DNA of 64,000 nucleotides from Fimbriimonadaceae bacterium. GTDB lineage: Bacteria > Armatimonadota > Fimbriimonadia > Fimbriimonadales > Fimbriimonadaceae. The stretch covers positions 1 to 64,000 of the forward strand of contig JAHCHO010000009.1 in assembly GCA_026129685.1 (NCBI GenBank), given 5' to 3'. A program made the translations under genes and the position numbers. Positions 1 to 64,000 of this stretch are shown here, piece by piece; position 1 is the first letter of the stretch; the number at the start of each line of letters is the position of its first letter. The notes under the pieces are model-generated. The model did not search any database. It had not been told where the DNA came from and saw only the letters and a program-made list of their open reading frames with translations.

Positions 1-287
1 TTCAATGACTTGTCCTCGTGAGCTCCGAATGGCTCACCCCCGAGAGCCGACGGGAAACGACGAGGAACAAGGTCGAACGAGAAGGACGCGGGAACGCGCG
101 AAGCCAAGACGACGAAGAAAGGCGAAGGCGGGAACGGAACCCGATCCGAGCGACGACGGAGTCGGCGGCCCTGGATCTCCGCCGGTCCGACTCCCCGAAT
201 CCGACCCCGGTCGGACCGTCCTTGTTTCCGATGCCGGGAGCGTCCAGCGGACGGCGCCTCCCCGCGCGGGACCCGGGTCGTCCCGGC

Positions 288-361
288 GTCATAAGGACCG
301 ATTATCGTTGAAACACGCAGTGTTTGGTCGAAGACCCGAAGCCGATAATCGCCCTTATGAC
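288..361. promoter_or_regulatory. Nested inverted repeats upstream of nnrS
   Basis: GTCATAAG (288-295) and CTTATGAC (354-361) are exact reverse complements. Just inside them CGATTATCG (299-307) and CGATAATCG (343-351) are also reverse complements, and each is itself a palindrome about its centre base. Between them AAACAC-GCA-GTGTTT (311-325) is a third inverted repeat. The outer arms match the half-site of the operator at 635-650. This looks like a stacked protein-binding region, with the half-site shared with the Crp/Fnr-type sites and CGATNATCG belonging to an unidentified second factor. Binding is inference. Confidence 0.5.
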
Positions 362-634
362 GCTCGGTGGTCCCGAACTCCCGCGTGCGAGACCGGGCGG
401 CTCCGCAGGAGGCGGACCCCCTCCGGAACGTCGCGGGCCGTGGAACTTCCGAAGCGTGAATCTCCCGGAGGAGGCGACGTCCCCCTTGGGCGGACACCGG
501 GGGTCAATATAGAGGTCCCCCCCGGTCCGTGCGAGATGTCATCCGGTACCCGGCTGGACGCGGCGGCGTGCGCCGTACGGCCGGGAAAGAACGTGTGTCA
601 GTCCCTCGGGCGGCGATGCCGCCCAAAGCGCGGA

Positions 635-650
635 TATGACCGGCGTCATA
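635..650 (+). promoter_or_regulatory. Crp/Fnr-type operator of nnrS
   Basis: TATGAC-CGGC-GTCATA is a 6+6 inverted repeat with a 4-base spacer, the layout of Fnr/Dnr boxes (TTGAT-N4-ATCAA). The same half-sites recur at 3613-3628 before moaA. Its centre lies 42.5 bases before the nnrS ATG; if transcription starts at or one base before that ATG, the site is at the class II activator position (-41.5). A weak -10 (GAAGAT, 673-678) is consistent with an activator-dependent leaderless promoter. The Crp/Fnr gene two bases-worth of overlap downstream of nnrS is the likely binder. Confidence 0.6.
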
Positions 651-684
651 GGGTCGGACGGGCCCTGCGTGGGAAGATAAGGCC

Positions 685-2052
685 ATGTCCCAATCGCTAC
701 GGTCGCTACGGGTCGTTCCCACGCGCGTTCCCTCTCGTTCGCCCGAAGACCGGGCAGACGTCTCGATCTACCGCAGGTTCTTCCTGGCGGGCATGGCCTG
801 TGTGCTGACGGTAGGATGCCTGCTTGGCGCGACGGCCCTTTTTGGGATCAGCCGACAAGGCGACTACACCGCTAATGCGTGGACACCGTTCGTGCTGGCG
901 CACGCGAACTCGCAGCTGTTCGGTTGGGTCGGGTTCTTCGTCATGGGATTCGCGCTTCAGCAGCACCCTCCAACCGAGGGGAAGAAGCGGCTCTTCCTGA
1001 AGCTGGCCGGCCTTTCGCTAAGCCTGATGGCGATCGGCATCGCCGTTCGATTTGTCGCCGAGCCGCTCGTGCGCCTCGATCGCGCCCTCTGGTTGCCGAT
1101 CGGAGTCGCGGCGTGCCTGTCGCAGACGCTGGCGGTCGTTCTGTTCCTCGCGAACACCCAGATCACGCGCCATCGCAGCGGGGAGCCGCTCCGCTGGCCG
1201 TCCAAGTTCGTCTTCGCCTCCTTGTTCTGGTTCTTGGCGGTCGCCATCGCCGAGCCCGCAGTGTTCGCCATGTCCCACCAGGCCGATCCCACGAACTCGA
1301 TTCTGTTCGTCGCCAAGTGGTTCGCCCCGCTTCGCGAGGCCCAGTTCCTCGGGTTCGCGGCCATGATGATCTTCGGCGTATCTTTGACGAAGCTCGGCAC
1401 GTGCTTTGGGTGGAAGCCGGCGCACCGAACGTTGGGCGAAATCGGGTTGGCGCTCTGGACGCTTGGACTGCTCGCGCGGATAGTCGGCTGGAACCGGTAC
1501 TTCGCGGCGGAGTTGGCGCCGGGCACGGGCACCTTGTATCAAGTGGGAGGAGTGCTGATCGCGTGCGCCGCGGTCTCCCTCTTGGCGTCCAGCCGACTCT
1601 TTGAGCGACCCGAACACGCGGCTCGATCCCACAAGTTCGTGCGAGGCGCGTACGGGTGGCTCGTGGCGGCGGGCGTCCTCATGGTTCTCGAACCGATGCA
1701 TCTGGCGGCGATCGGGCAACCCTTCTCCCATGCTTTCACGGGCGCAATCCGCCATGCCTTCACCGTCGGCTTCATCAGCCAGATGATCGTCGGCGTTTCG
1801 ATGCACGTCGTGGCGCGAATGCACGGTATGGCAGAGGAACGGCTCGCCGGCCTGTGGTCGGTCTTCATCCTGCTGAACCTCGGCAATGCCGCCCGTGTCG
1901 CGCTCGAAATACTGACCGACTACCGCGCGACCGCCTTCGCGCCGATGGGCTGGACGGGCTTCGTCGAACTCGTCGCCCTTGGGATTTGGGCTGCTCATGT
2001 TGGAGGGCCCCTCGTGCGGACGAACCTTCGGAGGCGCGCCTATGCCTGCTAG
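685..2052 (+). CDS. nnrS: NnrS-like multi-pass membrane protein
   Basis: A 455-residue protein with roughly twelve hydrophobic segments. Histidines fall in membrane segments, for example His73 in the HANSQLFGW stretch and the RHAFTVGFISQM stretch near residues 353-365, which resembles the conserved NnrS motif (HA-T-G-G-M). NnrS proteins are heme/copper-containing membrane proteins linked to NO and denitrification and reduce nitrosative damage. The ATG at 685 fits the operator spacing at 635-650. The stop overlaps the start of the Crp/Fnr gene by 11 bases, suggesting co-translation with the regulator and hemerythrin. Divergence from classical NnrS is considerable, so the family call is firmer than any biochemical role. 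Confidence 0.72.
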   Translation: MSQSLRSLRVVPTRVPSRSPEDRADVSIYRRFFLAGMACVLTVGCLLGATALFGISRQGDYTANAWTPFVLAHANSQLFGWVGFFVMGFALQQHPPTEGKKRLFLKLAGLSLSLMAIGIAVRFVAEPLVRLDRALWLPIGVAACLSQTLAVVLFLANTQITRHRSGEPLRWPSKFVFASLFWFLAVAIAEPAVFAMSHQADPTNSILFVAKWFAPLREAQFLGFAAMMIFGVSLTKLGTCFGWKPAHRTLGEIGLALWTLGLLARIVGWNRYFAAELAPGTGTLYQVGGVLIACAAVSLLASSRLFERPEHAARSHKFVRGAYGWLVAAGVLMVLEPMHLAAIGQPFSHAFTGAIRHAFTVGFISQMIVGVSMHVVARMHGMAEERLAGLWSVFILLNLGNAARVALEILTDYRATAFAPMGWTGFVELVALGIWAAHVGGPLVRTNLRRRAYAC

Positions 2053-2830
2053 GAATCACGCCTCGGAGGGCGTCGGGCGACCCGAGCGTCCCCCTAACGT
2101 GGCGGTCGTCGAGGCGTGCACACTGTTGAACGGAGTGGGCGAGGAGCATCGGGCGCGCCTGGTCTCCGAGACCTTCCTGGCCTACGCCGAGCGCGGAGAG
2201 GTGATCTGGTTCGCGGGGGCGGACTGTCGGTTCGCGGCCGTCGTCGGGATGGGGTTCGTCAAGATGACGCGGACGACCCCCCAGGGCACCGCCGTCACGG
2301 TCGAGTTGATGGGGCCGGGCCAGAGTTTTGGGGCCATCGCGGCTTTGGAAGGTCGCGTCTATCACCTCAGCGCGACCGCCGTCACAAACTGCTGGTACCT
2401 GAAGATTCCGAGCGAACTCCTCCGCCAGGTGTACGAGGGAAGCGCGATTCTGCGCGACCAAGTGCTGCGCTCGATGTCCCCCCGTTTGCGCCGAGCGCAC
2501 GACATGATGGCGCGGATGTCGAGCGCCAAGGTGGATCAGCGCATCGCGGCGGTGCTCCTGCTGCTGATGGACTCGTACGGGGTGGAAGAGGTGGGCGGAA
2601 CCGCCCTTTGCGTACCCCTGACGCGGCAAGACCTGGCGGAGATGGCTGGGACGACGGTGGAAACGACGATCCGCGTGATGGGCCGCTGGACAAAGATGAA
2701 GCTCCTGAGCGCCGAAAGGCAAAGGGTCACGATCCTGGACCCCGCCGGCCTACTGAGCTCAGGGGGGCGAGAGACGCCCGCCCGGCGACCCGTCCGGCGT
2801 CTGCCGAGGGAAGACGCCCGAGCGACATGA
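2042..2830 (+). CDS. Crp/Fnr family transcriptional regulator (Dnr-like)
   Basis: A 262-residue protein with an N-terminal cyclic-nucleotide-like sensor domain (about residues 25-140), a dimerisation helix and a C-terminal winged helix. The recognition helix contains VETTIRVMGRW (about 206-216): Glu207 and Arg211 match the Fnr residues that read the G-C pairs, but the Fnr Ser position is Ile210, consistent with a half-site other than TTGAT. There is no N-terminal cysteine cluster, so an Fnr-type 4Fe-4S sensor is unlikely; a heme/NO sensor like Dnr or NnrR is plausible. I chose the ATG at 2042, overlapping nnrS, because the upstream extension reads as nnrS out of frame. It overlaps hemerythrin by ATGA. 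Likely controls the TATGAC-N4-GTCATA sites. Confidence 0.8.
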   Translation: MPARNHASEGVGRPERPPNVAVVEACTLLNGVGEEHRARLVSETFLAYAERGEVIWFAGADCRFAAVVGMGFVKMTRTTPQGTAVTVELMGPGQSFGAIAALEGRVYHLSATAVTNCWYLKIPSELLRQVYEGSAILRDQVLRSMSPRLRRAHDMMARMSSAKVDQRIAAVLLLLMDSYGVEEVGGTALCVPLTRQDLAEMAGTTVETTIRVMGRWTKMKLLSAERQRVTILDPAGLLSSGGRETPARRPVRRLPREDARAT

Positions 2831-3282
2831 AGCGGCACCCGGCTCTCCAGCCGTTCTCCCGAGACCACAACGTCGGCCTTGTGTTCGCTCGTCGGATCGA
2901 ACGCGGCGACGCGGTGGCCGAGGAGTTCGCCAAGCTTTGGGCCGAGGAACTCGACGCCCACTTTCGTGACGAAGAAGCGTTGCTCGGCCCCTTGGTCGGA
3001 GACGATACGCGGAATCGGCTCGTCGCCGAGCATCGTGCGATTCGCGAACTCGCCGAAAGCGTGGCGACGGCGGACCTCGGGCGATTGGGCCGACTCCTGG
3101 ACGCGCACATCCGCTGGGAGGAACGCGAGCTGTTCCCCGCCATCGAAGCGAGCGCTTCCGAGGCGGAACTCGCGGCCCTCGGTCGTCGGACGACCGTCAT
3201 CGAGGCGACCCGCTCGTCTTCCACGTGGGCGCCGAGGCGGGGCGAACTGAACCGGTCGCGCCAGCAAAACTCGACCGATTGA
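2827..3282 (+). CDS. Hemerythrin-like HHE domain protein
   Basis: A 151-residue four-helix protein with hemerythrin-type diiron ligands in order: His14, His45 with Glu49/50, His69, and His94 with Glu98/99. Small bacterial HHE proteins bind O2 or NO, or take part in repair of nitrosatively damaged iron-sulfur centres. The start ATG overlaps the stop of the Crp/Fnr gene (ATGA), and NnrS lies just before, so the three genes form an NO-response unit. The last 35 residues are polar and low in complexity. Whether it senses, stores or detoxifies is not shown by the sequence. Confidence 0.8.
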   Translation: MKRHPALQPFSRDHNVGLVFARRIERGDAVAEEFAKLWAEELDAHFRDEEALLGPLVGDDTRNRLVAEHRAIRELAESVATADLGRLGRLLDAHIRWEERELFPAIEASASEAELAALGRRTTVIEATRSSSTWAPRRGELNRSRQQNSTD

Positions 3283-3427
3283 CCGAGCCGCACCCAGTGA
3301 ATTGCGGGACGTGACGTTGCCTCGGCGATGCCTGAAGCCCTCGGGCGCGCCCTAGGCATTGTGCCCGCGCTCACCGGCGTCAAGCTCATTCCACGCGCCC
3401 CGGCCGGACAGAGCAGGCTTTCAGTTC

Positions 3428-3637
3428 CGCGTGGCCGACCTCTCCCGCGCAAATCGGCTCGGATCGTCCCGACTGCTCCTGCGTTTTCGGTCGGACGATC
3501 TGGTCCAGACCGCGAAGCACACCGTGCAGGCCACCGTGCCCATGGCCGGGATGCCGATCGCCGAGGGAAGGTTCGAAATGAAACCATCCGAGACCCAGCA
3601 AGCATGGCGTACTATGACGGTCGTCATAGCTTCTTGA
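3428..3637 (+). pseudogene. Possible FixH/YtkA-like domain remnant
   Basis: In this frame the translation contains RLGSSRLLLRFRSDD followed by TVPMAGMPIAEGRFEMKP, reminiscent of the beta-strand pattern and methionine-rich 'MP-MGMP' turn of FixH/YtkA domains. There is no signal peptide or proper start, and the frame runs into the moaA operator. It may be a degraded gene or a chance resemblance; the evidence is only pattern similarity. Confidence 0.25.
3612..3629 (+). promoter_or_regulatory. Crp/Fnr-type operator of the moa operon
   Basis: CTATGAC-GGTC-GTCATAG is an exact 7+7 inverted repeat with a 4-base spacer. It uses the same half-sites as the box before nnrS (635-650). The centre (3620.5) is 48.5 bases before the moaA ATG, so a class II start near 3662 would leave a leader of about 7 bases. 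It links molybdenum cofactor synthesis to the NO/redox regulator encoded just upstream. Confidence 0.65.
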
Positions 3638-3668
3638 CCAAGAGACGAGGGAAGCTGGACTCTGTGCC

Positions 3669-4682
3669 ATGGTGATCGCCCCCTCTCCCGCCGTTACGGC
3701 TTCGCCCTGGACCGATCCCTTTGGTCGTCCGCACACGTACCTGCGCGTCTCGATCACCGACCGATGCAACTTCCGATGCGGGTACTGCATGCCGGCCCAG
3801 GGCGTTATCTGGCGTCCCCGATCCGAGATTCTGAACTTTGAGGAGATCGAAAGGCTGGTACGGCTGTTCGTGCGGGGCGGGGTCACGAAGGTGCGCCTGA
3901 CGGGGGGCGAGCCGGCTGTTCGGCGGGGCCTCGAGGAGTTGATCGCCCGTTTGGCGGTGATCGAGGGCTTGCGCGAGATCTGGATGACGACGAACGGCTC
4001 CACGCTCGCCAAAAAGGCGGACGCCTACCGACGCGCCGGGCTGACCGGCCTCAATGTCAGCCTTGACTCCTTGCGCCGCGAGCGATTCGCCGAGATTGCG
4101 CGCCGAGACGAGCTACCCAAGGTGTTGGAGGGGATCGAAACGGCCCTCGGGGCGGGCTTTCGGCCCTTGAAGATCAACGTCGTCGTGATGGCGGGCGTGA
4201 ACGAAGACGAACTGCTCGACTTCGCCGAGCTCGCAAGCGATCGCCCGATCCAGGTTCGATTCATCGAGTTCATGCCTTTCAAGGGGAACGGCTGGCAACG
4301 GGGCGACCTCTATCCCGCAGCGCGGATGCGCGAGGACCTGCGAGAGCGCTACCGACTGACGCCCCTGGAAACGAGTCCCAACGCGGTGGCGCGCGGGTTC
4401 GCGATCGAGGGAGGGAAGGGGTCGGTGGCGTTCGTCGCCTCGATGACCGAGAGTTTCTGCGACGGGTGCAACCGTCTGCGCCTGACCGCCGACGGCACGG
4501 TGAAGTCGTGCTTGTTCCTGCGCGCCGACGGAAACCTGCGAGATTCGTTGCGCGCCGGGGCCGACGACGAGGCGCTCGCCACGATCGTGCGCGACTCGCT
4601 TGCGCGAAAGTGGAAGGAGCATCCCCCCATGGAGAACCTCTTGGCGACCAACGACCACTCGATGCTGGAGATCGGCGGCTGA
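3669..4682 (+). CDS. moaA: GTP 3',8-cyclase MoaA
   Basis: A 337-residue radical SAM enzyme that makes 3',8-cyclo-GTP, the first step of molybdopterin synthesis. The SAM cluster motif is Cys33-x3-Cys37-x2-Cys40 (CNFRCGYC), and the second cluster ligands are Cys264, Cys267 and Cys281 (CDGC...KSC). The C-terminus ends in Gly-Gly, as MoaA requires. Length is normal. It is the first gene of a + strand Moco operon with each gene touching the next; the stop shares bases with the moaC start (TGATG). A Crp/Fnr-type box stands just upstream. Confidence 0.95.
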   Translation: MVIAPSPAVTASPWTDPFGRPHTYLRVSITDRCNFRCGYCMPAQGVIWRPRSEILNFEEIERLVRLFVRGGVTKVRLTGGEPAVRRGLEELIARLAVIEGLREIWMTTNGSTLAKKADAYRRAGLTGLNVSLDSLRRERFAEIARRDELPKVLEGIETALGAGFRPLKINVVVMAGVNEDELLDFAELASDRPIQVRFIEFMPFKGNGWQRGDLYPAARMREDLRERYRLTPLETSPNAVARGFAIEGGKGSVAFVASMTESFCDGCNRLRLTADGTVKSCLFLRADGNLRDSLRAGADDEALATIVRDSLARKWKEHPPMENLLATNDHSMLEIGG

Positions 4683-5577
4683 TGCGCGACGTCTCGGCCA
4701 AGGTCTCATCCCTGCGGACGGCGGTGGCCACCGCCACCCTGCGGGCGTCCGCCGAAACGGTCGCGGTCGTGCGCGAGGGGCGCGCCCCCAAAGGGGACCC
4801 ACTGCCCGTCGCCCGAACGGCGGCGATTCTCGCCGCCAAAAACACGCCCAACCTGGTGCCGTATTGCCACCATGTCGCGCTCGACCTGGTGGACGTTTCC
4901 TTCGCCTTCGGGACGGACGCGATCGTCGCACGGGTTCGAGTCGTGGCGATCCACCGGACGGGGGTGGAGATGGAGGCGCTGACGGGGCCGCCGTCGCCGC
5001 CCTGAACCTCTTCGACATGCTGAAGCCGATCGACGAGACGATGCGCATCGAGGCCGTCGAGTTGCTCGAGAAGACGGGCGGCAAGTCGGAGTTCGCGCGT
5101 CGGCCGTTTCGGGCGGCGATCGTCGTCGCTTCCGATCGTTCGGCGACGGGCTCTCGGCAAGACACGACGGGGCCGACCCTCGGAGCGCTTTTGCGGGAGG
5201 AGGGCGCCGACGTCGTGAGCTTCGTCGTCGTACCCGACGAAGTCGGGGCGATCCGGTCGGCCGTCGAGCAGGGCGCCGCGCGGGCGGACGTTCTGTTCTT
5301 GGCGGGGGGCACCGGGGTCGGACCGAGGGATGTGACCCCGGAGGCGGTTCTTCCGATGCTGGAGCGGAGGTTGCCCGGGGTCGAGGAGCACCTTCGGGCG
5401 TACGGGCAACGCCGTCTCCCGACGGCGATGCTGTCTCGGTCCGTCGCCGGGTTGTACGGCGACACGATCGTGGTCGCCATTCCTGGTTCGCCGGGCGCGG
5501 CGCGGGACGCCGTTGCCGCTCTGTTCCCCTACGTGTTGCACGCGCTGGACGTCCTCGCGGGCGGGAGTCACGAATGA
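4682..5577 (+). CDS. MoaC-MogA/MoaB fusion, interrupted by a frameshift
   Basis: The first part is MoaC (cyclic pyranopterin monophosphate synthase): PKGDP (36-40) and LVPYCHH (58-64) are its active-site segments. After EALTG the frame stops at 5005, but the -1 frame continues without break as AAVAALNLFDMLKPID, the expected MoaC ending with its catalytic Lys, then a MogA/MoaB domain with GGTGVGPRDVTPEA and a PGSPGA turn. One missing base at the GGGG run 4984-4987 explains the break. MoaC/MoaB fusions are known in other bacteria. The break may be a sequencing or assembly slip, a real mutation, or less likely programmed -1 slippage. An internal ATG (5017) could give a separate MogA part. Stop overlaps the next gene by ATGA. 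Confidence 0.8.
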
Positions 5578-6023
5578 ACCTGCTTTCGTATTGGGAGGCG
5601 CTCGCTCTTGTCCGGAGCCTCGTTCCGCCGGTGGTCTTGGAGCAGGTCGCCCTTTCGGAGGCTTTGGGGAGGGTGCTCGCGGAGCCCGTCACGGCGCGGT
5701 GCGACCTGCCGCCCTTCGACAACTCGGCGGTGGACGGCTACGCCTTGCTCGACTCGGACGTCCGGGCGAAGCGAACCCGGTACCGCGTGGGAATGGAGGC
5801 AAGGGCGGGCGATCGTCCGCTCCGGGAGGCTTGGGCGGGGCGACTCGAGTTCGTGCCGGCGGCCTGGGAATGCCCTGGTCGCACGAGGGTCCGGCCCCTC
5901 GGTCCAAAGGGTTCCCATCGGCTTGACGGTGCCGCGCGGGCGGACGTGCTCATTCTTGATCAGGAACGCGTGGACAAGGGCGAGACGGTTACGGCGACAC
6001 ATTGGGATCGGAGGCTCGCATAA
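5574..6023 (+). pseudogene. moeA: Internally deleted MoeA (molybdopterin molybdenumtransferase)
   Basis: Only 149 residues where MoeA has about 400. Residues 1-63 match the MoeA start, including LPPFDNSAVDGYAL. From about residue 83 the protein matches the MoeA C-terminal domain IV: GRLEF, then PLGPKGSHRLDGAARAD and VDKGETV, which correspond to E. coli GRLDF, GHQGSH and VEVGEWV. The central region with the adenylated-MPT and molybdate-binding site (about 260 residues) is missing in frame. It therefore cannot be a normal molybdenum insertase, though both end pieces still have coding character. It overlaps moaC-mogA (ATGA) and moaD (22 bases). An intact moeA must lie elsewhere if Moco is made. 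Confidence 0.75.
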
Positions 6024-6262
6024 AGACGGTCCACGTTCGCTACTTCGCCGTCCTGCGCGAGCGGCGCGGGCTCCCAGGCGAATCCGTGGTAACCGACGCC
6101 CCCAACTGGGGCGACCTCTACCGGGAACTCGACGCGATCCACCGGTTCGGCCTCGACGGGAGCATCGTTCGGGTCGCGGTGGGGGACGCGTTCGTCGAGT
6201 CTTCGGCCGCCGTCGCCGACGGAACGACCGTCGTGTTCATCCCGCCGGTGGCGGGAGGCTGA
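6002..6262 (+). CDS. moaD: MoaD, molybdopterin synthase small subunit
   Basis: An 86-residue ubiquitin-like protein beginning with a VRYFAVLRE strand and ending in PPVAGG; the terminal Gly-Gly is thiocarboxylated and donates sulfur to make the dithiolene of molybdopterin. Its partner MoaE and its activating enzyme MoeB follow as one fused protein. The start lies inside the end of the moeA remnant. The next gene's GTG begins two bases after the stop, so tight coupling is expected. Confidence 0.88.
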   Translation: MGSEARIKTVHVRYFAVLRERRGLPGESVVTDAPNWGDLYRELDAIHRFGLDGSIVRVAVGDAFVESSAAVADGTTVVFIPPVAGG

Positions 6263-6263
6263 C

Positions 6264-7733
6264 GTGTTTCGGCTGTCGCGGCGCGCCTTGGAACTCGGGC
6301 CTTCGCAACGTCCGGATGCGGGCGGGTACGCGTCGTTCGTGGGACGCGTGCGCGGCCAGAACGAAGGGCGGGCCGTGGTCGGCTTGGTCTATGAGGCGTA
6401 CGACGAACTGGCGGTTGCCGAGGGCGGCCGCATCGTCGAGGAGGCCCAAAACCGCTTCGAGGTGCTGTCGGTACGGTGCGACCATCGGATCGGCGATCTC
6501 GCCATCGGGGACGCCGCGATCGTCGTCGAGGTGGCGGCGGCCCACCGACGCGAGGCGTTCCGAGCGTGCGAGTTCGTGGTGGACGAGGTCAAGAAGCGCG
6601 TCCCCATTTGGAAGCGGGAGCGCTACGCGGACGGTCGCTCCGCGTGGATCAACGCGGGTACGGCCCACAACGCGGACGCGCTGACCGAGGCAAGCTTCTA
6701 CGAGCGTCAACGGCGCTTGCCCGAGGTTGGGATCGAGGGCCAGCGACTCCTGGGGGACGCGCGAATCCTCGTCGTGGGCGCGGGCGGACTAGGGTGCCCG
6801 GCGATCGAGTTCCTTGCGCGAGCGGGGGTGGGGACGCTCGGCGTCGCCGACGGCGACGACCTCGACGCGACGAACCTTCATCGTCAGTCGCTGTTCCGAG
6901 CGCGCGACATCGGACGGCCCAAGGTGGACCTGGTCGCCGAGGCGGTCGCGGAGGCAAATCCCTACGTCCGGGTCGAGCCCCACCGCCTAAGCGTGTCGGC
7001 GGACAACGCCGACTCCCTCATCGAGCGTTACGACCTCGTTTTGGACGGAACGGACAACTTCGGGGCCAAGTACGTGCTGAACGACAGATGCGTGGCCCTC
7101 GGCAAGACCCTGATCCAAGCCGGGGTTTACCGCTACGAGGGTTGGGCGATGCGCGTCGAGCCGGGCCACGCGGGAGGCTGTCTGCGGTGCCTGTGGCCCG
7201 AGCCGCCGACCGACGTCCGATCCTGCGCGGAGGTGGGCGTGCTGGGGGTCGTGCCGGGCGTTTTCGGAGTTCTTCAGGCGACCGAAGCGATCAAAGCCGT
7301 CCTGGACGTTGGGGATTCGCTGGCCGATCGCTTCTGGCTACTCGACCTGCTCTCGATGGAGGCGCGCTCGGTTCGAAGGACGGCGCGGCCGGGATGCCCC
7401 GTATGCGCGCGCGCCGTTCCTTCTTCGTCGCGTCGAGTCTCGGAAGATGACTCCGTCGAGGTCACGCCGTTCGATCCGCGTCTGGCTCAAGGCGAGTGGA
7501 TCTTGCTCGACCTCCGGGCGGTCGAGCCGGGGGGCGGGCGCCCCGTGAGCCGCTGGCCCTGGGCGCCCGCCGTGCCAGAACTCAAAGATCTTCGAACGGA
7601 GGTCTGTTATCTGGCGGTGTGCGCCCATGGGGTCACGAGCCTGGATTGGGCGCGCCAAGCGCGCGCATTGTGCCACCCCAACGTGTGGTCGCTTCGAAAC
7701 GGCGTCACCGGACTCGAGCGGATCGGACCATGA
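6264..7733 (+). CDS. MoaE-MoeB-rhodanese triple-domain fusion
   Basis: A 489-residue protein with a GTG start. Residues 1 to about 145 are MoaE (molybdopterin synthase catalytic subunit) with the VKKRVPIWKRERYADG active-site lysines. Residues about 145-385 are a MoeB/ThiF adenylyltransferase: nucleotide loop GAGGLGCPAIEF near 171, DGDDLDATNLHRQ near 196, DGTDNF near 262, and zinc pairs CLRC and CPVC. The last 100 residues resemble a rhodanese, with CAHGVTS at the active loop, where the usual Arg is Thr. Fusing synthase, MoaD activator and a possible sulfur donor would bring the whole sulfur transfer route into one chain. Overlaps the next gene by ATGA. Confidence 0.85.
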   Translation: MFRLSRRALELGPSQRPDAGGYASFVGRVRGQNEGRAVVGLVYEAYDELAVAEGGRIVEEAQNRFEVLSVRCDHRIGDLAIGDAAIVVEVAAAHRREAFRACEFVVDEVKKRVPIWKRERYADGRSAWINAGTAHNADALTEASFYERQRRLPEVGIEGQRLLGDARILVVGAGGLGCPAIEFLARAGVGTLGVADGDDLDATNLHRQSLFRARDIGRPKVDLVAEAVAEANPYVRVEPHRLSVSADNADSLIERYDLVLDGTDNFGAKYVLNDRCVALGKTLIQAGVYRYEGWAMRVEPGHAGGCLRCLWPEPPTDVRSCAEVGVLGVVPGVFGVLQATEAIKAVLDVGDSLADRFWLLDLLSMEARSVRRTARPGCPVCARAVPSSSRRVSEDDSVEVTPFDPRLAQGEWILLDLRAVEPGGGRPVSRWPWAPAVPELKDLRTEVCYLAVCAHGVTSLDWARQARALCHPNVWSLRNGVTGLERIGP

Positions 7734-8464
7734 GCGAGAGCTACCTCCCGCTCGTTCTCTTTGTCGTCGCCCTCCTGTACGCCTCGGTGGGACACGGGGG
7801 GGCGTCGGGTTACCTGGCGGCGCTGTCCCTGACCTCCGCTTCGATCGCGGACTCGGCGGCCCTCGCGCTCGCCGCGAACGTCCTCGTGGCCGGGATCGCG
7901 TTCGTCGCTTTCTGGCGCGCCGGATTCCACCGTCCCAACCTCACATGGCCCTTTCTCGTCGGCTCCGCCCCGTTGTCGCTGGTCGGAGCGACGATCAAAC
8001 TGCCTCCCGGCCCGCACTATGCGTTGACCGGGGCGGTGGTGTTGGCGGCGGGCTTTCGCACGCTCTTACCGTTGAGTCCAGGAACGGGAGATTGGCGTCC
8101 GCCTCTGCCGCTGAAGATCGGGATCGGCGCGGGCATCGGTCTTCTGTCCGGCCTGGTCGGGGTCGGAGGGGGCATCTTCCTGAGTCCTATCCTGGTCTTG
8201 TCGCGATGGGCGAACGCCAAGGAGGCGGCGGCTTCGTCGGCGGCGTTCATCGTGGTCAACTCGGTCTTCGGGCTCGTCCCCCGGGCGGGGACGCTGACGT
8301 CGCTCCCGACCTCCGCGCTTGGCTTGGTCGGGGCGTGCTTCGCCGGATCGCTGCTCGGAGCGCGGCTCGGAGCCGAACGAGCGCGCCCGGAAGCACTGAA
8401 GCGCGTCCTGGGTATCGTTCTGGTGCTTGCCAGCGTCAAGCTCTTTCAGCGCGCCATGGCTTGA
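7730..8464 (+). CDS. TauE/SafE (TSUP) family membrane transporter
   Basis: A 244-residue integral membrane protein with about eight helices in two halves, each carrying a family-typical glycine motif: VGHGGASGYLAAL near the N-terminus and GLVGVGGGIFLSP near residue 145. TSUP carriers move sulfite, sulfonates or related small anions. The ATG overlaps the moaE-moeB stop (ATGA), so it belongs to the Moco operon; an anion-carrier role linked to sulfur or oxyanion metabolism is possible but not shown. No modABC genes are nearby. Confidence 0.82.
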   Translation: MSESYLPLVLFVVALLYASVGHGGASGYLAALSLTSASIADSAALALAANVLVAGIAFVAFWRAGFHRPNLTWPFLVGSAPLSLVGATIKLPPGPHYALTGAVVLAAGFRTLLPLSPGTGDWRPPLPLKIGIGAGIGLLSGLVGVGGGIFLSPILVLSRWANAKEAAASSAAFIVVNSVFGLVPRAGTLTSLPTSALGLVGACFAGSLLGARLGAERARPEALKRVLGIVLVLASVKLFQRAMA

Positions 8465-8533
8465 CGGGGTCAGGCTCCCGGCTCGGCCCGGTGGGCGAAC
8501 ACCACTATTCAGATCGGAAAGTCAAGATTTCTC

Positions 8534-8562
8534 TTGCATCCTTGGGCGGTCCATCTTATACT
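8534..8562 (+). promoter_or_regulatory. Sigma-70-type promoter of the PEP-CTERM protease gene
   Basis: TTGCAT (8534-8539) and TATACT (8557-8562) are separated by exactly 17 bases. Transcription would start near 8569, leaving a leader of about 50 bases with GGAGG (8609-8613) before the GTG at 8618. This is one of the few classical two-box promoters visible in the window. Confidence 0.6.
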
Positions 8563-8617
8563 GATCGCAACGAGATGGCCGGCGCTTTTGGTTGGGCGAC
8601 CGGACACCGGAGGATAA

Positions 8618-9601
8618 GTGAAGCTCAATACCGCGACGTGGCGGGGCTTAGCCCTCGCCCTGGTCCTTGCGACCGCATCTCAAGCGCGACCGATCGGCGT
8701 CTCGCTTCTCACCACCATCGTCGCCCCCGACCCCATCCGCAACGCGATCGTGCGCGTCGAGATGGACGAGGGCGGCTCGACCTTTGCCGGCACCGGCACC
8801 GTCATCGAGGTCCATTCGGACGGGGTCGGCCTCGGGGGCTGGATTTGCGTCCTGACCGCCGATCACGTCGTTCGGGAAAGCACGGGGGTCCTTGGAGGAA
8901 CATTCCGCGTCGGCTTCGGCGACGAGGGCGACGGTGGGACGGAGTTCTCGAGCGCCTCGACGACCATCAATGTGGCGGGCGGGCCCGCGAACGGCGCGGA
9001 CCGCGTGGACCTGGGAATCCTCGGCGTGCGGGTCGCGGACCTGACGACCCTCCCGACCTTCGCGTTGCCCACGCTCTCAGCGGTGGACGACGGGAGCACG
9101 GTCTTCCTCTCGGGCTATGGCGACCAGGCCACGCTCGACGGTCCCAATCGCCGCTACGACGTGGTACCGACCTTCGGTTCCATCCTGAGCGGGTTCAATG
9201 GGGTGGACGACCAACCGGAGTTCAGCATGGCCGCCGGTTCGTTCACGTATCGCTTCGACTCCTTGGAGGCCTCCACTCTGTTCGGACCGCCCGCCCCCGA
9301 TCCGGCGATCCAGGGGGAGGCGCACGTGCTGTCCGGCGACTCGGGCGGGCCGTCTTGGACGCCGTTCGACACGGGCTGGGGGCTGGTCGGCGTGCACTCC
9401 GCTTCGGAAACTCACGTCGGCGGCGGCAGCGAGACAGTGGAGGAGGGCGACCGCCTCTGGGACGTGCGGGTCGGCAGTTATTCGACCTGGATCGATCTCA
9501 CCTGCGACTCCGTGGTGCCCGAGCCCGGGTGCGTCGTCGTCCTTGCGATCGGCCTGCTCGGAGCGGCGGCTCGCCGACGCAAGGCGCGGCGAGCGGACTA
9601 G
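8618..9601 (+). CDS. Secreted trypsin-like serine protease with PEP-CTERM anchor
   Basis: A 327-residue protein with a signal peptide (about 1-23), a trypsin-fold core and a C-terminal VPEP motif followed by a hydrophobic helix and an Arg/Lys tail (about 298-327), the PEP-CTERM sorting signal cut by an exosortase. The catalytic triad is visible: His83 in TADHV, Asp131 in DRVDLGIL and Ser242 in SGDSGGP. The GTG start is chosen for its GGAGG site five bases upstream. It has its own promoter and is followed by a strong hairpin, so it is a separate unit between the Moco operon and the oxidoreductase operon. No substrate can be named. Confidence 0.85.
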   Translation: MKLNTATWRGLALALVLATASQARPIGVSLLTTIVAPDPIRNAIVRVEMDEGGSTFAGTGTVIEVHSDGVGLGGWICVLTADHVVRESTGVLGGTFRVGFGDEGDGGTEFSSASTTINVAGGPANGADRVDLGILGVRVADLTTLPTFALPTLSAVDDGSTVFLSGYGDQATLDGPNRRYDVVPTFGSILSGFNGVDDQPEFSMAAGSFTYRFDSLEASTLFGPPAPDPAIQGEAHVLSGDSGGPSWTPFDTGWGLVGVHSASETHVGGGSETVEEGDRLWDVRVGSYSTWIDLTCDSVVPEPGCVVVLAIGLLGAAARRRKARRAD

Positions 9602-9615
9602 CGACGCAACTCGGT

Positions 9616-9652
9616 TCACGCCCTTCCCTCCTCATCTGAGGGAAGGGCGTGA
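9616..9652. terminator. Bidirectional terminator hairpin
   Basis: An exact 15-base stem (9616-9630 with 9638-9652) and a 7-base loop, built on CACGCCCTTCCCTC and its complement. It lies 15 bases after the protease stop and ahead of the - strand operon end, so it separates convergent units. No clear T-run follows on either strand. Confidence 0.75.
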
Positions 9653-9959
9653 GTTAGGTCGTTTGGGTCCGAATGAGGCGCGTGGAACCCAGCGCCGAAA
9701 GCAACGTGGACGGAGGCGTCGGGACAGCCGATGGCCCGATCCCAGAGCGTAACTTCTACCTCCGGCGATTCGTCCTCGCTTCTAGTTGTAGTGGAGCGTT
9801 CGACTCCCAAGGGCTCGCCCTCTCGGCAAACGAACCAGCCTCTGGAACCGGATTCGGGGACCGACACGCTCGGAGCCTCTGTACGGTCGGCGATCCGCAG
9901 AGGTCGGGACAGGGCTATCCAGGTTCCGGCATATTCTGGCGGGCGCCTGGTATGGCAGG
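9653..9959. other. Gap at the end of the oxidoreductase operon
   Basis: No firm gene. On the - strand a 115-codon frame starts with a GTG at 9963 that overlaps the stop of the membrane protein (GTGA) and runs to 9616, inside the terminator stem. The overlap imitates the coupling used throughout the operon, but codon use is looser than in neighbours and nothing in the translation is recognisable, so it is left uncalled. Confidence 0.3.
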
Positions 9960-10910
9960 TCACCCTGACGCGCTTTGGGCGTCTTCGGCGAGACGCCCGT
10001 GAGCGATCCAGTTCGCAAGAGCGTCTCGCCACTCGGCTGCGAGGTTGCGCTCTCGGAGCGGGTAGTCGGACACGATCGCCGCAATGGTGAGCACGCTCGC
10101 CAGGACGGCGGTCGAGTCCCCGTACCCACCGCCGACCAGTGCGAACAGCAGCAACGCCCAGCCTCGGGTGCTCGCCCCCGACGCCAGCGACGAAAGCACG
10201 AGGGTCGAAGCGAGGAAGCCGACGAGCGCGTAGACCCAGAGCGGCCCGACCAGCGCGAGTCCGAACGACTCCATGGCGATCGAAGCGACGCGCCGTCCCC
10301 CAACCGAGAGGGCAACGATGCCCGCGATGGTCAGGCCGAGCGAGGTCAGGACCGTCGTTGCCCGAAGGCCGCGAAGGGGGAGGCACCACGAGGCGAACGC
10401 GACGAACCACGCGACAAGGGTCGCGCCCTGAGCGACCGCAGGGAGCCATCCGCTCATGTCGGGAATCCCGAAGCGTCCCCGAAGCGCGTCGAGCTGGACC
10501 AGCAGGAAGACGAGCCCAAACCACCCCAGCGCGTTGTAGGCGCGCAATGGCAGAGCCCGACGGACGCCGGTTCCGACGACGACGACAAGGGCGATCACGG
10601 CCAGAAGGCTCGTCGCAGGAGCCGCTTCGGCAAAGCCGAACAGGGGCAACCCGACGGCCATCACGGCTAGGACGGTGACCGAGAGCGATCCTGCCGGGTG
10701 CTCTTCCAGCCACCCAAGCGCGAGGGCGACGACGGCCGCGAAGACGGTGAGCGCGGCGGCGTTCGCGAGGATGGGCCCCATCGGCCCAAGCGCCGGAGCG
10801 GGCGATCCCGATCCCCTGAAGACCGCCGGGACGACGGCATTCACGATCGTGTGCGCGCCGACGACGCCCGAGAGGACGGCCATCGGGACGCGCGGTCGGG
10901 ATGCGCTCAT
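9960..10910 (-). CDS. Multi-pass membrane protein of the oxidoreductase operon, unknown family
   Basis: A 316-residue protein with nine or ten hydrophobic segments rich in Ala, Val and Leu. Only three histidines are present and none form membrane pairs, so a diheme quinol-oxidising cytochrome b is unlikely. It overlaps the heme b subunit gene by ATGA and is the last clear gene of the operon, so it is probably made together with the molybdoenzyme. It could be a membrane anchor, carrier or assembly factor; I do not recognise the family. Confidence 0.7.
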   Translation of the reverse strand: MSASRPRVPMAVLSGVVGAHTIVNAVVPAVFRGSGSPAPALGPMGPILANAAALTVFAAVVALALGWLEEHPAGSLSVTVLAVMAVGLPLFGFAEAAPATSLLAVIALVVVVGTGVRRALPLRAYNALGWFGLVFLLVQLDALRGRFGIPDMSGWLPAVAQGATLVAWFVAFASWCLPLRGLRATTVLTSLGLTIAGIVALSVGGRRVASIAMESFGLALVGPLWVYALVGFLASTLVLSSLASGASTRGWALLLFALVGGGYGDSTAVLASVLTIAAIVSDYPLRERNLAAEWRDALANWIAHGRLAEDAQSASG

Positions 10911-11788
10911 CGCCGGACGCCTCCGGCCTGAGGACCCCTGGCCCCGAGGTCGAGCCGGACTCCTTCCGAGAGCGCTGCCTCTGTCCTCCTCTCACCGGCT
11001 CCGCCGTCGGTCACGGCGATCGTGAGTTCGCACGAGGACCCGAGTGCGGCGAGCTCGCTCCACGGCGCCTCGAACACGACGCGCCACTTGCCGCTCTTCC
11101 ACCTTCCCTCGCCTCGAAGCTGCCTCGCTTTGGTCGCCCCGTACACGCTCGGCGTCTCCTCGACGATCCAGCGGCACGACGAAGGTGTTCCGATGATCGC
11201 GTTGGCGTTCGACAGGTAGCGGGCGGCGTATGCGCCGTCGTTGTGAAGCGGGTAGTAGTCGGCGACGGGACTCCCGTTCTCCTTGCGCACCGCCCGCATG
11301 AAGTTGCGGTCAAGGTCGGCCTGGTCCTGCGATCGCCACGTCCACCGACCAGCGTCGCTTCCTCGCCCGTTGGCCGGATCGAGCCAGACGGTGACCTCGT
11401 CGCGCAAGAGCGTCGTCTGCTGGACGACGTTGCCTTCTCCGGCGAGCGTCGCAGGGTAGTAGATGCCCTCGAGACTGATGTCGGCCGACTCGTCGCCCCA
11501 CTCGAGGCATATCGCCAGGGACCGGGGGGTCGAAAGGCAACGCGCGGTCACGCCGCGCGGGTTCCGGAACGTGACACCGGCCGTTCGGACCGCGACGCCG
11601 GGCACGGAATCCCATCGCGCGTCCCACGCACCCGGCGCGGCGTCCGCGGACGAACCCGCACGCAGAGTCGGCTCTATCGGCGCGGAGACGGATCTGCCCG
11701 TCCAAGTGACCAGCGCGGCGACGGTCAGGACGGCGATCCCGACGAGAGCGATCGCTTTGGTAGAGGGCTCCTGTCGCGGGTTAGGCAC
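10907..11788 (-). CDS. Heme b-binding gamma subunit, type II DMSO reductase family (EbdC-like)
   Basis: A 293-residue protein with one N-terminal membrane segment (about 11-31) that could be an uncleaved anchor or signal, then an all-beta domain. WDSVPGVAV near residue 60, the EVTVWLDP strand and the tail KWRVVFEAPWSEL are typical of ethylbenzene-dehydrogenase-related heme b subunits, which carry one b heme and pass electrons between the Fe-S subunit and the next carrier. It overlaps the chaperone gene by 8 bases and the membrane protein by ATGA. The redox partner is not in the window; no CxxCH cytochrome was seen in the operon. Confidence 0.75.
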   Translation of the reverse strand: MPNPRQEPSTKAIALVGIAVLTVAALVTWTGRSVSAPIEPTLRAGSSADAAPGAWDARWDSVPGVAVRTAGVTFRNPRGVTARCLSTPRSLAICLEWGDESADISLEGIYYPATLAGEGNVVQQTTLLRDEVTVWLDPANGRGSDAGRWTWRSQDQADLDRNFMRAVRKENGSPVADYYPLHNDGAYAARYLSNANAIIGTPSSCRWIVEETPSVYGATKARQLRGEGRWKSGKWRVVFEAPWSELAALGSSCELTIAVTDGGAGERRTEAALSEGVRLDLGARGPQAGGVRR

Positions 11789-12545
11789 CGAACACCCCCC
11801 GACTTCCCACCACGCCCCCGCCCCGTCCCGGCGTCGCGCCCGACGACACCGCGAAAGGCATCGGCAGGTCCGTGCTCAGATTGGGCAGCGCCGACCGTGT
11901 CTGGGCAGCCTCGCTATGGACGGTCGCCTCCAAGAGGTCCGCGAGCAGCACGAGCGGACCTGTGGCGGCTTTCCTTCTCACGAGGGCGGCGAAGTGCCGG
12001 TACCAGAGCCCGAGATGGCGCTCGAGGAACCGGCGCTGAGCTCGGCGGAACACCCGGGCTCCGGGCGCGCGACCATCCGCCAGTTCGACCGACTCCCGGT
12101 ATCGCAGGTACGAGAGGAACTCCAGTTCGACGCTGACGTGGTCGGGACGCTCGCCTCCCGCGTCGAGTCCGAAGGTGCGGTAGAAGCCCGTGAGGGCGGC
12201 GATGGCTTGCGACGCCTGAAAGATGTGCCGGGTGGTGTAGGAGGACTCGCACGGATTGCAGTCGGCGACGCAGATGTGGCTGAAGACTCTCAGGTGCTCC
12301 GTTTCGTACGAATCTCGGTCCAGTTCCTCGAAAGCGTGGACGAATGCGACCAGAGCTCGGCGAACTCGCGTGATCCTCCCGGGCGACGGACCGGCAGCGC
12401 GTCGGCAGTAGTCGCGCAACAATCCGTATCGCTCCGGCGAGGGGTAGCCAAACGCGGCGGACAGGACTTTGAGCAGTTCGGAGCGCGACACCGCGTCCCG
12501 CAGACGGCTATCTTCGAGTGGGACGGTGCCAGGACGAGCTTTCAT
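11781..12545 (-). CDS. TorD/NarJ-type molybdoenzyme maturation chaperone
   Basis: A 254-residue all-helical protein of the TorD/DmsD/NarJ group. A CNPCESSY motif followed by a helix with QASQAIAALTGFYRTFGL and, later, HVSVELEFLSYL fits the family core. Such delta subunits hold the catalytic subunit and its Tat signal until the cofactor is inserted; they are not part of the mature enzyme. Overlaps with the beta gene (ATGA) and gamma gene (8 bases) place it inside the operon as in other type II enzymes. The C-terminal 40 residues are Gly/Ser/Pro-rich. Confidence 0.85.
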   Translation of the reverse strand: MKARPGTVPLEDSRLRDAVSRSELLKVLSAAFGYPSPERYGLLRDYCRRAAGPSPGRITRVRRALVAFVHAFEELDRDSYETEHLRVFSHICVADCNPCESSYTTRHIFQASQAIAALTGFYRTFGLDAGGERPDHVSVELEFLSYLRYRESVELADGRAPGARVFRRAQRRFLERHLGLWYRHFAALVRRKAATGPLVLLADLLEATVHSEAAQTRSALPNLSTDLPMPFAVSSGATPGRGGGVVGSRGVFGA

Positions 12546-13789
12546 ATCGAGTTCGAATACTGCTCCGACCTCACGTGGAGGCTCTCGTGGACCCGAAGCC
12601 GAGCGATCTCCCGGTTCTCCTGGTCGTAGCCGATGACGACGTCGTCGAAAAGCTCTCTTTTCGCGCCCGCGATCGTGATCTCGCGGTACTTCTCGCCTTG
12701 AACGATCTCATAGCGGAAGTACATGGTCTCGCTCGCCCGAAAGAGCTGAAGCACCGCGAGCAGCTCGCGCGACGGGTTCGTGTACGCGTCGAGCGCCTCG
12801 TCCACCCCGGGACCGAACATCTGGCGCAAGTACTCGCGCGGCACCCAGCGGGGCGGAATGTAATAGATGTTGGGTTGCGTCCCGAATTGGGGGTACAGCG
12901 GCAACGCCACCTTGGCGACCTTGATCAGGAAATAGAGCGGATGATCCGGCCTCGCGGACCAGTCCCCGTCGTCCTCGAGATCCACGAGGCCCTGCATGCG
13001 TATCTTGCCGATGCACACCGCCATGCAGCGCGCCTCCATCGGGACGCCGCCGGACTCGGGGTCCTTCCCCTCGACCCTCGGGTAGCAACCGATGCACTTC
13101 TCGGAGGTTCGCGTGTCCGGTCGGTACATCGCCTTCTTGTAGGGGCACGCCTGAACGCACATGCGATAGCCCCAACACCGCTCCTGGTTGATCAGAACGA
13201 TCCCGTCCTCCGTGCGCTTGTAGGGGGCCTGACGCGGGCAGGCCGCCACGCACGCGGGGTACGAGCAGTGGTTGCACACCCTTGCCAGGTAGAAGAACCA
13301 GGACTCGTGATCGTGGATCGCCCCGCCCTTGAAAGCCCGACCCTTTACGCCCGCGCCGCCGGTCGGCGTGTCCTCGTACAGGTTCGGCGTCTGCCAGTCC
13401 TCCTCCGGCGGTTCGTACCCGAGCGCGTAACGCCCTTGAGGCGCCATCTCGAAGATCGTCTTGCCGGTGAAGGTTCCGTACGGTCTCTCCGGCGTCGGTT
13501 CGCCACCGTCCCAAACCTGAGCGACCGGGCTCGTATTCTCCATGAGCTCGAGCGACTTCGCGTCCCAGTTGTGCGGATACCCGCCGTAGGGCTTGGTCTC
13601 GACGTTGTTCCACCACATCGCCTCCTGGCCCTGGCTGAAGGTCCACGTGGACTTGCAGGCCATCGTGCAGGACTGGCACGCGATGCAACGGTTCGTGTTG
13701 AAGACCGCGACCAGTTGACGCTTGGGGTGCGCCTCCTCGTACCGGTACTCCATCTTCCGTCCGATCTGCCAGTTATAGACTTTGGGCAT
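12542..13789 (-). CDS. NarH-like Fe-S electron-transfer beta subunit
   Basis: A 415-residue protein with four ferredoxin-type cysteine groups: CIACQSCTMAC (from residue 35), CNHCSYPACVAACP, CWGYRMCVQACPYKK and KCIGC...RCMAVC. The third group has Trp where the second Cys would be, as in NarH and relatives, giving one 3Fe-4S beside three 4Fe-4S clusters. It carries electrons between the molybdenum subunit and the heme b subunit. There is no export signal, so it should travel with the Tat-bound alpha subunit. The ATG at 13789 is chosen because AGGAGGT lies 10 bases upstream. It overlaps the 95-residue gene. Confidence 0.92.
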   Translation of the reverse strand: MPKVYNWQIGRKMEYRYEEAHPKRQLVAVFNTNRCIACQSCTMACKSTWTFSQGQEAMWWNNVETKPYGGYPHNWDAKSLELMENTSPVAQVWDGGEPTPERPYGTFTGKTIFEMAPQGRYALGYEPPEEDWQTPNLYEDTPTGGAGVKGRAFKGGAIHDHESWFFYLARVCNHCSYPACVAACPRQAPYKRTEDGIVLINQERCWGYRMCVQACPYKKAMYRPDTRTSEKCIGCYPRVEGKDPESGGVPMEARCMAVCIGKIRMQGLVDLEDDGDWSARPDHPLYFLIKVAKVALPLYPQFGTQPNIYYIPPRWVPREYLRQMFGPGVDEALDAYTNPSRELLAVLQLFRASETMYFRYEIVQGEKYREITIAGAKRELFDDVVIGYDQENREIARLRVHESLHVRSEQYSNSI

Positions 13790-14060
13790 TTGCTCCGGCA
13801 CCTCCTTCAACGCCGCCGAACACCTCGTTCACCAGGTCGGCGACGAACGCTTCCCCTCTGGCGCGATACACCCCGTTCGGCCCTCGAAACCATGGGTTGC
13901 GAAAGAGCCGCAAGACCCTTTCCGGATCGAAACCCAACAGGGCGTATTCCTCGACGAAGCAACGAGCCATCTCTCCGACGGAGTCGTACCCGTCGGGGCA
14001 GGGAAACCCCTGTCCGACCAGCGCGTAGGGATCGTCTTCTTCGAACTCCTTCCTAAGCAC
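13773..14060 (-). CDS. Small protein encoded between alpha and beta subunits, unknown
   Basis: A 95-residue soluble protein (GTG start) whose gene overlaps the alpha stop by 8 bases and the beta start by 17. It contains DPYALVGQGFPCPDGYDS and helices with ARCFVEEYALLGFDPE and RLFRNPWFRGPNGVYRARG. The aromatic and charged composition and clean coding pattern say it is real. I recall similar short proteins beside periplasmic type II molybdoenzymes but cannot name a family. Its position suggests a role in assembly or as a small extra subunit. Confidence 0.75.
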   Translation of the reverse strand: MLRKEFEEDDPYALVGQGFPCPDGYDSVGEMARCFVEEYALLGFDPERVLRLFRNPWFRGPNGVYRARGEAFVADLVNEVFGGVEGGAGANAQSL

Positions 14061-17000
14061 CCGTTCGCCCCTCCACCCTCACGACCGAACCGGCGATGTA
14101 CCGACGCATGAATTCGCTTTCCGCCCGAGGAGCGAAGCCCTTTGCGGCTTGCGGCCACGCTCCTTTGCCTTCGAGCCCTCCCGCCTCTGCGCGGACGACG
14201 CGCACCAGCGTTTCCTTCGGAACGGTGTTCAAGGCGTGGTTGTCCGCCTCTCCGCCGAACATGAAGTGCATCCCCGACTTCGTCTTGTGGAACAGAGAAT
14301 CGGTCTGATGCATCGGCATGGACCAATCCCGGGTAAGGCTCTGGTGCGACCCGAATCGGAAGTTCGACTGATAGCCGGTGTCGCTGGACCGGGCGAGCCC
14401 GTCCGGACGGGACTCGTGAGCGAGCACGCTGCGCTCCGTGCTCATGAACGCTCCGTGCTTGATCATCACGACGTCGTAGGGGTAGGCGGGGTTGAACTTG
14501 ACCCTCAGCATCAGCCGAGCCGTTTTGTAGAACGGGTCGTCGGGTTTGTGACCTCGGTAGGGTCTGTCGGTCGGGTTCGCGTCCACGTAGACGTAGTCGC
14601 CGTCGGCCAGTCCCATCGCCTTGGCCGCCTCGGGGTTGATGTTGATCTGGTGCTCGCCGACCCCGGGCGTCCGTTTGTCCTTTCGGAAGCTGTCGGCGAA
14701 GTTGGAGTCCCACAGCAGGTTCCAGTCGGTGACGCTCCACTGGGAATGGACGCGGTGCCTCGTCTTGGGGGTAAGGCAGAAGAACCGATACCCCGCCTCC
14801 CAAAGCGGGTTCTTGGTCCGCTTCGCCTCCGACCACGGCAGCTTGTTGTTGGCGATCGTCCGGAGGTCCGCGTCGAGCACGCCGGACTGAAGCAGCGCGG
14901 GCGTGACGCCGTAGTTCTCCGGGCGCACGAAGGGGTTCGAGCTGACGATCACGTTGGGCAGATAGGGCGTGGCCTCGGGCCCCTCCCGGTGAACGATGAA
15001 GTTCTCGCCGCAAGCGATCGCCTCGGGGATGTCGCTGTAGGCGTTGAGTCGGCCGGTGTCCGTGAAGAACGGCTTGCTCTCCTGCACCTGCTCGAAGAAC
15101 GGAATGCGGGGATAGGTTCGGAAAGCCAAGAGCGCGGCCCCCGGCTCCCCGAACTTGCCCGCCATGATGTCGGCGACGGTCATTCCCTGGGTGGGGATCG
15201 AGCCCTGAAGCAGGCGATCGATGTAGACGTCGGTTCGCTTCTCGAGCGCGAAGCGCCAATAGTCGGCGAACCGCACGTCGCGGTGCTCCTCGCCAAGGGC
15301 TTTCGCGACGCCGGCGATGATCGCGACGTCGTCGCGCGTGTCGAACACGGGCGGTATGCCGCCTTTCCAGATCTGCAGGAACGGATTGCTGCACGAGGAC
15401 GTCACCTCCAGCGTCTCGAACTCCATCCAGGAGTTCGCCGCGAAGACGATGTCCGAGTATTCGCACGAGGCCGTCATCTCGATGTCCTGCGCGACGATCA
15501 TGTCGATCAACGGATTGACGTTCTTGATCGCGTCGTACGCCCACTTGGCGTTGTTGAAGAGATTGACGTTCGTGAACCACAGCGCCTTGGTGGGCGTGGG
15601 CATATGGGTGTCGCCGGTGAAGACCACGCGCTCGCCCTTCGGCGTGTCCACGATTAGGGGGCGGTCGCCCCGATTCCAGTAGGCCGGTTCCTCGTCCTTG
15701 GCGCACTTGTTGATCTTCAGCGACTTGGCGGGAGCCCCCGGATCGAGGTTCGCGTGAAACGGGTCTTCGGCAATCCACCCGTAGAATCCGGGGCCCACCT
15801 CCGGCGAGGCTTGGAAGACGGCCGCCTTGTAGTTTCCCGACCAGGCGTAGAAGCCCGCTCCCGGCTTGCCGAGATTGCCCGTCAGGATCATGGGAAGACA
15901 GATCGCTCGATTGGCCTCCGTCGCATGGAACCAGTGGTTGATGCCCTCGCCGATGTGGACGCCGATCGGCCAGTTCTCCGGGTCGCCGATGTCCCGCGCC
16001 AACTGCAGGATCGCCTCCTTCGGCGCGCTGCATATCTCGTGCGCCGTGTCGACGTCGTAGTCGCGAAGGTGCACCTTGTACATTTCCCACAGGGTTTGGA
16101 CCTCCACTTCCGATCCGTCGCGCAGGGCGGCCCTGCCCTTCCATTCGAGCTGAGGATCGATTTTTCGCTCGGCAAGGCGATCGCCAACGTCGTCCCGGGT
16201 GATCGGAACGAGTCGTCGAGCAGCTTGATCGAACGCCACGTAGTCCCCCAGACGCTCGTACTGCTCCCGTTCGAGGCCCTGCTCTTTGAAGCTCGGCCCG
16301 TCCGGTTCGAGGCCGAGCTGGTAGTCCGGAAAGACGTCGCTCGCGCGAAGACGCTCGAGGGTGTCGGTTCGCACGAGCAACGGGAAGTCGGTGTGCCGCT
16401 TGACGAACGCCTCGTCGTACTTCTTCTCGTCGATGAGTATCTTCGAGACGGCGAGGAAGAGAGCGGTGTCCGTCGCCCCCGGCCGCACCGGAATCCAATA
16501 GGACGCTTTTGTCGCCGCCGGACCGTATTCCGGGGTGATGGTCACGATCTTCGCTCCGCGTTCGATCAACTCGATGAAGAAGTGCGACTCGGTCATCTTG
16601 TTCTCGACAAGGTTCTTGCCGATCTGGATGTGCAGTTTCGCGTTCCGCATGTCGTTGAGATCGCAATCGGAGGACTGCAGGCCGTGAACGTACGGGAAAC
16701 CCGGCGACTGATCGCCGTGCCACGTGTAGTTCGACCACTTGCGGCCGCCAAGGGCGTCTTTCTCGTCCACCCCCCGCACACGGGCGTCCAGGAGCGCCAA
16801 CATGTTCGAGAACCGGTACAGGCCGTACTTCCCGATGAACCCGAGCACTCCCATACCGCCGCGACACTTGATCGTACGGGTGCCCGCTCCGTGCATCGCC
16901 TCGAGCATCTCGGGCGGATAGCCCTGGTCGGCGAGACGCGTCTTGCCCTCGGGACCGCTGTAGTGCCTTGCGACCGCGTCGAACCCCTGGGCGGCGTACC

Positions 17001-17532
17001 GAAACGCCTCGTCCCACGTGACTCGGACAAAGGTGTCCTGCCCCCGATTCATGAACCCGTAGCGCTTTCTCAGGTCGTCGGTCAGAAACGGGAAACCATC
17101 GTCCGCCCATCGCTTCCAGCCCCGGCGGACCATCGGGTACTTCAGCCGGTACGGGCCGTAGACCCGACGATGGATGGTGTACCCCTTGTTGCAGCCGCGC
17201 GGGTGCCAGTGAGCCGAGGGCGAGTGACCGTCGACGTCCTTGTACCGAGCCACGTCGTACGCGGGTTCGATACGGGTGACGACTCCGTTGCGTTCGACGG
17301 CCGTCATGCGGCAGGCGTGGGTGCAGTTCGGGGAGCAGACGAAAGAGAACTTGCGGTCATAGGCGTACAGGTCCCGGTAGTACTCCTCCCAACCGCGTTC
17401 GGGGTAGTGGCTCAAAGGGTTCTCGATGCCCTTCGCGGCACGCAGGTGGAAGAAGGCGAACTCGCCGACCAGCCCTGCGCCGACGGTGGCTCCCGTCATC
17501 GCCAGGAAGCCGCGACGCGTCATCCCGCTCAT
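14053..17532 (-). CDS. Tat-exported molybdopterin oxidoreductase catalytic subunit, type II DMSO reductase family
   Basis: A 1159-residue protein with a twin-arginine signal (MTRRGFLAM...) and the N-terminal 4Fe-4S motif Cys66-x3-Cys70-x3-Cys74 plus Cys114; NarG has His at the first position. WHGDQSPGF puts Asp274 where NarG has its Mo-ligating Asp (YCDLPPA), so this is the Asp-ligated type II branch: nitrate reductase, nitrite oxidoreductase, (per)chlorate, selenate, DMS or ethylbenzene enzymes. Context of NnrS, Dnr-like regulator, hemerythrin and Moco genes makes nitrate the likeliest substrate, but sequence alone cannot fix it. The ATG at 17532 overlaps the Rrf2 stop (ATGA). Export places the enzyme outside the inner membrane. 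Confidence 0.9.
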   Translation of the reverse strand: MSGMTRRGFLAMTGATVGAGLVGEFAFFHLRAAKGIENPLSHYPERGWEEYYRDLYAYDRKFSFVCSPNCTHACRMTAVERNGVVTRIEPAYDVARYKDVDGHSPSAHWHPRGCNKGYTIHRRVYGPYRLKYPMVRRGWKRWADDGFPFLTDDLRKRYGFMNRGQDTFVRVTWDEAFRYAAQGFDAVARHYSGPEGKTRLADQGYPPEMLEAMHGAGTRTIKCRGGMGVLGFIGKYGLYRFSNMLALLDARVRGVDEKDALGGRKWSNYTWHGDQSPGFPYVHGLQSSDCDLNDMRNAKLHIQIGKNLVENKMTESHFFIELIERGAKIVTITPEYGPAATKASYWIPVRPGATDTALFLAVSKILIDEKKYDEAFVKRHTDFPLLVRTDTLERLRASDVFPDYQLGLEPDGPSFKEQGLEREQYERLGDYVAFDQAARRLVPITRDDVGDRLAERKIDPQLEWKGRAALRDGSEVEVQTLWEMYKVHLRDYDVDTAHEICSAPKEAILQLARDIGDPENWPIGVHIGEGINHWFHATEANRAICLPMILTGNLGKPGAGFYAWSGNYKAAVFQASPEVGPGFYGWIAEDPFHANLDPGAPAKSLKINKCAKDEEPAYWNRGDRPLIVDTPKGERVVFTGDTHMPTPTKALWFTNVNLFNNAKWAYDAIKNVNPLIDMIVAQDIEMTASCEYSDIVFAANSWMEFETLEVTSSCSNPFLQIWKGGIPPVFDTRDDVAIIAGVAKALGEEHRDVRFADYWRFALEKRTDVYIDRLLQGSIPTQGMTVADIMAGKFGEPGAALLAFRTYPRIPFFEQVQESKPFFTDTGRLNAYSDIPEAIACGENFIVHREGPEATPYLPNVIVSSNPFVRPENYGVTPALLQSGVLDADLRTIANNKLPWSEAKRTKNPLWEAGYRFFCLTPKTRHRVHSQWSVTDWNLLWDSNFADSFRKDKRTPGVGEHQININPEAAKAMGLADGDYVYVDANPTDRPYRGHKPDDPFYKTARLMLRVKFNPAYPYDVVMIKHGAFMSTERSVLAHESRPDGLARSSDTGYQSNFRFGSHQSLTRDWSMPMHQTDSLFHKTKSGMHFMFGGEADNHALNTVPKETLVRVVRAEAGGLEGKGAWPQAAKGFAPRAESEFMRRYIAGSVVRVEGRTGA

Positions 17533-17996
17533 CGGGTCGCTCCGAGCGCGAGCGCTCTTGCGATCCCGCCGGAAGCGACCGGGTCCCGTTCTGACGAAGC
17601 CCCGACGGCCACGAGACTCGCCAGAGTGACCCCCCGCAGGCCGTCCACAAAGTCGAGCGTCGCCGACCGAACCGCGCGGTGCAAGGGGCACAGCTCGACG
17701 GCGTGACACTCCTTGGACAGCGGGCACCGCTCGACCGTGTCGAGGGGTTCGACGGCCGAGACCACGTCGAGAAGGCTCGTCGCGGCGAGGTCCGTTCTTC
17801 CGAGCTCGTACCCTCCCCGCCGTCCGGGTCGGGACCGGACGAGGCCGGCCCGGCCAAGATCTCGCATCACCTTCGACAGGTAGTCCGGCGGGACCTGGGT
17901 TTCTAGCGAAATAGCCTGCACCGGGTGGTTTTGCCCCGGACGCTCGGCAAGAAACACCATCGCCCGCAAGGCGTACTCCATGGTTCTCGAAAGCAC
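17529..17996 (-). CDS. Rrf2 family Fe-S transcriptional regulator (NsrR/IscR-like)
   Basis: A 155-residue protein with the Rrf2 winged helix (MEYALRAMVFLAE start; QVPPDYLSKVMRDLGRAGLV recognition region) and three cysteines, Cys91-x5-Cys97-x5-Cys103, the spacing used by IscR and NsrR for an Fe-S cluster. It would sense NO, redox state or Fe-S status. It is the first gene of the oxidoreductase operon and overlaps the catalytic subunit by ATGA, so it probably controls its own operon through the palindrome at 18012-18031. The GTG at 17996 is preferred because LSRTMEYALRA fits the usual Rrf2 start; an ATG at 17981 is the alternative. Confidence 0.88.
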   Translation of the reverse strand: MLSRTMEYALRAMVFLAERPGQNHPVQAISLETQVPPDYLSKVMRDLGRAGLVRSRPGRRGGYELGRTDLAATSLLDVVSAVEPLDTVERCPLSKECHAVELCPLHRAVRSATLDFVDGLRGVTLASLVAVGASSERDPVASGGIARALALGATR

Positions 17997-18001
17997 GCGG
18001 C

Positions 18002-18031
18002 ATTATACGCCGATATCTGGATCCGGATATC
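18002..18031 (-). promoter_or_regulatory. Operator-promoter of the rrf2-oxidoreductase operon
   Basis: On the - strand a consensus TATAAT (18007-18002) ends 5 bases before the GTG start. Immediately upstream, 18012-18031 is a 20-base palindrome, GATATC-T-GGATCC-G-GATATC, with a single mismatched pair. It covers the spacer and -35 area, where a repressor would block RNA polymerase, and no good -35 box is visible. The likely binder is the Rrf2 protein itself. The -10 position implies an mRNA with little or no leader. Confidence 0.6.
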
Positions 18032-18588
18032 CGGGAATTTGACGAAAGCCCGCGGTACGCGCCCTGGTGGACGGGACCTTGCCGGACAGCGAGACCGACG
18101 GCGGGGGCTGGCGCCGTAGGCGCTCCCACGATCGCCCACAGCGACCCACCGCTCGTCGTGGGCAGGATCCGTGGTCATTCGTCGGCGATCCACGGCGCTT
18201 CATGGCCGATCCATCGGCCTTTCGTGGCGGATCGGTCGAGGAACTGGCATCGGCGCGACCGCGCGTCCCGACGTCGAACCCGGATTCGCGGCGCCTCGTC
18301 CTCTAGCCTCTGGTTGGCCCCCCGTGCCGTGCGGGACCGCGAAACCGTCGAGCGCCGGCGAACGTCCTTTACAGCGGGCGAGCGCGAGCCGGAATCGGAC
18401 GATGGAGACGACGTCAATGGGACGATCCGGAGGCCGTCGAGGGAGTCGCCGCGACCGGTTTTGTGAAGTCATTTTGAAGTCAGACGTCCCGATACGAGAC
18501 GATACCGAACGTGAGCGGCGTCACACGGTCAGGTTCAAAGTGGCACTTCCGAGCACATCAAAACACCCGGAAACACCCCTTGCCGGCC
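18032..18588. other. Non-coding stretch between the oxidoreductase operon and the tRNA fragment
   Basis: No gene is supported; open frames are short and lack coding pattern. It contains the adjacent near-repeats TTTTGTGAAGTCA (18459-18471) and TTTTGAAGTCA (18472-18482) and a weak pair of CGATCCA-led units (18186-18227). Short direct repeats near an integration scar may be arm sites of an integrase, but nothing more is visible. Confidence 0.35.
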
Positions 18589-18634
18589 TTTGGTAAAGAG
18601 GAGGTCACGGGTTCGATTCCCGTCGAGGTCTCCA
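18589..18634 (+). other. 3' half of a tRNA-Thr(GGT) gene: likely attachment-site remnant
   Basis: The segment reads from an anticodon loop (TTGGTAA, anticodon GGT) through variable loop, T-arm (ACGGG-TTCGATT-CCCGT, 18607-18623), acceptor 3' strand CGAGGTC, discriminator T and encoded CCA (18632-18634). Upstream bases cannot form the other anticodon strand (GGCCT against AGAGG), there is no D-arm, and the acceptor 5' strand GACCTCG is absent. A 3' tRNA fragment starting at the anticodon loop is the usual scar at the far end of an integrase-inserted element. Its orientation puts the element to the left, with an intact tRNA-Thr(GGT) expected beyond the left edge of the window. Confidence 0.75.
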
Positions 18635-18714
18635 GGTTTGGCATCGCTCAGGAGACACTCGGCGGCCCCCCGGGCTTGCCCTTCCCGGTCCAAGTCCAGT
18701 CCCGCAACGGCCCG

Positions 18715-19506
18715 CTATGGTGCTCGGAGCTCGCGCAGGGAAAAACCGGTGTAGTCCAAGACGGATTCCTGCATTGCCTTGACGCTGGGGAAGCCGGTTT
18801 CGGCGGCGAGATCGGAAAGGGGGCCCTCCCGGGCCAGGAGGCGCAAGGCGGCCGACGTTCTGACCCGATCCACGAACTCGTGGAAGCCGTATCCGGTCAC
18901 GTCGCGGAATCGGCGCGAGAAGTGGAAGTGCGAGTAGCCCGCTTCCTCGGCCGCTTGCTTCAGGGTGAGCCGCTCGCGGGCCTTCAGTCGGGCCACGACG
19001 GTGGCGGTGCCAGGGTCGTCGATGGGACCGTGCTGGGCCAGGTCGATCGCGGTCGGTCGGACCAGCGCCTCGGCGGCGACGCGCAAGGCGCGAGCCAACG
19101 CGGCCGACTCGGCGGGGGCGCGGTCCAGGCTTTGGGCGAGGGACCGGCACGGGAACGCTCCGAACGCCTTTTGGGACCGTTCGGCGAGGGATTCGGTCAG
19201 TTTTGGCCAGGCCAGCGACCATGCGTACGCGTCGACCGACCCAAGCCCGATCGAGACCTTCAGGGCACGCGCTCCGGGGACCACCAAGCCGTGTCCGGCC
19301 GGGACGATCGCGGACCGTCCCGGCTCGACATCAACCCTCAAGGTGCCTTCGACCGACAGCAACAGAACGACGCCCGGGACTTCGGCCCGACCTTCGAGGG
19401 TTTCGCAACGCGCTAGGACGCCGCCAAAGGGAGTTTCGGAGAAGGCATCCGTCGCCAGGGCCGGACCGGGGCGCAACGGTTGCGGCGTCCTCGCGAACGT
19501 CACCAT
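18715..19506 (-). CDS. AraC family transcriptional regulator
   Basis: A 263-residue protein: an N-terminal cupin-like ligand domain (AEVPGVVLLLSVEG..., SAIVPAGHGLVVPG) and a C-terminal pair of helix-turn-helix motifs, the first in LTLKQAAEEAGYSHFHFSRRF and the second around LSDLAAETGFPSVKAM. The C-terminal YTGFSLRELR end is typical. The start at 19506 overlaps the stop of the response regulator gene, which lies upstream on the same strand, so the two are co-expressed. The effector and targets are unknown. It lies just outside the tRNA-fragment boundary. Confidence 0.85.
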   Translation of the reverse strand: MVTFARTPQPLRPGPALATDAFSETPFGGVLARCETLEGRAEVPGVVLLLSVEGTLRVDVEPGRSAIVPAGHGLVVPGARALKVSIGLGSVDAYAWSLAWPKLTESLAERSQKAFGAFPCRSLAQSLDRAPAESAALARALRVAAEALVRPTAIDLAQHGPIDDPGTATVVARLKARERLTLKQAAEEAGYSHFHFSRRFRDVTGYGFHEFVDRVRTSAALRLLAREGPLSDLAAETGFPSVKAMQESVLDYTGFSLRELRAP

Positions 19507-19910
19507 GCGACGGTCTCGCACCAGTACCGAAGGGTGTTGCGGACCGCCTCGACGTAGGCGTCATAGTCCGCCGGCTTCCGGACAAAGCTGGCGCCGAGTT
19601 CACGGCACCGCTCGAGATCGGCGGGGTCTTCGGAGCCGGAGAGAACGACGACGGGCAGGTGTCGGGTGGCGGGAAGGGACCGCATTCGCGCCAGGACCTC
19701 CTTGCCGTCTGGAAGAGGAATCTGAAGATCGAGCAGCACGAGATCGACGGTGAGTTCGTCGCCATCGACTTCGAGGAAGGTGAGGGCGTCCCGACCCGAG
19801 TACGCCACGCAGAGATCCACATGGGGAAACTCCTTGTCCACCACCCGGCTGACCAGCTCTTGGGACAGGGGATCGTCTTCGACAAGCAAGAGACGTTGAC
19901 GCTTCACCAT
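19500..19910 (-). CDS. Single-domain response regulator (CheY-like receiver)
   Basis: A 136-residue receiver domain without an output domain. Acidic pocket Glu11-Asp12-Asp13, phosphoacceptor Asp61 (LLDLQIP), Ser81 in VVLSGSED and Lys102 in VRKPADY are all present. It probably passes phosphorylation to a partner protein. The ATG at 19910 is chosen over an upstream start because the family begins with KRQRLLLVEDD. A CATACT box ends 4 bases before that ATG (19915-19920), another possible leaderless start. No histidine kinase is nearby. It overlaps the AraC gene. Confidence 0.85.
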   Translation of the reverse strand: MVKRQRLLLVEDDPLSQELVSRVVDKEFPHVDLCVAYSGRDALTFLEVDGDELTVDLVLLDLQIPLPDGKEVLARMRSLPATRHLPVVVLSGSEDPADLERCRELGASFVRKPADYDAYVEAVRNTLRYWCETVAW

Positions 19911-20330
19911 CGCGAGTATGCACCACGCCCGGCCTTGCCCCGCGAAGGACACGGGCAGGCGGCCGTCCCGCGACGGTCGCCGCCCAAGTCCGTGTTGTCC
20001 ACCGTTACGGATCCCTGAGAATCAAGGTTTTCCGGCAATGTCCCTCGTTCAAGTCCGGCGATTCCTGGGCGGACCGGCGCAAACGTCGGACGCCGCTTGA
20101 GTTCCGGAACGTCTCAGGCGGGCCGAAGCCCGAGCCAAGACTCCTTGCCTTTGCTCCCTATCGCAGTTCTCCCGTCCCGATCTCGCTCTCCCAACTAGAA
20201 TATCGTCGCCCAAGGTTCGCTCGCTCATCCGCGATGTTGCGCCGTTCGCGTCAACTTTCGCTCGTGCCGCGTTCGTTGGCCCGACGGGTCCGAGAACTCG
20301 GTGGCCGGACAACCGTTATCACCGTAAAGG
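19911..20330. other. Divergent intergenic region
   Basis: A 420-base gap between the response regulator (- strand) and the alpha/beta hydrolase (+ strand). Apart from the CATACT box at 19915-19920 and a small GGGC-CGAA-GCCC hairpin near 20125, I see no gene, repeat or clear promoter. Confidence 0.4.
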
Positions 20331-21293
20331 ATGTTCACAAGCCTGTTCGCTTGCCTTGGGGTGGCCTGTCCGGGACTCGCCGATTACGACCCGCTCGTCG
20401 TCCGCGATGCGGACCGGGTGACCACGATGGACCTGACCGTCTGCGACGAGGCACGCAAGCGCGACGTGCCGATCCGGGTGTTTCTGCCGACGGTCGCCGG
20501 TGCCCGGCCCGTCGTGCTGTTCAGCCACGGGTTGGGCGGATCGCGGGAGGGGAGCGCCTACCTCGCCCGCCACTGGGCGGCGAGGGGCTACGCGGTGGTC
20601 TTCCTCCAGCACCTCGGAAGCGACGAATCGGTCTGGCGGAACGCGCGACCCCTCGATCGGCTCGCGGCGATGCGGCGCGCGGCCAACGCGGAGAACTTCC
20701 TGCTCCGAACCCAGGACGTGGCCGTGGTCCTGGATCGCCTCGAACGGTGGAACGCAGCGCGCGAGCACGCGTTGGCCGGCCGCCTCGACCTCGATCGGGT
20801 CGGGATGTCCGGACACTCGTTCGGCGCGGTCACCACCCAAGCCGTTTCCGGGCAGGTCTTCGCAGGGAAGGCGCGGTACACGGATTCGCGGATTCGCGCC
20901 GCCCTCCCGATGAGCCCGAGTTCGCCCCAGACCGTCAACCCCGCGCGGGCCTTCGGCAAGGTGGCGATTCCCTGGATGCTGATGACGGGCACGCGGGACG
21001 TTGCGGCGATCGGGGATCAGGACGCGGCGTCTCGACTGAAGGTCTTCCCTGCCTTGCCCAAAGGGTCGAAGTACGAGTTGGTGCTGGACGGGGCGGAACA
21101 CTCGGCGTTCACCGACCGGGGTCTGCCCGGAGACCGGCAACCCCGAAACCCGAACCACCATCGCGCGATCCTCGCGCTGAGCACGGCGTTCTGGGACGCC
21201 TACCTGCGAGACGACCCGGAGGCACGCGCCTGGCTGGACGGCTTCGGCCCCCGCACGATCCTCGAACGCGGCGACCGCTGGCAGCGGAAGTGA
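20331..21293 (+). CDS. Secreted alpha/beta hydrolase
   Basis: A 320-residue protein with a short signal peptide (about 1-17) and an alpha/beta-hydrolase fold. The oxyanion motif is FSHGLGGS, the nucleophile is Ser163 in GHSFG, Asp223 (TGTRDV) is the likely acid and His257 (GAEHSAF) the base. The layout recalls platelet-activating-factor acetylhydrolase or dienelactone-hydrolase relatives that act on esters. It is a single gene convergent with rsmA, only 4 bases between stops. Substrate unknown. Confidence 0.82.
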   Translation: MFTSLFACLGVACPGLADYDPLVVRDADRVTTMDLTVCDEARKRDVPIRVFLPTVAGARPVVLFSHGLGGSREGSAYLARHWAARGYAVVFLQHLGSDESVWRNARPLDRLAAMRRAANAENFLLRTQDVAVVLDRLERWNAAREHALAGRLDLDRVGMSGHSFGAVTTQAVSGQVFAGKARYTDSRIRAALPMSPSSPQTVNPARAFGKVAIPWMLMTGTRDVAAIGDQDAASRLKVFPALPKGSKYELVLDGAEHSAFTDRGLPGDRQPRNPNHHRAILALSTAFWDAYLRDDPEARAWLDGFGPRTILERGDRWQRK

Positions 21294-21297
21294 TCGT

Positions 21298-22113
21298 CTA
21301 GCCCAGCTTGCCACGGAGGGCGATCCAGGCGTCCACGTCCAAAGCGGCCGGGCGCGCGTCGTCTCGCACCTCCATGAGGCGCAGGGAAGCGACGATCCGC
21401 TCCCTTTCGTGGCCCATGGCGAGGAGGTTGTTGACGAGCGTCTTGCGCGGTTGACGAAACCCACCGTGCACAAACCGCCGCAACCCGTCCGGGTCCTCGA
21501 GAACGCGATCGTTCGGTTTGAGCCCCAACACCACGCTGTCCACCTTGGGCGGCGGCCAGAACGCGCCGGCCGGGACGTCGGCGACCTTGCCGATGGCGAA
21601 CCGAGACTGCAGATCGATGGTCAACGCGCCCCGGTGCCGGTCGCCCGCCGGGGCGAGTACGCGGTCCCCGACCTCGCGCTGCATCATCAGAACCATACAC
21701 GAGACGTGTTCGCGGAGTTCGGCGAAGCGCGCCAGCAGGGGGCCGGTGATGTTGTAGGGCATGTTCGATACGACCGCCCTGGGTGAAGGCAGATCGGCCA
21801 GAATCGCCCCCAGGTCTTGCCGCAATGCGTCGGCGATCACGAGGCGCGCGTCCGGCGCCGACTCGGACAGCACGGGCGCCATCGTGCGATCAAGCTCGAC
21901 CGCCGTAACCGCTCGCCCCGATGCGACCAAGGCCCGCGTGAGAATCCCCGGACCCGGCCCAACCTCCAGCACGCCCCGTACTTCGGGCAACGCGTCGAGG
22001 ATCGCGTCCACCACGCGCCGGGACACGAGGAAATGCTGGCCGAGGCGCTTGTCGACGGTCACGCCGTGCCGCTCCAGAAGGGCGCGCAACTCGGTCGGCT
22101 GAGCGAGGTCCAA
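21298..22113 (-). CDS. rsmA: 16S rRNA (adenine1518/1519-N6)-dimethyltransferase RsmA/KsgA
   Basis: A 271-residue SAM-dependent methyltransferase that dimethylates two adenines near the 3' end of 16S rRNA late in 30S assembly. Start region KRLGQHFLVS, SAM loop LEVGPGPGILT and the catalytic NMPYNITGPLL (usual NLPYNI) are all present; FWPPPKVDSVV is the other family signature. It follows a 3D-domain gene on the same strand, as in the yabE-rnmV-ksgA order of Firmicutes, but without rnmV. Confidence 0.95.
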   Translation of the reverse strand: MDLAQPTELRALLERHGVTVDKRLGQHFLVSRRVVDAILDALPEVRGVLEVGPGPGILTRALVASGRAVTAVELDRTMAPVLSESAPDARLVIADALRQDLGAILADLPSPRAVVSNMPYNITGPLLARFAELREHVSCMVLMMQREVGDRVLAPAGDRHRGALTIDLQSRFAIGKVADVPAGAFWPPPKVDSVVLGLKPNDRVLEDPDGLRRFVHGGFRQPRKTLVNNLLAMGHERERIVASLRLMEVRDDARPAALDVDAWIALRGKLG

Positions 22114-22119
22114 GTCGAA

Positions 22120-22773
22120 CTAGGCTCGCCGCTTCAGCACGTGAACCTGGACCTTTTTCCGTCCGTAGGCGAGCGACTGGGATCGGCTGGGGTAACAGAG
22201 GTCGATGCGACGACCCTTGATCGCACCCCCGGTATCGGAAGCGATCGCGAATCCGTAGCCTTCGACGAACACGAGCGTGCCCAGGGGGATTACCCGGGGA
22301 TCGACGGCGACGACGCCGTAGTCGGCCCTCATTCCGGTCGCGGTCCGGCCGGTGGCGCCCCGCCCGATCGTCTGCGGAGACGGGTCGTAGGCGGTGGCCT
22401 CCATCTCGATCACTTTGGCGCGCGCGAAGCTGCCGCCGCGGCTTTGGGCATACCCGGAGGGACCCATCAGCACGATTTCGGGTTGCGCGTCGGTTCGTTC
22501 TTCGTCGAGCAGTTCTTTTCGGTACGGTTTTCCGTCCTTAAAGAAGACTTGATAGGTACGGGTGACCCGACCCGGCTGGCCTTCCTGAGCCTTCAGGAGG
22601 CGGCCCGGCCCGACCCGGCGGCTGAATTCGTAGTGGGTTTCGAACGGAACGGACTCCGTCACCACCCGAATCGCGGTTTCGTCCGTCTTTGTCTTTGTCG
22701 GTCGCCCGTGGGCGACGTTCGTCGTTAAAGCCAGGGTAAGAACAAGAACGCCCTGGAACCAAGCCGTGCGCAT
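22120..22773 (-). CDS. Secreted G5/3D-domain protein (YabE/YocH-like)
   Basis: A 217-residue exported protein: signal peptide (about 1-23), a G5-like segment (ESVPFETHYEFS, then GRVTRTYQVFFKDGK) and a C-terminal 3D domain with MEATAYDP, GVVAVDPRVIPLG and ASDTGGAIKGRRIDLC, whose aspartates give the domain its name. The 3D fold is the catalytic part of MltA/resuscitation-type murein enzymes. The ATG at 22773 is preferred because GAGGAGG lies about 6 bases before it. Location before rsmA matches Firmicute yabE. Confidence 0.85.
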   Translation of the reverse strand: MRTAWFQGVLVLTLALTTNVAHGRPTKTKTDETAIRVVTESVPFETHYEFSRRVGPGRLLKAQEGQPGRVTRTYQVFFKDGKPYRKELLDEERTDAQPEIVLMGPSGYAQSRGGSFARAKVIEMEATAYDPSPQTIGRGATGRTATGMRADYGVVAVDPRVIPLGTLVFVEGYGFAIASDTGGAIKGRRIDLCYPSRSQSLAYGRKKVQVHVLKRRA

Positions 22774-22884
22774 TCGGCACCTCCTCTTGCGTGTGGCGAT
22801 CGCCATCATACCCGATCCGGGCACGGGTGCAATTGTCGGGCGACGGCGACCCCCTCGTTAGGCCCCTCGCGGGTAAGTTGGGAC

Positions 22885-23544
22885 ATGCGCGCCATCCTCC
22901 TCGTCACCCTGTGCGTGGGCGCCCAAGTTGCCTTGGGCCAGGTTCAGATGCGCGTCTTGTCGCAAGGGGTCGAGGTCGGCACCGCCCGCATCAGCCAGAA
23001 ACTCCTACCCGACGGCGGCAAGCAGGTCAACCTGAACATGGACCTCAAGAATGGGCCGACGAAAGTCGTCGTTCGCCAAACGTCGTCCTACGATGCGAAG
23101 GGGGTCGCGACGCACAAATTCCAGGAGACGATCGTCACCCCCGGCCCGGTACGGACGACCGTGATCGCGACCTTGTCGGACCGTGAGGCCAAGGTGGCGG
23201 TGGACAAAGGGGGGAAGTCCGAATCGAGAACCGTGCCCGCTCCCAAGGACGCCCCGCGCGACGACCCGAGCGAGTTCTGGTTCATTCGTGACGTTCCCCG
23301 GCCGGGCACGAAGGTCTCGCGCTACCGTTTCGACATGGGCTCGCTCGACTGGAAGCTCCTGGAAGTCGAGTACCTCGGTCCCCGCGAGGTCGCGGTGGGG
23401 GGCAAGAAGGTACGCACCCATGCGATCAAGGCATCGGACGGCACGTTCTACGTGGACGAAAAGGGACTGCCCTACCTTATCGAAACGAGCGCGTTCAGAA
23501 TGGAGCGTGTGGTCGAGGGTGCGCCGCGCCCTCCGAGGGCCTAA
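22885..23544 (+). CDS. Secreted protein of unknown function
   Basis: A 219-residue protein with a cleavable signal (about 1-18, ending ALGQ) and beta-rich sequence with alternating charged strands. The pattern RISQKLLPDGGKQVNL and VRQTSSYDAKG...TYLIETS resembles lipoprotein-like DUF3108 or related sheets that process 'question-and-answer' beta sandwiches, but the match is too weak to name. It ends 3 bases before dapB, so the two are likely co-transcribed. Confidence 0.65.
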   Translation: MRAILLVTLCVGAQVALGQVQMRVLSQGVEVGTARISQKLLPDGGKQVNLNMDLKNGPTKVVVRQTSSYDAKGVATHKFQETIVTPGPVRTTVIATLSDREAKVAVDKGGKSESRTVPAPKDAPRDDPSEFWFIRDVPRPGTKVSRYRFDMGSLDWKLLEVEYLGPREVAVGGKKVRTHAIKASDGTFYVDEKGLPYLIETSAFRMERVVEGAPRPPRA

Positions 23545-23547
23545 CCC

Positions 23548-24360
23548 ATGGAAAGGAAACCCAAGATTCGCGTCGGTATCGTCGGGGCGGCGGGCCGCAT
23601 GGGCCGCATCATCGCTCAAGGCCTGCACCGGGCGACCGACATGGACCTCGTTCTCGCGGTGGACCGGGAACACGCGGACGAGAGTCTGCGGGACGTGATC
23701 GGACCCCACATGCCGGATGTGCCGATCCGGTCAAAGCTCGGGGAGGCGCTCGACGAAACACCGGTTCAAGTGATCGTGGACTTCACGCACCCCTCGGCCG
23801 CCTGCCAACACGCCCTCTCGGCGCTGAAGCGGCACGTCGCGCCAATCATCGGGACGTCGGGCTTGACCTCCGACGATCTCAAGGAGATTCGGCGCCAGGC
23901 CGAAGAGTCGGGGACACCCGCGATGGTGGTCCCGAATTTCGCGATCGGGGCGGTCCTCATGATGAAGTTCGCGGAAACCGCGGCAAAGTACATGCCGGAC
24001 GTGGAGATCATCGAGATGCACCACGACGGCAAGGCCGACGCGCCTTCCGGCACCGCCTTGCGGACCGCCGAACTCATCACGCAGAATCGGCGCGCTTGGC
24101 CGACCGAGAACGTCGCCCCGATCATCAAGCTGGCGGGCGCCCGTGGGGCGAACCTACAGGGTGTCCAGATTCACTCGATCCGGCTGAAGGGCATGCTCGC
24201 CCACCAGCAGGTGGTCTTCGGCGGCGACGGCGAGATTCTGACGATTCGTCACGACTCGCTCGACCGAAGCTCGTTCGTCGAAGGCGTGACGGCGAGCGTC
24301 CGCGCCATTCTGGGGCGAACGGGGTTGACGGTCGGCCTCGAAGCCATCCTTGACAACTAG
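23548..24360 (+). CDS. dapB: 4-hydroxy-tetrahydrodipicolinate reductase
   Basis: A 270-residue NAD(P)H-dependent enzyme of lysine and diaminopimelate synthesis. The nucleotide loop is VGAAGRMGRIIAQGL, VDFTHPSA lines the cofactor site, and IIEMHHDGKADAPSGTA is the DapB signature with the catalytic His and Lys. Length is normal. Its TAG stop and the TAG stop of the convergent GH31 gene share the same CTAG (24357-24360), so the genes overlap by four bases. Confidence 0.95.
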   Translation: MERKPKIRVGIVGAAGRMGRIIAQGLHRATDMDLVLAVDREHADESLRDVIGPHMPDVPIRSKLGEALDETPVQVIVDFTHPSAACQHALSALKRHVAPIIGTSGLTSDDLKEIRRQAEESGTPAMVVPNFAIGAVLMMKFAETAAKYMPDVEIIEMHHDGKADAPSGTALRTAELITQNRRAWPTENVAPIIKLAGARGANLQGVQIHSIRLKGMLAHQQVVFGGDGEILTIRHDSLDRSSFVEGVTASVRAILGRTGLTVGLEAILDN

Positions 24361-26669
24361 CCGAGACTGAACTCGGCCCGCGACCCGTCGAAACGGAACC
24401 GTCGACCTTGGGCGTCGGTCCCCGCTTCGTTCGCGCCGCTCACGAGACGGGTTTTGGGCGCGTCGAGAACGACCAGACTAGGCTCGACCAGACCCTCGGT
24501 CTCCACCGTCAACCGGTCGCCGCGCCGCAGGGCCGTCGCCCTCCCGACGATTCGACCGAGGAGGTCGGGTACGTCGGCGCAAACCGTCAGGCCGTCCGAC
24601 GGTGGCGAAAGGAGGAGGGTCGGTCGGTGCGCGTAGTCGTAGTCGGGTCGATCGTCGGTAAGGCCCAGGACGACCATCGACGCGGGCCGGAGGAGGACGG
24701 GCAAACTCAGGAAGCCGTGCCGTTCGCGACGCCAACCCGGCCCCTCGACCACCGACCCCTCGAAGAGACGCGCCCATCGGCCCCTCGGCACGTAGTACTC
24801 CACGTCACCGCTCTCATCGAAAACGGGGGCGACGAGGAGCGAATCGCCGAGCATGTACTGCCGGTCGACGCTGTCGCAACCCGGGTCGCCGGGAAAGGCG
24901 GCGAACATCGGCCGCATCATCGGCAGGCCGCGCTCCGAAGCCTGGATGGCCGCATGGAAGAGGTAGGGCATGAGACGGCACTTCCACTTGGTGAAGAACC
25001 GGAGGACGTCCACCGACTCCTCGTCGAAGAGCCACGGCACCCGGTACGACGCGTTGCCGTGCAGCCGGCTGTGGGAGGAAAACAGGCCAAAGGCGATCCA
25101 GCGCTTGTACACGTCGGCTCGCGGCGTCCCTTCGAATCCGCCGATGTCGTGGCTCCAGAAGCCAAACCCCGAGGCCATCAGCGAGAGCCCTCCCCGAAGG
25201 CTTTCGGCCATGCTCTCGAACGTCGCCGAGCAGTCGCCGCCCCAGTGGACAGGGTACTTCTGCCCGCCCGCCGTCGCGGAGCGAGCGAACACGACGGCGT
25301 CGCCCTTTCCGCGTTCCTGCTCCAGCAGTTCAAAGACGGTCCGGTTGTAGAGGGTTGGGTAGACGTTGTGCGCGCGCACCGGGTCGGAACCGTCGTGGTA
25401 GACGACGTCGGTGGGAATACGTTCCCCGAAGTCGGTCTTGAACGCGTCCACCCCCATGCCCAAAAGGCGGCGCAAGTGGCCCTGAAACCAGTCGCACGCC
25501 GCCGGGTTCGTGAAGTCCACGATGCCCATCCCCGGTTGCCAAAGCTCGGTCTGCCAGACGTCGCCGTCCGGTTTCCTCAGCAGGTACCCACCCGCCTTGG
25601 CTTCCTCGAAGAGCCTCGAGCGTTGCGCCACGTAGGGGTTGATCCAGACGCAGATCCGCAGCCCGCGCGCCTTCAGGCGCCGGAGCATGCCTTCCGGATC
25701 GGGAAAGGTTCGCGGGTCCCACTCGAAGTCGCACCAGTGGAACGGTCGCATCCAGAGGCAATCGAAGTGGAACACGCTGAGGGGCAGGTCGCGATCCGCC
25801 ATGCCTTGGATGGTCTGCGTCACGCTCGCCTCGTCGTACTTGGTCGTGAACGAGGTCGTCAGCCAGAGGCCGAACGACCAAGCGGGCGGCAAGGCGGGCT
25901 TGCCCGTGAGTCGGGCGTACTTCTCGAGGACGTCCAGTGGGGTCGGACCGTGGATCACATAGTATTCGAGGGATTCGCCGGGGACGCTGAACTGGACCCG
26001 CGACACCTTCTCGGAGGCGACCTCGAACGACACCGGTCCCGGCTCGTTCACGAACACGCCGTAGCCCCGGTTCGTGACGTAGAAGGGCACGTTCTTGTAG
26101 GCCTGTTCGCTGCCGGTGCCCCCGTCCTTGTTCCAGACGTCCACGACCTGGCCGTTCTTGACGAAGGCGGTGAAGCGCTCCCCCAGACCGTACACGTTCT
26201 CGCCGACGCCGAGATCGAGTTGGGCGAACAGGTGGTTCCCTTCGCCCTCCACTTCGGCCAGACCCATCCCGCGCCAGCCGCAACCGGTCGCTCGACCCTC
26301 GTCGGTCGCGAAGTCCAGCCGAGCGGCCTCTCGGTCGAGTTCGGCGCGGAGTCCGCCCGCCGTCACGAGGAGGCGTTCTTGCGCCTCGACTCGCAGGTGG
26401 TCCGTCCGATCGGGGACGACCTCGAACGACGGCTTGGGGTCGGCTCCACCGGTGAAATGGCGCAACCGGACGCGAATCACGTCGGGCATCGGCGACGACA
26501 GCCGCAGTTCGAGAAGAGGCCCCTGCAACGTGTCGCCGGGGTGCCGGATCGGGCGGGTCGGAAGGATAAGGGTAAGGGCCTCGGGCGTCGCTTCGACCTC
26601 GAACACCTCGGCCGCGTAGTGCATGCGCACTCCGGGACGAACCAGCCATGCGCCATCGGTGAACTTCAT
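24357..26669 (-). CDS. Glycoside hydrolase family 31 alpha-xylosidase (YicI-like)
   Basis: A 770-residue protein with the GH31 order: N-terminal beta-sandwich, catalytic barrel with nucleophile about Asp413 in DAFKTDFGERIP and acid/base about Asp508 in WSHDIGGFEG, then C-terminal beta domains. KTDFGE is the form found in alpha-xylosidases such as YicI, rather than the WxDMNE of alpha-glucosidases. No signal peptide, so probably cytoplasmic, acting on imported xylosides. The divergent gene at 26784 is a GH44 enzyme acting on xyloglucan or cellulose, and the two may serve one substrate. Confidence 0.92.
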   Translation of the reverse strand: MKFTDGAWLVRPGVRMHYAAEVFEVEATPEALTLILPTRPIRHPGDTLQGPLLELRLSSPMPDVIRVRLRHFTGGADPKPSFEVVPDRTDHLRVEAQERLLVTAGGLRAELDREAARLDFATDEGRATGCGWRGMGLAEVEGEGNHLFAQLDLGVGENVYGLGERFTAFVKNGQVVDVWNKDGGTGSEQAYKNVPFYVTNRGYGVFVNEPGPVSFEVASEKVSRVQFSVPGESLEYYVIHGPTPLDVLEKYARLTGKPALPPAWSFGLWLTTSFTTKYDEASVTQTIQGMADRDLPLSVFHFDCLWMRPFHWCDFEWDPRTFPDPEGMLRRLKARGLRICVWINPYVAQRSRLFEEAKAGGYLLRKPDGDVWQTELWQPGMGIVDFTNPAACDWFQGHLRRLLGMGVDAFKTDFGERIPTDVVYHDGSDPVRAHNVYPTLYNRTVFELLEQERGKGDAVVFARSATAGGQKYPVHWGGDCSATFESMAESLRGGLSLMASGFGFWSHDIGGFEGTPRADVYKRWIAFGLFSSHSRLHGNASYRVPWLFDEESVDVLRFFTKWKCRLMPYLFHAAIQASERGLPMMRPMFAAFPGDPGCDSVDRQYMLGDSLLVAPVFDESGDVEYYVPRGRWARLFEGSVVEGPGWRRERHGFLSLPVLLRPASMVVLGLTDDRPDYDYAHRPTLLLSPPSDGLTVCADVPDLLGRIVGRATALRRGDRLTVETEGLVEPSLVVLDAPKTRLVSGANEAGTDAQGRRFRFDGSRAEFSLG

Positions 26670-26783
26670 GGGTCAAACGATCATGGCAGAATCTGATGTG
26701 ATATACCGCTAAATCATCCCAAGAACTCTCCCGATCAGCCCCGTTCGTGGGTAGTCTCCGATCAGCCGTCGCCGGAGAAACCC

Positions 26784-28310
26784 ATGATTGCCCTTGTCTG
26801 TGTCCTCCTCGCCGCCCCTCAATCCGCCCCTTTCGCGTTCTCGGTGGACGCGACCAAGACTTCCCCCATTTCTCCCTACGTCTATGGGGTGAACTTCCCC
26901 GAATGGGAGCGCGTCGGGAGAGGTTTCACCCTCGCCCGCCAAGGCGGAAACCGGATGTCCGCCTACAACTGGGAAACCAACGCCAGCAACGCCGGTTCGG
27001 ACTACCGGCATCAGAACGACGGCTACATGGGCGCGACCGACGAGCCCGGCTGGACGGGCCGGGTCTTCATGGAGGCCGCCCAGAAGAACGGCGCAGCGGT
27101 CATCCTCACGATCCCGACGACGGGATACGTCTCGGCGGACAAGAACGCGGACGGCGACGTGAACCAGACGCCCAACTACCTTGCCGTTCGGTTCCACAAG
27201 TCTTACGCCAAGAAGCCGGGCGGGAAGTACGTCTACCCGCCGGACACCACCGACAAGGCGGTCTACCAGGACGAATACGTGGCCTGGATTCAGAAGATCA
27301 AGGCGCCGAACACCCCGGTATGGTTCAGCCTCGACAACGAGCCCGACCTGTGGGGCCATACCCACGAACGCATTTGGCCGAAAAACCCGACCTACGCGCA
27401 GATCATTGCGAACAACATCGAGTACGGCACGGCGATCAAGACGGTCGCGCCGAAGACGATGATCTTCGGTCCCGCGAACTACGGGTGGATGGGATTTCGG
27501 ACGTTCCAGGGCGCGCCCGACGCGAACGGCCGCGACTTCCTCGACGTCTACCTCGCTTCCATGCGCGCGGCCGAGAAGAAGGCGGGCAAGCGGTTGCTGG
27601 ACGTGCTCGACATCCACTTCTACCCCGAGGCCCGGGGCGACGGGGTCCGCATCACGACGAACGACGACAAGCCGGGCATCCACGACGCCCGGATTCAGGC
27701 CTCTCGATCCCTGTGGGACCCCACCTACGTCGAGGACAGTTGGATCACCGAGAATTTGGGCAAGAAGCCGATCGCGCTGCTCCCGGGCGTCCAGAAGCAG
27801 ATCGCGTCCCAGTACCCGGGCACGAAACTCGCGATCACCGAGTACAACTACGGCGGCGGGCGGGCGGCCAGTGGGCTCATCGCCCAAGCGGACGTGCTCG
27901 GCCTCTACGGTCGTTACGGGCTGTTCGCCGCCTGCAACTGGGGCCTTGGGCCGCAGGACGTCGCGCAGATCGCGGGCTTTCGGGCGTTCACCGACCTTGA
28001 CGGCAAGGGCGCGCGGTTCGGCGATCTCGGCCTTCGGGTTTCCGGTGAGACCGCCTCGGACAACGCGCTCTTTGCCGCCCGCGACGCCAAGAACCCCAAG
28101 CGGCTCACCCTCGTCGCGATCAACAAGACCGGCTTCGCCAAGACCGCCACGATCACCCTGAAGGGGTTCAAGGGCAAGACGGCGCGGGGCTTCGTGTTCG
28201 CCGCGCCGAACTTTCTGCGCCCTGAACCGGCCCGCGTCACCGTTTCGAACACGGTTGTGACGGCCGTCCTTCCTCCCGAGACGGTGGCCAGTATCGAAGT
28301 TCGAGGCTGA
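26784..28310 (+). CDS. Glycoside hydrolase family 44 endoglucanase/xyloglucanase
   Basis: A 508-residue secreted enzyme with a short signal peptide. SPYVYGVNFPEWE opens the GH44 domain. The acid/base is Glu186 (SLDNEPDLW) and the nucleophile Glu353 (ITEYNYGGG), both in family-typical motifs; GANFY-like and DIHFYPEA strands sit between. A beta-sandwich closes the protein. A GGAG site lies before the ATG. GH44 enzymes cut beta-1,4-glucans, often xyloglucan, and the divergent GH31 alpha-xylosidase (24357-26669) would remove xylose from the products. Confidence 0.92.
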   Translation: MIALVCVLLAAPQSAPFAFSVDATKTSPISPYVYGVNFPEWERVGRGFTLARQGGNRMSAYNWETNASNAGSDYRHQNDGYMGATDEPGWTGRVFMEAAQKNGAAVILTIPTTGYVSADKNADGDVNQTPNYLAVRFHKSYAKKPGGKYVYPPDTTDKAVYQDEYVAWIQKIKAPNTPVWFSLDNEPDLWGHTHERIWPKNPTYAQIIANNIEYGTAIKTVAPKTMIFGPANYGWMGFRTFQGAPDANGRDFLDVYLASMRAAEKKAGKRLLDVLDIHFYPEARGDGVRITTNDDKPGIHDARIQASRSLWDPTYVEDSWITENLGKKPIALLPGVQKQIASQYPGTKLAITEYNYGGGRAASGLIAQADVLGLYGRYGLFAACNWGLGPQDVAQIAGFRAFTDLDGKGARFGDLGLRVSGETASDNALFAARDAKNPKRLTLVAINKTGFAKTATITLKGFKGKTARGFVFAAPNFLRPEPARVTVSNTVVTAVLPPETVASIEVRG

Positions 28311-28326
28311 TCCCCGCATCGGCCGG

Positions 28327-31300
28327 TCAGAGGTCTTCGGCGACCTCTTGGTCCCGATGCGACAACCCGTAGAGCACTGGCAAGACCAGTAAGGTGAGGG
28401 CGGTCGCCGAGACAATTCCGCCGATCACGACCGTTGCCAAGGGCCTCTGGACCTCGGCGCCAATGCCCGTGTTCAGAGCCATAGGCACAAAACCGAGGGC
28501 CGCGACCAGCGCCGTCATCAAGACGGGGCGAAGCCGCTCGAGAGCCCCCTCGCGAACGGCGTCCGCGACGGGACGGCCTTGGTCGCGCAGCCGATTGATC
28601 GCCGAGACCATCACGACCCCGTTCATCACGGCGACCCCGGACAGCGCAATGAACCCGACCCCGGCCGTGATGCTGAAAGGCAGTCCGCGCGCGGCAAGCG
28701 CGAAGACACCGCCGGTCACGGCGAGGGGGACCCCGGTGAACACAAGGATCGCCTGCTTGAGCGAACCAAAGGTGGAGAAAAGAAGCACGAAAATGAGCAG
28801 CAACGCGACGGGTACGACCACGTAGAGACGCTCCGTAGCCCGCTGGAGGTTTTCGAACTGGCCGCCCCAGGTGATGAAGGTGCCCTCCTCCAACTTCACA
28901 CGCCGTCGTATCTCCGATTGGGCTTTCGCGACGAACGTCCCGAGGTCCGTACCGCGAACGTTCAACTGAACCACCACTCGGCGCTTGCCACCGTCTCGGG
29001 AAATCTGTGCGGGCGCGAAGACCGTATCGACATGGGCCACCGAACTAAGGGGCACCGTCCCGCCGTCCGAGGTCTCGACCCGTAGTTCCTTGATGGCCTC
29101 CCTATCGTTGCGCACCTCCTCCGGAAACCGAACCGTCAGAGCGAACCGTCGATCGCCCTCGATCACTTGTCCGACCGGCTCACCCCCCAGGGCGATGGCG
29201 ACGGTCTCTTGGATGTCCCGGATGTGGATCCCTAACCGGGCAATGTCGTCTCGATCGATATCGATCTGTAGAACGGGGACTTCGTCCACTTGCTCGACCT
29301 CCACGTCCTGCGCGCCCGGGATGCCGCGCATCACCTCGGCGATGGCGTCCGCCGTGGTCTTCAGCGCCCCGAGATCCTCGCCGAACACCTTGATGCCGAT
29401 ATCGGCCTTCACCCCGGAGACCAACTCGGAGAACCGCATCTGGATCGGTTGCGAAAAGTTGTAGCCTTGACCCGGCACCTCGTTCGCCTTGGCCTCGAGT
29501 TCTTCGATCAGGTCCTGCTTCGAGAGGCCGCGTCGCCATTGGCCGCGAGGCTTCAGCATGACGAAGCTATCGGTGAGGCTAAGGGGCATGGGGTCGGTCG
29601 CAACCTCCGGCGTTCCGCTTCTCGAGAAGACGGTGACCACTTCCGGCACCTCGAGAACCTTGCGTTCAAACGCGGTTACCAGTCTCACCGTTTGGTCGGC
29701 GTCGACGGTGCGAACCCGGACGGGCTGGATGACGATCGAACCTTCGTCGAGTTGCGGCACGAATTCCGAACCCAAGCGTGGGACGAACAACCCCGCGACA
29801 GCCAGCAACGCGATCGCACCGGCAACGACCCAGGCGCCTCGGCGAAGCGCGAAGGCGAGGGTCGCTCGGTACATACGGCTGAGCCGCGCCATGACGATGT
29901 TGCGCCCCTCCCTGGTGTCGCCCGAAAGGAACAGACTGGCGAGCACGGGAACCAGGGTGAGGGTCAGCACGAGCGCTCCCAGGAGCGCGAACACCACGGT
30001 GAACGCCATCGGGCGGAACATCTTCCCTTCCGTTCCTTCGAGGGCAAGAATCGGCAGGTAGACCACCGTGATGATCGTCACGGCAAACGCGGTGGGTTTG
30101 GCCACCTCGCGGGCCGACTCCCAAACGGTGTGACGGACTTCGTGCCGCGCAAGAGTAGAGCCTTTCTGCTCCCGCGCCTCGGCCACGCGCCGGACCGCGT
30201 TCTCGATCATGACCACGGCGCCGTCGACGATAAGGCCAAAGTCGATCGCGCCGAGGCTCATCAGGTTGCCCGAGATGCCGAAACGCTCCATCCCGATGAT
30301 CGCGAACAGCATCGCAAGGGGGATCGCGATCGCCACGATCGTTGCGCCGCGGACGTTACCGAGAAGCAGGACGAGGATCAGAACCACGAGGGCCGCCCCT
30401 TCGAGCAGGCTCGTGGCGACCGTCTTGAGCACGTCGTCCACGAGAATCGAGCGGTCGTAGGTCGTCGTCAGGACCACGTCGGCCGGTAACTGGGTCTGGA
30501 TTTCTCGGATGCGGTTGTCCACGGCGCGGGCGACCTCTCGGCCGTTCGCCCCCTTGAGCATCATCACGATGCCGAGCATGGACTCCTTGCCGTCTTTCGT
30601 GGAGATTCCCGTCAGCGTCGGTATCCCAAGCCTGACGTCGGCGACGTCGCGAACAAGAATGGGCGTCCCGCGCTCCGCCTCGATGACGATCTTCTCGATG
30701 TCGGCCTTGGTATTCGCCAGACCGATAGAACGGATCAGGACGCGTTCCCCGTTCTGCTCCAGAACCCCGCCGCCCGCGTTTTGGTTGTTGTTGCGGAGAG
30801 CGGACACGATCTCGTCGAGTGAGACGCCACGGGCCAACATTGCCCTCGGCTTCAGGACGACCTGGTACTGCTTGATGCTCCCATCCGCCGCGTTCACTTC
30901 GGCCACGCCCGGTACCGTCCGGAGTTGCGGCGCGACAAACCAGTCTTGTAGGCTTCGCAACTCCATGGGTGGTCGCGTCTCGCTCTCGAGCACGTACATG
31001 TAGATGTCGCCGAGCCCGGTGGAGACGGGTCCCATCTGGGGGGCCTCGATGCCGGCGGGCAGTTGCTCCCGCGTGCCGTTGAGCCGCTCGCTCACCATCT
31101 GGCGCGCGAAGTAGGTGTCCACGTCGTCCCGGAAGGTCACCGTCACTTGGGACAATCCATATTGGCTTAGGCTGCGCACGTGCTCGACGCCGGGAATGCC
31201 GCCCATCGCCGCCTCGATCGGTTGGGTCACCAGCTTCTCAACCTCCTCGGGGCCCATCCCTCCCGTTTCCGTGTTGATCGTGACCTGATTGGTCGTGATG

Positions 31301-31422
31301 TCCGGTACCGCGTCCAGATTGACCCGACGCCAAGCCGCCATGCCGAGGCCGACCACGATCACCGTTCCGACGATGACGAGAAACCTCTGAGTGAGGCTGA
31401 AGTGGAGCAGACGGTCCAGCAT
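28327..31422 (-). CDS. Heavy-metal efflux RND transporter (CusA/CzcA family)
   Basis: A 1031-residue inner-membrane pump with twelve helices and two large periplasmic loops. IDFGLIVDGAVVMIENAVRR carries the Asp/Glu proton-relay pattern of the HME-RND group. It works with the adaptor and outer-membrane channel encoded directly upstream (overlapping stop and start), exporting divalent or monovalent metal cations. The methionines that mark copper and silver pumps were not mapped, so Cus versus Czc specificity is open. Confidence 0.93.
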   Translation of the reverse strand: MLDRLLHFSLTQRFLVIVGTVIVVGLGMAAWRRVNLDAVPDITTNQVTINTETGGMGPEEVEKLVTQPIEAAMGGIPGVEHVRSLSQYGLSQVTVTFRDDVDTYFARQMVSERLNGTREQLPAGIEAPQMGPVSTGLGDIYMYVLESETRPPMELRSLQDWFVAPQLRTVPGVAEVNAADGSIKQYQVVLKPRAMLARGVSLDEIVSALRNNNQNAGGGVLEQNGERVLIRSIGLANTKADIEKIVIEAERGTPILVRDVADVRLGIPTLTGISTKDGKESMLGIVMMLKGANGREVARAVDNRIREIQTQLPADVVLTTTYDRSILVDDVLKTVATSLLEGAALVVLILVLLLGNVRGATIVAIAIPLAMLFAIIGMERFGISGNLMSLGAIDFGLIVDGAVVMIENAVRRVAEAREQKGSTLARHEVRHTVWESAREVAKPTAFAVTIITVVYLPILALEGTEGKMFRPMAFTVVFALLGALVLTLTLVPVLASLFLSGDTREGRNIVMARLSRMYRATLAFALRRGAWVVAGAIALLAVAGLFVPRLGSEFVPQLDEGSIVIQPVRVRTVDADQTVRLVTAFERKVLEVPEVVTVFSRSGTPEVATDPMPLSLTDSFVMLKPRGQWRRGLSKQDLIEELEAKANEVPGQGYNFSQPIQMRFSELVSGVKADIGIKVFGEDLGALKTTADAIAEVMRGIPGAQDVEVEQVDEVPVLQIDIDRDDIARLGIHIRDIQETVAIALGGEPVGQVIEGDRRFALTVRFPEEVRNDREAIKELRVETSDGGTVPLSSVAHVDTVFAPAQISRDGGKRRVVVQLNVRGTDLGTFVAKAQSEIRRRVKLEEGTFITWGGQFENLQRATERLYVVVPVALLLIFVLLFSTFGSLKQAILVFTGVPLAVTGGVFALAARGLPFSITAGVGFIALSGVAVMNGVVMVSAINRLRDQGRPVADAVREGALERLRPVLMTALVAALGFVPMALNTGIGAEVQRPLATVVIGGIVSATALTLLVLPVLYGLSHRDQEVAEDL

Positions 31423-32993
31423 CAGTGATCGTGCCCCTTCAACTCGTCCTTCTTCAGTTCGCTGACCAGAACGAGCGTGCCCTTGGTCACGATTCGATCG
31501 CCAAGGGAGATTCCGCTCCGCACTTCGACCGCGTCACCGGTACGCTCCCCGAGCGAGACCTCGGTCTTCATGAAGAGCTCCCCGTTCTGGACGAAGACGA
31601 AGGAGCGGCCGCTTTCGGCAACGATCGACGAAGCGGAAACCGCCAGCACTTCCCGGCCACGGCCGACCGCCAGTCGCACCGTCGCGAACATCCCGGGCTT
31701 GAGCCGCCCGCCGGAATCGGCGACGAGGCAGCGAATCGGAATCCCGCGGGACTTTGGCTCGATGCGACTGCCGACGACCTGAACGACCCCCCGTAAGGGC
31801 CCGCCCTTCAGCGCCGCGGCCGAGACCTCGACGGCGGCACCAGACTGGACGCGGCTCGCGTCCCGCTCGGGAACCATCGCAGTAACCCAGACCGACGCCA
31901 GATTCTCGACCTCGAGGAGCGCCTGTGTCCGGTCCACGGCCTGGCCACGGGTGACGTCGAGGTGCGTGACGATGCCCGAGATCGGCGCCGTGAGGGCGAC
32001 TCGTCCCACGGAGGCGCCGGCGCCCCCGGTGTTCGCGCGGTAGACCTCCCTCGCGTTCGCCACGGCTCGGGCCGCGTTCGACAGGGACGCGGCTGCGGCG
32101 CGGTTGCGCGCGCGAGCCCGCTCGACTTCGAGGGTCGCGGAGCGAACCTCGGCTTCGGCGGCCTGGAGTTCCCTCGCGTTGAGGAGGCCACGACCGGCGA
32201 TCAGCCGCTCGCGGTCATAGGTCGCTTTGGCGTTGGCGATGCGCGCGCCCGCCCGTTCCAGCCGAATCACGTCCTGCTGCAACTCCAGTCTTGCCGCTTC
32301 GAGGTCGGCACGCGACACGATGCCGTCCCGGTAGAGGCTCTCGAGGCGACGCACGACCTCGGCGTGGCTGGCCTGCTCTTGCTGTACGCTCAGAAGCTCG
32401 CTCTGCGCGTCGCTGAGTTCGATCTGGGCTTGCTGGAGGGGGGCCTGACTGAACGCGCCCGCCGTGGCCAGTTCGCGCTGGCGGGCGAGGCTCGCCTTGG
32501 CAAACGCGAGTTTGGCGTTGGCGAGGCTCTCCTCGGACCGGGCCTCGGCGAGCGCCGCCGTCGCCGCGTCGCGCCCGCGCTCGGCGTCCGCGATACTCGA
32601 CCACGTGCCGGCAAGCTCCGCCGACTCGATCATCGCCAGGGTTTGCCCCCGGCGAACCGAGTCGCCTAGGGTGACCGTGATCGAGACGACCCTCCCGGCG
32701 ACGGGAGGAGTGACGACGGCGCGCCCTTGGGTGGTGGATTCGACGGTTCCGGGGAGGTCGAGGCTTGGCTCGACCGTCCGAGTCCGCGCGGGTTGGCTCA
32801 CGATTCCCCCGAGCGCTTGGCGCTCGGAGCTCAGGGTGACCCGGCCCTCGACGTGGCCCGCGTCGACTTCGATCGTGGACGGAGGGGTTGAGCGATCGGA
32901 CCCGTGCCCTTCGTCCGCCGGATGTTCGTCTCGGTTCCCGCAACCCGCCACGAGCAGGACACCGAGGACGAGGATGGTTCCGCGCGACGTCAT
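31422..32993 (-). CDS. RND efflux periplasmic adaptor (CusB/CzcB family)
   Basis: A 523-residue membrane-fusion protein. The N-terminus is a lipoprotein signal with lipobox VAGC. Barrel-sandwich, long helical hairpin (rich in Ala, Glu, Gln; about residues 150-330) and beta-barrel segments follow in the usual order (PVAGRVVSITVTLGDSVRRG; LTAPISGIVTHLDVTRG). The His-rich stretch after the lipobox may bind metal. It overlaps the pump gene and the TolC gene, forming a CBA operon. It is longer than usual in the helical hairpin. Confidence 0.9.
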   Translation of the reverse strand: MTSRGTILVLGVLLVAGCGNRDEHPADEGHGSDRSTPPSTIEVDAGHVEGRVTLSSERQALGGIVSQPARTRTVEPSLDLPGTVESTTQGRAVVTPPVAGRVVSITVTLGDSVRRGQTLAMIESAELAGTWSSIADAERGRDAATAALAEARSEESLANAKLAFAKASLARQRELATAGAFSQAPLQQAQIELSDAQSELLSVQQEQASHAEVVRRLESLYRDGIVSRADLEAARLELQQDVIRLERAGARIANAKATYDRERLIAGRGLLNARELQAAEAEVRSATLEVERARARNRAAAASLSNAARAVANAREVYRANTGGAGASVGRVALTAPISGIVTHLDVTRGQAVDRTQALLEVENLASVWVTAMVPERDASRVQSGAAVEVSAAALKGGPLRGVVQVVGSRIEPKSRGIPIRCLVADSGGRLKPGMFATVRLAVGRGREVLAVSASSIVAESGRSFVFVQNGELFMKTEVSLGERTGDAVEVRSGISLGDRIVTKGTLVLVSELKKDELKGHDH

Positions 32994-34222
32994 CGCGTCC
33001 CCTCGATCAACGTTCCCGTCGCGGCGTACCGGGCGACCTCGGCAAGGTCCTGGTCAAGAATGGCCCCCGCCAGCTCCTGTTCGATCTCCCGCAAGGAGCG
33101 GGTCGCTTCAAGAACGTCGAGAAGCGTCCCGAAGCCCTCCGTGTACCCTCGTTGCGACCGTTCCACCAGCCCCCGGGCGGCGTCGCGAACCGCAGAGAGC
33201 GAACGTACGCGCGCTTCGGCGGACGCAACCTCCGTCGTGACGGCCCTGAGTTCGGCGACCGTGATGTTCTTCGCGTCCTGGTACTGCGCCTTGGCCGCCT
33301 CCAACCCGGTTCGCAAGGCGGCGGCCTCTTGGCGGCGACGTTTGGTGTCGAAGACCGGCCAACTCATCTGCAGTCTCGCCCCGAAGTCCGCCCGTCCCTC
33401 GGCCCAGGGCGTTCGCAAGCCCTGCAGCTCCACCTCGGGCGTTCCGGATCGGGCGTGCGATTTGGCCCCCGCCTCGAGCAGCCGGACGCGCGCCAGGAGA
33501 ACTCCCAGGTCGGGGCGCCGGTCCACGTTCTCGCTCTTCACCGCCGGGAGCCGGACGTCGGCCGGTACCGACCCGACCGGACTCGACGCTCCCACCACGC
33601 CGGCGAGCCGTTGATGGGACGCCCGCAGACGCGCCCTCTCGACCTCGGCGGCTTGGCGGCTACGGTCCCGCTCGATGCCGACGCGCACGACCTGGGTCTC
33701 GGGGACCTTGCCTTCCTCGTACTTCCGGACGGTCGCTCGGTAGAGGCTCTCCACCAGCTCGGATATCTGGTCGGAGACGGCGCTCGATCGGGCGGCCGCG
33801 ACCGCTGAGAAGTAGGCGACGAGCACGTCCGTCTGGAGCCGAAGGAGCACTTCGAGACGCTCGACCTCCGCGAGCGATACCTCGGCCTCGCCCACTTGGC
33901 GGGCGGCCGCCCCCCTTCCGAACGCGTCGATCGGCTGACTCAAGAACAGGTCTTGGTCGGTCGCCCCTAGACCCGGTCGGTTGGACCATCCCATGCCGAG
34001 GCGTGCCGGGGGGTTGCTCGCACGGGCACTCGACTCGAACCGCGCCCGCTCGACGCCGAGTTCCGCCGCCCGGACGGTGCCACGGTTGGCACGGGCTTGG
34101 GAAAGAGCGTCCGCAAGGGATAGCGTCTGGCACCAAGTCGGCGACGCGACGACGACGAACGAGAGGATGGCAAGGGACTTCAAGGACGACTCCAATTGGG
34201 TCAGGGCCGGGTTGCCGAGCAA
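32990..34222 (-). CDS. TolC/CzcC family outer-membrane efflux protein
   Basis: A 410-residue outer-membrane channel protomer with a signal peptide and the two repeated helical-hairpin halves of the TolC family (SLADALSQARANRGTVRAAE near the start; LLARVRLLEAGAKSHARSG in the second half). Its ATGA overlap with the adaptor completes a tripartite metal efflux operon. The annotated TTG start at 34222 has in-frame alternatives about 30 bases downstream. It implies a didermic cell envelope. Confidence 0.88.
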   Translation of the reverse strand: MLGNPALTQLESSLKSLAILSFVVVASPTWCQTLSLADALSQARANRGTVRAAELGVERARFESSARASNPPARLGMGWSNRPGLGATDQDLFLSQPIDAFGRGAAARQVGEAEVSLAEVERLEVLLRLQTDVLVAYFSAVAAARSSAVSDQISELVESLYRATVRKYEEGKVPETQVVRVGIERDRSRQAAEVERARLRASHQRLAGVVGASSPVGSVPADVRLPAVKSENVDRRPDLGVLLARVRLLEAGAKSHARSGTPEVELQGLRTPWAEGRADFGARLQMSWPVFDTKRRRQEAAALRTGLEAAKAQYQDAKNITVAELRAVTTEVASAEARVRSLSAVRDAARGLVERSQRGYTEGFGTLLDVLEATRSLREIEQELAGAILDQDLAEVARYAATGTLIEGTR

Positions 34223-34234
34223 CCCGACGAAGGA

Positions 34235-34663
34235 CTAGACCGTTTGGAGCGTTGGAGGTCCGCGAGAAGCCCAGGGGCGCGGAGGCTCCTTGGGAGGGTG
34301 TCGTTCAACGGGGAGACGAAGGCGCGCGATGCGGCCGGGCGGACCAACCGAGACCGATGGGACCCCGGGGGGGAGCCCAAGGACCGGGTTCGCCGCCGCG
34401 AACCCCTTCGCCGACGCGACGTGCCAACCCGAAGCGCACGAGGCGACCGTGCAAGCATTCCCGCAGTCGCGGTGCCCCTCCCGGAGGACGTGTTCGCCGC
34501 GATCGTGCGAGGATGGTCCGGAGCGACCCGCGAGGACGTCGCAGGAGGGGCCATCGGGCGAGGCGTGTCGCGCGGAGCAGACGTGAACCTGAAGGAACAG
34601 GAGCACGAGCGCCAAGAAGCCGGTCAGCGTCCGCTGCTTAAGGTTCGGTCTTGCCACCGGCAT
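34235..34663 (-). CDS. Small Cys/His-rich exported protein at the head of the metal efflux operon
   Basis: A 142-residue protein from the ATG at 34663: positive start, hydrophobic signal (TGFLALVLLFLQVHVCSA), then a segment with seven cysteines and histidines (DRGEHVLREGHRDCGNACT) and a Pro/Arg-rich tail. Small CzcI/CopL- or DUF2946-like proteins of this build often open metal efflux operons and may bind or sense metal. The gene is 12 bases from the TolC gene. Family membership is by resemblance only. Confidence 0.6.
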   Translation of the reverse strand: MPVARPNLKQRTLTGFLALVLLFLQVHVCSARHASPDGPSCDVLAGRSGPSSHDRGEHVLREGHRDCGNACTVASCASGWHVASAKGFAAANPVLGLPPGVPSVSVGPPGRIARLRLPVERHPPKEPPRPWASRGPPTLQTV

Positions 34664-34677
34664 CGCGTTGATTCGCG

Positions 34678-34718
34678 ATTCTAGCACAGGGCCGGGGCGC
34701 CCGCGGACCGGCTATAAT
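34678..34718. promoter_or_regulatory. Divergent promoters: metal efflux operon and YchF operon
   Basis: On the - strand TAGAAT (34683-34678) lies 14 bases before the ATG of the efflux operon. On the + strand consensus TATAAT (34713-34718) lies 8 bases before the ATG at 34727, so that mRNA would be almost leaderless. Good -35 boxes are not visible for either. Confidence 0.5.
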
Positions 34719-34726
34719 CGAACCGA

Positions 34727-34894
34727 ATGAGCGCGCGGCAACCGCCCCCCCGACGGCGGGTCGGGGCGTGGCTTCCGATTCTCCTCCTGCTCGGCTCGAT
34801 CTACGTCTTCTGGGTCCTGCCCGCTCAGTTGGGCGAGCGACCCGTCCGAGCAGACTTCGGGAACGACACCGCCCCCACCCCGAGCAAACCATGA
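34727..34894 (+). CDS. Small single-span membrane protein, unknown
   Basis: A 55-residue protein with a basic N-terminus, one membrane helix (AWLPILLLLGSIYVFWVLP) and a short acidic tail. It follows a TATAAT box by 8 bases and its TGA overlaps the ATG of the YchF-like gene (ATGA), so it is very likely translated and coupled to it. I do not recognise the family. Confidence 0.6.
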   Translation: MSARQPPPRRRVGAWLPILLLLGSIYVFWVLPAQLGERPVRADFGNDTAPTPSKP

Positions 34895-35949
34895 ACGTCG
34901 GCCTAATCGGATTCAGTCAGTCGGGGAAGAGCACCCTCTACCGGGCCGCCGCGCGATCGCAGGCGAAAGGCGACGTCACCGCCGTTCCCGTCCCCGACCC
35001 ACGGTTCGACGCGATCGTCGCCCAGGTCAAGCCGAAGAAGATCACGCCGGCGACGGTGATCCTGCACGACAGCATCGAGGCGGCCCAAGGCGGCGCGCCC
35101 CGTCTGCTGTCCCAGCGGTTCCTCGACAGCGCGAAGAAGATGGACGTGTTGCTTCACGTCGTCCGTGCCTTCGACAGCGTCAGCGCGCCCTACCACGACA
35201 CGATCGACCCGGTTCGCGACGCGGAGGCGATCGAGGTCGAACTCGTGCTGACCGACCTCCAGATCGTCGAAAACCGGCTCGAGCGGCTGGCAAAGGCGCC
35301 GAACGCCAAGGTCCCCGGCCACCAGGACTATCTCGACAAGCACGCCTTCGAGAAGATTATCGGTCCCCTCTCGGAAGGCGAACCGCTGCGAGCCCTCGAG
35401 CTGGAAGAGCACGAGCGCCTGATCGTCAAGAACTACCAGTTCCTGACCGGCAAGCCGATGGTGGTGGCGTTCAACGTCGGGGAAGGCGACGCGGCGAACC
35501 CATCCTCCGAGGTCGTGCGCAAGATGGGGGCGTTGCGAGCGATCGGGACTCCGGCGTTCGCGATCTGCGCCCCCTTTGAGGAAGAACTGTCCCAACTCGA
35601 CCCCGCTGACCAACCGGAGTTTCTCGCGTCGATGGGCCTCACGGAGACGGCGGGGGCGAAGACGATCCGCGCGGTGTACGACTCGCTCGGCCTCATCACC
35701 TTCTACACGGCGGGCGAGAACGAAACCCGGGCGTGGCCGTTGCGGCGCGGCTCGAGCGCCCTGAAAGCCGCGGACACGATTCATTCCGATATCGCGCGGG
35801 GGTTCATTCGTGCCGAGGTGGTGCACTGGCCCGACTACGAGGCGTCCGGCTCGCTCGACGCGGCGTACCACGCGGGCAAGATGCACCTCGAGGGTAAGGA
35901 CCACGTCATCGAGGACGGGGACCTGATCCACATCCGGAACAAGACGTAG
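34891..35949 (+). CDS. YchF/OLA1-like P-loop ATPase, divergent
   Basis: A 352-residue protein with the YchF domain order: P-loop, coiled-coil insert and a C-terminal TGS-like domain (YTAGENETRAWPLRRGSSALKAA, then VIEDGDLIHI). The P-loop reads GFSQSGKST (7-15) rather than the NVGKST of YchF, the switch region has no DxAG motif, and the specificity motif is NVGE, which in YchF relatives favours ATP. It is therefore a paralogue rather than the standard ychF gene. It is coupled to a small membrane protein just upstream and convergent with nadA. Confidence 0.78.
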   Translation: MNVGLIGFSQSGKSTLYRAAARSQAKGDVTAVPVPDPRFDAIVAQVKPKKITPATVILHDSIEAAQGGAPRLLSQRFLDSAKKMDVLLHVVRAFDSVSAPYHDTIDPVRDAEAIEVELVLTDLQIVENRLERLAKAPNAKVPGHQDYLDKHAFEKIIGPLSEGEPLRALELEEHERLIVKNYQFLTGKPMVVAFNVGEGDAANPSSEVVRKMGALRAIGTPAFAICAPFEEELSQLDPADQPEFLASMGLTETAGAKTIRAVYDSLGLITFYTAGENETRAWPLRRGSSALKAADTIHSDIARGFIRAEVVHWPDYEASGSLDAAYHAGKMHLEGKDHVIEDGDLIHIRNKT

Positions 35950-35952
35950 CGG

Positions 35953-37044
35953 CTAGGCCACCCGCAGCATCTGCTCCAGGGCCAACCGGGCGAAGACGGC
36001 GGTGCGCTCGGGCACTTGAACGCGGTTCACGATTCGGCCTTCCGCGAGGTTCTCCATCGCCCAGCAAAGGAAGCTGGGGTGAATCCGGTACATCGTCGAG
36101 CAGGGACAAATCTGTTCGTCCAGACAGACGATCGTCTGGTCGGGATGCTCCTTGGCGAGGCGGCTGACGAGGTTGATCTCGGTGCCGATCGCCCAGGCGC
36201 TGCCGGGCGTGGCCGCCTCGACCGATTTGAGGATGAACTCGGTGGAGCCGTTGAGGTCCGCCGCTTGTACCACTTCCAGCGCGCACTCGGGGTGAACCAG
36301 CACGCGCACGTTCGGGTGCTTGGCCCTCGCCGCCGCGATCTGCGCGACGGTGAACCGCGCGTGCACCGAGCAGTGCCCCTTCCACAGCAGGAACTTCGCC
36401 TCGCGAATCCGCTCCGGCGTGTTGCCGCCGAGGGGCTTGAAGGGGTCCCAGACGACCATGTCGCGGACGGGGTCGAACCCCAGCCGCACGCCGGAGTTGC
36501 GTCCGAGGTGCTGGTCCGGGAAGAAGAGCACCTTGTCGCCCCGTCCCAGCGCCCAGGAGACGGCGGCGGGGGCGTTCGTCGAGGTGCAGACGGTGCCGCC
36601 GTGCTCTCCGACGAACCCCTTGAGGTTGGCGGCGGAATTGATGTAGGTGACGGGAACGATCCGTGACACGTCCGTCACGCTCGCCAGCTCGCTCCAGCAC
36701 TTCTTGACCTGGAACAGGTTCGCCATGTCGGCCATCGAGCAGCCGGCCGCAAGGTTGGGCAGGATGACCGCCTGATGGTCGGGGGTCAGAATGTCGGCGC
36801 TTTCCGCCATAAAGTGGACGCCGCAGAACACGATGGCTTGGGCGTCCGGATGACGCTGGGCGTCCTTGGCGAGCTTGTAGCTGTCGCCGCGATAGTCGGC
36901 GTGGGCGATGATCTCGTCGCGTTGGTAATGGTGGCCGAGCACGACGACCTTGTCTCCCAGGGCGCGCTTGGCGGCCTGGATGCGGTCGTGCGCCTCTTGA
37001 TCGCTCAGCGCGGCGTATTCGGGAGGAAGCGGCGTTTGGTACAC
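35953..37044 (-). CDS. nadA: Quinolinate synthase NadA
   Basis: A 363-residue 4Fe-4S enzyme that condenses iminoaspartate and dihydroxyacetone phosphate to quinolinate in NAD synthesis. HHYQRDEIIAHADYRGDS, AAGCSMADMAN and CPCSTMYRIHP are family motifs carrying cluster cysteines. GTG start at 37044; a TATACT box ends 8 bases before it. nadB and nadC are not in the window. Length and motifs are normal. Confidence 0.95.
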   Translation of the reverse strand: MYQTPLPPEYAALSDQEAHDRIQAAKRALGDKVVVLGHHYQRDEIIAHADYRGDSYKLAKDAQRHPDAQAIVFCGVHFMAESADILTPDHQAVILPNLAAGCSMADMANLFQVKKCWSELASVTDVSRIVPVTYINSAANLKGFVGEHGGTVCTSTNAPAAVSWALGRGDKVLFFPDQHLGRNSGVRLGFDPVRDMVVWDPFKPLGGNTPERIREAKFLLWKGHCSVHARFTVAQIAAARAKHPNVRVLVHPECALEVVQAADLNGSTEFILKSVEAATPGSAWAIGTEINLVSRLAKEHPDQTIVCLDEQICPCSTMYRIHPSFLCWAMENLAEGRIVNRVQVPERTAVFARLALEQMLRVA

Positions 37045-37052
37045 CTACCCAA

Positions 37053-37058
37053 AGTATA
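37053..37058 (-). promoter_or_regulatory. -10 box of nadA
   Basis: TATACT on the - strand, ending 8 bases before the GTG start. There is no convincing Shine-Dalgarno sequence, so the transcript is probably leaderless or nearly so. Confidence 0.45.
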
Positions 37059-37061
37059 CGT

Positions 37062-37307
37062 TCGCGTCGCTACGACCGCCCGCTGCCGAACTCGAGTCTT
37101 GCGCCGGGCGAACGGGCCAATGTTCCTCAGCTCCGCGCGTCCGCTCGGCTTGCAGGCATTGACCCCGAAGAGGGAAAGAATCCTCTCCTGCCGAAGTTCG
37201 AGGCGGATCCCACCGCCAAAGGGGACGGGTTCGCGAAGTTGCGGGGCGTGTACTTCGGGACGGACGCGGGCGACGTCGTCCTTGCCTGGTTTCGAGTCGT
37301 CGAGTGA
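37062..37307 (+). pseudogene. 3' remnant of an unidentified gene
   Basis: A frame without any usable start codon encodes about 80 residues ending GVYFGTDAGDVVLAWFRVVE before a TGA. Codon use is strongly GC-biased at third positions like real genes here, and the sequence looks like a folded C-terminus (charged then beta-rich). It sits between divergent nadA and the PepSY gene. It is probably the tail of a truncated gene; the family was not recognised. Confidence 0.35.
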
Positions 37308-37327
37308 CGACTCGGTTGGAGAACGAC

Positions 37328-38224
37328 ATGCCTATTCACGCTTGGATGATCACGGCGGCGCTGGCGTTCGGGCCGGGAGTCGGGACCGCCTCGGACGGCG
37401 CTCGCGAGGCGGCGTCCGGGTTTCTGGCCCTCCTGGGGCTCGGCCCGGTGCCCGCCGACGCTCGGGTCGAGACGGACGCCGCGCTAGGCCATGTCATGCT
37501 CTCGTCCAACGACTGGTGGCTTGTGATCCCGACGGATACCATGCAAGTCTTTCTGTACCACCGCACGGATCGGGTGACGGCGCGGACCCACGTCACCACC
37601 GCCCATCCGCGCGGCACGCCGCGGGTGACGACGGAGGCCCAGGCCCGAGAGCGGTTCGTGCCGCTGGCGCGGCGCCTGGGGGTGCCCGCGGACTGGGCGC
37701 TCACGGCGGTCCGGGTGAAGCCGGATCGCCCGCGCGAGGAAGGCTCGGCCTGGGAGGACACCTGCGGCTCGGTGGATCTCTCGTTCGAAGATCGCCCGCA
37801 CGGGTTGCCCTACCTGACGATGCACAACTACGCCGTCTTCGAATTTGACCCCTTGGACGGGGTGTTGCTGGATTGCACGATCCGTCGCGACGCGAAGGTG
37901 GAACCTTCCGTGCGGAAGATCACGAAAGAGCGGGCCCGCGAGATCGCGATCGAGACCTACGGGCGAGACGCGGCGCGCATTCCCGCCTACGTGAACGCGG
38001 CGCCCGTCGTCTCCGTCCGCGAAGGCTACGCGGTGCACCAGCGCTTTGGGAGCCCGGTCCCGCGCCGTCGCCTGAATCCGGCCCGCCTGGCGTACACGGT
38101 TCATTTCGACGACGGCGTTTTCGACAAGCCGATGCTTCCCACGACGCACATCACGGTGGACGCGGAAACGGGCGAGATCGTCTGGCGCAGTTACGTCAAG
38201 CCGGGGGCGTATCGAGGTGGCTAG
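37328..38224 (+). CDS. Secreted PepSY-like protein
   Basis: A 298-residue exported protein (signal about 1-19) with a C-terminal PepSY-like repeat: ITKERAREIAIETYG, then ITVDAETGEIVWRSY. Such domains inhibit peptidases or act in envelope assembly. The ATG at 37328 is chosen over 37304 because a GGAG site lies 7 bases before it. The TAG stop shares CTAG (38221-38224) with the stop of the convergent hslU gene. Confidence 0.65.
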   Translation: MPIHAWMITAALAFGPGVGTASDGAREAASGFLALLGLGPVPADARVETDAALGHVMLSSNDWWLVIPTDTMQVFLYHRTDRVTARTHVTTAHPRGTPRVTTEAQARERFVPLARRLGVPADWALTAVRVKPDRPREEGSAWEDTCGSVDLSFEDRPHGLPYLTMHNYAVFEFDPLDGVLLDCTIRRDAKVEPSVRKITKERAREIAIETYGRDAARIPAYVNAAPVVSVREGYAVHQRFGSPVPRRRLNPARLAYTVHFDDGVFDKPMLPTTHITVDAETGEIVWRSYVKPGAYRGG

Positions 38225-39615
38225 AGCACCTTCTGGCTGCGTTCGAGGTCGTCCACGAGCGGGCGCAGCTTGTCGCGGACGAACGACACGTCGATCGTGA
38301 CCGCGTCGGGGCCGCCGGGCGCCTCGAACAACACGTCCTCCAAGAGCTTCTCCATGAGGGTGTGCAGTCGCCGCGCCCCGATGTTCTCCGTCTTGGCGTT
38401 CACCTCCGTCGCGAGGAACGCCACCTCGTCGAGCGCCGCCTGCTCGAACGTAATGCGAACCCCGTCCGCCCGGAGGAGCTTCTCGTACTGCTTGGTCAGG
38501 GCGTTCTTGGGCTCGGTCAGAATGCGACGGAAGTCCTCCTCGTTGAGCGACTCGAGCACCACGCGGATGGGAAGACGCCCCTGCAGTTCGGGGATCAGGT
38601 CGGACGGCTTCGAGATATGGAAGGCGCCGGCCGCGACGAACAGAATGTGGTCGGTCCGCACCGGGCCGAACTTGGTCTGCACGGTCGCCCCTTCGATGAT
38701 CGGCAACAGGTCGCGTTGGACGCCCTCGCGGGAGACGTCGGGTCCCGAGCCGCCGGACTTGCCCGCCACCTTGTCAATCTCGTCGAGGAACACGATGCCC
38801 GTCTGCTCGGCGCGCTCGAAGGCGTCGCGGTGGACCCCGTGCTTGTCCACCATCTTGCCCGCCTCCTCAAGGGTGAGGATCGGTTTTGCTTCCGCCACGG
38901 TGACCTTGCGCACCAGGCGGCGGTTCTGGAACATGCCGCTGGGATGGGCCATATCGAGCCCCATCTCCTCCACTCCCTGGGCGCTGAACACCTGGACGAA
39001 CGGGTTCTGCGCCTCTTCGGTCTCGACCTCGACTAGCCGCCCGTCGAAGTCGCCCGCCAGCAGTTTTGCGCGGATCACGGAACGTCGGTCCTCGCGCAGC
39101 CGCTCCTCGGCCTCGTAGTCCACATCATCGTCCTCGTCGCCGGACGGCTCGACGGTGAGGAACGGACGCCACGGTCGGGTGACGCTCGGTTCGTCGTCGA
39201 GCAACTCGACCAGCCGCTCGATCGCGCGGCGTTCCGCTTCTTCGCGAACCTCTTCCGTGCGCTCCCGTTCCACCAGGCGGACGGCGACGCCGACGAGGTC
39301 GCGGATAATCGAGTCCACGTCGCGGCCGACATAGCCGACCTCGGTGAACTTGGTCGCCTCGACCTTGATGAACGGCGCGCGCGCGAACTGGGCCATCCGG
39401 CGGGCGATCTCGGTCTTGCCGACCCCCGTCGGGCCGATCATGAGGATGTTCTTGGGGAGCACGTCGTCGCGCTCCGCCTCGGGCAGGCGAAGGCGACGGT
39501 ACCGGTTACGTAGGGCGATCGCCACCGCCTTTTTCGCCGCCGCCTGACCGATGATGTAGCGGTCGAGTTCGGCGACGATTTGGCGGGGAGTCAGCTCCTC
39601 GATGGGAAGGCTCAT
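38221..39615 (-). CDS. hslU: HslU, ATPase subunit of the HslUV protease
   Basis: A 464-residue AAA+ ATPase. It begins LTPRQIVAELDRYIIGQ, has Walker A GPTGVGKTE and Walker B IVFLDEIDK, an acidic insert domain and the C-terminal arginine-rich sensor-2 region. HslU unfolds proteins for the HslV peptidase. hslV normally lies next to it, but none is seen here, so it is encoded elsewhere or missing. A TACCCT box ends 7 bases before the ATG. Upstream lies the small UGA-containing gene. Confidence 0.95.
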   Translation of the reverse strand: MSLPIEELTPRQIVAELDRYIIGQAAAKKAVAIALRNRYRRLRLPEAERDDVLPKNILMIGPTGVGKTEIARRMAQFARAPFIKVEATKFTEVGYVGRDVDSIIRDLVGVAVRLVERERTEEVREEAERRAIERLVELLDDEPSVTRPWRPFLTVEPSGDEDDDVDYEAEERLREDRRSVIRAKLLAGDFDGRLVEVETEEAQNPFVQVFSAQGVEEMGLDMAHPSGMFQNRRLVRKVTVAEAKPILTLEEAGKMVDKHGVHRDAFERAEQTGIVFLDEIDKVAGKSGGSGPDVSREGVQRDLLPIIEGATVQTKFGPVRTDHILFVAAGAFHISKPSDLIPELQGRLPIRVVLESLNEEDFRRILTEPKNALTKQYEKLLRADGVRITFEQAALDEVAFLATEVNAKTENIGARRLHTLMEKLLEDVLFEAPGGPDAVTIDVSFVRDKLRPLVDDLERSQKVL

Positions 39616-39640
39616 CCCCCTGAGGGTACCTGCGGGGCCC

Positions 39641-39817
39641 TCACTTGCCCGCGCCGATCGCGATGAGGAGGCCGGTGATCGCGCCCAGGGACACCGGCAA
39701 CGCCGGTATGTGGCACGAGGCTCAGGTGGCGCCCGCGCCCTTGAGGACCAGGTGGTAGGCGAAGCCGATCGCCGCCCCTACCACCGCACCGACGACCGCC
39801 TTGAATATGGGATTCAT
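39641..39817 (-). CDS. Small two-helix membrane protein with in-frame UGA: candidate selenoprotein
   Basis: From the ATG at 39817 the frame reads 31 codons (MNPIFKAVVGAVVGAAIGFA opening helix), meets TGA (39724-39722) as codon 32, then continues 26 more codons to a TGA at 39641. The part after the first TGA is coding-like: ASCHIPALPVSLGAITGLLI, a second helix. Together they resemble the two-helix DUF6132-like family, where a Gly/Ser-Cys-x-Ile/Thr turn joins the helices; here the turn would be T-U-A-S-C-H-I-P, a UxxC redox motif. A hairpin 20 bases after the TGA fits the bacterial SECIS rule. No selA/B/C gene is in the window. Alternatives: a nonsense mutation, or a real 31-residue peptide. 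Confidence 0.5.
39693..39707 (-). promoter_or_regulatory. SECIS-like hairpin after in-frame UGA
   Basis: On the - strand ACCGGC-GTT-GCCGGT is a 6-base stem with a 3-base loop; one or two more weaker pairs extend it. The loop starts 20 bases after the UGA at 39724-39722 and begins with G. Known bacterial SECIS elements have a stem of 4-16 pairs, a loop of 3-14 bases with G in its first two positions, and 16-37 bases between UGA and loop. The fit is to that rule only; no family alignment backs it. Confidence 0.4.
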
Positions 39818-39861
39818 GGGATGTACTAGTCCGAGAAGAGGCAGTTGGTTTCAAGAAGGGT

Positions 39862-41730
39862 TCAACGATCCGCCGCGAGTTGACGGGCGCTACCGAACCG
39901 GAGGGTGAACTCGACCTGGCCGTCGCTGTGCCGCGATTCGAAGGCGACGCCCAAGCCTTGGAGCAAACGGATCATCTTCGGGTTGTCCTCGTCCACGTAG
40001 GCGAGGAGACCGCGCCACTTGGCGGCTTGGGCCGCCTCTACCATCGAGAGCATCAACTCTCGCCCGATGCCCTGCCGTTGCCAATCGTCCCGCACCGCCA
40101 TCGCGACCTCGGCGAAGCCGGTCGCCTCGTTCGCATAGTAACGGGCCACCCCAATGATGCGTTCGCCTGTCTCGTCGTCGCGGTGGGTCGCGACCATCGC
40201 CATCTGCCGGTTGTAGTCGATGTTGACGAGGTCGCGGAAGGTGGCGTTCGAGAGCGATCGGAGGGTGCTGGAGAAGCGGTGTCGCTTCGACTCGTCGCTG
40301 AGCGAGTAGAAGTGTCCCTTCAGGAGTTGCTCGTCGGTCGGCAGGATCGGGCGAACGGTGAGCGTCTCCCCGTTCTTGGCGACGATGGTGCGGACGAACT
40401 CCTCGGGGTAGCGATGGTCCACCGAGGGCTGTTCCTCGGGGATGTAGCCTAGGCGCTTGGCCTCGGACAGGAGCCGGTCGCGGAAAGAGGGATGGGCGAC
40501 CCGGATCAGGTTCAGGGCGCGCTCCCGGATGGATTTGCCGTGCAGGTAGGCCACGCCGAACTCGGTCACGACGTAGTGGACGTCGCCGCGCGAGGTGACG
40601 ACGCCGGCGTGGGGGAGCAGTTGGGAGACGATGCGACTGGCCTTCCCGTTCTGGGCGGTCGAGGGGAGGGCGATGATCGGTTTGCCGCCCTTGCTTCGCG
40701 CCGCGCCGCGCACAAAGTCAACCTGCCCGCCGATGCCGCTGAAGAACTGCTCGCCGATCGAGTCGCTGACGACCTGGCCCGTGAGGTCCACCTCGATCGC
40801 GCTGTTGATCGCGACCATGCGCTCGTTCTGGGCGATCACGAAGGGGTCGTTGGCGAATTCGGTCGGGACGAAGTCGAAGAACGCGTTGTTGTCGACGTAC
40901 CGGTAAAGGCGGTCGGTGCCGATGCAGAAGGTGCACACCACCTTCTTGGGCCGGAAGGTCTTTTTGCGGCCGTTGACGTTCCCCCGTTCGATGGCGGCGA
41001 TGAGTCCATCGGTGAACATCTCGGTGTGGATGCCGAGGTCGTTCTTTTCAGCGATCGCCGCCATGACCGCGTTGGGGATGCGCCCGATTCCGGTCTGAAT
41101 CGTCGCGCCGTCCTCGATGAGGGACGCGATGTGGCGGGCGATCTCCCGGCTCGTTTCGTCGGTCGCGGCGGGCGGGTGCTCGATCATCGGGCGGTCGACG
41201 TCCACCAAGTGGTCGATCTCGTCCACATGGAGGAAGCTGTCGCCGAGGGTGCGCGGCATCCGGGGGTTCACCTCGGCGATCACGGTCCGGGCGTATTTGC
41301 AGGCCGCCATCCCGATGTCGACGCTGACGCCGAGGGAGCAGAATCCGTGTTCGTCGGGAGGGCTGACCGCCACCATCGCGACGTCGATCGGGATTTGGCC
41401 GTTCCGGAACATGGACGGCAGTTCGTGAAGGAACACGGGCAGGTAGTCGGCGCGGCGCTTCTGAACGGCTTCCCGGGTGTTCGGGCCGACGAAGAAGGCG
41501 ACGTGCCGAAAGCTCTCGGCGTATTGCTCGTCCACGTAGGGGGCGGCGCCGAAGGTGATCAGGTGCACGACCTCGACGGCACGAAGCTCGTCCTTGCGAC
41601 GCACGAGCGCTTCGCACAGGACCTCCGGTTGGCCGCAGTTCGAGCCGATGTAGACCCGATCGCCGCTCCGAACCGCCCGCACGGCGACGTCGGCCGTTAG
41701 GAACTTCGCGCGCAGGCGGTCGACGTTCAC
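39862..41730 (-). CDS. Acetyl-CoA hydrolase/transferase (Cat1-like) fused to GNAT acetyltransferase
   Basis: A 622-residue fusion. The first 440 residues are a class I CoA-transferase (succinyl-CoA/4-hydroxybutyrate CoA-transferase type) with VYIGSNCGQPE near the start, GIGRIPNAV and the catalytic Glu in GIHTEMFTDG. The last 150 residues are a GNAT N-acetyltransferase with the acetyl-CoA loop RQGIGRELM and an AYVDEDNPKMIRLL helix. This fusion is known in Proteobacteria and may couple acyl-CoA pools to protein acetylation. It precedes the BON protein on the - strand by one base. Confidence 0.85.
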   Translation of the reverse strand: MNVDRLRAKFLTADVAVRAVRSGDRVYIGSNCGQPEVLCEALVRRKDELRAVEVVHLITFGAAPYVDEQYAESFRHVAFFVGPNTREAVQKRRADYLPVFLHELPSMFRNGQIPIDVAMVAVSPPDEHGFCSLGVSVDIGMAACKYARTVIAEVNPRMPRTLGDSFLHVDEIDHLVDVDRPMIEHPPAATDETSREIARHIASLIEDGATIQTGIGRIPNAVMAAIAEKNDLGIHTEMFTDGLIAAIERGNVNGRKKTFRPKKVVCTFCIGTDRLYRYVDNNAFFDFVPTEFANDPFVIAQNERMVAINSAIEVDLTGQVVSDSIGEQFFSGIGGQVDFVRGAARSKGGKPIIALPSTAQNGKASRIVSQLLPHAGVVTSRGDVHYVVTEFGVAYLHGKSIRERALNLIRVAHPSFRDRLLSEAKRLGYIPEEQPSVDHRYPEEFVRTIVAKNGETLTVRPILPTDEQLLKGHFYSLSDESKRHRFSSTLRSLSNATFRDLVNIDYNRQMAMVATHRDDETGERIIGVARYYANEATGFAEVAMAVRDDWQRQGIGRELMLSMVEAAQAAKWRGLLAYVDEDNPKMIRLLQGLGVAFESRHSDGQVEFTLRFGSARQLAADR

Positions 41731-41731
41731 G

Positions 41732-41977
41732 TCACGTCCGGCAGATCACGTCGATCGACACGTCGCGCACGCCGGGCTGCTGCCGCAAGAGGCGCGCGAT
41801 GCGCTCGACCTCTTCCTTCAGGTCGCTGAACTCGCTGCCCCGGTAGGCCGACACGACGCCGCGCAGGTACAGGACCCCGTGAAGGCAACGCAGATCGGCG
41901 CGGGTGATGTCGATGTGGTGCTTCGTGAAGTACTTGCGGGCGTTGCGGGTCACGCCCACGTCTTTCGGATCGGCCAT
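41732..41977 (-). CDS. BON-domain-like small protein
   Basis: An 81-residue protein with the alpha-beta pattern of BON domains: residues 19-81 contain HIDITRADLRCLHGVLYL and then a helix-strand ending DVSIDVICR. No signal peptide, so cytoplasmic. A GGAGG site lies 9 bases before the ATG, and a TACAAT box further up would give a leadered mRNA. It is one base upstream of the CoA-transferase/GNAT gene, so co-transcription is likely. Confidence 0.7.
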   Translation of the reverse strand: MADPKDVGVTRNARKYFTKHHIDITRADLRCLHGVLYLRGVVSAYRGSEFSDLKEEVERIARLLRQQPGVRDVSIDVICRT

Positions 41978-42030
41978 GCGAACAAACCTCCGGCCCGATT
42001 GTAGCCCGGCGCGCCGCCCTACGCGTCCCC

Positions 42031-42813
42031 TTAGCGGAACCGCCAGACGATCTTCGCCGCGGCGTTCTTGATCGCGCTCGCCTTGTAGACCTTGGTGTGG
42101 CCGTCCGCGAACACGACGGGGGTCACGCCGCCGTCGTTGCCGTCTCGCTGGTAAAGGCAGTAGATCGGCTTGAGGCGGGCGGGAGGAAGGCTCGAAAGCT
42201 CCCTAACAAGGTCGCGGTCGCTCACCAGGGGCGGGCTGAGTTTGGGATCGGGAAGGTAGGTTTCGCCGTTGTAGGGGCTGAACACGTAGCCCCGATACTT
42301 GGCGGCAAGCGGCCCGTGCGGGGTGGTGGCGAACAGACCGATCCGGGCGCTCTCCTCGGCGCGGGAGAAGTTCACCGCCGTCGTGAAGCCCTCGCATCCC
42401 AAGGTATCCGCTTGACCCTCGACGCAACCGGCGGACGTGACGTCCACCGCCGTGGCGCCGTTGTAGCCGATGTTCTGGCGGTTCCGGGTGTCCCAACCGT
42501 CCGCGTATTCGCCGTCCGTGCCGGGCGCCTTGAAAAGATCCTTGCTCGTGACGTAGGGCAGCACCATCGGCGACCAGATCTGGCGCTTGGTCGAGTCCAG
42601 AGGGTAGATGGTGGCCGGCACGAAGTAGTCGTCGTAGTCCCCTGCGTACATCATCACCGAGGCGGCCAGTTGTCGAGCCTGGGAGACGGCGGTGATCTTC
42701 CGCGCAGACTCCTTCGCTTGGGCGAACACCGGGAAGAGGATGGCGGCGAGGATCGCGATGATCGCGATAACGACGAGGAGTTCGATCAGCGTGAAAGCGC
42801 GGCGCGTGAACAT
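42031..42813 (-). CDS. Type IV pilin-like (DUF1559-style) protein
   Basis: A 260-residue protein whose N-terminus FTLIELLVVIAIIAILAAI is a prepilin signal-helix with the cleavage site before Phe; the following LFPVFAQAKESARK is typical of Armatimonadota. The globular part ends VVFADGHTKVYK, the H-x-DG region seen in such pseudopilins. It is exported and may form part of a secretion or pilus system. The ATG at 42813 is chosen from the prepilin motif; a GAGG site lies before it. TACAAT (42897-42892) gives a leader of about 70 bases. Confidence 0.88.
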   Translation of the reverse strand: MFTRRAFTLIELLVVIAIIAILAAILFPVFAQAKESARKITAVSQARQLAASVMMYAGDYDDYFVPATIYPLDSTKRQIWSPMVLPYVTSKDLFKAPGTDGEYADGWDTRNRQNIGYNGATAVDVTSAGCVEGQADTLGCEGFTTAVNFSRAEESARIGLFATTPHGPLAAKYRGYVFSPYNGETYLPDPKLSPPLVSDRDLVRELSSLPPARLKPIYCLYQRDGNDGGVTPVVFADGHTKVYKASAIKNAAAKIVWRFR

Positions 42814-42891
42814 TGGCGGAACCTCATCCGGACACAAGTCCCCCCGACCGGCCCCCGGGGCGGTTCGACGAGACCCGACCATTGTACGACC

Positions 42892-42952
42892 GTGTACGCC
42901 TTCGCGTGCCTGAAATCCTCGCGAACGCGACGAATGAAACGTCTGCTACAAT
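42892..42952. promoter_or_regulatory. Divergent -10 boxes for the pilin-like gene and mntR
   Basis: TACAAT on the - strand (42897-42892) would serve the pilin gene with an mRNA leader of about 70 bases. TACAAT on the + strand (42947-42952) lies 11 bases before the mntR ATG. Neither has an obvious -35 box. MntR-type palindromes were not recognised. Confidence 0.45.
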
Positions 42953-42963
42953 TCTTTACGACG

Positions 42964-43380
42964 ATGACGACCAACCGCTTCCGACGAACCCGCGACGACC
43001 ACGCGACGGAGACGGCGGAGGACTACGTCGAACTGATCGAGTCGCTCATCCGCGAAACGGGGGAAGCGCGCGCGGTGGACCTGGCGACGCGGATGGGGGT
43101 CAGCCACGTCACCGTCTCGAAGACCGTCCAGCGTCTCCAGCGGGAGGGACTCGTCGTCACTCGGCCGTACCGGAGCATCTTCCTGACGGAAAGAGGGATC
43201 GAACTGGCCCACGACGCGCGCGAGCGCCACCGGCTGGTGTTGCGGTTCCTGCTGGAGCTAGGGGTCACCCCCGACGTCGCCGAAGAGGACGCCGAAGGGA
43301 TCGAGCACCACGTCAGTCCGGAGACTCTCGAACAAATGCGCGCGTTTATCGCGGCGCGCGAATCCGTCGGCGTATTCTAA
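42964..43380 (+). CDS. mntR: Manganese-responsive regulator MntR (DtxR family)
   Basis: A 138-residue DtxR-family regulator. The winged helix holds GVSHVTVSKTVQRLQREGLV and the dimer/metal domain holds RERHRLVLRFLLELGV and DAEGIEHHVSPETL, matching E. coli MntR closely, with the metal-binding Glu/His residues. It would repress or activate Mn transport genes with Mn2+ as corepressor. No mntH is adjacent. The ATG at 42964 is taken by homology. Confidence 0.88.
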   Translation: MTTNRFRRTRDDHATETAEDYVELIESLIRETGEARAVDLATRMGVSHVTVSKTVQRLQREGLVVTRPYRSIFLTERGIELAHDARERHRLVLRFLLELGVTPDVAEEDAEGIEHHVSPETLEQMRAFIAARESVGVF

Positions 43381-43470
43381 CTGACGGAGCGGATTTCGTC
43401 GCTCGCCACGGATGGCGGCGATGCCCGCGAGCGTTTCGTCCGTATTGAAACAGGAGGTTTCTCACCCACT

Positions 43471-44430
43471 TTGCCCAACATCGCGATCCTCGCTTCCCTT
43501 GCCCTTGCCCTTGCCCCCGCCGGAGCGGGCGCGAACGCGTTCTCCGTCAAACCCGTCAAGACGATGGTCGGCCTCAAGGCCGTCAACCTGGTCCCGGCCC
43601 CGGCGGGCAGCCGAGTGGCGGTTGCCCTCGAGTCGCCGGTCGTGCGGATCATCGACGCCAACACCCGGGCTACCCTGTCCGAGTTCAAAGAGCACAAGCA
43701 GACCGCGATGGCGGTCGCGTGGACGCACGACGGCAAGTGGGTCGCCTCGGGCGACGAGGGCGCGCGCATCTACGTCTGGGACCCGAAGACGGGCAAGCGC
43801 AGGCAGTTGTTGCCCCCGGGGCACCAGCGCGGCATCCATGCCCTCAGCTTCAACGACAAGGGCGACCGGCTTATCAGCACGGGGAAGGACGACACGATCC
43901 GCGTCTGGAACCTCGCCACCAACAAGGAGACCGGGATGATCCCCGGCAAGGGCGTCAACTTCTACGGCGCGATGTTCGTGCCCAAGACCAACACGATCCT
44001 CGTCGCCACCATCGGCCAAGGTCCCCAGCTCTACGACGCCAACGGCAAGCTGCTCGCCAGCTTCGGCGGCCACAACGGTCAAGGCTGCCTGGACGTTGCG
44101 CTCGGATCCAACGGCCGGGTCGTCTCGGCTGGGCGCGACAACCTGGCCCAGGTTTGGGACCTGAAGTCGCGCAAGCGGATCGGAAACCTGAAGGGCCACG
44201 GTGACATGGTGATCTGGGCCGCCGTCGCTCCGAGCGGACGGGTGGCGGCGACCGGAAGCGTGGACGGCACCGTCAAGGTCTGGGACACGGTGAACTGCAA
44301 GGAACTGGCGGCGTTGCCCCAGCAATCCTTCGTCGGTTCGCCCGTGTGCTTCACCGCCGATGGCAAGTACCTCGTCACGTTGGACCAGTACGACTACGTC
44401 CAGGTGAACGGTCTCACGCCCGGCAAGTAA
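43471..44430 (+). CDS. Exported WD40 beta-propeller protein
   Basis: A 319-residue protein with a TTG start, a signal peptide (about 1-21) and six or seven WD40 repeats (GARIYVWDPKTGKRR; DTIRVWNLATNKE; NLAQVWDLKSRKR; GTVKVWDTVN). It likely forms a secreted or periplasmic propeller for protein binding. AGGAGG (43452-43457) is 13 bases before the TTG, longer than usual, so the start may be different. It sits downstream of mntR by 90 bases. Confidence 0.75.
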   Translation: MPNIAILASLALALAPAGAGANAFSVKPVKTMVGLKAVNLVPAPAGSRVAVALESPVVRIIDANTRATLSEFKEHKQTAMAVAWTHDGKWVASGDEGARIYVWDPKTGKRRQLLPPGHQRGIHALSFNDKGDRLISTGKDDTIRVWNLATNKETGMIPGKGVNFYGAMFVPKTNTILVATIGQGPQLYDANGKLLASFGGHNGQGCLDVALGSNGRVVSAGRDNLAQVWDLKSRKRIGNLKGHGDMVIWAAVAPSGRVAATGSVDGTVKVWDTVNCKELAALPQQSFVGSPVCFTADGKYLVTLDQYDYVQVNGLTPGK

Positions 44431-44442
44431 CCGGGGCAGAGA

Positions 44443-44481
44443 CGAAAGGGCCAGGGGCCGGTCGGACCCTCGGCTCTTTCG
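44443..44481. terminator. Bidirectional terminator
   Basis: An imperfect hairpin between CGAAAGGGCCAGGG (44443-44456) and CCCTCGGCTCTTTCG (44467-44481), about 14 pairs with two G-T pairs and one mismatch. It lies 12 bases after the WD40 stop and 10 before the convergent gene's stop. Confidence 0.6.
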
Positions 44482-44491
44482 GTCGGTAACC

Positions 44492-45352
44492 CTAGAAGTT
44501 GGCTCGGAGACTCACGCGAAGGTCGAGGTAGCCCGTGGTCTTCGTCCGAAGGTCCTCGGCGACACCGCCCGGCTCGTACAGGAAGAACGAGCTGAAACCG
44601 CCGATCGGGGTCCCGCCGTACGGCACGCCGCCGGGAAACACCGTCGCGTAGAGTCCGACGGAGCCCCAGGAAGGCGAGTCGTACGAGACGCCCAGCCGGA
44701 CCATGCCTCGGGTCGAGGCATCCGGGTTGACGATGGTGCCGCTGGGTTTCTCGTAGAACAGCTTGCCTTCGACGTGGCCGGTGAGGTTCTTGGCGACCGG
44801 CTTCTCCATCGCGTAGCCCGCGCCGATCAAGGTGGCCGACCGGTTGCCCGCTTTGATCCGGTGGATTCCGAACTCGTAGCCCATCGAGTCGGCGATCAGG
44901 GCGTCCGAACGTGGCCCGTAGTAGGTCGCCTTGGTCCCATCCGCCAACTCTTGGTGGCCGTCGCTCGATCGCGACGCCGCGTAGGACAGGCCGACCGCCG
45001 GCCTTCCGTCCTTGGCGGCGAACTCGTAACGGATTCCGTAGCTCGTGGCCCGCGCCTCGAAAGAGCTTCGGCGACCCGTCGTGTCGTCGGTGCGACCCTT
45101 GGCGTCCACGTTCGACGCGCCAATCCAGATGCTCACGCTCGGGTGGGGCTTGATATCGAAACGAAAGTCCGTGGCTTTCAGGCTGCGGCCCGAATAGCTT
45201 CCCCCGAACAGGCCGAACGAGAAGGCGATCGAACGGCCCTTTCCGTCCTCGGCCACGGTGGTGGTGGTCGCGGATCCCCGCGACTGGTACGAGGTCTGGG
45301 CAAGGGCCGCGCCCGAGACGGCAAGCATGGCAATGATGGGGAGGCTCTTCAT
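44492..45352 (-). CDS. Outer-membrane beta-barrel-like protein, unknown
   Basis: A 286-residue protein with a signal peptide (about 1-19) and a run of amphipathic strands (FRFDIKPHPSVSIWIGAS; YGIRYEFAAKDGRPAVGL). It ends LDLRVSLRANF; a terminal Phe after an alternating strand is the outer-membrane assembly signal. It may be a small porin or adhesin-like barrel. Two bases separate it from the lipoprotein gene on the same strand, so they may be one operon. Confidence 0.65.
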   Translation of the reverse strand: MKSLPIIAMLAVSGAALAQTSYQSRGSATTTTVAEDGKGRSIAFSFGLFGGSYSGRSLKATDFRFDIKPHPSVSIWIGASNVDAKGRTDDTTGRRSSFEARATSYGIRYEFAAKDGRPAVGLSYAASRSSDGHQELADGTKATYYGPRSDALIADSMGYEFGIHRIKAGNRSATLIGAGYAMEKPVAKNLTGHVEGKLFYEKPSGTIVNPDASTRGMVRLGVSYDSPSWGSVGLYATVFPGGVPYGGTPIGGFSSFFLYEPGGVAEDLRTKTTGYLDLRVSLRANF

Positions 45353-45353
45353 G

Positions 45354-46106
45354 TCAGTTCACCGAGAGTTCGAGCAACGAGGCGTCCTCGATGATCGCGT
45401 CCGAAGTGATCTCGGTCAGGTTGGCGACGCCGCCCGCGATGGTCGCCGTCTTAAGGACGCTGCCGTTTCGGTGTTCGACGCGCAGCGTCACCTGCTTGCC
45501 GTTCGCGAGCGGGTGGAAGGTCAGGGTGATGCGCGCGCCCTGGGTGGTCTCGCCGTCGCCAGGGACGATGCCCGCAACCGTTCTCGGGACGGACGAGGTT
45601 CCGTCGGCGAAGACGGCTCCCCGGAACACGACGGCGCCGACCGGGCCAAGGCTCGCGTTGCGGTCGCCGCCCTGAAGCACCGCGAAGCGGACCATCACCG
45701 CCGCCGGGCCCACCGGGATGACGAGGTTCTGAAGAAGATGGCCGTCGTCCTTGCTCAGTCGAACGCCCGAGTCCACTCCGTTGAGAAACAGGGGGGCGTC
45801 GGCGGCAAAGCGTGCGCGCACCAAAACGCTGCCCATCGGGAAGAAAGCGACGGGACCACCGGCGGTGACGGTCACCCCGTTGGGAACGGTGGCCGTTTGG
45901 CTGCCGCCGCCAACGTTGACATCGACGGTTCCGGGACCGGTCACGGTCGCGGTGGGGTTGCCGACTTGCTGTTGGGTATTGCCCGTGATCGGGATGGAGG
46001 CACCGGGAATCTTCTCGGCGGTGTTCTTTCCCCCGCAACCGGCGAGGGGGACGGCAACGGCGAGGGCGACCGAGGCCGCGTAAACGGTTCGCAGAATGGG
46101 CTTCAT
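45354..46106 (-). CDS. Lipoprotein with beta-sandwich domain, unknown
   Basis: A 250-residue lipoprotein: signal ending VPLAGC with the lipid-modified Cys at about residue 24, then a Gly/Thr/Val-rich region (NPTATVTGPGTVDVNVGG) and a beta domain (VLVRARFAADAPLFLNG). The ATG at 46106 is chosen because the lipobox follows it directly. It is next to the outer-membrane protein gene and probably expressed with it. No family recognised. Confidence 0.65.
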   Translation of the reverse strand: MKPILRTVYAASVALAVAVPLAGCGGKNTAEKIPGASIPITGNTQQQVGNPTATVTGPGTVDVNVGGGSQTATVPNGVTVTAGGPVAFFPMGSVLVRARFAADAPLFLNGVDSGVRLSKDDGHLLQNLVIPVGPAAVMVRFAVLQGGDRNASLGPVGAVVFRGAVFADGTSSVPRTVAGIVPGDGETTQGARITLTFHPLANGKQVTLRVEHRNGSVLKTATIAGGVANLTEITSDAIIEDASLLELSVN

Positions 46107-46183
46107 GGCTGCTCTTGCGTTCAGATCATCGGCAGGAGACGGCATTTCTGCCGGGTGATACGCGAACTCGGCCGATGGAAGGC

Positions 46184-46969
46184 TTAACTGCTCGCGCTGG
46201 TGTAGTGCCCGAGAGCAAAGCGCCAGAACGCCCGGGCCAACCCGAACCCGACCAACGCCCAGAGCAATCCCAAGCCGACCATGGCGGGGTCGAAGCCCTT
46301 CGTCAACTGGCGCACCGGCACCGTCCCCAGAAAGGCCAGCGGAAACACGAAGAGGAACAGCCTTTGCAGGCCGAGGCCGTAGATGTCCAGGGGGTACCGC
46401 GCGATCGTCGCCACGTTTTCGGTCAGCACCCAGAGGTTGTCGACCCGCACGAGCCAGATTCCGGTCGTCATCATCGCGAGGGTGAAGGCGTAGTAGATCG
46501 CGAGCGCCGCCACCAGCAGCACAAGGTAGCCGAGCCAATCGAGCGGACTCGGGAATATTCGCGACTGGGCCAGCCCCACCGCCATCATCGTGATCCCCGA
46601 AACCAGCACCCCGATCTGCTCGAGGTTGAACTTCCGGGTCGAGATCCAGAACTGGGTGTCCACCGGCTTGGTGATCACGAAGTCGAGCGTTCCGAGGCGC
46701 ACCTGCTCCGGGATTTCGGTCAGGCTCCGGAAGAACATGACGAACAGCCCCTCGACCAAGAACACGGTGGCGGTCAGCAGGAACGCCTCTCCGCGCCCCC
46801 AGCCCGCGACCGAGTCCGTGTTGCCGTAGATCACGAGCACGATCAGCAGGAAGAAGAGAATGAACCCGGCGCTCTGGGCGACTTTCGCAAAGAAGTTGGC
46901 GCGAAACTCCATCTCGCGGATCAGCGAACTCGCGAAGAAGGTCTTGTAGATGCGCAGGTAGCGACCCAC
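46184..46969 (-). CDS. ABC-2 type permease (DUF990-like)
   Basis: A 261-residue membrane protein with six helices of the ABC-2 permease type. The segment EIPEQVRLGTLDFVITKPVD and the long TARYPLDIYGLGLQRLFLFVFPLAFL tail, quoted here only in parts, resemble the ABC-2 permeases encoded beside a nucleotide-binding subunit. No ATPase gene is present in the window, so the partner is elsewhere or lost. It is divergent from the ARPP-1 gene. Confidence 0.75.
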   Translation of the reverse strand: MGRYLRIYKTFFASSLIREMEFRANFFAKVAQSAGFILFFLLIVLVIYGNTDSVAGWGRGEAFLLTATVFLVEGLFVMFFRSLTEIPEQVRLGTLDFVITKPVDTQFWISTRKFNLEQIGVLVSGITMMAVGLAQSRIFPSPLDWLGYLVLLVAALAIYYAFTLAMMTTGIWLVRVDNLWVLTENVATIARYPLDIYGLGLQRLFLFVFPLAFLGTVPVRQLTKGFDPAMVGLGLLWALVGFGLARAFWRFALGHYTSASS

Positions 46970-47070
46970 CTTCCGAACTTTACTCGCATCCGCCAGGTCG
47001 GGTGAACGAAAGGGACGTCTCGCGACATGGTTGCCTTGGGACCGGTTCGGACCGGTCCTGGAGTCAAACC

Positions 47071-48099
47071 ATGAAAGGTCCCGTCTGTTTGCTGTTCGGC
47101 GCGGCGCTGATCCTCGGCGGTTGCGCGCCCGTCGCCAAGGTCGCGGTCGACCCGCCTCAACGCGAGTCCGACGTCCCGAAGGAAACCACGATCGCCGATT
47201 CGCCCGGATACAGCCTCGGTGAGCCGGTCTCCTACGACAACGTTGTCGTCGTGCCCGTACGCGGCAAGGACCCGATTCGCCCCGACTCCGAGTACCTCAC
47301 CTTGACGGAGGCGAAGAAGCTGGGCGTCGTGGACATCTCCGAACTCGACACCGAGGAAGTTCCGTGGCTCCGGGTGCGCAACGACGGCGACCGCCCGCTC
47401 ATGCTCCTCGGCGGAGAACTCCTCCTGGGCGGGAAGCAGGATCGCGTGGTTGCGAAGGACACCATCGTGCCTCCGGGCAAGACCGTGCGCGTCCCCGTCT
47501 ATTGCGTGAACCACGGCCGCTGGAGCGAGAAATACGGCAAGTTCGAGGGGACCGGCATGGTCGTTCCTCAGAACGTTCGCGATCGCGCGACCTACGGCAA
47601 CCAGGAAGACGTCTGGCGCGAGGTCGCCAAGTACAACGACGCCGCCGGGGCAAGTCCCGCCGAGACGAGCCTCAAGGCGGGGATCGCCGACAAGACGGTG
47701 CAACGGCGGATGGACTCGGGCCTCGGACCCCTGCGCGACGCCCTTGACCGGGACGACCGCGCGATCGGCGCGGTGTTCGTCGTGAACGGGCGCATCGTCA
47801 GTCTGGAGCTGTTCGGCGAACCGGCCCTGTTCAAAGCGCATCGCGAGCCTTTGCTTCGAGGATTCCTGGCGGAAGCGGCGGTCGCGCCCAACGCCAACGC
47901 CCCCACCCCCGCGATGTCCGAGATCGCCCGATTCGTGTCGCAAGCCCTGAACGGCGAGCGGCGCCAGACTCGCCTGGGCGCCGGCGAAGCCGAATGGAAG
48001 GTGTCCAACCGCGACATCGAGGGCCGCGAATCGAGCCTCCCGGCCGCGGCCAGCGCCTCGAAGGCGCTTCTGCACGGAACGTACAAGCCTCGCGACTAG
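47071..48099 (+). CDS. ARPP-1/DUF6569-like lipoprotein
   Basis: A 342-residue lipoprotein: signal with lipobox LGGC at about residue 18, then a beta-rich domain with YLTLTEAKKLGVVDISEL, LMLLGGELLLGGKQDRV and VPVYCVNHGRWS. The last two segments match the ARPP-1 domain (found with ADP-ribosyl-glycohydrolase and phosphatase proteins). Function in the cell envelope is unknown. SD GGAG lies before the ATG. A hairpin terminator follows at 48111-48134. Confidence 0.75.
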   Translation: MKGPVCLLFGAALILGGCAPVAKVAVDPPQRESDVPKETTIADSPGYSLGEPVSYDNVVVVPVRGKDPIRPDSEYLTLTEAKKLGVVDISELDTEEVPWLRVRNDGDRPLMLLGGELLLGGKQDRVVAKDTIVPPGKTVRVPVYCVNHGRWSEKYGKFEGTGMVVPQNVRDRATYGNQEDVWREVAKYNDAAGASPAETSLKAGIADKTVQRRMDSGLGPLRDALDRDDRAIGAVFVVNGRIVSLELFGEPALFKAHREPLLRGFLAEAAVAPNANAPTPAMSEIARFVSQALNGERRQTRLGAGEAEWKVSNRDIEGRESSLPAAASASKALLHGTYKPRD

Positions 48100-48110
48100 G
48101 GCGATTCACG

Positions 48111-48134
48111 CCGGGAGGCGGCAACGCCTCCCGG
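48111..48134. terminator. Bidirectional terminator
   Basis: CCGGGAGGC (48111-48119), loop GGCAAC and GCCTCCCGG (48126-48134), an exact 9-base stem between convergent genes. No long T-run follows. Confidence 0.7.
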
Positions 48135-48153
48135 ACCCATGGGAGGTCTGCCG

Positions 48154-49362
48154 CTACCTTTCGTCCGTTTCGCGAGGCTCGAAGTCGTAACGCTTGATCC
48201 AACCGGCCAGCGCCCCCGCGAGGACGCAACCACCGCCGATCAGCAGGGCCGGCTCAAGACCGACCCGCGACGCAAGCCACCCAAGGGCGAGGGTGCCGAA
48301 GGGACCGATGCCGGAGATCGCCCAGACGTGCATCGAGATCACGCGCCCGCGCAGCTTTTCGGGAGCGATCAGTTGGAACAGGGTGTTCGTCGTGTTGAAC
48401 TGCGCGACCGCCGACCCGCCGAGGATCGCGAAGATCGGGTAGGCCAGCCAAGGTTGTCGCACGTAGGTGAGCGCGATCAGCCCGAGGCCGAGCGTCGACA
48501 TTGCGATCCGAATCAAGACCCCCTTGATCGGATACTCGCTGAGCCGATAGACGGTGACGAGCCCGACGATCGCCCCCACTCCGATGGAGGTCATCGCCCA
48601 GCCGAGTCCACTTTGGTCCAATCCGAGACGGTCTTTGGCGATCGCGGGCATCTGCGCCAAGTAGAACAGGCCCATGCCGGAGGTGATCGCTTCCAACACG
48701 AACAGAACCCTAAGGCGATCGTGCCGGAACGTGAAGCGCATCCCGTCGAGGAGCAGGTCCTTCACCGAACCTACCGGCCGACCCGAACCGCGCAGGTCCG
48801 CCTTGATGGCGGTGATCGCACTGATGAGGCCGATGTAGCTCAGGCCGTTGATCAGGTAGCACATCTGCGCCCCGAAGAGCGCCAGCAACTGACCGCCCAT
48901 CGCGGGACCGACGATGCGGGCGATGTTGAACGCCATCGCGTTGACGGGGATCGCGGCGGACAGGTCTTCCCTCGGCACCACCTTGTTCAGCAGGCTTTGA
49001 CGAGCGGGCATCTCCAGGCTCGAACTCGTCCCGATAAGCGCGGCGGCGACGAGGATGTGCTCAAACCGCACGAACCCCTGCCAGGTGGCGAAGCTCAGAA
49101 ACAGCGCGGCGGAGGCGAACACGAGTTGGGTCGCGATCAGGAGGGCGCGCCGGTTCACCATGTCCACGATCACGCCCGCGACGGGACCGATGAACGACAC
49201 CGGAACCATGCCCGCGAAAGAGATCAGGGCGAGCTTCGCCTTGTCCCCGGTCAGATCGTAGACCAGCCACCCTTGGGCGACGTTCTGGACCCACGATCCG
49301 CTGAAGCTGAAAAGAGCCCCGAGCCACAACAGGAGGAAGTCCCGGTGGCGGAGGGCGCGCAT
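48154..49362 (-). CDS. MFS transporter (DHA3-like exporter)
   Basis: A 402-residue protein with twelve membrane helices. It starts MRALRHRDFLLLWLGALFSF and has the between-helix-2-and-3 loop GPVAGVIVDMVNRR, typical of the MFS_3/DHA3 group of drug and siderophore exporters. Substrate unknown. A GATACT box (49374-49369) ends exactly 6 bases before the ATG, pointing to a leaderless mRNA. It is convergent with the ARPP-1 lipoprotein. Confidence 0.85.
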   Translation of the reverse strand: MRALRHRDFLLLWLGALFSFSGSWVQNVAQGWLVYDLTGDKAKLALISFAGMVPVSFIGPVAGVIVDMVNRRALLIATQLVFASAALFLSFATWQGFVRFEHILVAAALIGTSSSLEMPARQSLLNKVVPREDLSAAIPVNAMAFNIARIVGPAMGGQLLALFGAQMCYLINGLSYIGLISAITAIKADLRGSGRPVGSVKDLLLDGMRFTFRHDRLRVLFVLEAITSGMGLFYLAQMPAIAKDRLGLDQSGLGWAMTSIGVGAIVGLVTVYRLSEYPIKGVLIRIAMSTLGLGLIALTYVRQPWLAYPIFAILGGSAVAQFNTTNTLFQLIAPEKLRGRVISMHVWAISGIGPFGTLALGWLASRVGLEPALLIGGGCVLAGALAGWIKRYDFEPRETDER

Positions 49363-49368
49363 GACCCT

Positions 49369-49374
49369 AGTATC
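49369..49374 (-). promoter_or_regulatory. -10 box of the MFS gene
   Basis: GATACT on the - strand, 6 bases before the ATG at 49362. It fits the recurring leaderless pattern in this window. The assignment is by position and resemblance to TATAAT. Confidence 0.35.
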
Positions 49375-49504
49375 CCATCCTCGACCAGCGTGGGACCGGC
49401 GTCCCCGCATCCAGAGCTGGTCGTACGCCAGAACCCCTGCCGCGTGCCCTATCGGGGCAACGACGACCGGGGGCATGTGAACGACCTTGGACTCCTCGGC
49501 CGAG

Positions 49505-50011
49505 CTACTCTGCCGAAGCGTCTTCGATGGGTCCGGCGGCGGGGACGACCTCGACCGGCGCGTCCGGGTTGTAGACGTCCACCAGGATATGGGCGTCCAC
49601 GTCGCGATGGAGGTCCAACAGAACGCTCCAGATTCCCAGGCGCTTGATCGGCTCGACGAGGGCCACCCGGCGACGGTCGATCTCGTGTCCGAGCTGAGCC
49701 TTGACCGCCTCGGCGACATCGCCGGCGGTGATCGCGCCGAACAGCTTGCCGCCGTCCGCGCCGACCTTGGCCGGGATGCGCACGGTCTGGCCGTTCAAGG
49801 ATTCTTTGCTCGATTCGGCGGCGGCCTTCTGGTCGGAAATCTTGGCGGCCATTCGGGCGTGCCGCTGCTCCAGGGCCTTGACCTGGTTCTTGTCCGCCAA
49901 AATGGCGAGCCGCCGCGGAAACAGGTAGTTGCGCGCGAAGCCGTCGGCCACGTTCACGACCTGGCCTTCCTTGCCGACCTTCGGCACGGTCTGGTTCAAA
50001 ATCACTTTCAT
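49505..50011 (-). CDS. rplI: 50S ribosomal protein bL9
   Basis: A 168-residue ribosomal protein with the bL9 N-domain (MKVILNQTVPKVGKEGQVVN, GFARNYLFPRRLA), the central helix and the C-domain (KLFGAITAGDVAEAV). It binds 23S rRNA at the L1-stalk base. The C-terminal 15 residues are an acidic/Ala-rich extension. It is 10 bases after the MCE protein stop and upstream of the MFS gene on the - strand. The usual rpsF-rpsR neighbours are absent. Confidence 0.95.
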   Translation of the reverse strand: MKVILNQTVPKVGKEGQVVNVADGFARNYLFPRRLAILADKNQVKALEQRHARMAAKISDQKAAAESSKESLNGQTVRIPAKVGADGGKLFGAITAGDVAEAVKAQLGHEIDRRRVALVEPIKRLGIWSVLLDLHRDVDAHILVDVYNPDAPVEVVPAAGPIEDASAE

Positions 50012-50021
50012 CGCGGTGTTC

Positions 50022-51419
50022 CTATCGTCGGACCCCGACTCCGAGCGCGATCGAGTTCGAGTCGAACAACCGATTCACGCCGACCCAGCCGACGTAGTCC
50101 TTGCCAAATTCGTAGCGCACCCGAAGGTCCAGCCGAGGGTCGTTGATGTCGAAAAGGTCCCCCCGGAGGAAGGTCTTCGGCGCAAGCCGATAGTCTACCC
50201 CCATGCCGGGCTTGCTGGCAAAGATCCCGTACCGGAATTCGTTGCCCTCGCCGAACGGCTTGCCCAACTGGAGGGTGACGCGGTTCCCCTCGAAGGCGTC
50301 CCAGAGGCCGGCGTAGACTCGACCCCCCTTGACAGGAGCGGAGACCGTGAGGTCGGAGCGCCACCGGTTGTCCTTCATGTCCCGAGTGACGTCCATCTCG
50401 TAGCTGGGCTGGATGTTCACGTTGCTCGGGACCTTCTGGAAGAAGTCCTGGATCTTCTTCACGACGACTTTCGCCTCGGCGGCGATCTCGTTCGCGTGAT
50501 CGGCGAGTTCGATCGCCTTCTTGCTGAGGGTGGCGCCGTTTCGGGTCATCTCCTCGGTGTTGGCGGCGACCCGCGTGCCCGTCTCCGTCATCGTCTCCAC
50601 GTTCTCCATCGTCCGCTTGAGCGGCTCGCGGAGCTCGGGATCGTTGACGAAGTCGTTCAGGCTGACGATCAGGTCCTCCGCCTTCTTGCCCGTGGCGCCA
50701 AGCTGGGCGAGCATCTTTTCCGCCTGGTCCTTCCATTTGGGGTCGGCCAGGAGGGCGGTCACCATCTTGGTGCCTTTGTTCAGTTCCTCCATCGTGTCGG
50801 CGGCGGACCGCATCGCCTTCTGGACGGTCGCGCGGTTCTCAGCCATGATCCCGTCCACGTTGGCGGCGAGGCGCTCGAACCGGGCGAGGGTCTTCGTGCT
50901 CGTTTCGAGAAGGTCCTCGACCTTGCCCTTCAGCTGTTGGTCCTCGAGCAGCTTTCGGGTGGCGACAAGGGTGGCGTTGAGTTCCTTGAGGGTCGTGCCG
51001 CTCTCCGGCATCAGGCTGTCGAGGGCACGCTGTTTGGTGCCCGCGAGGGTCGCCCCCGGGTCCAGTCGGGCGGTGGTCGCGGCGACGGGCGGGACGATCT
51101 GGATGGGGGTCTCGCCGAAACCCAGGAACGAACCGGGAATGAGAACGGTGGAGCCCGCCGGGATGGCGACGCCGCGATCCACCGCGAGGGTGACCTTGGC
51201 CTTGGCGGGCCCCTGGAGCGCCACCTCGGTCACGACGCCGACCTTCACCCCCGCCATGAGGACCTTCGTGCCGGGGGTCACGCCGCCCGCGTCGGCGAAC
51301 TCGGCGAAGTAAGTATCGGGCTTCGGTCCGAACAGGCTCCGACCCAGGACGGCGTACGCCCCGATGAGCAGGCCGACGAACACGACCACCAAAGCCCCGA
51401 CCTTGACCGCGCTGGACAT
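50022..51419 (-). CDS. MCE (MlaD-like) protein with long helical region and C-terminal beta strands
   Basis: A 465-residue protein: an N-terminal membrane helix (VKVGALVVVFVGLLIGAYAV), an MCE domain (TYFAEFADAGGVTPGTKVLM, GVVTEVALQGPAKAKVTLAV), a long heptad-rich coiled coil (about 155-310), and a C-terminal series of amphipathic strands (GGRVYAGLWDAFEGNRVTLQL; DLRVRYEFGKDYVGWVGVNRL). The last part looks like an outer-membrane or lipid-facing sheet. MCE proteins shuttle lipids across the periplasm; the fused C-terminal sheet is unusual. TACAAT ends 6 bases before the ATG. No MlaE/MlaF genes are adjacent. Confidence 0.85.
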   Translation of the reverse strand: MSSAVKVGALVVVFVGLLIGAYAVLGRSLFGPKPDTYFAEFADAGGVTPGTKVLMAGVKVGVVTEVALQGPAKAKVTLAVDRGVAIPAGSTVLIPGSFLGFGETPIQIVPPVAATTARLDPGATLAGTKQRALDSLMPESGTTLKELNATLVATRKLLEDQQLKGKVEDLLETSTKTLARFERLAANVDGIMAENRATVQKAMRSAADTMEELNKGTKMVTALLADPKWKDQAEKMLAQLGATGKKAEDLIVSLNDFVNDPELREPLKRTMENVETMTETGTRVAANTEEMTRNGATLSKKAIELADHANEIAAEAKVVVKKIQDFFQKVPSNVNIQPSYEMDVTRDMKDNRWRSDLTVSAPVKGGRVYAGLWDAFEGNRVTLQLGKPFGEGNEFRYGIFASKPGMGVDYRLAPKTFLRGDLFDINDPRLDLRVRYEFGKDYVGWVGVNRLFDSNSIALGVGVRR

Positions 51420-51425
51420 AGCGCC

Positions 51426-51431
51426 ATTGTA
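51426..51431 (-). promoter_or_regulatory. -10 box of the MCE gene
   Basis: TACAAT on the - strand ending 6 bases before the ATG at 51419, so transcription should start at or within one or two bases of the start codon. Confidence 0.5.
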
Positions 51432-51998
51432 GCGTGAGTTCGGCAATACGCCATCGATGACGCCGCTCCCGAGCGTCTCCGGTGGCGCCCGTAGTGCAGA
51501 GGGCGGTCGTGCGCGCGAACCAAAACACGGCCGATGCCGAAATCTTCGGTGCCGGACCACTCGGCTTCGGCACGCCTCGCCTTTGTGTCAGGGTCAACTC
51601 GGAGAACGCGCCGATTGATCGCCCGGCCGTAGACAAACTGCCAGGTGCGGTCTCCAAGTTCGGTGCGCAAGAAGGCCTTTTCGACTCTTGGAGCGGGTTC
51701 AAGGCCAACGGGCAGAAAGAACTCGCGGCGAGCTACCTCCGAGTACGGACCGTGGACTCAGAAGGAAGTGCTCGAACCTTTGTTCGTGCACCACGAGAAC
51801 GCGGACGACGACCTCAAAGCTGTATTAACGCTCAAGCGCATCTGGACTATAGCGATGCACGACGATGCGTTTTCGGCTCAATGTGTTTCGTGGCGTCCGA
51901 ATCACCTATGACTGAACCACGTTCGCCCCTTCAGGGGAGGGCCGCGTTGTTACGTCCTTGTCGTTGCCAATCAAGGCACTCGCCAAGGTGCATCCTCC
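51432..51998. other. Low-GC gap with broken frames
   Basis: A 567-base stretch lower in GC than its surroundings. On the - strand a frame without a start encodes about 65 residues (for example TELGDRTWQFVYGRAINRR and EWSGTEDFGIGRVLVRAHD) that look coding; on the + strand a second frame ends LTLKRIWTIAMHDDAFSAQC. Neither has a start and a recognisable family, so the stretch probably holds gene debris of transferred DNA next to the toxin-antitoxin pair. Confidence 0.35.
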
Positions 51999-52301
51999 CT
52001 ATGGGTGCGCGGTGACCGCCAGGATGGTGATCTCGTTCCGGTCAGGCCCGTAGTGCCAGAAAACGCGCCAGGCGGCGGGCGTCCTGTTCTCAACGTACGC
52101 TTCCCAAACCCTCTCCCCCTTCGTCCCTCGCATCGAGACGTACTCGTGCGTTTCTAGGCTGGGATGGCGGGGATTCGTCTGCAGGAGGCCGAGGCACTTC
52201 CGCACCTTCTTGAGCTTCGCCAGGTCCTTCCCGTCTTCGCCGAACTCCAACTCGTGGAGTTGGCTATCGGCCGTGTGGGTCAGAGTGATCCTGAACGGCA
52301 C
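51999..52301 (-). CDS. RelE/ParE-like toxin of a toxin-antitoxin pair
   Basis: A 100-residue protein with the RelE/ParE alpha-beta pattern: THTADSQLHELE, a helix with KLKKVRKCLGLLQTNPRHPS, then strands GERVWEAYVENRTPAAWRVFWHYG and NEITILAVTAHP, with basic residues at the catalytic positions. Such toxins cut mRNA or block gyrase. The start is 5 bases after the stop of the antitoxin gene. It lies beside a low-GC gap, consistent with gain by transfer. Confidence 0.7.
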   Translation of the reverse strand: MPFRITLTHTADSQLHELEFGEDGKDLAKLKKVRKCLGLLQTNPRHPSLETHEYVSMRGTKGERVWEAYVENRTPAAWRVFWHYGPDRNEITILAVTAHP

Positions 52302-52306
52302 GCGCG

Positions 52307-52591
52307 TCAGGCCTCGTCCGGTTCGTCTGCGTACCGGGTGAAGTCGCCACCGTCGCGCGCTCGCCCGGCCGCGGCGTCGGCCAATCCTCGAAGGACCGCC
52401 TCCTTCGCCTGGGGGTTCTGGTGGAGCCAGAGTTCGCGCGTTGGAATCACCGTCACGGGCACGAGGGTGAGGGTTCCGTCCTCCGCCTCGGTGACCTCGT
52501 ACTGCGTCCCCGATCGGTCTCGGCCAAGACTAAGCCGTCCCGATGGGTCCACCCTGCGAACCTCGCTATGAAGCCGTTCCGAATGTGCCAT
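52307..52591 (-). CDS. Antitoxin partner of the RelE/ParE-like toxin
   Basis: A 94-residue protein with an AbrB-like N-terminus: RLSLGRDRSGTQYEV, then DGTLTLVPVTVIPTRELWL and an acidic helical tail (KEAVLRGLADAAAGRAR). In TA pairs this N-terminus is a DNA-binding swapped hairpin and the tail wraps the toxin. It is encoded upstream of the toxin as usual. A TATAAG box (52641-52636) may be its promoter. Confidence 0.65.
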   Translation of the reverse strand: MAHSERLHSEVRRVDPSGRLSLGRDRSGTQYEVTEAEDGTLTLVPVTVIPTRELWLHQNPQAKEAVLRGLADAAAGRARDGGDFTRYADEPDEA

Positions 52592-52677
52592 GGCTTGCGT
52601 GGGGTCCGGACATGCGTGCCATCAACCCACACTGCCTTATACCCCGAACGACGAGGGAGAGGCACGGGACGACCGGG

Positions 52678-53787
52678 CTAGGGCGACTGGCTCCGCTTCG
52701 CGTCCAACTCCGCCAGCGTGAAGCGCACACTCAGGATGTAGGGCTCCTCGCCGGGAGTCCAGTGCCCGTAGGTCGTGGCGACGAAAGTGCCGTCGGGCAG
52801 GACCTCGACCCCCGGGTACGCGCAGTCCGCGCCTTGGTGGTTCTTCGCCAGCCGCACCCGGTACTGCCCCTCGCGACCCGCGACGATGTCCTCGAACCTG
52901 CCGACCCATCCCACCCAGTCGCCTTTCGTGGACGATTCGAGGGTCGTGTCGCGAAAGCTCACGAAGAGGCGGCCATCGGGGGCATAGCGCGCGACGTGGC
53001 GGTCTCCGGTGAGCGCGGCGGGCAACTCCCGGGGTCTGGTCCAGGTCGCGCCCTCGTCGTCCGAGAACATCACGTGGGAGTTCCGCACCCGGCGGTTTTC
53101 GCGGAGGAACATCGCGAGGCGCTTGCCATCCGGTGAACGCACCACCCCCGGTTCGCACAGGTGGACGTCGCTTCCCGACCACAGCGCCCTCGGTGCCGCC
53201 CAGGTTAGCCCGCCGTCGGTAGATTCGGTCTGGAAGAGCGTGAAGACCCCGGTGGCCTTTCCGCCCTCGCGGAAGAAGCGGCCGTCGTCGTGGAACCAAG
53301 CCAGGTAACGGCCGTCCTGGGTGCGTGCGACGTCTCCCATCACCACGATGCCACCCCAATCGCCCACCGGCTTCAAGGGCGACCAACTCCCGCCGTCGTC
53401 CTCGGAGACCGCGAGGCGGGCGGGGTACAGACCGGACCAGAGGATCAGGCGCCTCTTCCCCGATTTTGGGTCCACGACCCGGTGGATGGTCGGGGTTTCA
53501 AGGGAGGTCGCCCAGTTTTCGGGCGTCGGCAAGCGGTCGGACCAAGTCTTGCCACCGTCCCGGCTTCGCTTGTAGAGGATCGGACCCTTGCCGTGGCCCT
53601 TCGGGTAGACGCACAGAATCGTCTTGCCGTCCTCGAGCAGCACCGTCGTCGGATGACCCAGGTACTGGCCCGGTTCACGGTCCACAACGACTTGGCGGGC
53701 GGCTTCGCCCGCGACGTCCACGACAGGGATGGTATAGCCTTTCGGCATCGGTGAATCCTGAAGGAGGAAGAGCAGAGGGACGATCAT
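52678..53787 (-). CDS. Sialidase-like BNR-repeat protein
   Basis: A 369-residue protein with a signal-like start and four BNR/Asp boxes (SRDGGKTW, SEDDGGSW, STDGGLTW, SDDEGATW) typical of six-bladed sialidase-fold proteins. GH33 catalytic residues were not all identified, so it may be a non-sialidase relative. Its ATG overlaps the stop of glcF by ATGA, so it is probably expressed with the glycolate oxidase genes. It may act on a glycan or sugar acid that feeds into that pathway. Confidence 0.7.
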   Translation of the reverse strand: MIVPLLFLLQDSPMPKGYTIPVVDVAGEAARQVVVDREPGQYLGHPTTVLLEDGKTILCVYPKGHGKGPILYKRSRDGGKTWSDRLPTPENWATSLETPTIHRVVDPKSGKRRLILWSGLYPARLAVSEDDGGSWSPLKPVGDWGGIVVMGDVARTQDGRYLAWFHDDGRFFREGGKATGVFTLFQTESTDGGLTWAAPRALWSGSDVHLCEPGVVRSPDGKRLAMFLRENRRVRNSHVMFSDDEGATWTRPRELPAALTGDRHVARYAPDGRLFVSFRDTTLESSTKGDWVGWVGRFEDIVAGREGQYRVRLAKNHQGADCAYPGVEVLPDGTFVATTYGHWTPGEEPYILSVRFTLAELDAKRSQSP

Positions 53788-55004
53788 GAGGGAAGTCCAC
53801 TGAAGGCGGCCTCGAGCAATTCGGCGGTATGAAAGACGCGCACATTGCCGCCCCTTTCGCGGGCGGCCTGAGCGATCCAGGCGTGGCAACCGGGGTTGCC
53901 GAGCACTACGAAGTCGGCGCCGGTCGCCTCGACGTGCTCCCACTTGCGTTCGAGGAGCGCGCGGGCGAGTTTGGGCTGGGTCACGTTGTAGATGCCGGCA
54001 CTGCCGCAGCAGGTGTCCGATTCTGGTAACGGCCTGACGCAAAGGCCAGGGACGGCCGAGAGCAACTCGCGCGGGGCGGACCGGACGCCCTGACCGTGGG
54101 CGAGGTGGCAGGCGTCGTGGTAGGTCGCCGACTTGCTCGCCAGGCCTTGGGAGTTGGCGAGGACGTCGGTCAGGCCGGCCCGGAGGAGGAACTCCGACAC
54201 GTCGGCAGTCCGGGCGGCGATGCCGACCATCGCCTCGTTCTCGGGGTCGAGATGTCCGTACTCCTTCATCGTGCTGCCGCACCCGGCGGAGTTGACGACG
54301 ACGGGGAGGTCGTCGGGCAGGGACTCCGCCAGCACTCCGCCCAACCGGCGCGCCTCGTCGAGGTGGCCGTTGTGGGCATGAAGGGCGCCGCAACAGCCTT
54401 GGCTCGTCTCTCGGACGACGTAACCGGCCCGACGCAGGAGACGTCGGGTGGCCTCGTGGACGCGGGGGAAGAGCACGCGCATGGCGCAACCCTCTAGCAG
54501 GTAGACCTCTCCACGAACCTCGGGCAATTTCGTCTCATCCAGCGGCGCCCAACCGGAAGCGCCTTGCGCGGCGGGCTTGTCCGCCTCGGGCCGCTCCCCG
54601 GAGAGAAGGCGACTCAGCAGCACGGGAAGGCGACGACCGGGGAGCAGGCCGCCGAGCGCCAACTGACCTCGCATCAGGCCGGGGCGAACCATGGTGTCCA
54701 GGAGTCCCTTGCGCGCCCGATGGGGCCGGGCGGTCTCCAGGCGACCCCGGGCGGTCTCCAGGATGCGGCCGTACTGGACGGCGCTGGGGCAGGCCGTCTC
54801 GCAGGCGCGGCATCCGAGGCAAGCGTCCAAGTGGGGGCGGACGTGGTCCTCCCAGACGAGTCGCCCCTCGAGCGCGCTGCGCACCAGGTAGATGCGACCC
54901 CTTGGCGACTCGGTCTCCTTGCCCGTGACCATGAACGTCGGGCAACTCTCGAGGCAGAACCCGCAACGGATGCAGTGGGAGGCGAGGTCGCTCAGAGACT
55001 CCAT
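53784..55004 (-). CDS. glcF: Glycolate oxidase iron-sulfur subunit GlcF
   Basis: A 406-residue Fe-S protein. N-terminal ferredoxin-like clusters are CIRCGFCLESCP and CLGCRACETACP, and the C-terminal CCG domains hold CCGALHAHNG and CCGSAGIYN, the pattern of heterodisulfide reductase-like and GlcF subunits. It passes electrons from GlcD/GlcE to quinones. The start is adjacent to the glcE stop. Length is typical. Confidence 0.92.
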   Translation of the reverse strand: MESLSDLASHCIRCGFCLESCPTFMVTGKETESPRGRIYLVRSALEGRLVWEDHVRPHLDACLGCRACETACPSAVQYGRILETARGRLETARPHRARKGLLDTMVRPGLMRGQLALGGLLPGRRLPVLLSRLLSGERPEADKPAAQGASGWAPLDETKLPEVRGEVYLLEGCAMRVLFPRVHEATRRLLRRAGYVVRETSQGCCGALHAHNGHLDEARRLGGVLAESLPDDLPVVVNSAGCGSTMKEYGHLDPENEAMVGIAARTADVSEFLLRAGLTDVLANSQGLASKSATYHDACHLAHGQGVRSAPRELLSAVPGLCVRPLPESDTCCGSAGIYNVTQPKLARALLERKWEHVEATGADFVVLGNPGCHAWIAQAARERGGNVRVFHTAELLEAAFSGLPS

Positions 55005-55868
55005 CTAGACGACCCCCATCGCGCCCGGGTTGAACTTGTTCGCCGGGTCGAAAATGCGCTTCGCGCGCCGCATGAGCCCCACCACCATCGGGTCCGCGAC
55101 CTCGAGGTTGGCGGCGCCGGCGCCGCTTTGGAGGACCCAATCTTCGGCGAAACGCGCGACGGGGTCCCCTTCGTACCAAGCGGTCGACGAAGCGGGATCG
55201 GCGAGGTGGGCGCGACCGGCAAGCCGTTCGGCCAACGCCGCGAAATCGGTCCGTAGCGTTCGATGAATCGTGGCGCAGACGGGATTCGGTTCGCCGGAGC
55301 GTTGCACCACCGGCTTTGGCAGCGCCTTGAGGGGATAGGTCCGGAAGATCACGACCCCGATCACCGCCAAGGTCCCCCGGGCGCCGACCATCAGCCGCGT
55401 CACGTCGTAACCCGCCACGTTCTTGACCGCCTTGCTGCCCAGCCGCGCCACCTGGCCGTCGGGGCGCACGACGGTCATCCCAATCGTCCAATCGCGCGGC
55501 CCGCCGAGGACGCCCTGAAGAGCGTGGGGCAGACCCATTGCGACCAGGCCCCCCACCGTGCCCGGGACGCCGGCGGCAAGCACTCCCACGTCCTCGCGAC
55601 GGGGAAGCGGCAGACATTGGCCGTGTTCGGCAAGGGCCGATTGAAGGTCGGCCAAGGACGTTCCCGCGCGCACGACGACCACCTGGTCGCTCACGTCGTG
55701 CTCGACCACTCCCTTGAGTCCGGACGTTTCAAGGTGGACGCGTCCCGAACAGTACGGGCGAACGTCGAAAGCGGCCTTTGTCCCGGAGCCGACGATGTCG
55801 ACCGATTCCGCCGCTCGCACCACCTCGGCCAGTTCCTCGACGGTCGTCGGACGTACGACGGTCACCAT
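55005..55868 (-). CDS. glcE: Glycolate oxidase FAD-binding subunit GlcE
   Basis: A 287-residue FAD-binding PCMH-type protein, shorter than GlcD: DIVGSGTKAAF, GVLAAGVPGTVGGLVAMGL, and AVKNVAGYDVTRLMVGARG are GlcE motifs. The start at 55868 overlaps the glcD stop; an upstream ATG at 55883 is possible. It lies between GlcD and GlcF, as in E. coli glcDEF. There is no frame break. Confidence 0.9.
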   Translation of the reverse strand: MVTVVRPTTVEELAEVVRAAESVDIVGSGTKAAFDVRPYCSGRVHLETSGLKGVVEHDVSDQVVVVRAGTSLADLQSALAEHGQCLPLPRREDVGVLAAGVPGTVGGLVAMGLPHALQGVLGGPRDWTIGMTVVRPDGQVARLGSKAVKNVAGYDVTRLMVGARGTLAVIGVVIFRTYPLKALPKPVVQRSGEPNPVCATIHRTLRTDFAALAERLAGRAHLADPASSTAWYEGDPVARFAEDWVLQSGAGAANLEVADPMVVGLMRRAKRIFDPANKFNPGAMGVV

Positions 55869-57307
55869 GCCGCGCCCCTCCATCGACGTCGATGCTCGAC
55901 GCAGGACTTCTGGTTGGGAAGCACCTTGCACGGGTTGCACAGGGGGCTCTCGTTGAACACGCGCTTGGCGTCGGCCTGAATGACGAGGCCCTCCTTGCCG
56001 AACATCGTCTCCATCAGGTCGAGTTTCTCGACCCCGATCCCGTGTTCGCCGGAGAGCGACCCGCCCAGATCGAGGCACTTCTGGAGGATTCTGTCGCCGC
56101 CCGCCACCACGGCGCGCACTTGGTCGGGGTCTCGGTCGTCGAAGTAGAAGCACGGGTGGAGGTTGCCGTCCCCCGCGTGGAAGATGTTCGCGATGCCGAC
56201 TCCCGCGTCCCGCGCCACCTCCGCGATGAAGTCCAGCATTTCCGGCAACTTCGAGCGCGGGATCACCCCGTCCTGAGTCACGATGCTTGGCGCCAACCGG
56301 CCCATCGCGCCGATGCCCTTCTTTCGGGCCGTCCAGAGCTTGAGTCGCTCTGCCTCGTTCTGGGCGACGTTGAGTTCGAGCGAACCGTTCGCCCTACAGA
56401 GGCGCGTCACGGTGTCCATTTCGGCGGCGACCGTCTCCGGCGCGCCGTCGCACTCGATCAGCAACAGGGCCTCGGCGTCGGGCGGGTACTTCAAACCAAA
56501 GGCGAGCGACACCGCCTTCATGATGCCGCGATCCATCATCTCGAGGGCGGCCGGAATCGTCCCCTCCGCGATGATGTCGGCGACCGTCTGGGTGGCGTCG
56601 CGCACACGGGGGAACGACGCCAGCACCGTCTCGACTTTCACCGGGTTCGGCGTCAGCTTGACCCACGCTTCCGTGACGATGCCCAGGGTGCCCTCGCCGC
56701 CGACGATCAGGCTCAGAAAGTCGTAGCCGGGGAGGTTCTCCGTGCGGGAACCGATCGTCACGATCTCGCCCAGTGGGTCCACCATCGTGACTTTCAGCAC
56801 GTGCTGGACGGTCACGCCGTACTTGAGCGTGTGGGGTCCGCCGGAGTTTTCGGCGATGTTCCCACCTAGCGTCGAGACGGTCTGGCTGGAAGGGTCGGGC
56901 GCGAAGTGAAGGCCGGCGTGCGCGACCGCTTCGCTGAGCCGCTTGTTGACCGCGCCGGATTGCGCGAGGAGGCAACGGTTGTCTAGGTCCACCTCGAGGA
57001 TGCGGGTCATCTTCTTCGTGGAAACGACGAGTCCTCCCAGGGCCGGAAGCGTCCCTCCGCTCAGGCCCGTGCCCGCCCCTCGGGGGGTGTAGGGAACCCC
57101 GTGGGCGAGGCACCAACGTACGATGGTCTGGACGTCGGTGGTGGACTCCGGAAGCACGACGGCCAACGGTTCGGACTTGTCCACGGTGTAGGCGTCGCAG
57201 TCGTACGCCTTGCGCGCGGAGGGTCCGGCGAGCACCTTGTTCGAGCCTAGAACGGCCCGAAGGTCGTCGAGCAAGGCCCGCTCGGACGAAGGGTCGAAGG
57301 TGGGCAC
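55862..57307 (-). CDS. glcD: Glycolate oxidase subunit GlcD (FAD-linked oxidase)
   Basis: A 481-residue FAD-linked oxidase with PCMH-type N-domain: GVPYTPRGAGTGLSGGTLPA (FAD loop), TVSTLGGNIAENSGGPHTLK and the C-domain GNLHPCFYF and SGEHGIGVEK, all GlcD/D-lactate dehydrogenase motifs. It oxidises glycolate or D-lactate and hands electrons to GlcF. GTG start at 57307; TACAAT (57319-57314) ends 6 bases before it, so the mRNA is probably leaderless. First gene of a glcDEF-sialidase operon. Confidence 0.92.
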   Translation of the reverse strand: MPTFDPSSERALLDDLRAVLGSNKVLAGPSARKAYDCDAYTVDKSEPLAVVLPESTTDVQTIVRWCLAHGVPYTPRGAGTGLSGGTLPALGGLVVSTKKMTRILEVDLDNRCLLAQSGAVNKRLSEAVAHAGLHFAPDPSSQTVSTLGGNIAENSGGPHTLKYGVTVQHVLKVTMVDPLGEIVTIGSRTENLPGYDFLSLIVGGEGTLGIVTEAWVKLTPNPVKVETVLASFPRVRDATQTVADIIAEGTIPAALEMMDRGIMKAVSLAFGLKYPPDAEALLLIECDGAPETVAAEMDTVTRLCRANGSLELNVAQNEAERLKLWTARKKGIGAMGRLAPSIVTQDGVIPRSKLPEMLDFIAEVARDAGVGIANIFHAGDGNLHPCFYFDDRDPDQVRAVVAGGDRILQKCLDLGGSLSGEHGIGVEKLDLMETMFGKEGLVIQADAKRVFNESPLCNPCKVLPNQKSCVEHRRRWRGAAW

Positions 57308-57313
57308 GCCTTG

Positions 57314-57319
57314 ATTGTA
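57314..57319 (-). promoter_or_regulatory. -10 box of the glcDEF operon
   Basis: TACAAT on the - strand, six bases before the GTG of glcD. No convincing -35 box at 17 bases. Same placement as the MCE gene. Confidence 0.5.
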
Positions 57320-57422
57320 TCGCCTGGCCCTATCGGCATCGACACAAGGGTGACTTTCCTGAATTCCGGATGATGGTCGCTCGGATCCCCAGAATCACCA
57401 CACGCATCGGTTTGGCGATGAC

Positions 57423-58316
57423 CTAGAGGGTCGGCCGGTTCGCGATCGCGTGCCGGATCGTGGCGAGAACCGTCGCGCGCTCTTGGCCCACCAGGGCCAA
57501 ACGCGGGGCTCGCACCGTTTCGGACCCCATGCCAACCTCGACTTGAGCGAGCTTGATGTACTGCACCAACTTGGGGTGGACGTCGAGACGAAGCAAGGGC
57601 AGGAACCAGCGGTAGATCGCGAACGCGTCCTCGAACCGGCCCGCGCGGGCCAGATCGAACATCCGCACCGATTCGTCGGGAAACGCATTGACGAGGCCGG
57701 CGATCCAGCCCGTCGCCCCCGCCGCCACCCCTTCCACGATCAGGTCGTCCACCCCCATGAACACCGCCAGCCGGTCGCCAAGCAGCGCTTTGAGGGCGGT
57801 CGTGCGGCGCACGTCGGCGCTCGACTCCTTGACGGCATGGAGGTTCTCGATTTCGCACAGCTCGGCGATCTGCTCCCGTCGAAAGTCGAGTCCATAGGAG
57901 ATCGGGTTGTTGTAGAGCATGCACGAGAGGTCGGTCGCCCGGAAGATCGCTTCGACGTGGGCGCGGGCCTCGCGCCAATCCACCCCCGGGTAGACGTACG
58001 CGGGCAGCACCATGAGTCCCCGACAACCCGCCCGCTTCGCGTCCTTCGCCAGGGCGATGGCGTCCTGGGTGCTCAGGGCGGAGATGCCGGCGATCACGGG
58101 CACCCGTTCGCCCACGGTCGCGACCAAGGTCCGCAAGATGGCGCGCTTTTCGTCCCCGTTCAGGGTCGCCCCTTCGCCGAGCGAACCCAGGCCGACGATT
58201 CCCCGGCAGCCGTTGTCCACGAGCCAAGCGGCGTGCCGTCCGAGGAAGTCGTGGTCCACCGATCCGTCGGGCGCAAAGGGGGTGGTGATGGCGGGGAAGA
58301 CGCCTTGCCAAGTCAT
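57423..58316 (-). CDS. DapA-like aldolase/deaminase, probably pyrroline-hydroxycarboxylate deaminase
   Basis: A 297-residue DHDPS/NAL-superfamily barrel. It has the substrate loop GLGSLGEGATL (GTTGE in DapA), the Tyr of LYNNPISYG and the Schiff-base Lys in AVKESSADVR. dapB is elsewhere in the window but not next to it. The upstream hydroxyproline dehydrogenase-like genes make the LhpC-type enzyme, deaminating Pyr4H2C to alpha-ketoglutarate semialdehyde, the best fit; plain DapA is an alternative. The ATG at 58316 is chosen from the MTWQGVFPAI start. Confidence 0.72.
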   Translation of the reverse strand: MTWQGVFPAITTPFAPDGSVDHDFLGRHAAWLVDNGCRGIVGLGSLGEGATLNGDEKRAILRTLVATVGERVPVIAGISALSTQDAIALAKDAKRAGCRGLMVLPAYVYPGVDWREARAHVEAIFRATDLSCMLYNNPISYGLDFRREQIAELCEIENLHAVKESSADVRRTTALKALLGDRLAVFMGVDDLIVEGVAAGATGWIAGLVNAFPDESVRMFDLARAGRFEDAFAIYRWFLPLLRLDVHPKLVQYIKLAQVEVGMGSETVRAPRLALVGQERATVLATIRHAIANRPTL

Positions 58317-58320
58317 CGCC

Positions 58321-59583
58321 TCATTCTTGCCCTTCGGCGCGCTCCGTGTCAAACGCGGCGAGGCAACGAGCGGGAACCGGGACCAGGGGCGGACGGGCGT
58401 CCTCCGGCCCGTACCCGGCGAGGAACCGGAGCGCGGCTCCGCACACCCGTCCTTGGCATGGCCCCATGCCGCACCGGGTCGCGAGTTTCGCTTCGCGCCA
58501 GTCGGAGCGGACGTGGAGGTCCCGCCAGCGAACGTCCTCGCAGCGGCAGACGATGGTCTCGGCTTCGGGCAACTTCTTCAGTTCGGGCCGCAGGGCGAAC
58601 GCGACCTCGAGCCGCCTCGCAAAGCCCCGTTCCTTCCGCCGCGATCGTTGGGCCGACGCCAATTTCGGTGAGCCCGCGATCGCCAGCCCGGCGACCGTGC
58701 CTTCCGCGAGGGCGACGTCCACTCCCCCGACGCCCGCGCACTCGCCGACCGCGAACACCCCGGGCACGACGGTTTCGCAGCGGGCGTCGGTCGGCACGCT
58801 CCCGTCGGCGGCCAACCCGCAACCAAGAAGACGGGCGAGTTCTCCGTTCGGCACCAACCCATAGCCGACGGCGAGCACGTCGCAGGGGAACGACTCGGTG
58901 CGACGACCGTCCGTCACGATCGCTCTTTCGACCCGCTCCCGGCCCTCCGCCTCGACCACCCAGCGTCCGGCGCGATAGGGCGCGTCGGCGCACTCGAGCC
59001 GCAACGCGGACCCCTGAAACGCCTTGTCCGGGCAGGCGGCCAGGGCCAGGCCGAAGGACGCGACCCGGTGCCAAGACGCCTGTTCGAAGACGCCGACCAC
59101 CCTCCCACCTTGTGCCGAAACATGGGCCGCAACCGCCAGAAGGAGGGGACCGGTTCCCGCGACGATCACCCGACGATCTCGAACTGGAAAGCCTTGCTTG
59201 GTGAGAGCCTGGAGCCCGCCGAGCCCCACGACCCCGGGCAAGGTCCAGCCGGGGAAGGGGAGGTGCAACTCGCGCGCCCCCGTCGCCAGCACGACGTTCC
59301 TGCTTCGGACCCGAGACGCCGAGCCACCCTCGACGACCCTCACATCCCCGACGGCGGGGGCATCGAACACGGCGCACCCCTGCCGGAACTCGACTCCGGC
59401 GGCGCGGGCGCGCCCGGACCACGCGCGGGCGTCGTGATGAACCGACCCGTCGGAGGAGCGCCATATCTGGCCGCCGGGGGCGGGGTTCTCGTCCACGACG
59501 ACCACCGAAAGGCCGCACTCGGCGAGGGCGACGGCGGCGGCGAGCCCACCGGGTCCGGCCCCAACGACCAGGGCGTCAACCAT
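58321..59583 (-). CDS. FAD-dependent oxidoreductase, dehydrogenase alpha-like subunit with 2Fe-2S tail
   Basis: A 420-residue protein with FAD loop VVGAGPGGLAAAVALAE at the N-terminus, a second nucleotide loop VAGTGPLLLAVAAH and a C-terminal cysteine cluster VCRCEDV...RCGMGPCQGRVC, as in hydrogen cyanide synthase- and D-hydroxyproline dehydrogenase-type alpha subunits. Electron transfer through this cluster to the small 2Fe-2S protein is expected. Its start overlaps the small subunit gene by 8 bases. It is the third gene of an operon followed by the DapA-like gene. Confidence 0.82.
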   Translation of the reverse strand: MVDALVVGAGPGGLAAAVALAECGLSVVVVDENPAPGGQIWRSSDGSVHHDARAWSGRARAAGVEFRQGCAVFDAPAVGDVRVVEGGSASRVRSRNVVLATGARELHLPFPGWTLPGVVGLGGLQALTKQGFPVRDRRVIVAGTGPLLLAVAAHVSAQGGRVVGVFEQASWHRVASFGLALAACPDKAFQGSALRLECADAPYRAGRWVVEAEGRERVERAIVTDGRRTESFPCDVLAVGYGLVPNGELARLLGCGLAADGSVPTDARCETVVPGVFAVGECAGVGGVDVALAEGTVAGLAIAGSPKLASAQRSRRKERGFARRLEVAFALRPELKKLPEAETIVCRCEDVRWRDLHVRSDWREAKLATRCGMGPCQGRVCGAALRFLAGYGPEDARPPLVPVPARCLAAFDTERAEGQE

Positions 59584-59821
59584 CGGTGCGAACCTCCATG
59601 CCATCGCGGCACAGGGCGAGGCACGCCCGCCGGTGGGGGTCACCGTCCAGGGTGACGCGGCACTCGTGACAGATCCCCATCCCGCACAGCACGGACCGAG
59701 GCTCGCCGGACAAGGAGCGTCTCGCGGGCAGGCCCAGACGCTCGAGCAGAGCCGCCACGGTCTCGGTGGGAATGGCCTCCGTCCACCTCCCGTTCACGCG
59801 AACCCGAACCGGTCTAGCCAT
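59576..59821 (-). CDS. 2Fe-2S ferredoxin-like small subunit
   Basis: An 81-residue protein with a plant-type 2Fe-2S loop: CGMGICHECRV and a later Cys in RRACLALC. It sits between two FAD subunits and overlaps both, so it forms the small gamma-like subunit of a three-part dehydrogenase (SoxA/HcnA-like). It bridges electrons between the two FADs. The ATG at 59821 overlaps the stop of the upstream FAD gene. Confidence 0.82.
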   Translation of the reverse strand: MARPVRVRVNGRWTEAIPTETVAALLERLGLPARRSLSGEPRSVLCGMGICHECRVTLDGDPHRRACLALCRDGMEVRTDG

Positions 59822-60938
59822 GCGCCACCTCGGCGAACCGGTGGGGAAGGTAGGGAGCAGGATCGATCGGACTTGCCCGTCCAACGATCAGGTCCGCGAT
59901 CAGCCGGCCGGTGGCGGTGGAGGTGGTGATCCCAAGACCCTCGTGACCCGTCGCCAGCAAGACCCTTGAACCAGGAGCCGCCGGTCCGATCATGGGCAGT
60001 TTGTCGGGCGTCGCCGCCCGGAGTCCAACCCAGGTCCTCAGACACGATAGGCGGGCGAAGCCGGGCAGGTACTCGAGCGCACGTCGGACCATCCTCGCCA
60101 ACATCGCCCGATCGATCGCCCGATCCCCGGCGAACTGCCGGGAGGAACCGAGGAGAATCTGGCCGGTCGCGCGCGGTTGGGCGTTGAACGCCACCGACTC
60201 CTGTTCCATGGCATGGGCGCTCTTGAGGTAGCCGAGTTCGACGACCTGGTGTCGGAGGAACTCTGGATACCGATCCGTGATGACGAGGTGCCCTTTGCGC
60301 GGCTTGATCGGCAAGCCGGGACTGAGGTCGTTCGCGTTTGCGCCCGCCGCGTTGACGATCCAACCCGCCTCGATGCGGGATCCATCCTCGAGCGTCGCCG
60401 TCCCATCCAGAGCGACGACTCGCCCGTCCAAACGTTGCAGGCCATATCGGGACTGGGCAAGGCCGATCAACCGGGCCGCCACGTTGGTCGGGTAAACGAC
60501 CCGGTCACCTGGGACGCGCAGCCCTCCCGCCATGGGCGCCAGATTCGGCTCGGCATCGGCCACCTCGCGCGCGCTCAGCACGTCGGCCTTTACTCCTCGC
60601 TCCCGGTAGAAAGTCGCCTTGGCGGGTACCAGTCCCATCTCCTCGTCGTCCCGCGCGACCCAGAGCGTGCCGGAAGAGGTCCACTCGCATCCGGCGTCGA
60701 GTTCGGGAAGCAACTCGCTCCAAAGGTCGAGCGAGAGTTGAGTGAGGGCGAACTGGGCGTCCGAGTCGTCCATGACGACGAGGTGGCCCATCCCCGTGGC
60801 GGTCGCACCGGCGCCGGGCGCGTTCGGCTCGACCAGGACGACCCTCAGACCTTCGCGCGCGGCGAACCAAGCGACCATCGCGCCCACGATTCCGCCGCCC
60901 ACCACGACCACATCGCAGGACCGCACGGTGCGAACCAT
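59814..60938 (-). CDS. FAD-dependent amino acid dehydrogenase-like beta subunit (DAO family)
   Basis: A 374-residue DAO-fold enzyme with FAD loop VVVVGGGIVGAMVAWFA, the GMGHLVVMDD loop, and C-terminal LLATGHEGLGITTSTATGRL. In HcnC/LhpB-type complexes this subunit oxidises the amino acid (hydroxyproline, glycine or sarcosine-like). A TTG extension to 60968 is possible, but MVRTVRSCDVVVVGGG at 60938 begins at the usual place. Its operon with the 2Fe-2S and alpha subunits and a DapA-like enzyme suits hydroxyproline catabolism. Confidence 0.8.
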   Translation of the reverse strand: MVRTVRSCDVVVVGGGIVGAMVAWFAAREGLRVVLVEPNAPGAGATATGMGHLVVMDDSDAQFALTQLSLDLWSELLPELDAGCEWTSSGTLWVARDDEEMGLVPAKATFYRERGVKADVLSAREVADAEPNLAPMAGGLRVPGDRVVYPTNVAARLIGLAQSRYGLQRLDGRVVALDGTATLEDGSRIEAGWIVNAAGANANDLSPGLPIKPRKGHLVITDRYPEFLRHQVVELGYLKSAHAMEQESVAFNAQPRATGQILLGSSRQFAGDRAIDRAMLARMVRRALEYLPGFARLSCLRTWVGLRAATPDKLPMIGPAAPGSRVLLATGHEGLGITTSTATGRLIADLIVGRASPIDPAPYLPHRFAEVAHG

Positions 60939-60972
60939 ACCCAGCGCACCGAACGAAGGGTCGGCCAAACGC

Positions 60973-61005
60973 AGTCCGGGCTCGCGCGGGGCGCGAGCCC
61001 GGACT
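60973..61005 (-). terminator. Terminator of rpmE
   Basis: An exact 15-base stem: AGTCCGGGCTCGCGC (60973-60987), loop GGG, then its complement to 61005. On the - strand it follows rpmE and ends about 35 bases before the FAD subunit start; a short T-run follows (GTTT). It isolates rpmE from the dehydrogenase operon. Confidence 0.75.
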
Positions 61006-61023
61006 CAAAAACCTGGGACGATT

Positions 61024-61281
61024 CTACTTGCGGACGGGGTCGTTCATCTGCTTCGCGTAGCGGCGCATGAACTTCTCGACGCGGCCGGCGGTGTCCACCA
61101 GTTTCTTCTGGCCGGTGTAGAACGGGTGGCTGAAAGCGCTGATGTCGAGCCGGATCACGTAGTGGGTGACGCCGTCGATCTCGCGGGTCTCGTTGCCGTG
61201 ATGGGTCGAGACGCCCGTCCATTCATGGTCGCCGTCCACGAACAGGACGGGGTAATTCTGAGGGTGGATGCCGGTCTTCAT
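61024..61281 (-). CDS. rpmE: 50S ribosomal protein bL31, type B
   Basis: An 85-residue ribosomal protein. It begins [20 protein letters not shown] and ends with [21 protein letters not shown]. It lacks the zinc cysteines of type A and has the extended insertion of type B (bL31B), normally used when zinc is scarce. It has its own terminator. Confidence 0.92.
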
Positions 61282-61366
61282 GGTCGCGCTCGCAACGTCG
61301 ATTCCGACCGACGCGCAATCCGTAATGATGGCACAGCGGACTTCTCGGTGTCAAACGCCCAGGGTC

Positions 61367-61795
61367 TCAGCCGTCGATCAGCGCGATTCTGCGGGCGTGT
61401 CGCCCGCCGTCGAACGGCTCCTCCAACCAGGTGTCCACGATCTCGAGAGCGGTTTCGCGCGACATCATCCGCTCGCCCAGGGAGATCATGTTGGCGTCGT
61501 TGTGCCGGCGGGCCAGGGTGGCGGACTCGAGGTTCCAGCACACCGCGCACCGTATGCCGGGGATTCGGTTCGCGACGATCGCCTCTCCGTTCCCGGATCC
61601 TCCAAGGACCACGCCGCGGTCGCATTGGCCCGAGGCGACCGCCTTGGCGGCCGGACGGATGAACTCGGGGTAGTCGCACGCCTGGTTCGAGTCGGTCCCG
61701 TAGTCCACGACCTTGTGGCCAAGCCGTCGCAGTTGTTCGACGATGGCCCGCTTGTACTCGTACCCGGCATGGTCGGAGGCGACGGCGATACGCAT
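61367..61795 (-). CDS. rpiB: Ribose 5-phosphate isomerase B (RpiB)
   Basis: A 142-residue RpiB/LacAB-family isomerase of the pentose phosphate pathway. SDHAGYEYK, GGSGNGEAIVANR and RHNDANMISLG are present. The usual catalytic Cys of the CGTGIG loop is absent; the GNGE loop supplies Glu instead, as in mycobacterial RpiB. CACAAT ends 6 bases before the ATG. It could also act on allose phosphate. Confidence 0.9.
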   Translation of the reverse strand: MRIAVASDHAGYEYKRAIVEQLRRLGHKVVDYGTDSNQACDYPEFIRPAAKAVASGQCDRGVVLGGSGNGEAIVANRIPGIRCAVCWNLESATLARRHNDANMISLGERMMSRETALEIVDTWLEEPFDGGRHARRIALIDG

Positions 61796-61801
61796 CGTCC
61801 T

Positions 61802-61807
61802 ATTGTG
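61802..61807 (-). promoter_or_regulatory. -10 box of rpiB
   Basis: CACAAT on the - strand six bases before the ATG at 61795. Position matches other leaderless candidates; sequence match is moderate. Confidence 0.35.
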
Positions 61808-61844
61808 CCGGAACCTCCGACGTCGGAAACGAAACGAGGCCGAC

Positions 61845-62576
61845 CTACTTGGGCAAGGGCGCGACCCGGATGCTGCGGTAGGCGACGGGTCCGTGGTTTC
61901 CCTGGAACATCAGGGGGCCTTCGGCCTTCTCCTTGCCGTCCACCCCGCCCGGGGTCGGGCCTTTCATCTCGACGTTCTCATGGATCGTCGCGCCGTTAAG
62001 GATCACCTTCAGGAACTTGGCGTTGGCCGTCTTGTTGCCGTCCTTGTCGAACTTGGGGGCCTGGAAGTGAATTTCGTAAGTGTTCCACTCGCCGGGCGCG
62101 AGGTACTTCGGGTTCTTCGGCGGTTGCGCGCCATAGAGGGCGCCCATGTCGTTCGGAGCCGGGTTCGATTCCTTGCCCACCGAGTCGAACACCTGGATTT
62201 CGTACTCGCCCATCACGTAGATGCCGCTGTTCGAGCCCTTCGGGACCATCACGTCCAACCGGATGACGCAGTCACCGAAGACCGCCTCGCTGACGATGTC
62301 GCGGCTGGTGCCGTGCTCGACGATGTCGTTGATCAGGGCGCGGCCGCCCTCCTCGACGACCAGTTTGGCGGGGTTGGCGGGGTCGAGCGACGGGCGGCCG
62401 ACGCGCCACTTGTCGGCGGGGCCCGAATCGGCTTTGGTCTTCCAACCGGTCAGGTCGCGGCCGTTGAAGACGCGAGTTCCTCGATCCTGGCCACGGTTCG
62501 GGCGGTTCTGGTCGGTTTGCGCGGCGGCGAACGCGGCGAGCGCAACAAGGGCGACGAGGGTAGCGATCGGTTTCAT
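61845..62576 (-). CDS. DUF1080 (3-keto-disaccharide hydrolase domain) protein
   Basis: A 243-residue secreted protein (signal about 1-20) with the DUF1080 concanavalin-like fold: VFNGRDLTGWKTK, GSNSGIYVMGEYEIQVFDS and PGEWNTYEIHFQAPKFD. These are the main landmarks of the family, which includes 3-keto-glycoside hydrolases in Bacteroidetes and Planctomycetes. ATG at 62576 with a purine-rich AGAGG site. It is divergent from the DUF4127 gene. Confidence 0.88.
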   Translation of the reverse strand: MKPIATLVALVALAAFAAAQTDQNRPNRGQDRGTRVFNGRDLTGWKTKADSGPADKWRVGRPSLDPANPAKLVVEEGGRALINDIVEHGTSRDIVSEAVFGDCVIRLDVMVPKGSNSGIYVMGEYEIQVFDSVGKESNPAPNDMGALYGAQPPKNPKYLAPGEWNTYEIHFQAPKFDKDGNKTANAKFLKVILNGATIHENVEMKGPTPGGVDGKEKAEGPLMFQGNHGPVAYRSIRVAPLPK

Positions 62577-62687
62577 AGGGCGACCTCTGCGCCGGTGCGC
62601 CCGGCGTACAACGTCGCAGTTCGCCGGATGGGAGCCAAACCCCTTCTTCCGCCTCCTACGAGAGTCCAGTTCGCCGCCCCGAGTACA

Positions 62688-64000
62688 ATGACGTTCCGTT
62701 TGCACCCGCAAGCCCAATCCCTGGATCGCCTGATTCGTCCGCTCGCATTGCTGGGCGCAGTGTTCGCCGCCTCGCTGACGCAGGCGTCGCGCATCATCCT
62801 GGTGCCGCTCGACGACCGGCCGGCCTGCTCCCAGTTCGCCCAGATGATCGGGCGCATCGCGCAGATTCAGGTTCAAACGCCGCCGAAGGAGTACCTCGGC
62901 CACTTTACGACGCCCGGCGAGCCGGAGCGCATCCTCACCTGGCTCGAGTTGCAGGACCTTAGCGACGTGTCGGCCCTTGTCGCGAGCGTGGACATGGTGT
63001 GCTACGGGGGTCTGATCGCCTCTCGCGTCGGCGACGTGAGCGAGCAGAAGGCGATCGAACGTCTCGACCGGTTGGCGGCGATCCGAAAGCGCTACCCCAA
63101 CCTCTGGGTCTTCGCCTTCGGCGCGACGATGCGCCTGGCCCCGACGGGGCTGAAGTCGAACCGGGCCTGGCGCGACGATCTGGCCCGCCTGATGGAGTTG
63201 GAGTCCATGAAGACGGACGCGGGCAAGCCCGCCGTCTCCAAAGAAATCATCGCCCTTCGCCAGCGAGTGCCCGCCGGGCCCCAGCAGGCGTATCGCGACA
63301 CCCGTGCCCGAAACCATAGCGTCCAGCGCCACGCGATCCACATGGCGGTCTCGGGAGCCTTCGACTACGTCGTGATGGGCCAGGACGACGCGCGGGAGCA
63401 CGGCCCTCACAATGCCGAAACGCGCGCGCTGGTAGCGATGACGAAGCGGCTCGGCGTCGACGCGAAGGTCTACTTCTTCGAAGGGGTGGACCAGCTTTCG
63501 AGCCTACTGATCAGCCGGGTGATCGTGCGGCGCTCCGGTTGGCTGCCCCACGCCCGCATCGTCTACTCCGACGAGCGGCTCAAGACGCAACTCGCCCCCT
63601 ACGAGGCGAAGCCGATCGAACTGAGCCTGCGAGATCAGTTGCTGGCCAGCGGGGCGAGGGTCGCCGGTCCGAACGAACCCTACGACTACACCCTTTTCGT
63701 CAACGTGCCGAAGGCGCGTCCGGAATCGTTCCGGGCGTTCCTCGAGGAGATGAAACACGAGATCGACGAGGGCTTGCCGGTGGGCGTCGCCGACATCGAC
63801 CTCCAGTACAACGGAGCGGGCCGGAAAGAGGTCGTGGACGCGTTGCGCGACGGCGGTCGTCTCAGCCGCATTCTGTCGTACGCGGGCTGGAACACCGCCG
63901 GCAACACGATGGGCACCGCCATCCCCGCGTCCAACGTGTATCTGCTGGCCCGTCGGCAGAACCGAAGTCCCCTGTTGCGCGAGATCGCCCAGAACGAGTT
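62688..64000 (+). CDS. DUF4127 family protein, truncated by the window edge
   Basis: 437 codons are visible before the right edge. After a signal-like N-terminus (LALLGAVFAASLTQAS) it shows IILVPLDDRPACSQFAQMIG, VDMVCYGGLIASR, VVMGQDDAREHGPHNAE and, near the edge, AGWNTAGNTMGTAI, all DUF4127 landmarks. These proteins occur in Armatimonadota, Firmicutes and others, and are thought to act in carbohydrate or cell-wall related processes; the function is unproven. TACAAT (62684-62689) overlaps the ATG, so a TTG at 62700 may be the true leaderless start. Confidence 0.85.
   Translation, partial: MTFRLHPQAQSLDRLIRPLALLGAVFAASLTQASRIILVPLDDRPACSQFAQMIGRIAQIQVQTPPKEYLGHFTTPGEPERILTWLELQDLSDVSALVASVDMVCYGGLIASRVGDVSEQKAIERLDRLAAIRKRYPNLWVFAFGATMRLAPTGLKSNRAWRDDLARLMELESMKTDAGKPAVSKEIIALRQRVPAGPQQAYRDTRARNHSVQRHAIHMAVSGAFDYVVMGQDDAREHGPHNAETRALVAMTKRLGVDAKVYFFEGVDQLSSLLISRVIVRRSGWLPHARIVYSDERLKTQLAPYEAKPIELSLRDQLLASGARVAGPNEPYDYTLFVNVPKARPESFRAFLEEMKHEIDEGLPVGVADIDLQYNGAGRKEVVDALRDGGRLSRILSYAGWNTAGNTMGTAIPASNVYLLARRQNRSPLLREIAQNE

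Follow-up and report, generated by a model that had tools for sequence, protein, structure and literature searches.

A small two-helix membrane protein of a Fimbriimonadaceae bacterium as a probable selenoprotein related to DUF6132

The window analyzed here, a 64,000-nucleotide stretch of the genome of a Fimbriimonadaceae bacterium, contains a short open frame that is interrupted by one TGA. Is this codon a premature stop, or is it read as selenocysteine (Sec), and in the latter case what might so small a protein do with it? A preliminary description of the locus had proposed a selenoprotein composed of two membrane helices, and we examined its homologues, the hairpin that follows the TGA, the Sec machinery of the genome, and the relationships and surroundings of the gene.

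The interrupted frame and its homologues

The frame was located on the minus strand, which the preliminary description had left unstated, and from 39817 to 39641 it translates as MNPIFKAVVGAVVGAAIGFAYHLVLKGAGAT-U-ASCHIPALPVSLGAITGLLIAIGAGK-stop, with a TGA terminator. The reported single in-frame TGA between the ATG and the stop is real, as is the UxxC turn, which in the minus-strand translation joins Sec32 to C35 within GATUASCHIPALPV. The Shine-Dalgarno sequence is weak, leaving the start codon uncertain.

39641..39817, minus strand: predicted selenoprotein gene; 58 aa from an ATG to a terminal TGA, with one in-frame TGA taken as Sec (U32)
39722..39724, minus strand: predicted Sec codon TGA, codon 32; TGA in 67 homologues and a Cys codon in 22
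39713..39715, minus strand: partner cysteine C35 of the UxxC motif; single-partner Cys pattern in 86 of 89 homologues

A first homologue search covered 151 relatives and was followed by a profile search of the whole host phylum (291 genomes). Homologues were recovered from 56 genomes in the first search; 40 carried exactly one in-frame TGA, always in one column, and 16 had Cys there. Three columns of the resulting alignment (A1, 56 sequences) are invariant: the Sec/Cys column, G14 and G18. Across the phylum, 90 of the 291 genomes yielded a match, comprising 67 with a single in-frame TGA, 22 with Cys, and one weak match with neither (L138), which was set aside as spurious. Neither TAA nor TAG was ever found at the Sec position among the phylum homologues and, apart from that weak match, the alignment at position 32, a check proposed in the preliminary description, gave Sec-TGA or Cys and never Trp or Arg. 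As 66 other genomes share the single TGA at the same codon, chance is insufficient to account for the observation. The sole genome-contig match, L009, aligned over 19 residues only and was rejected as a homologue: the surrounding DNA reads as a multi-CXXCH, cytochrome-like protein, indicating a chance match, and a scan of 298 genomes of the other phylum to which L009 belongs gave one weak match only.

Both sides of the TGA appear to be coding, as had been claimed. In pairs of related TGA genes, pN/pS was 0.36 before the TGA and 0.36 after it, an equality which argues that the downstream half is translated; conservation also extends to both sides. Further, the state of the codon follows the presence of the Sec-specific elongation factor: SelB scored above its curated cut-off in 62 of the 67 TGA genomes versus 1 of the 22 Cys genomes (Fisher p ~1e-14, uncorrected for relatedness), and the five TGA genomes without a detectable full SelB are all drafts, 64-95% complete. 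Five genera (g4, g6, g20, g22, and g131) hold both states, the TGA member with SelB and the Cys members without it. Genus g31 is the exception, as its genome G050 combines a Cys form (L072) with SelB, the sole mismatch among the Cys forms; the turn of that protein is altered and reads VCTVGCQQGPAVP. The preliminary description had allowed that a nonsense mutation or a sequencing error might underlie the TGA. Although a lone TGA in one genome could give the same picture, the conservation of TGA at the same codon in 67 genomes, never as TAA or TAG, together with equal constraint on the two parts and the tracking of SelB, excludes for practical purposes either event, or pseudogene formation, in what would otherwise be an ordinary membrane protein with a Cys.

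Selenocysteine machinery and the downstream hairpin

We examined a host assembly of 3.94 Mb in 18 contigs (99% complete) for the Sec machinery, a search that the preliminary description had recommended. selA, selB, selD, and a tRNA-Sec were all found, with matches of 421 bits for SelA, 353 bits for SelB (above cut-off), 356 bits for SelD, and 76 bits for tRNA-Sec, whose anticodon was called UCA by ARAGORN. The selD gene (L018, 1501-2409 on the minus strand of contig C1) has an in-frame TGA of its own near its start, reading HCAG-U-AGKLGPTQL, suggesting that SelD is likely a selenoprotein itself in this genome. Formate dehydrogenase is usually the main bacterial selenoprotein; its best alpha-subunit matches here (L144 and L145, on contigs C13 and C15) contain no in-frame stop, and so no Sec form is apparent among those matches.

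Sec insertion in bacteria calls for a SECIS element, and the TGA of the window gene is followed by a candidate.

39691..39709, minus strand: predicted SECIS hairpin ATACCGGC-GTT-GCCGGTGT, spanning +13 to +31 from the TGA, with its loop at 39701-39699

Folding returned exactly this hairpin, with eight base pairs and a G-first triloop. Of what had been described earlier, the stem-loop and its G-first, 3-base loop are present, but the start reported at about 20 bases corresponds to the loop, at +21, and the stem begins at +13. Of the 40 close TGA forms, 33 have CCGGC-NNN-GCCGG starting 16 nt past the TGA, usually with a GGT loop. In two others (L037 and L051) the stem is preserved although T-A has replaced C-G, bringing the motif or its variant to 35 of 40; L045 retains a slightly different stem, L059, L062, and L066 have other hairpins at roughly the same place, and L069 has no hairpin. 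The loop at +21, GTT or GGT, opens with G, as expected of the apical loop of a SECIS.

The hairpin is more strongly conserved than the protein sequence demands. Within the TGA genes, the motif encodes Ala by GCG in all 39 cases, compared with 38% in the rest of these genes, and Pro by CCG in 94%, compared with 35% in the rest. When hairpin scores were compared with synonymous-codon resampling, in which codon counts were taken with the motif excluded, the TGA forms gave z=9.5 and the Cys forms z=1.3. Base-pair covariation did not rise above shuffles, 68 of 500 of which reached the observed value, because the stem is nearly invariant; we therefore do not use covariation as the sole proof of a SECIS, and the synonymous-codon tests carry the argument. 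A search of Rfam over the region gave no match. In the distant TGA relatives the hairpin differs and is longer (z=-3.7 for the folding energy); in the group L109-L140, the SECIS seems longer-stemmed, with its loop further downstream.

Two alternatives bear on these data. The hairpin might merely mirror the conservation of P-A-V-P in the protein, given that the genomes are GC-rich, as such motifs are also present in some Cys forms, one of which (L023) even retains CCGGCGGTGCCG. It is hard to reconcile this idea with the near-exclusive use of a single synonymous codon set in the TGA forms, unlike the Cys forms, with the difference between the two resampling scores, or with the exceptions (L037, L051, L059, L062, and L066) that maintain a hairpin by other sequences, and we consider it very improbable. 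To a similarly slight degree we credit the notion that the TGA is decoded as an amino acid other than Sec, through a code change or plain read-through: read-through of TGA does occur among bacteria generally, but the window gene, like many of its homologues, also uses TGA as its terminator, each of the 22 aligned forms without the in-frame TGA has Cys in its place, the genome carries SelB and tRNA-Sec, and the hairpin is a specific feature of the TGA forms. Judged by its sequence and conservation, the hairpin after the TGA is a bacterial SECIS.

The Sec machinery, the tracking of SelB by the TGA and Cys states, and the conserved SECIS together support the selenoprotein proposed in the preliminary description; from these genomic data, we regard the window protein as almost certainly a genuine one. 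We infer that, as the ribosome reaches the UGA at codon 32, SelB carrying Sec-tRNASec would bind the hairpin beginning 13 nt further along the message, and that insertion of Sec would yield a 58-residue, two-helix membrane hairpin with Sec32 and Cys35 in the turn between the helices.

Structure, relatives and gene neighborhood

The predicted helices on either side of the TGA are borne out by an AlphaFold2 model of moderate confidence (mean pLDDT 73, pTM 0.42), in which the Sec turn lies between them.

39734..39811, minus strand: first predicted helix, residues 3-28 (AlphaFold2 model)
39653..39703, minus strand: second predicted helix, residues 39-55 (AlphaFold2 model)

Positive charges number about 2.5 at both termini together versus about 1.5 in the loop, a distribution that weakly suggests an outward-facing Sec turn. 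Searches of the Protein Data Bank, profile-based by sequence and by fold, returned nothing significant.

The preliminary description had likened the protein to DUF6132, a resemblance that holds at the level of a superfamily but not of membership. Queried against Pfam and NCBIfam, the window protein had sub-threshold matches only (Romo1 and GvpT), and the DUF6132 model (PF19628) did not match it. A distant TGA-containing relative, L115, does pass the DUF6132 Pfam threshold (30.8 versus 23.2 bits), and the model matches 16 of the 30 members of a second alignment, A2. Like DUF6132, the window protein is, in the model and alignment A2, a small two-helix membrane protein with Cys or Sec in the turn, and its Sec/Cys position aligns with the Cys that precedes PxTSNP in DUF6132-like relatives. 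Unlike them, it lacks the SNP motif and a Cys at -5, and has UxxC and PALPV; accordingly it does not show the pattern defined from L114 and L115, in which a Cys at -5 is combined with PxTSNP following the second Cys. In other families of the phylum, members have GGGUPMTSNP or STUGILCNP. As the DUF6132 model does not recognize the window protein, we refer to a DUF6132-related family rather than to a DUF6132 member. The distant relatives L109-L140 contain TGA and include the one that passes the threshold, so part of DUF6132 itself looks like a Sec family. We found no description of DUF6132 in the papers searched; the sole text match was a paper on an EamA (DUF6) transporter, apparently a run-together DUF6 citation.

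XapX is another two-helix family, with a Pro-Ala turn. Its proteins are also short, and its model (TIGR03510) weakly matches 9 of the 56 members (best E 1e-4); the window protein itself was not matched. The UxxC spacing of the Sec-Cys pair, the downstream SECIS, and the existence of Cys homologues are shared with known bacterial UxxC selenoproteins, including thioredoxin, DsbG-like, and GOS_C proteins (PMC13188914), but the window protein is an integral two-helix membrane hairpin without a thioredoxin fold.

The gene lies between two others on the same strand, and no redox gene is found beside it.

38221..39615, minus strand: hslU, downstream, 25 nt past the stop of the predicted selenoprotein gene; TIGR00390 above cut-off
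39862..41730, minus strand: CoA-transferase-like and acetyltransferase (Pat-like) fusion, upstream, 44 nt before the ATG; TIGR03948 and NF058543 below cut-off

Elsewhere in the window, an open frame at 42031-42882 (minus strand) has an N-terminal segment like that of type IV pilins. In 34 loci of the window protein's family, hemW begins no more than 120 nt downstream, in the same orientation; we rejected this adjacency as a functional link, as hemW is absent beside the window gene and many of its relatives. Other loci of the family adjoin argS, pgk, and nrdR: in one subgroup (L026, L027, L028, L043, L047, and L052) pgk immediately precedes the gene, which in two of these loci (L028 and L043) is closely followed by nrdR. 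Distant members have a thioredoxin gene directly upstream or downstream, in the same orientation, in 12 loci (L116, L119, L124, L126, and L128-L135) from four families, with Sec and Cys forms both represented. OsmC genes lie downstream of the distant members L116, L117, and L124 (with a Pfam match for L116 and L117), and FmdB-type zinc ribbons are found upstream of several distant members. The thioredoxin and OsmC neighbors, links confined to distant relatives, suggest from gene order a thiol/selenol redox activity at the membrane.

A redox couple or a metal ligand

What the Sec would do is constrained by its neighbors in the protein. Exactly one other Cys lies within eight residues of the Sec/Cys in 86 of 89 homologues, mostly at +3 or +4 and otherwise mostly at -4 or -5, and two partners are never seen. 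A Sec-Cys redox couple would require just such a lone partner, placed on one side of the Sec/Cys or the other, and the pair would most likely form a reversible selenenylsulfide at the membrane surface. Thioredoxin may reduce this couple, whose target would be a small oxidant or a persulfide or disulfide. That the protein acts in thiol/selenol redox chemistry we consider somewhat favored by the sequence data; the choice of a small oxidant or persulfide/disulfide is a guess, and any particular substrate would be an unlikely choice.

The alternative that survives best accepts a true selenoprotein but makes the Sec-Cys pair a ligand for a soft metal or metalloid (Hg, Cu, or As), in a two-helix protein like a mercury transporter. 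Such a role would suit the modeled two-helix hairpin with its Cys/Sec pair in the turn and the FmdB-type zinc ribbons that adjoin some distant members, and a Sec form of the mercuric transport protein (MerT), a putative membrane selenoprotein with Sec in a C/SxxU motif, is among the known selenoproteins (PMC13188914). The window protein, however, has no sequence match to MerT or MerF and a different motif, no Mer family is among the Pfam matches listed for any member, and metal-resistance genes are absent among the recurrent neighbors (hemW, argS, pgk/nrdR, and trx). We thus view the metal-ligand role as rather unlikely, although far less remote than the alternatives considered above. The explanation that we prefer as a whole, Sec insertion at the UGA and a Sec-Cys redox couple at the membrane, we would assign a probability of roughly 0.92.

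Neither DUF6132 nor XapX, nor any comparable two-helix family, appears among the 119 families and subfamilies of prokaryotic selenoproteins in a 2026 inventory (PMC13188914), and such a family goes unmentioned in deep-Sep (PMC12013277). To this inventory the window protein would add one selenoprotein family as well as a two-helix, integral-membrane architecture. Such genes are expected to be truncated or overlooked by standard annotation. For the uncharacterized DUF6132-like superfamily, the pairing of one Sec/Cys with only one partner Cys provides a chemical clue, and the several genera in which Sec and Cys forms coexist, with SelB accompanying the Sec forms but not the Cys forms, constitute a natural experiment. 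More tentatively, at somewhat less than even odds, we suggest that a phylum-wide two-helix superfamily, DUF6132 included, uses Sec in a thioredoxin-linked redox device of the membrane, and that in bacteria like this host, whose best formate dehydrogenase matches lack an in-frame TGA, the window protein may be among the few selenoproteins that keep Sec decoding alive.
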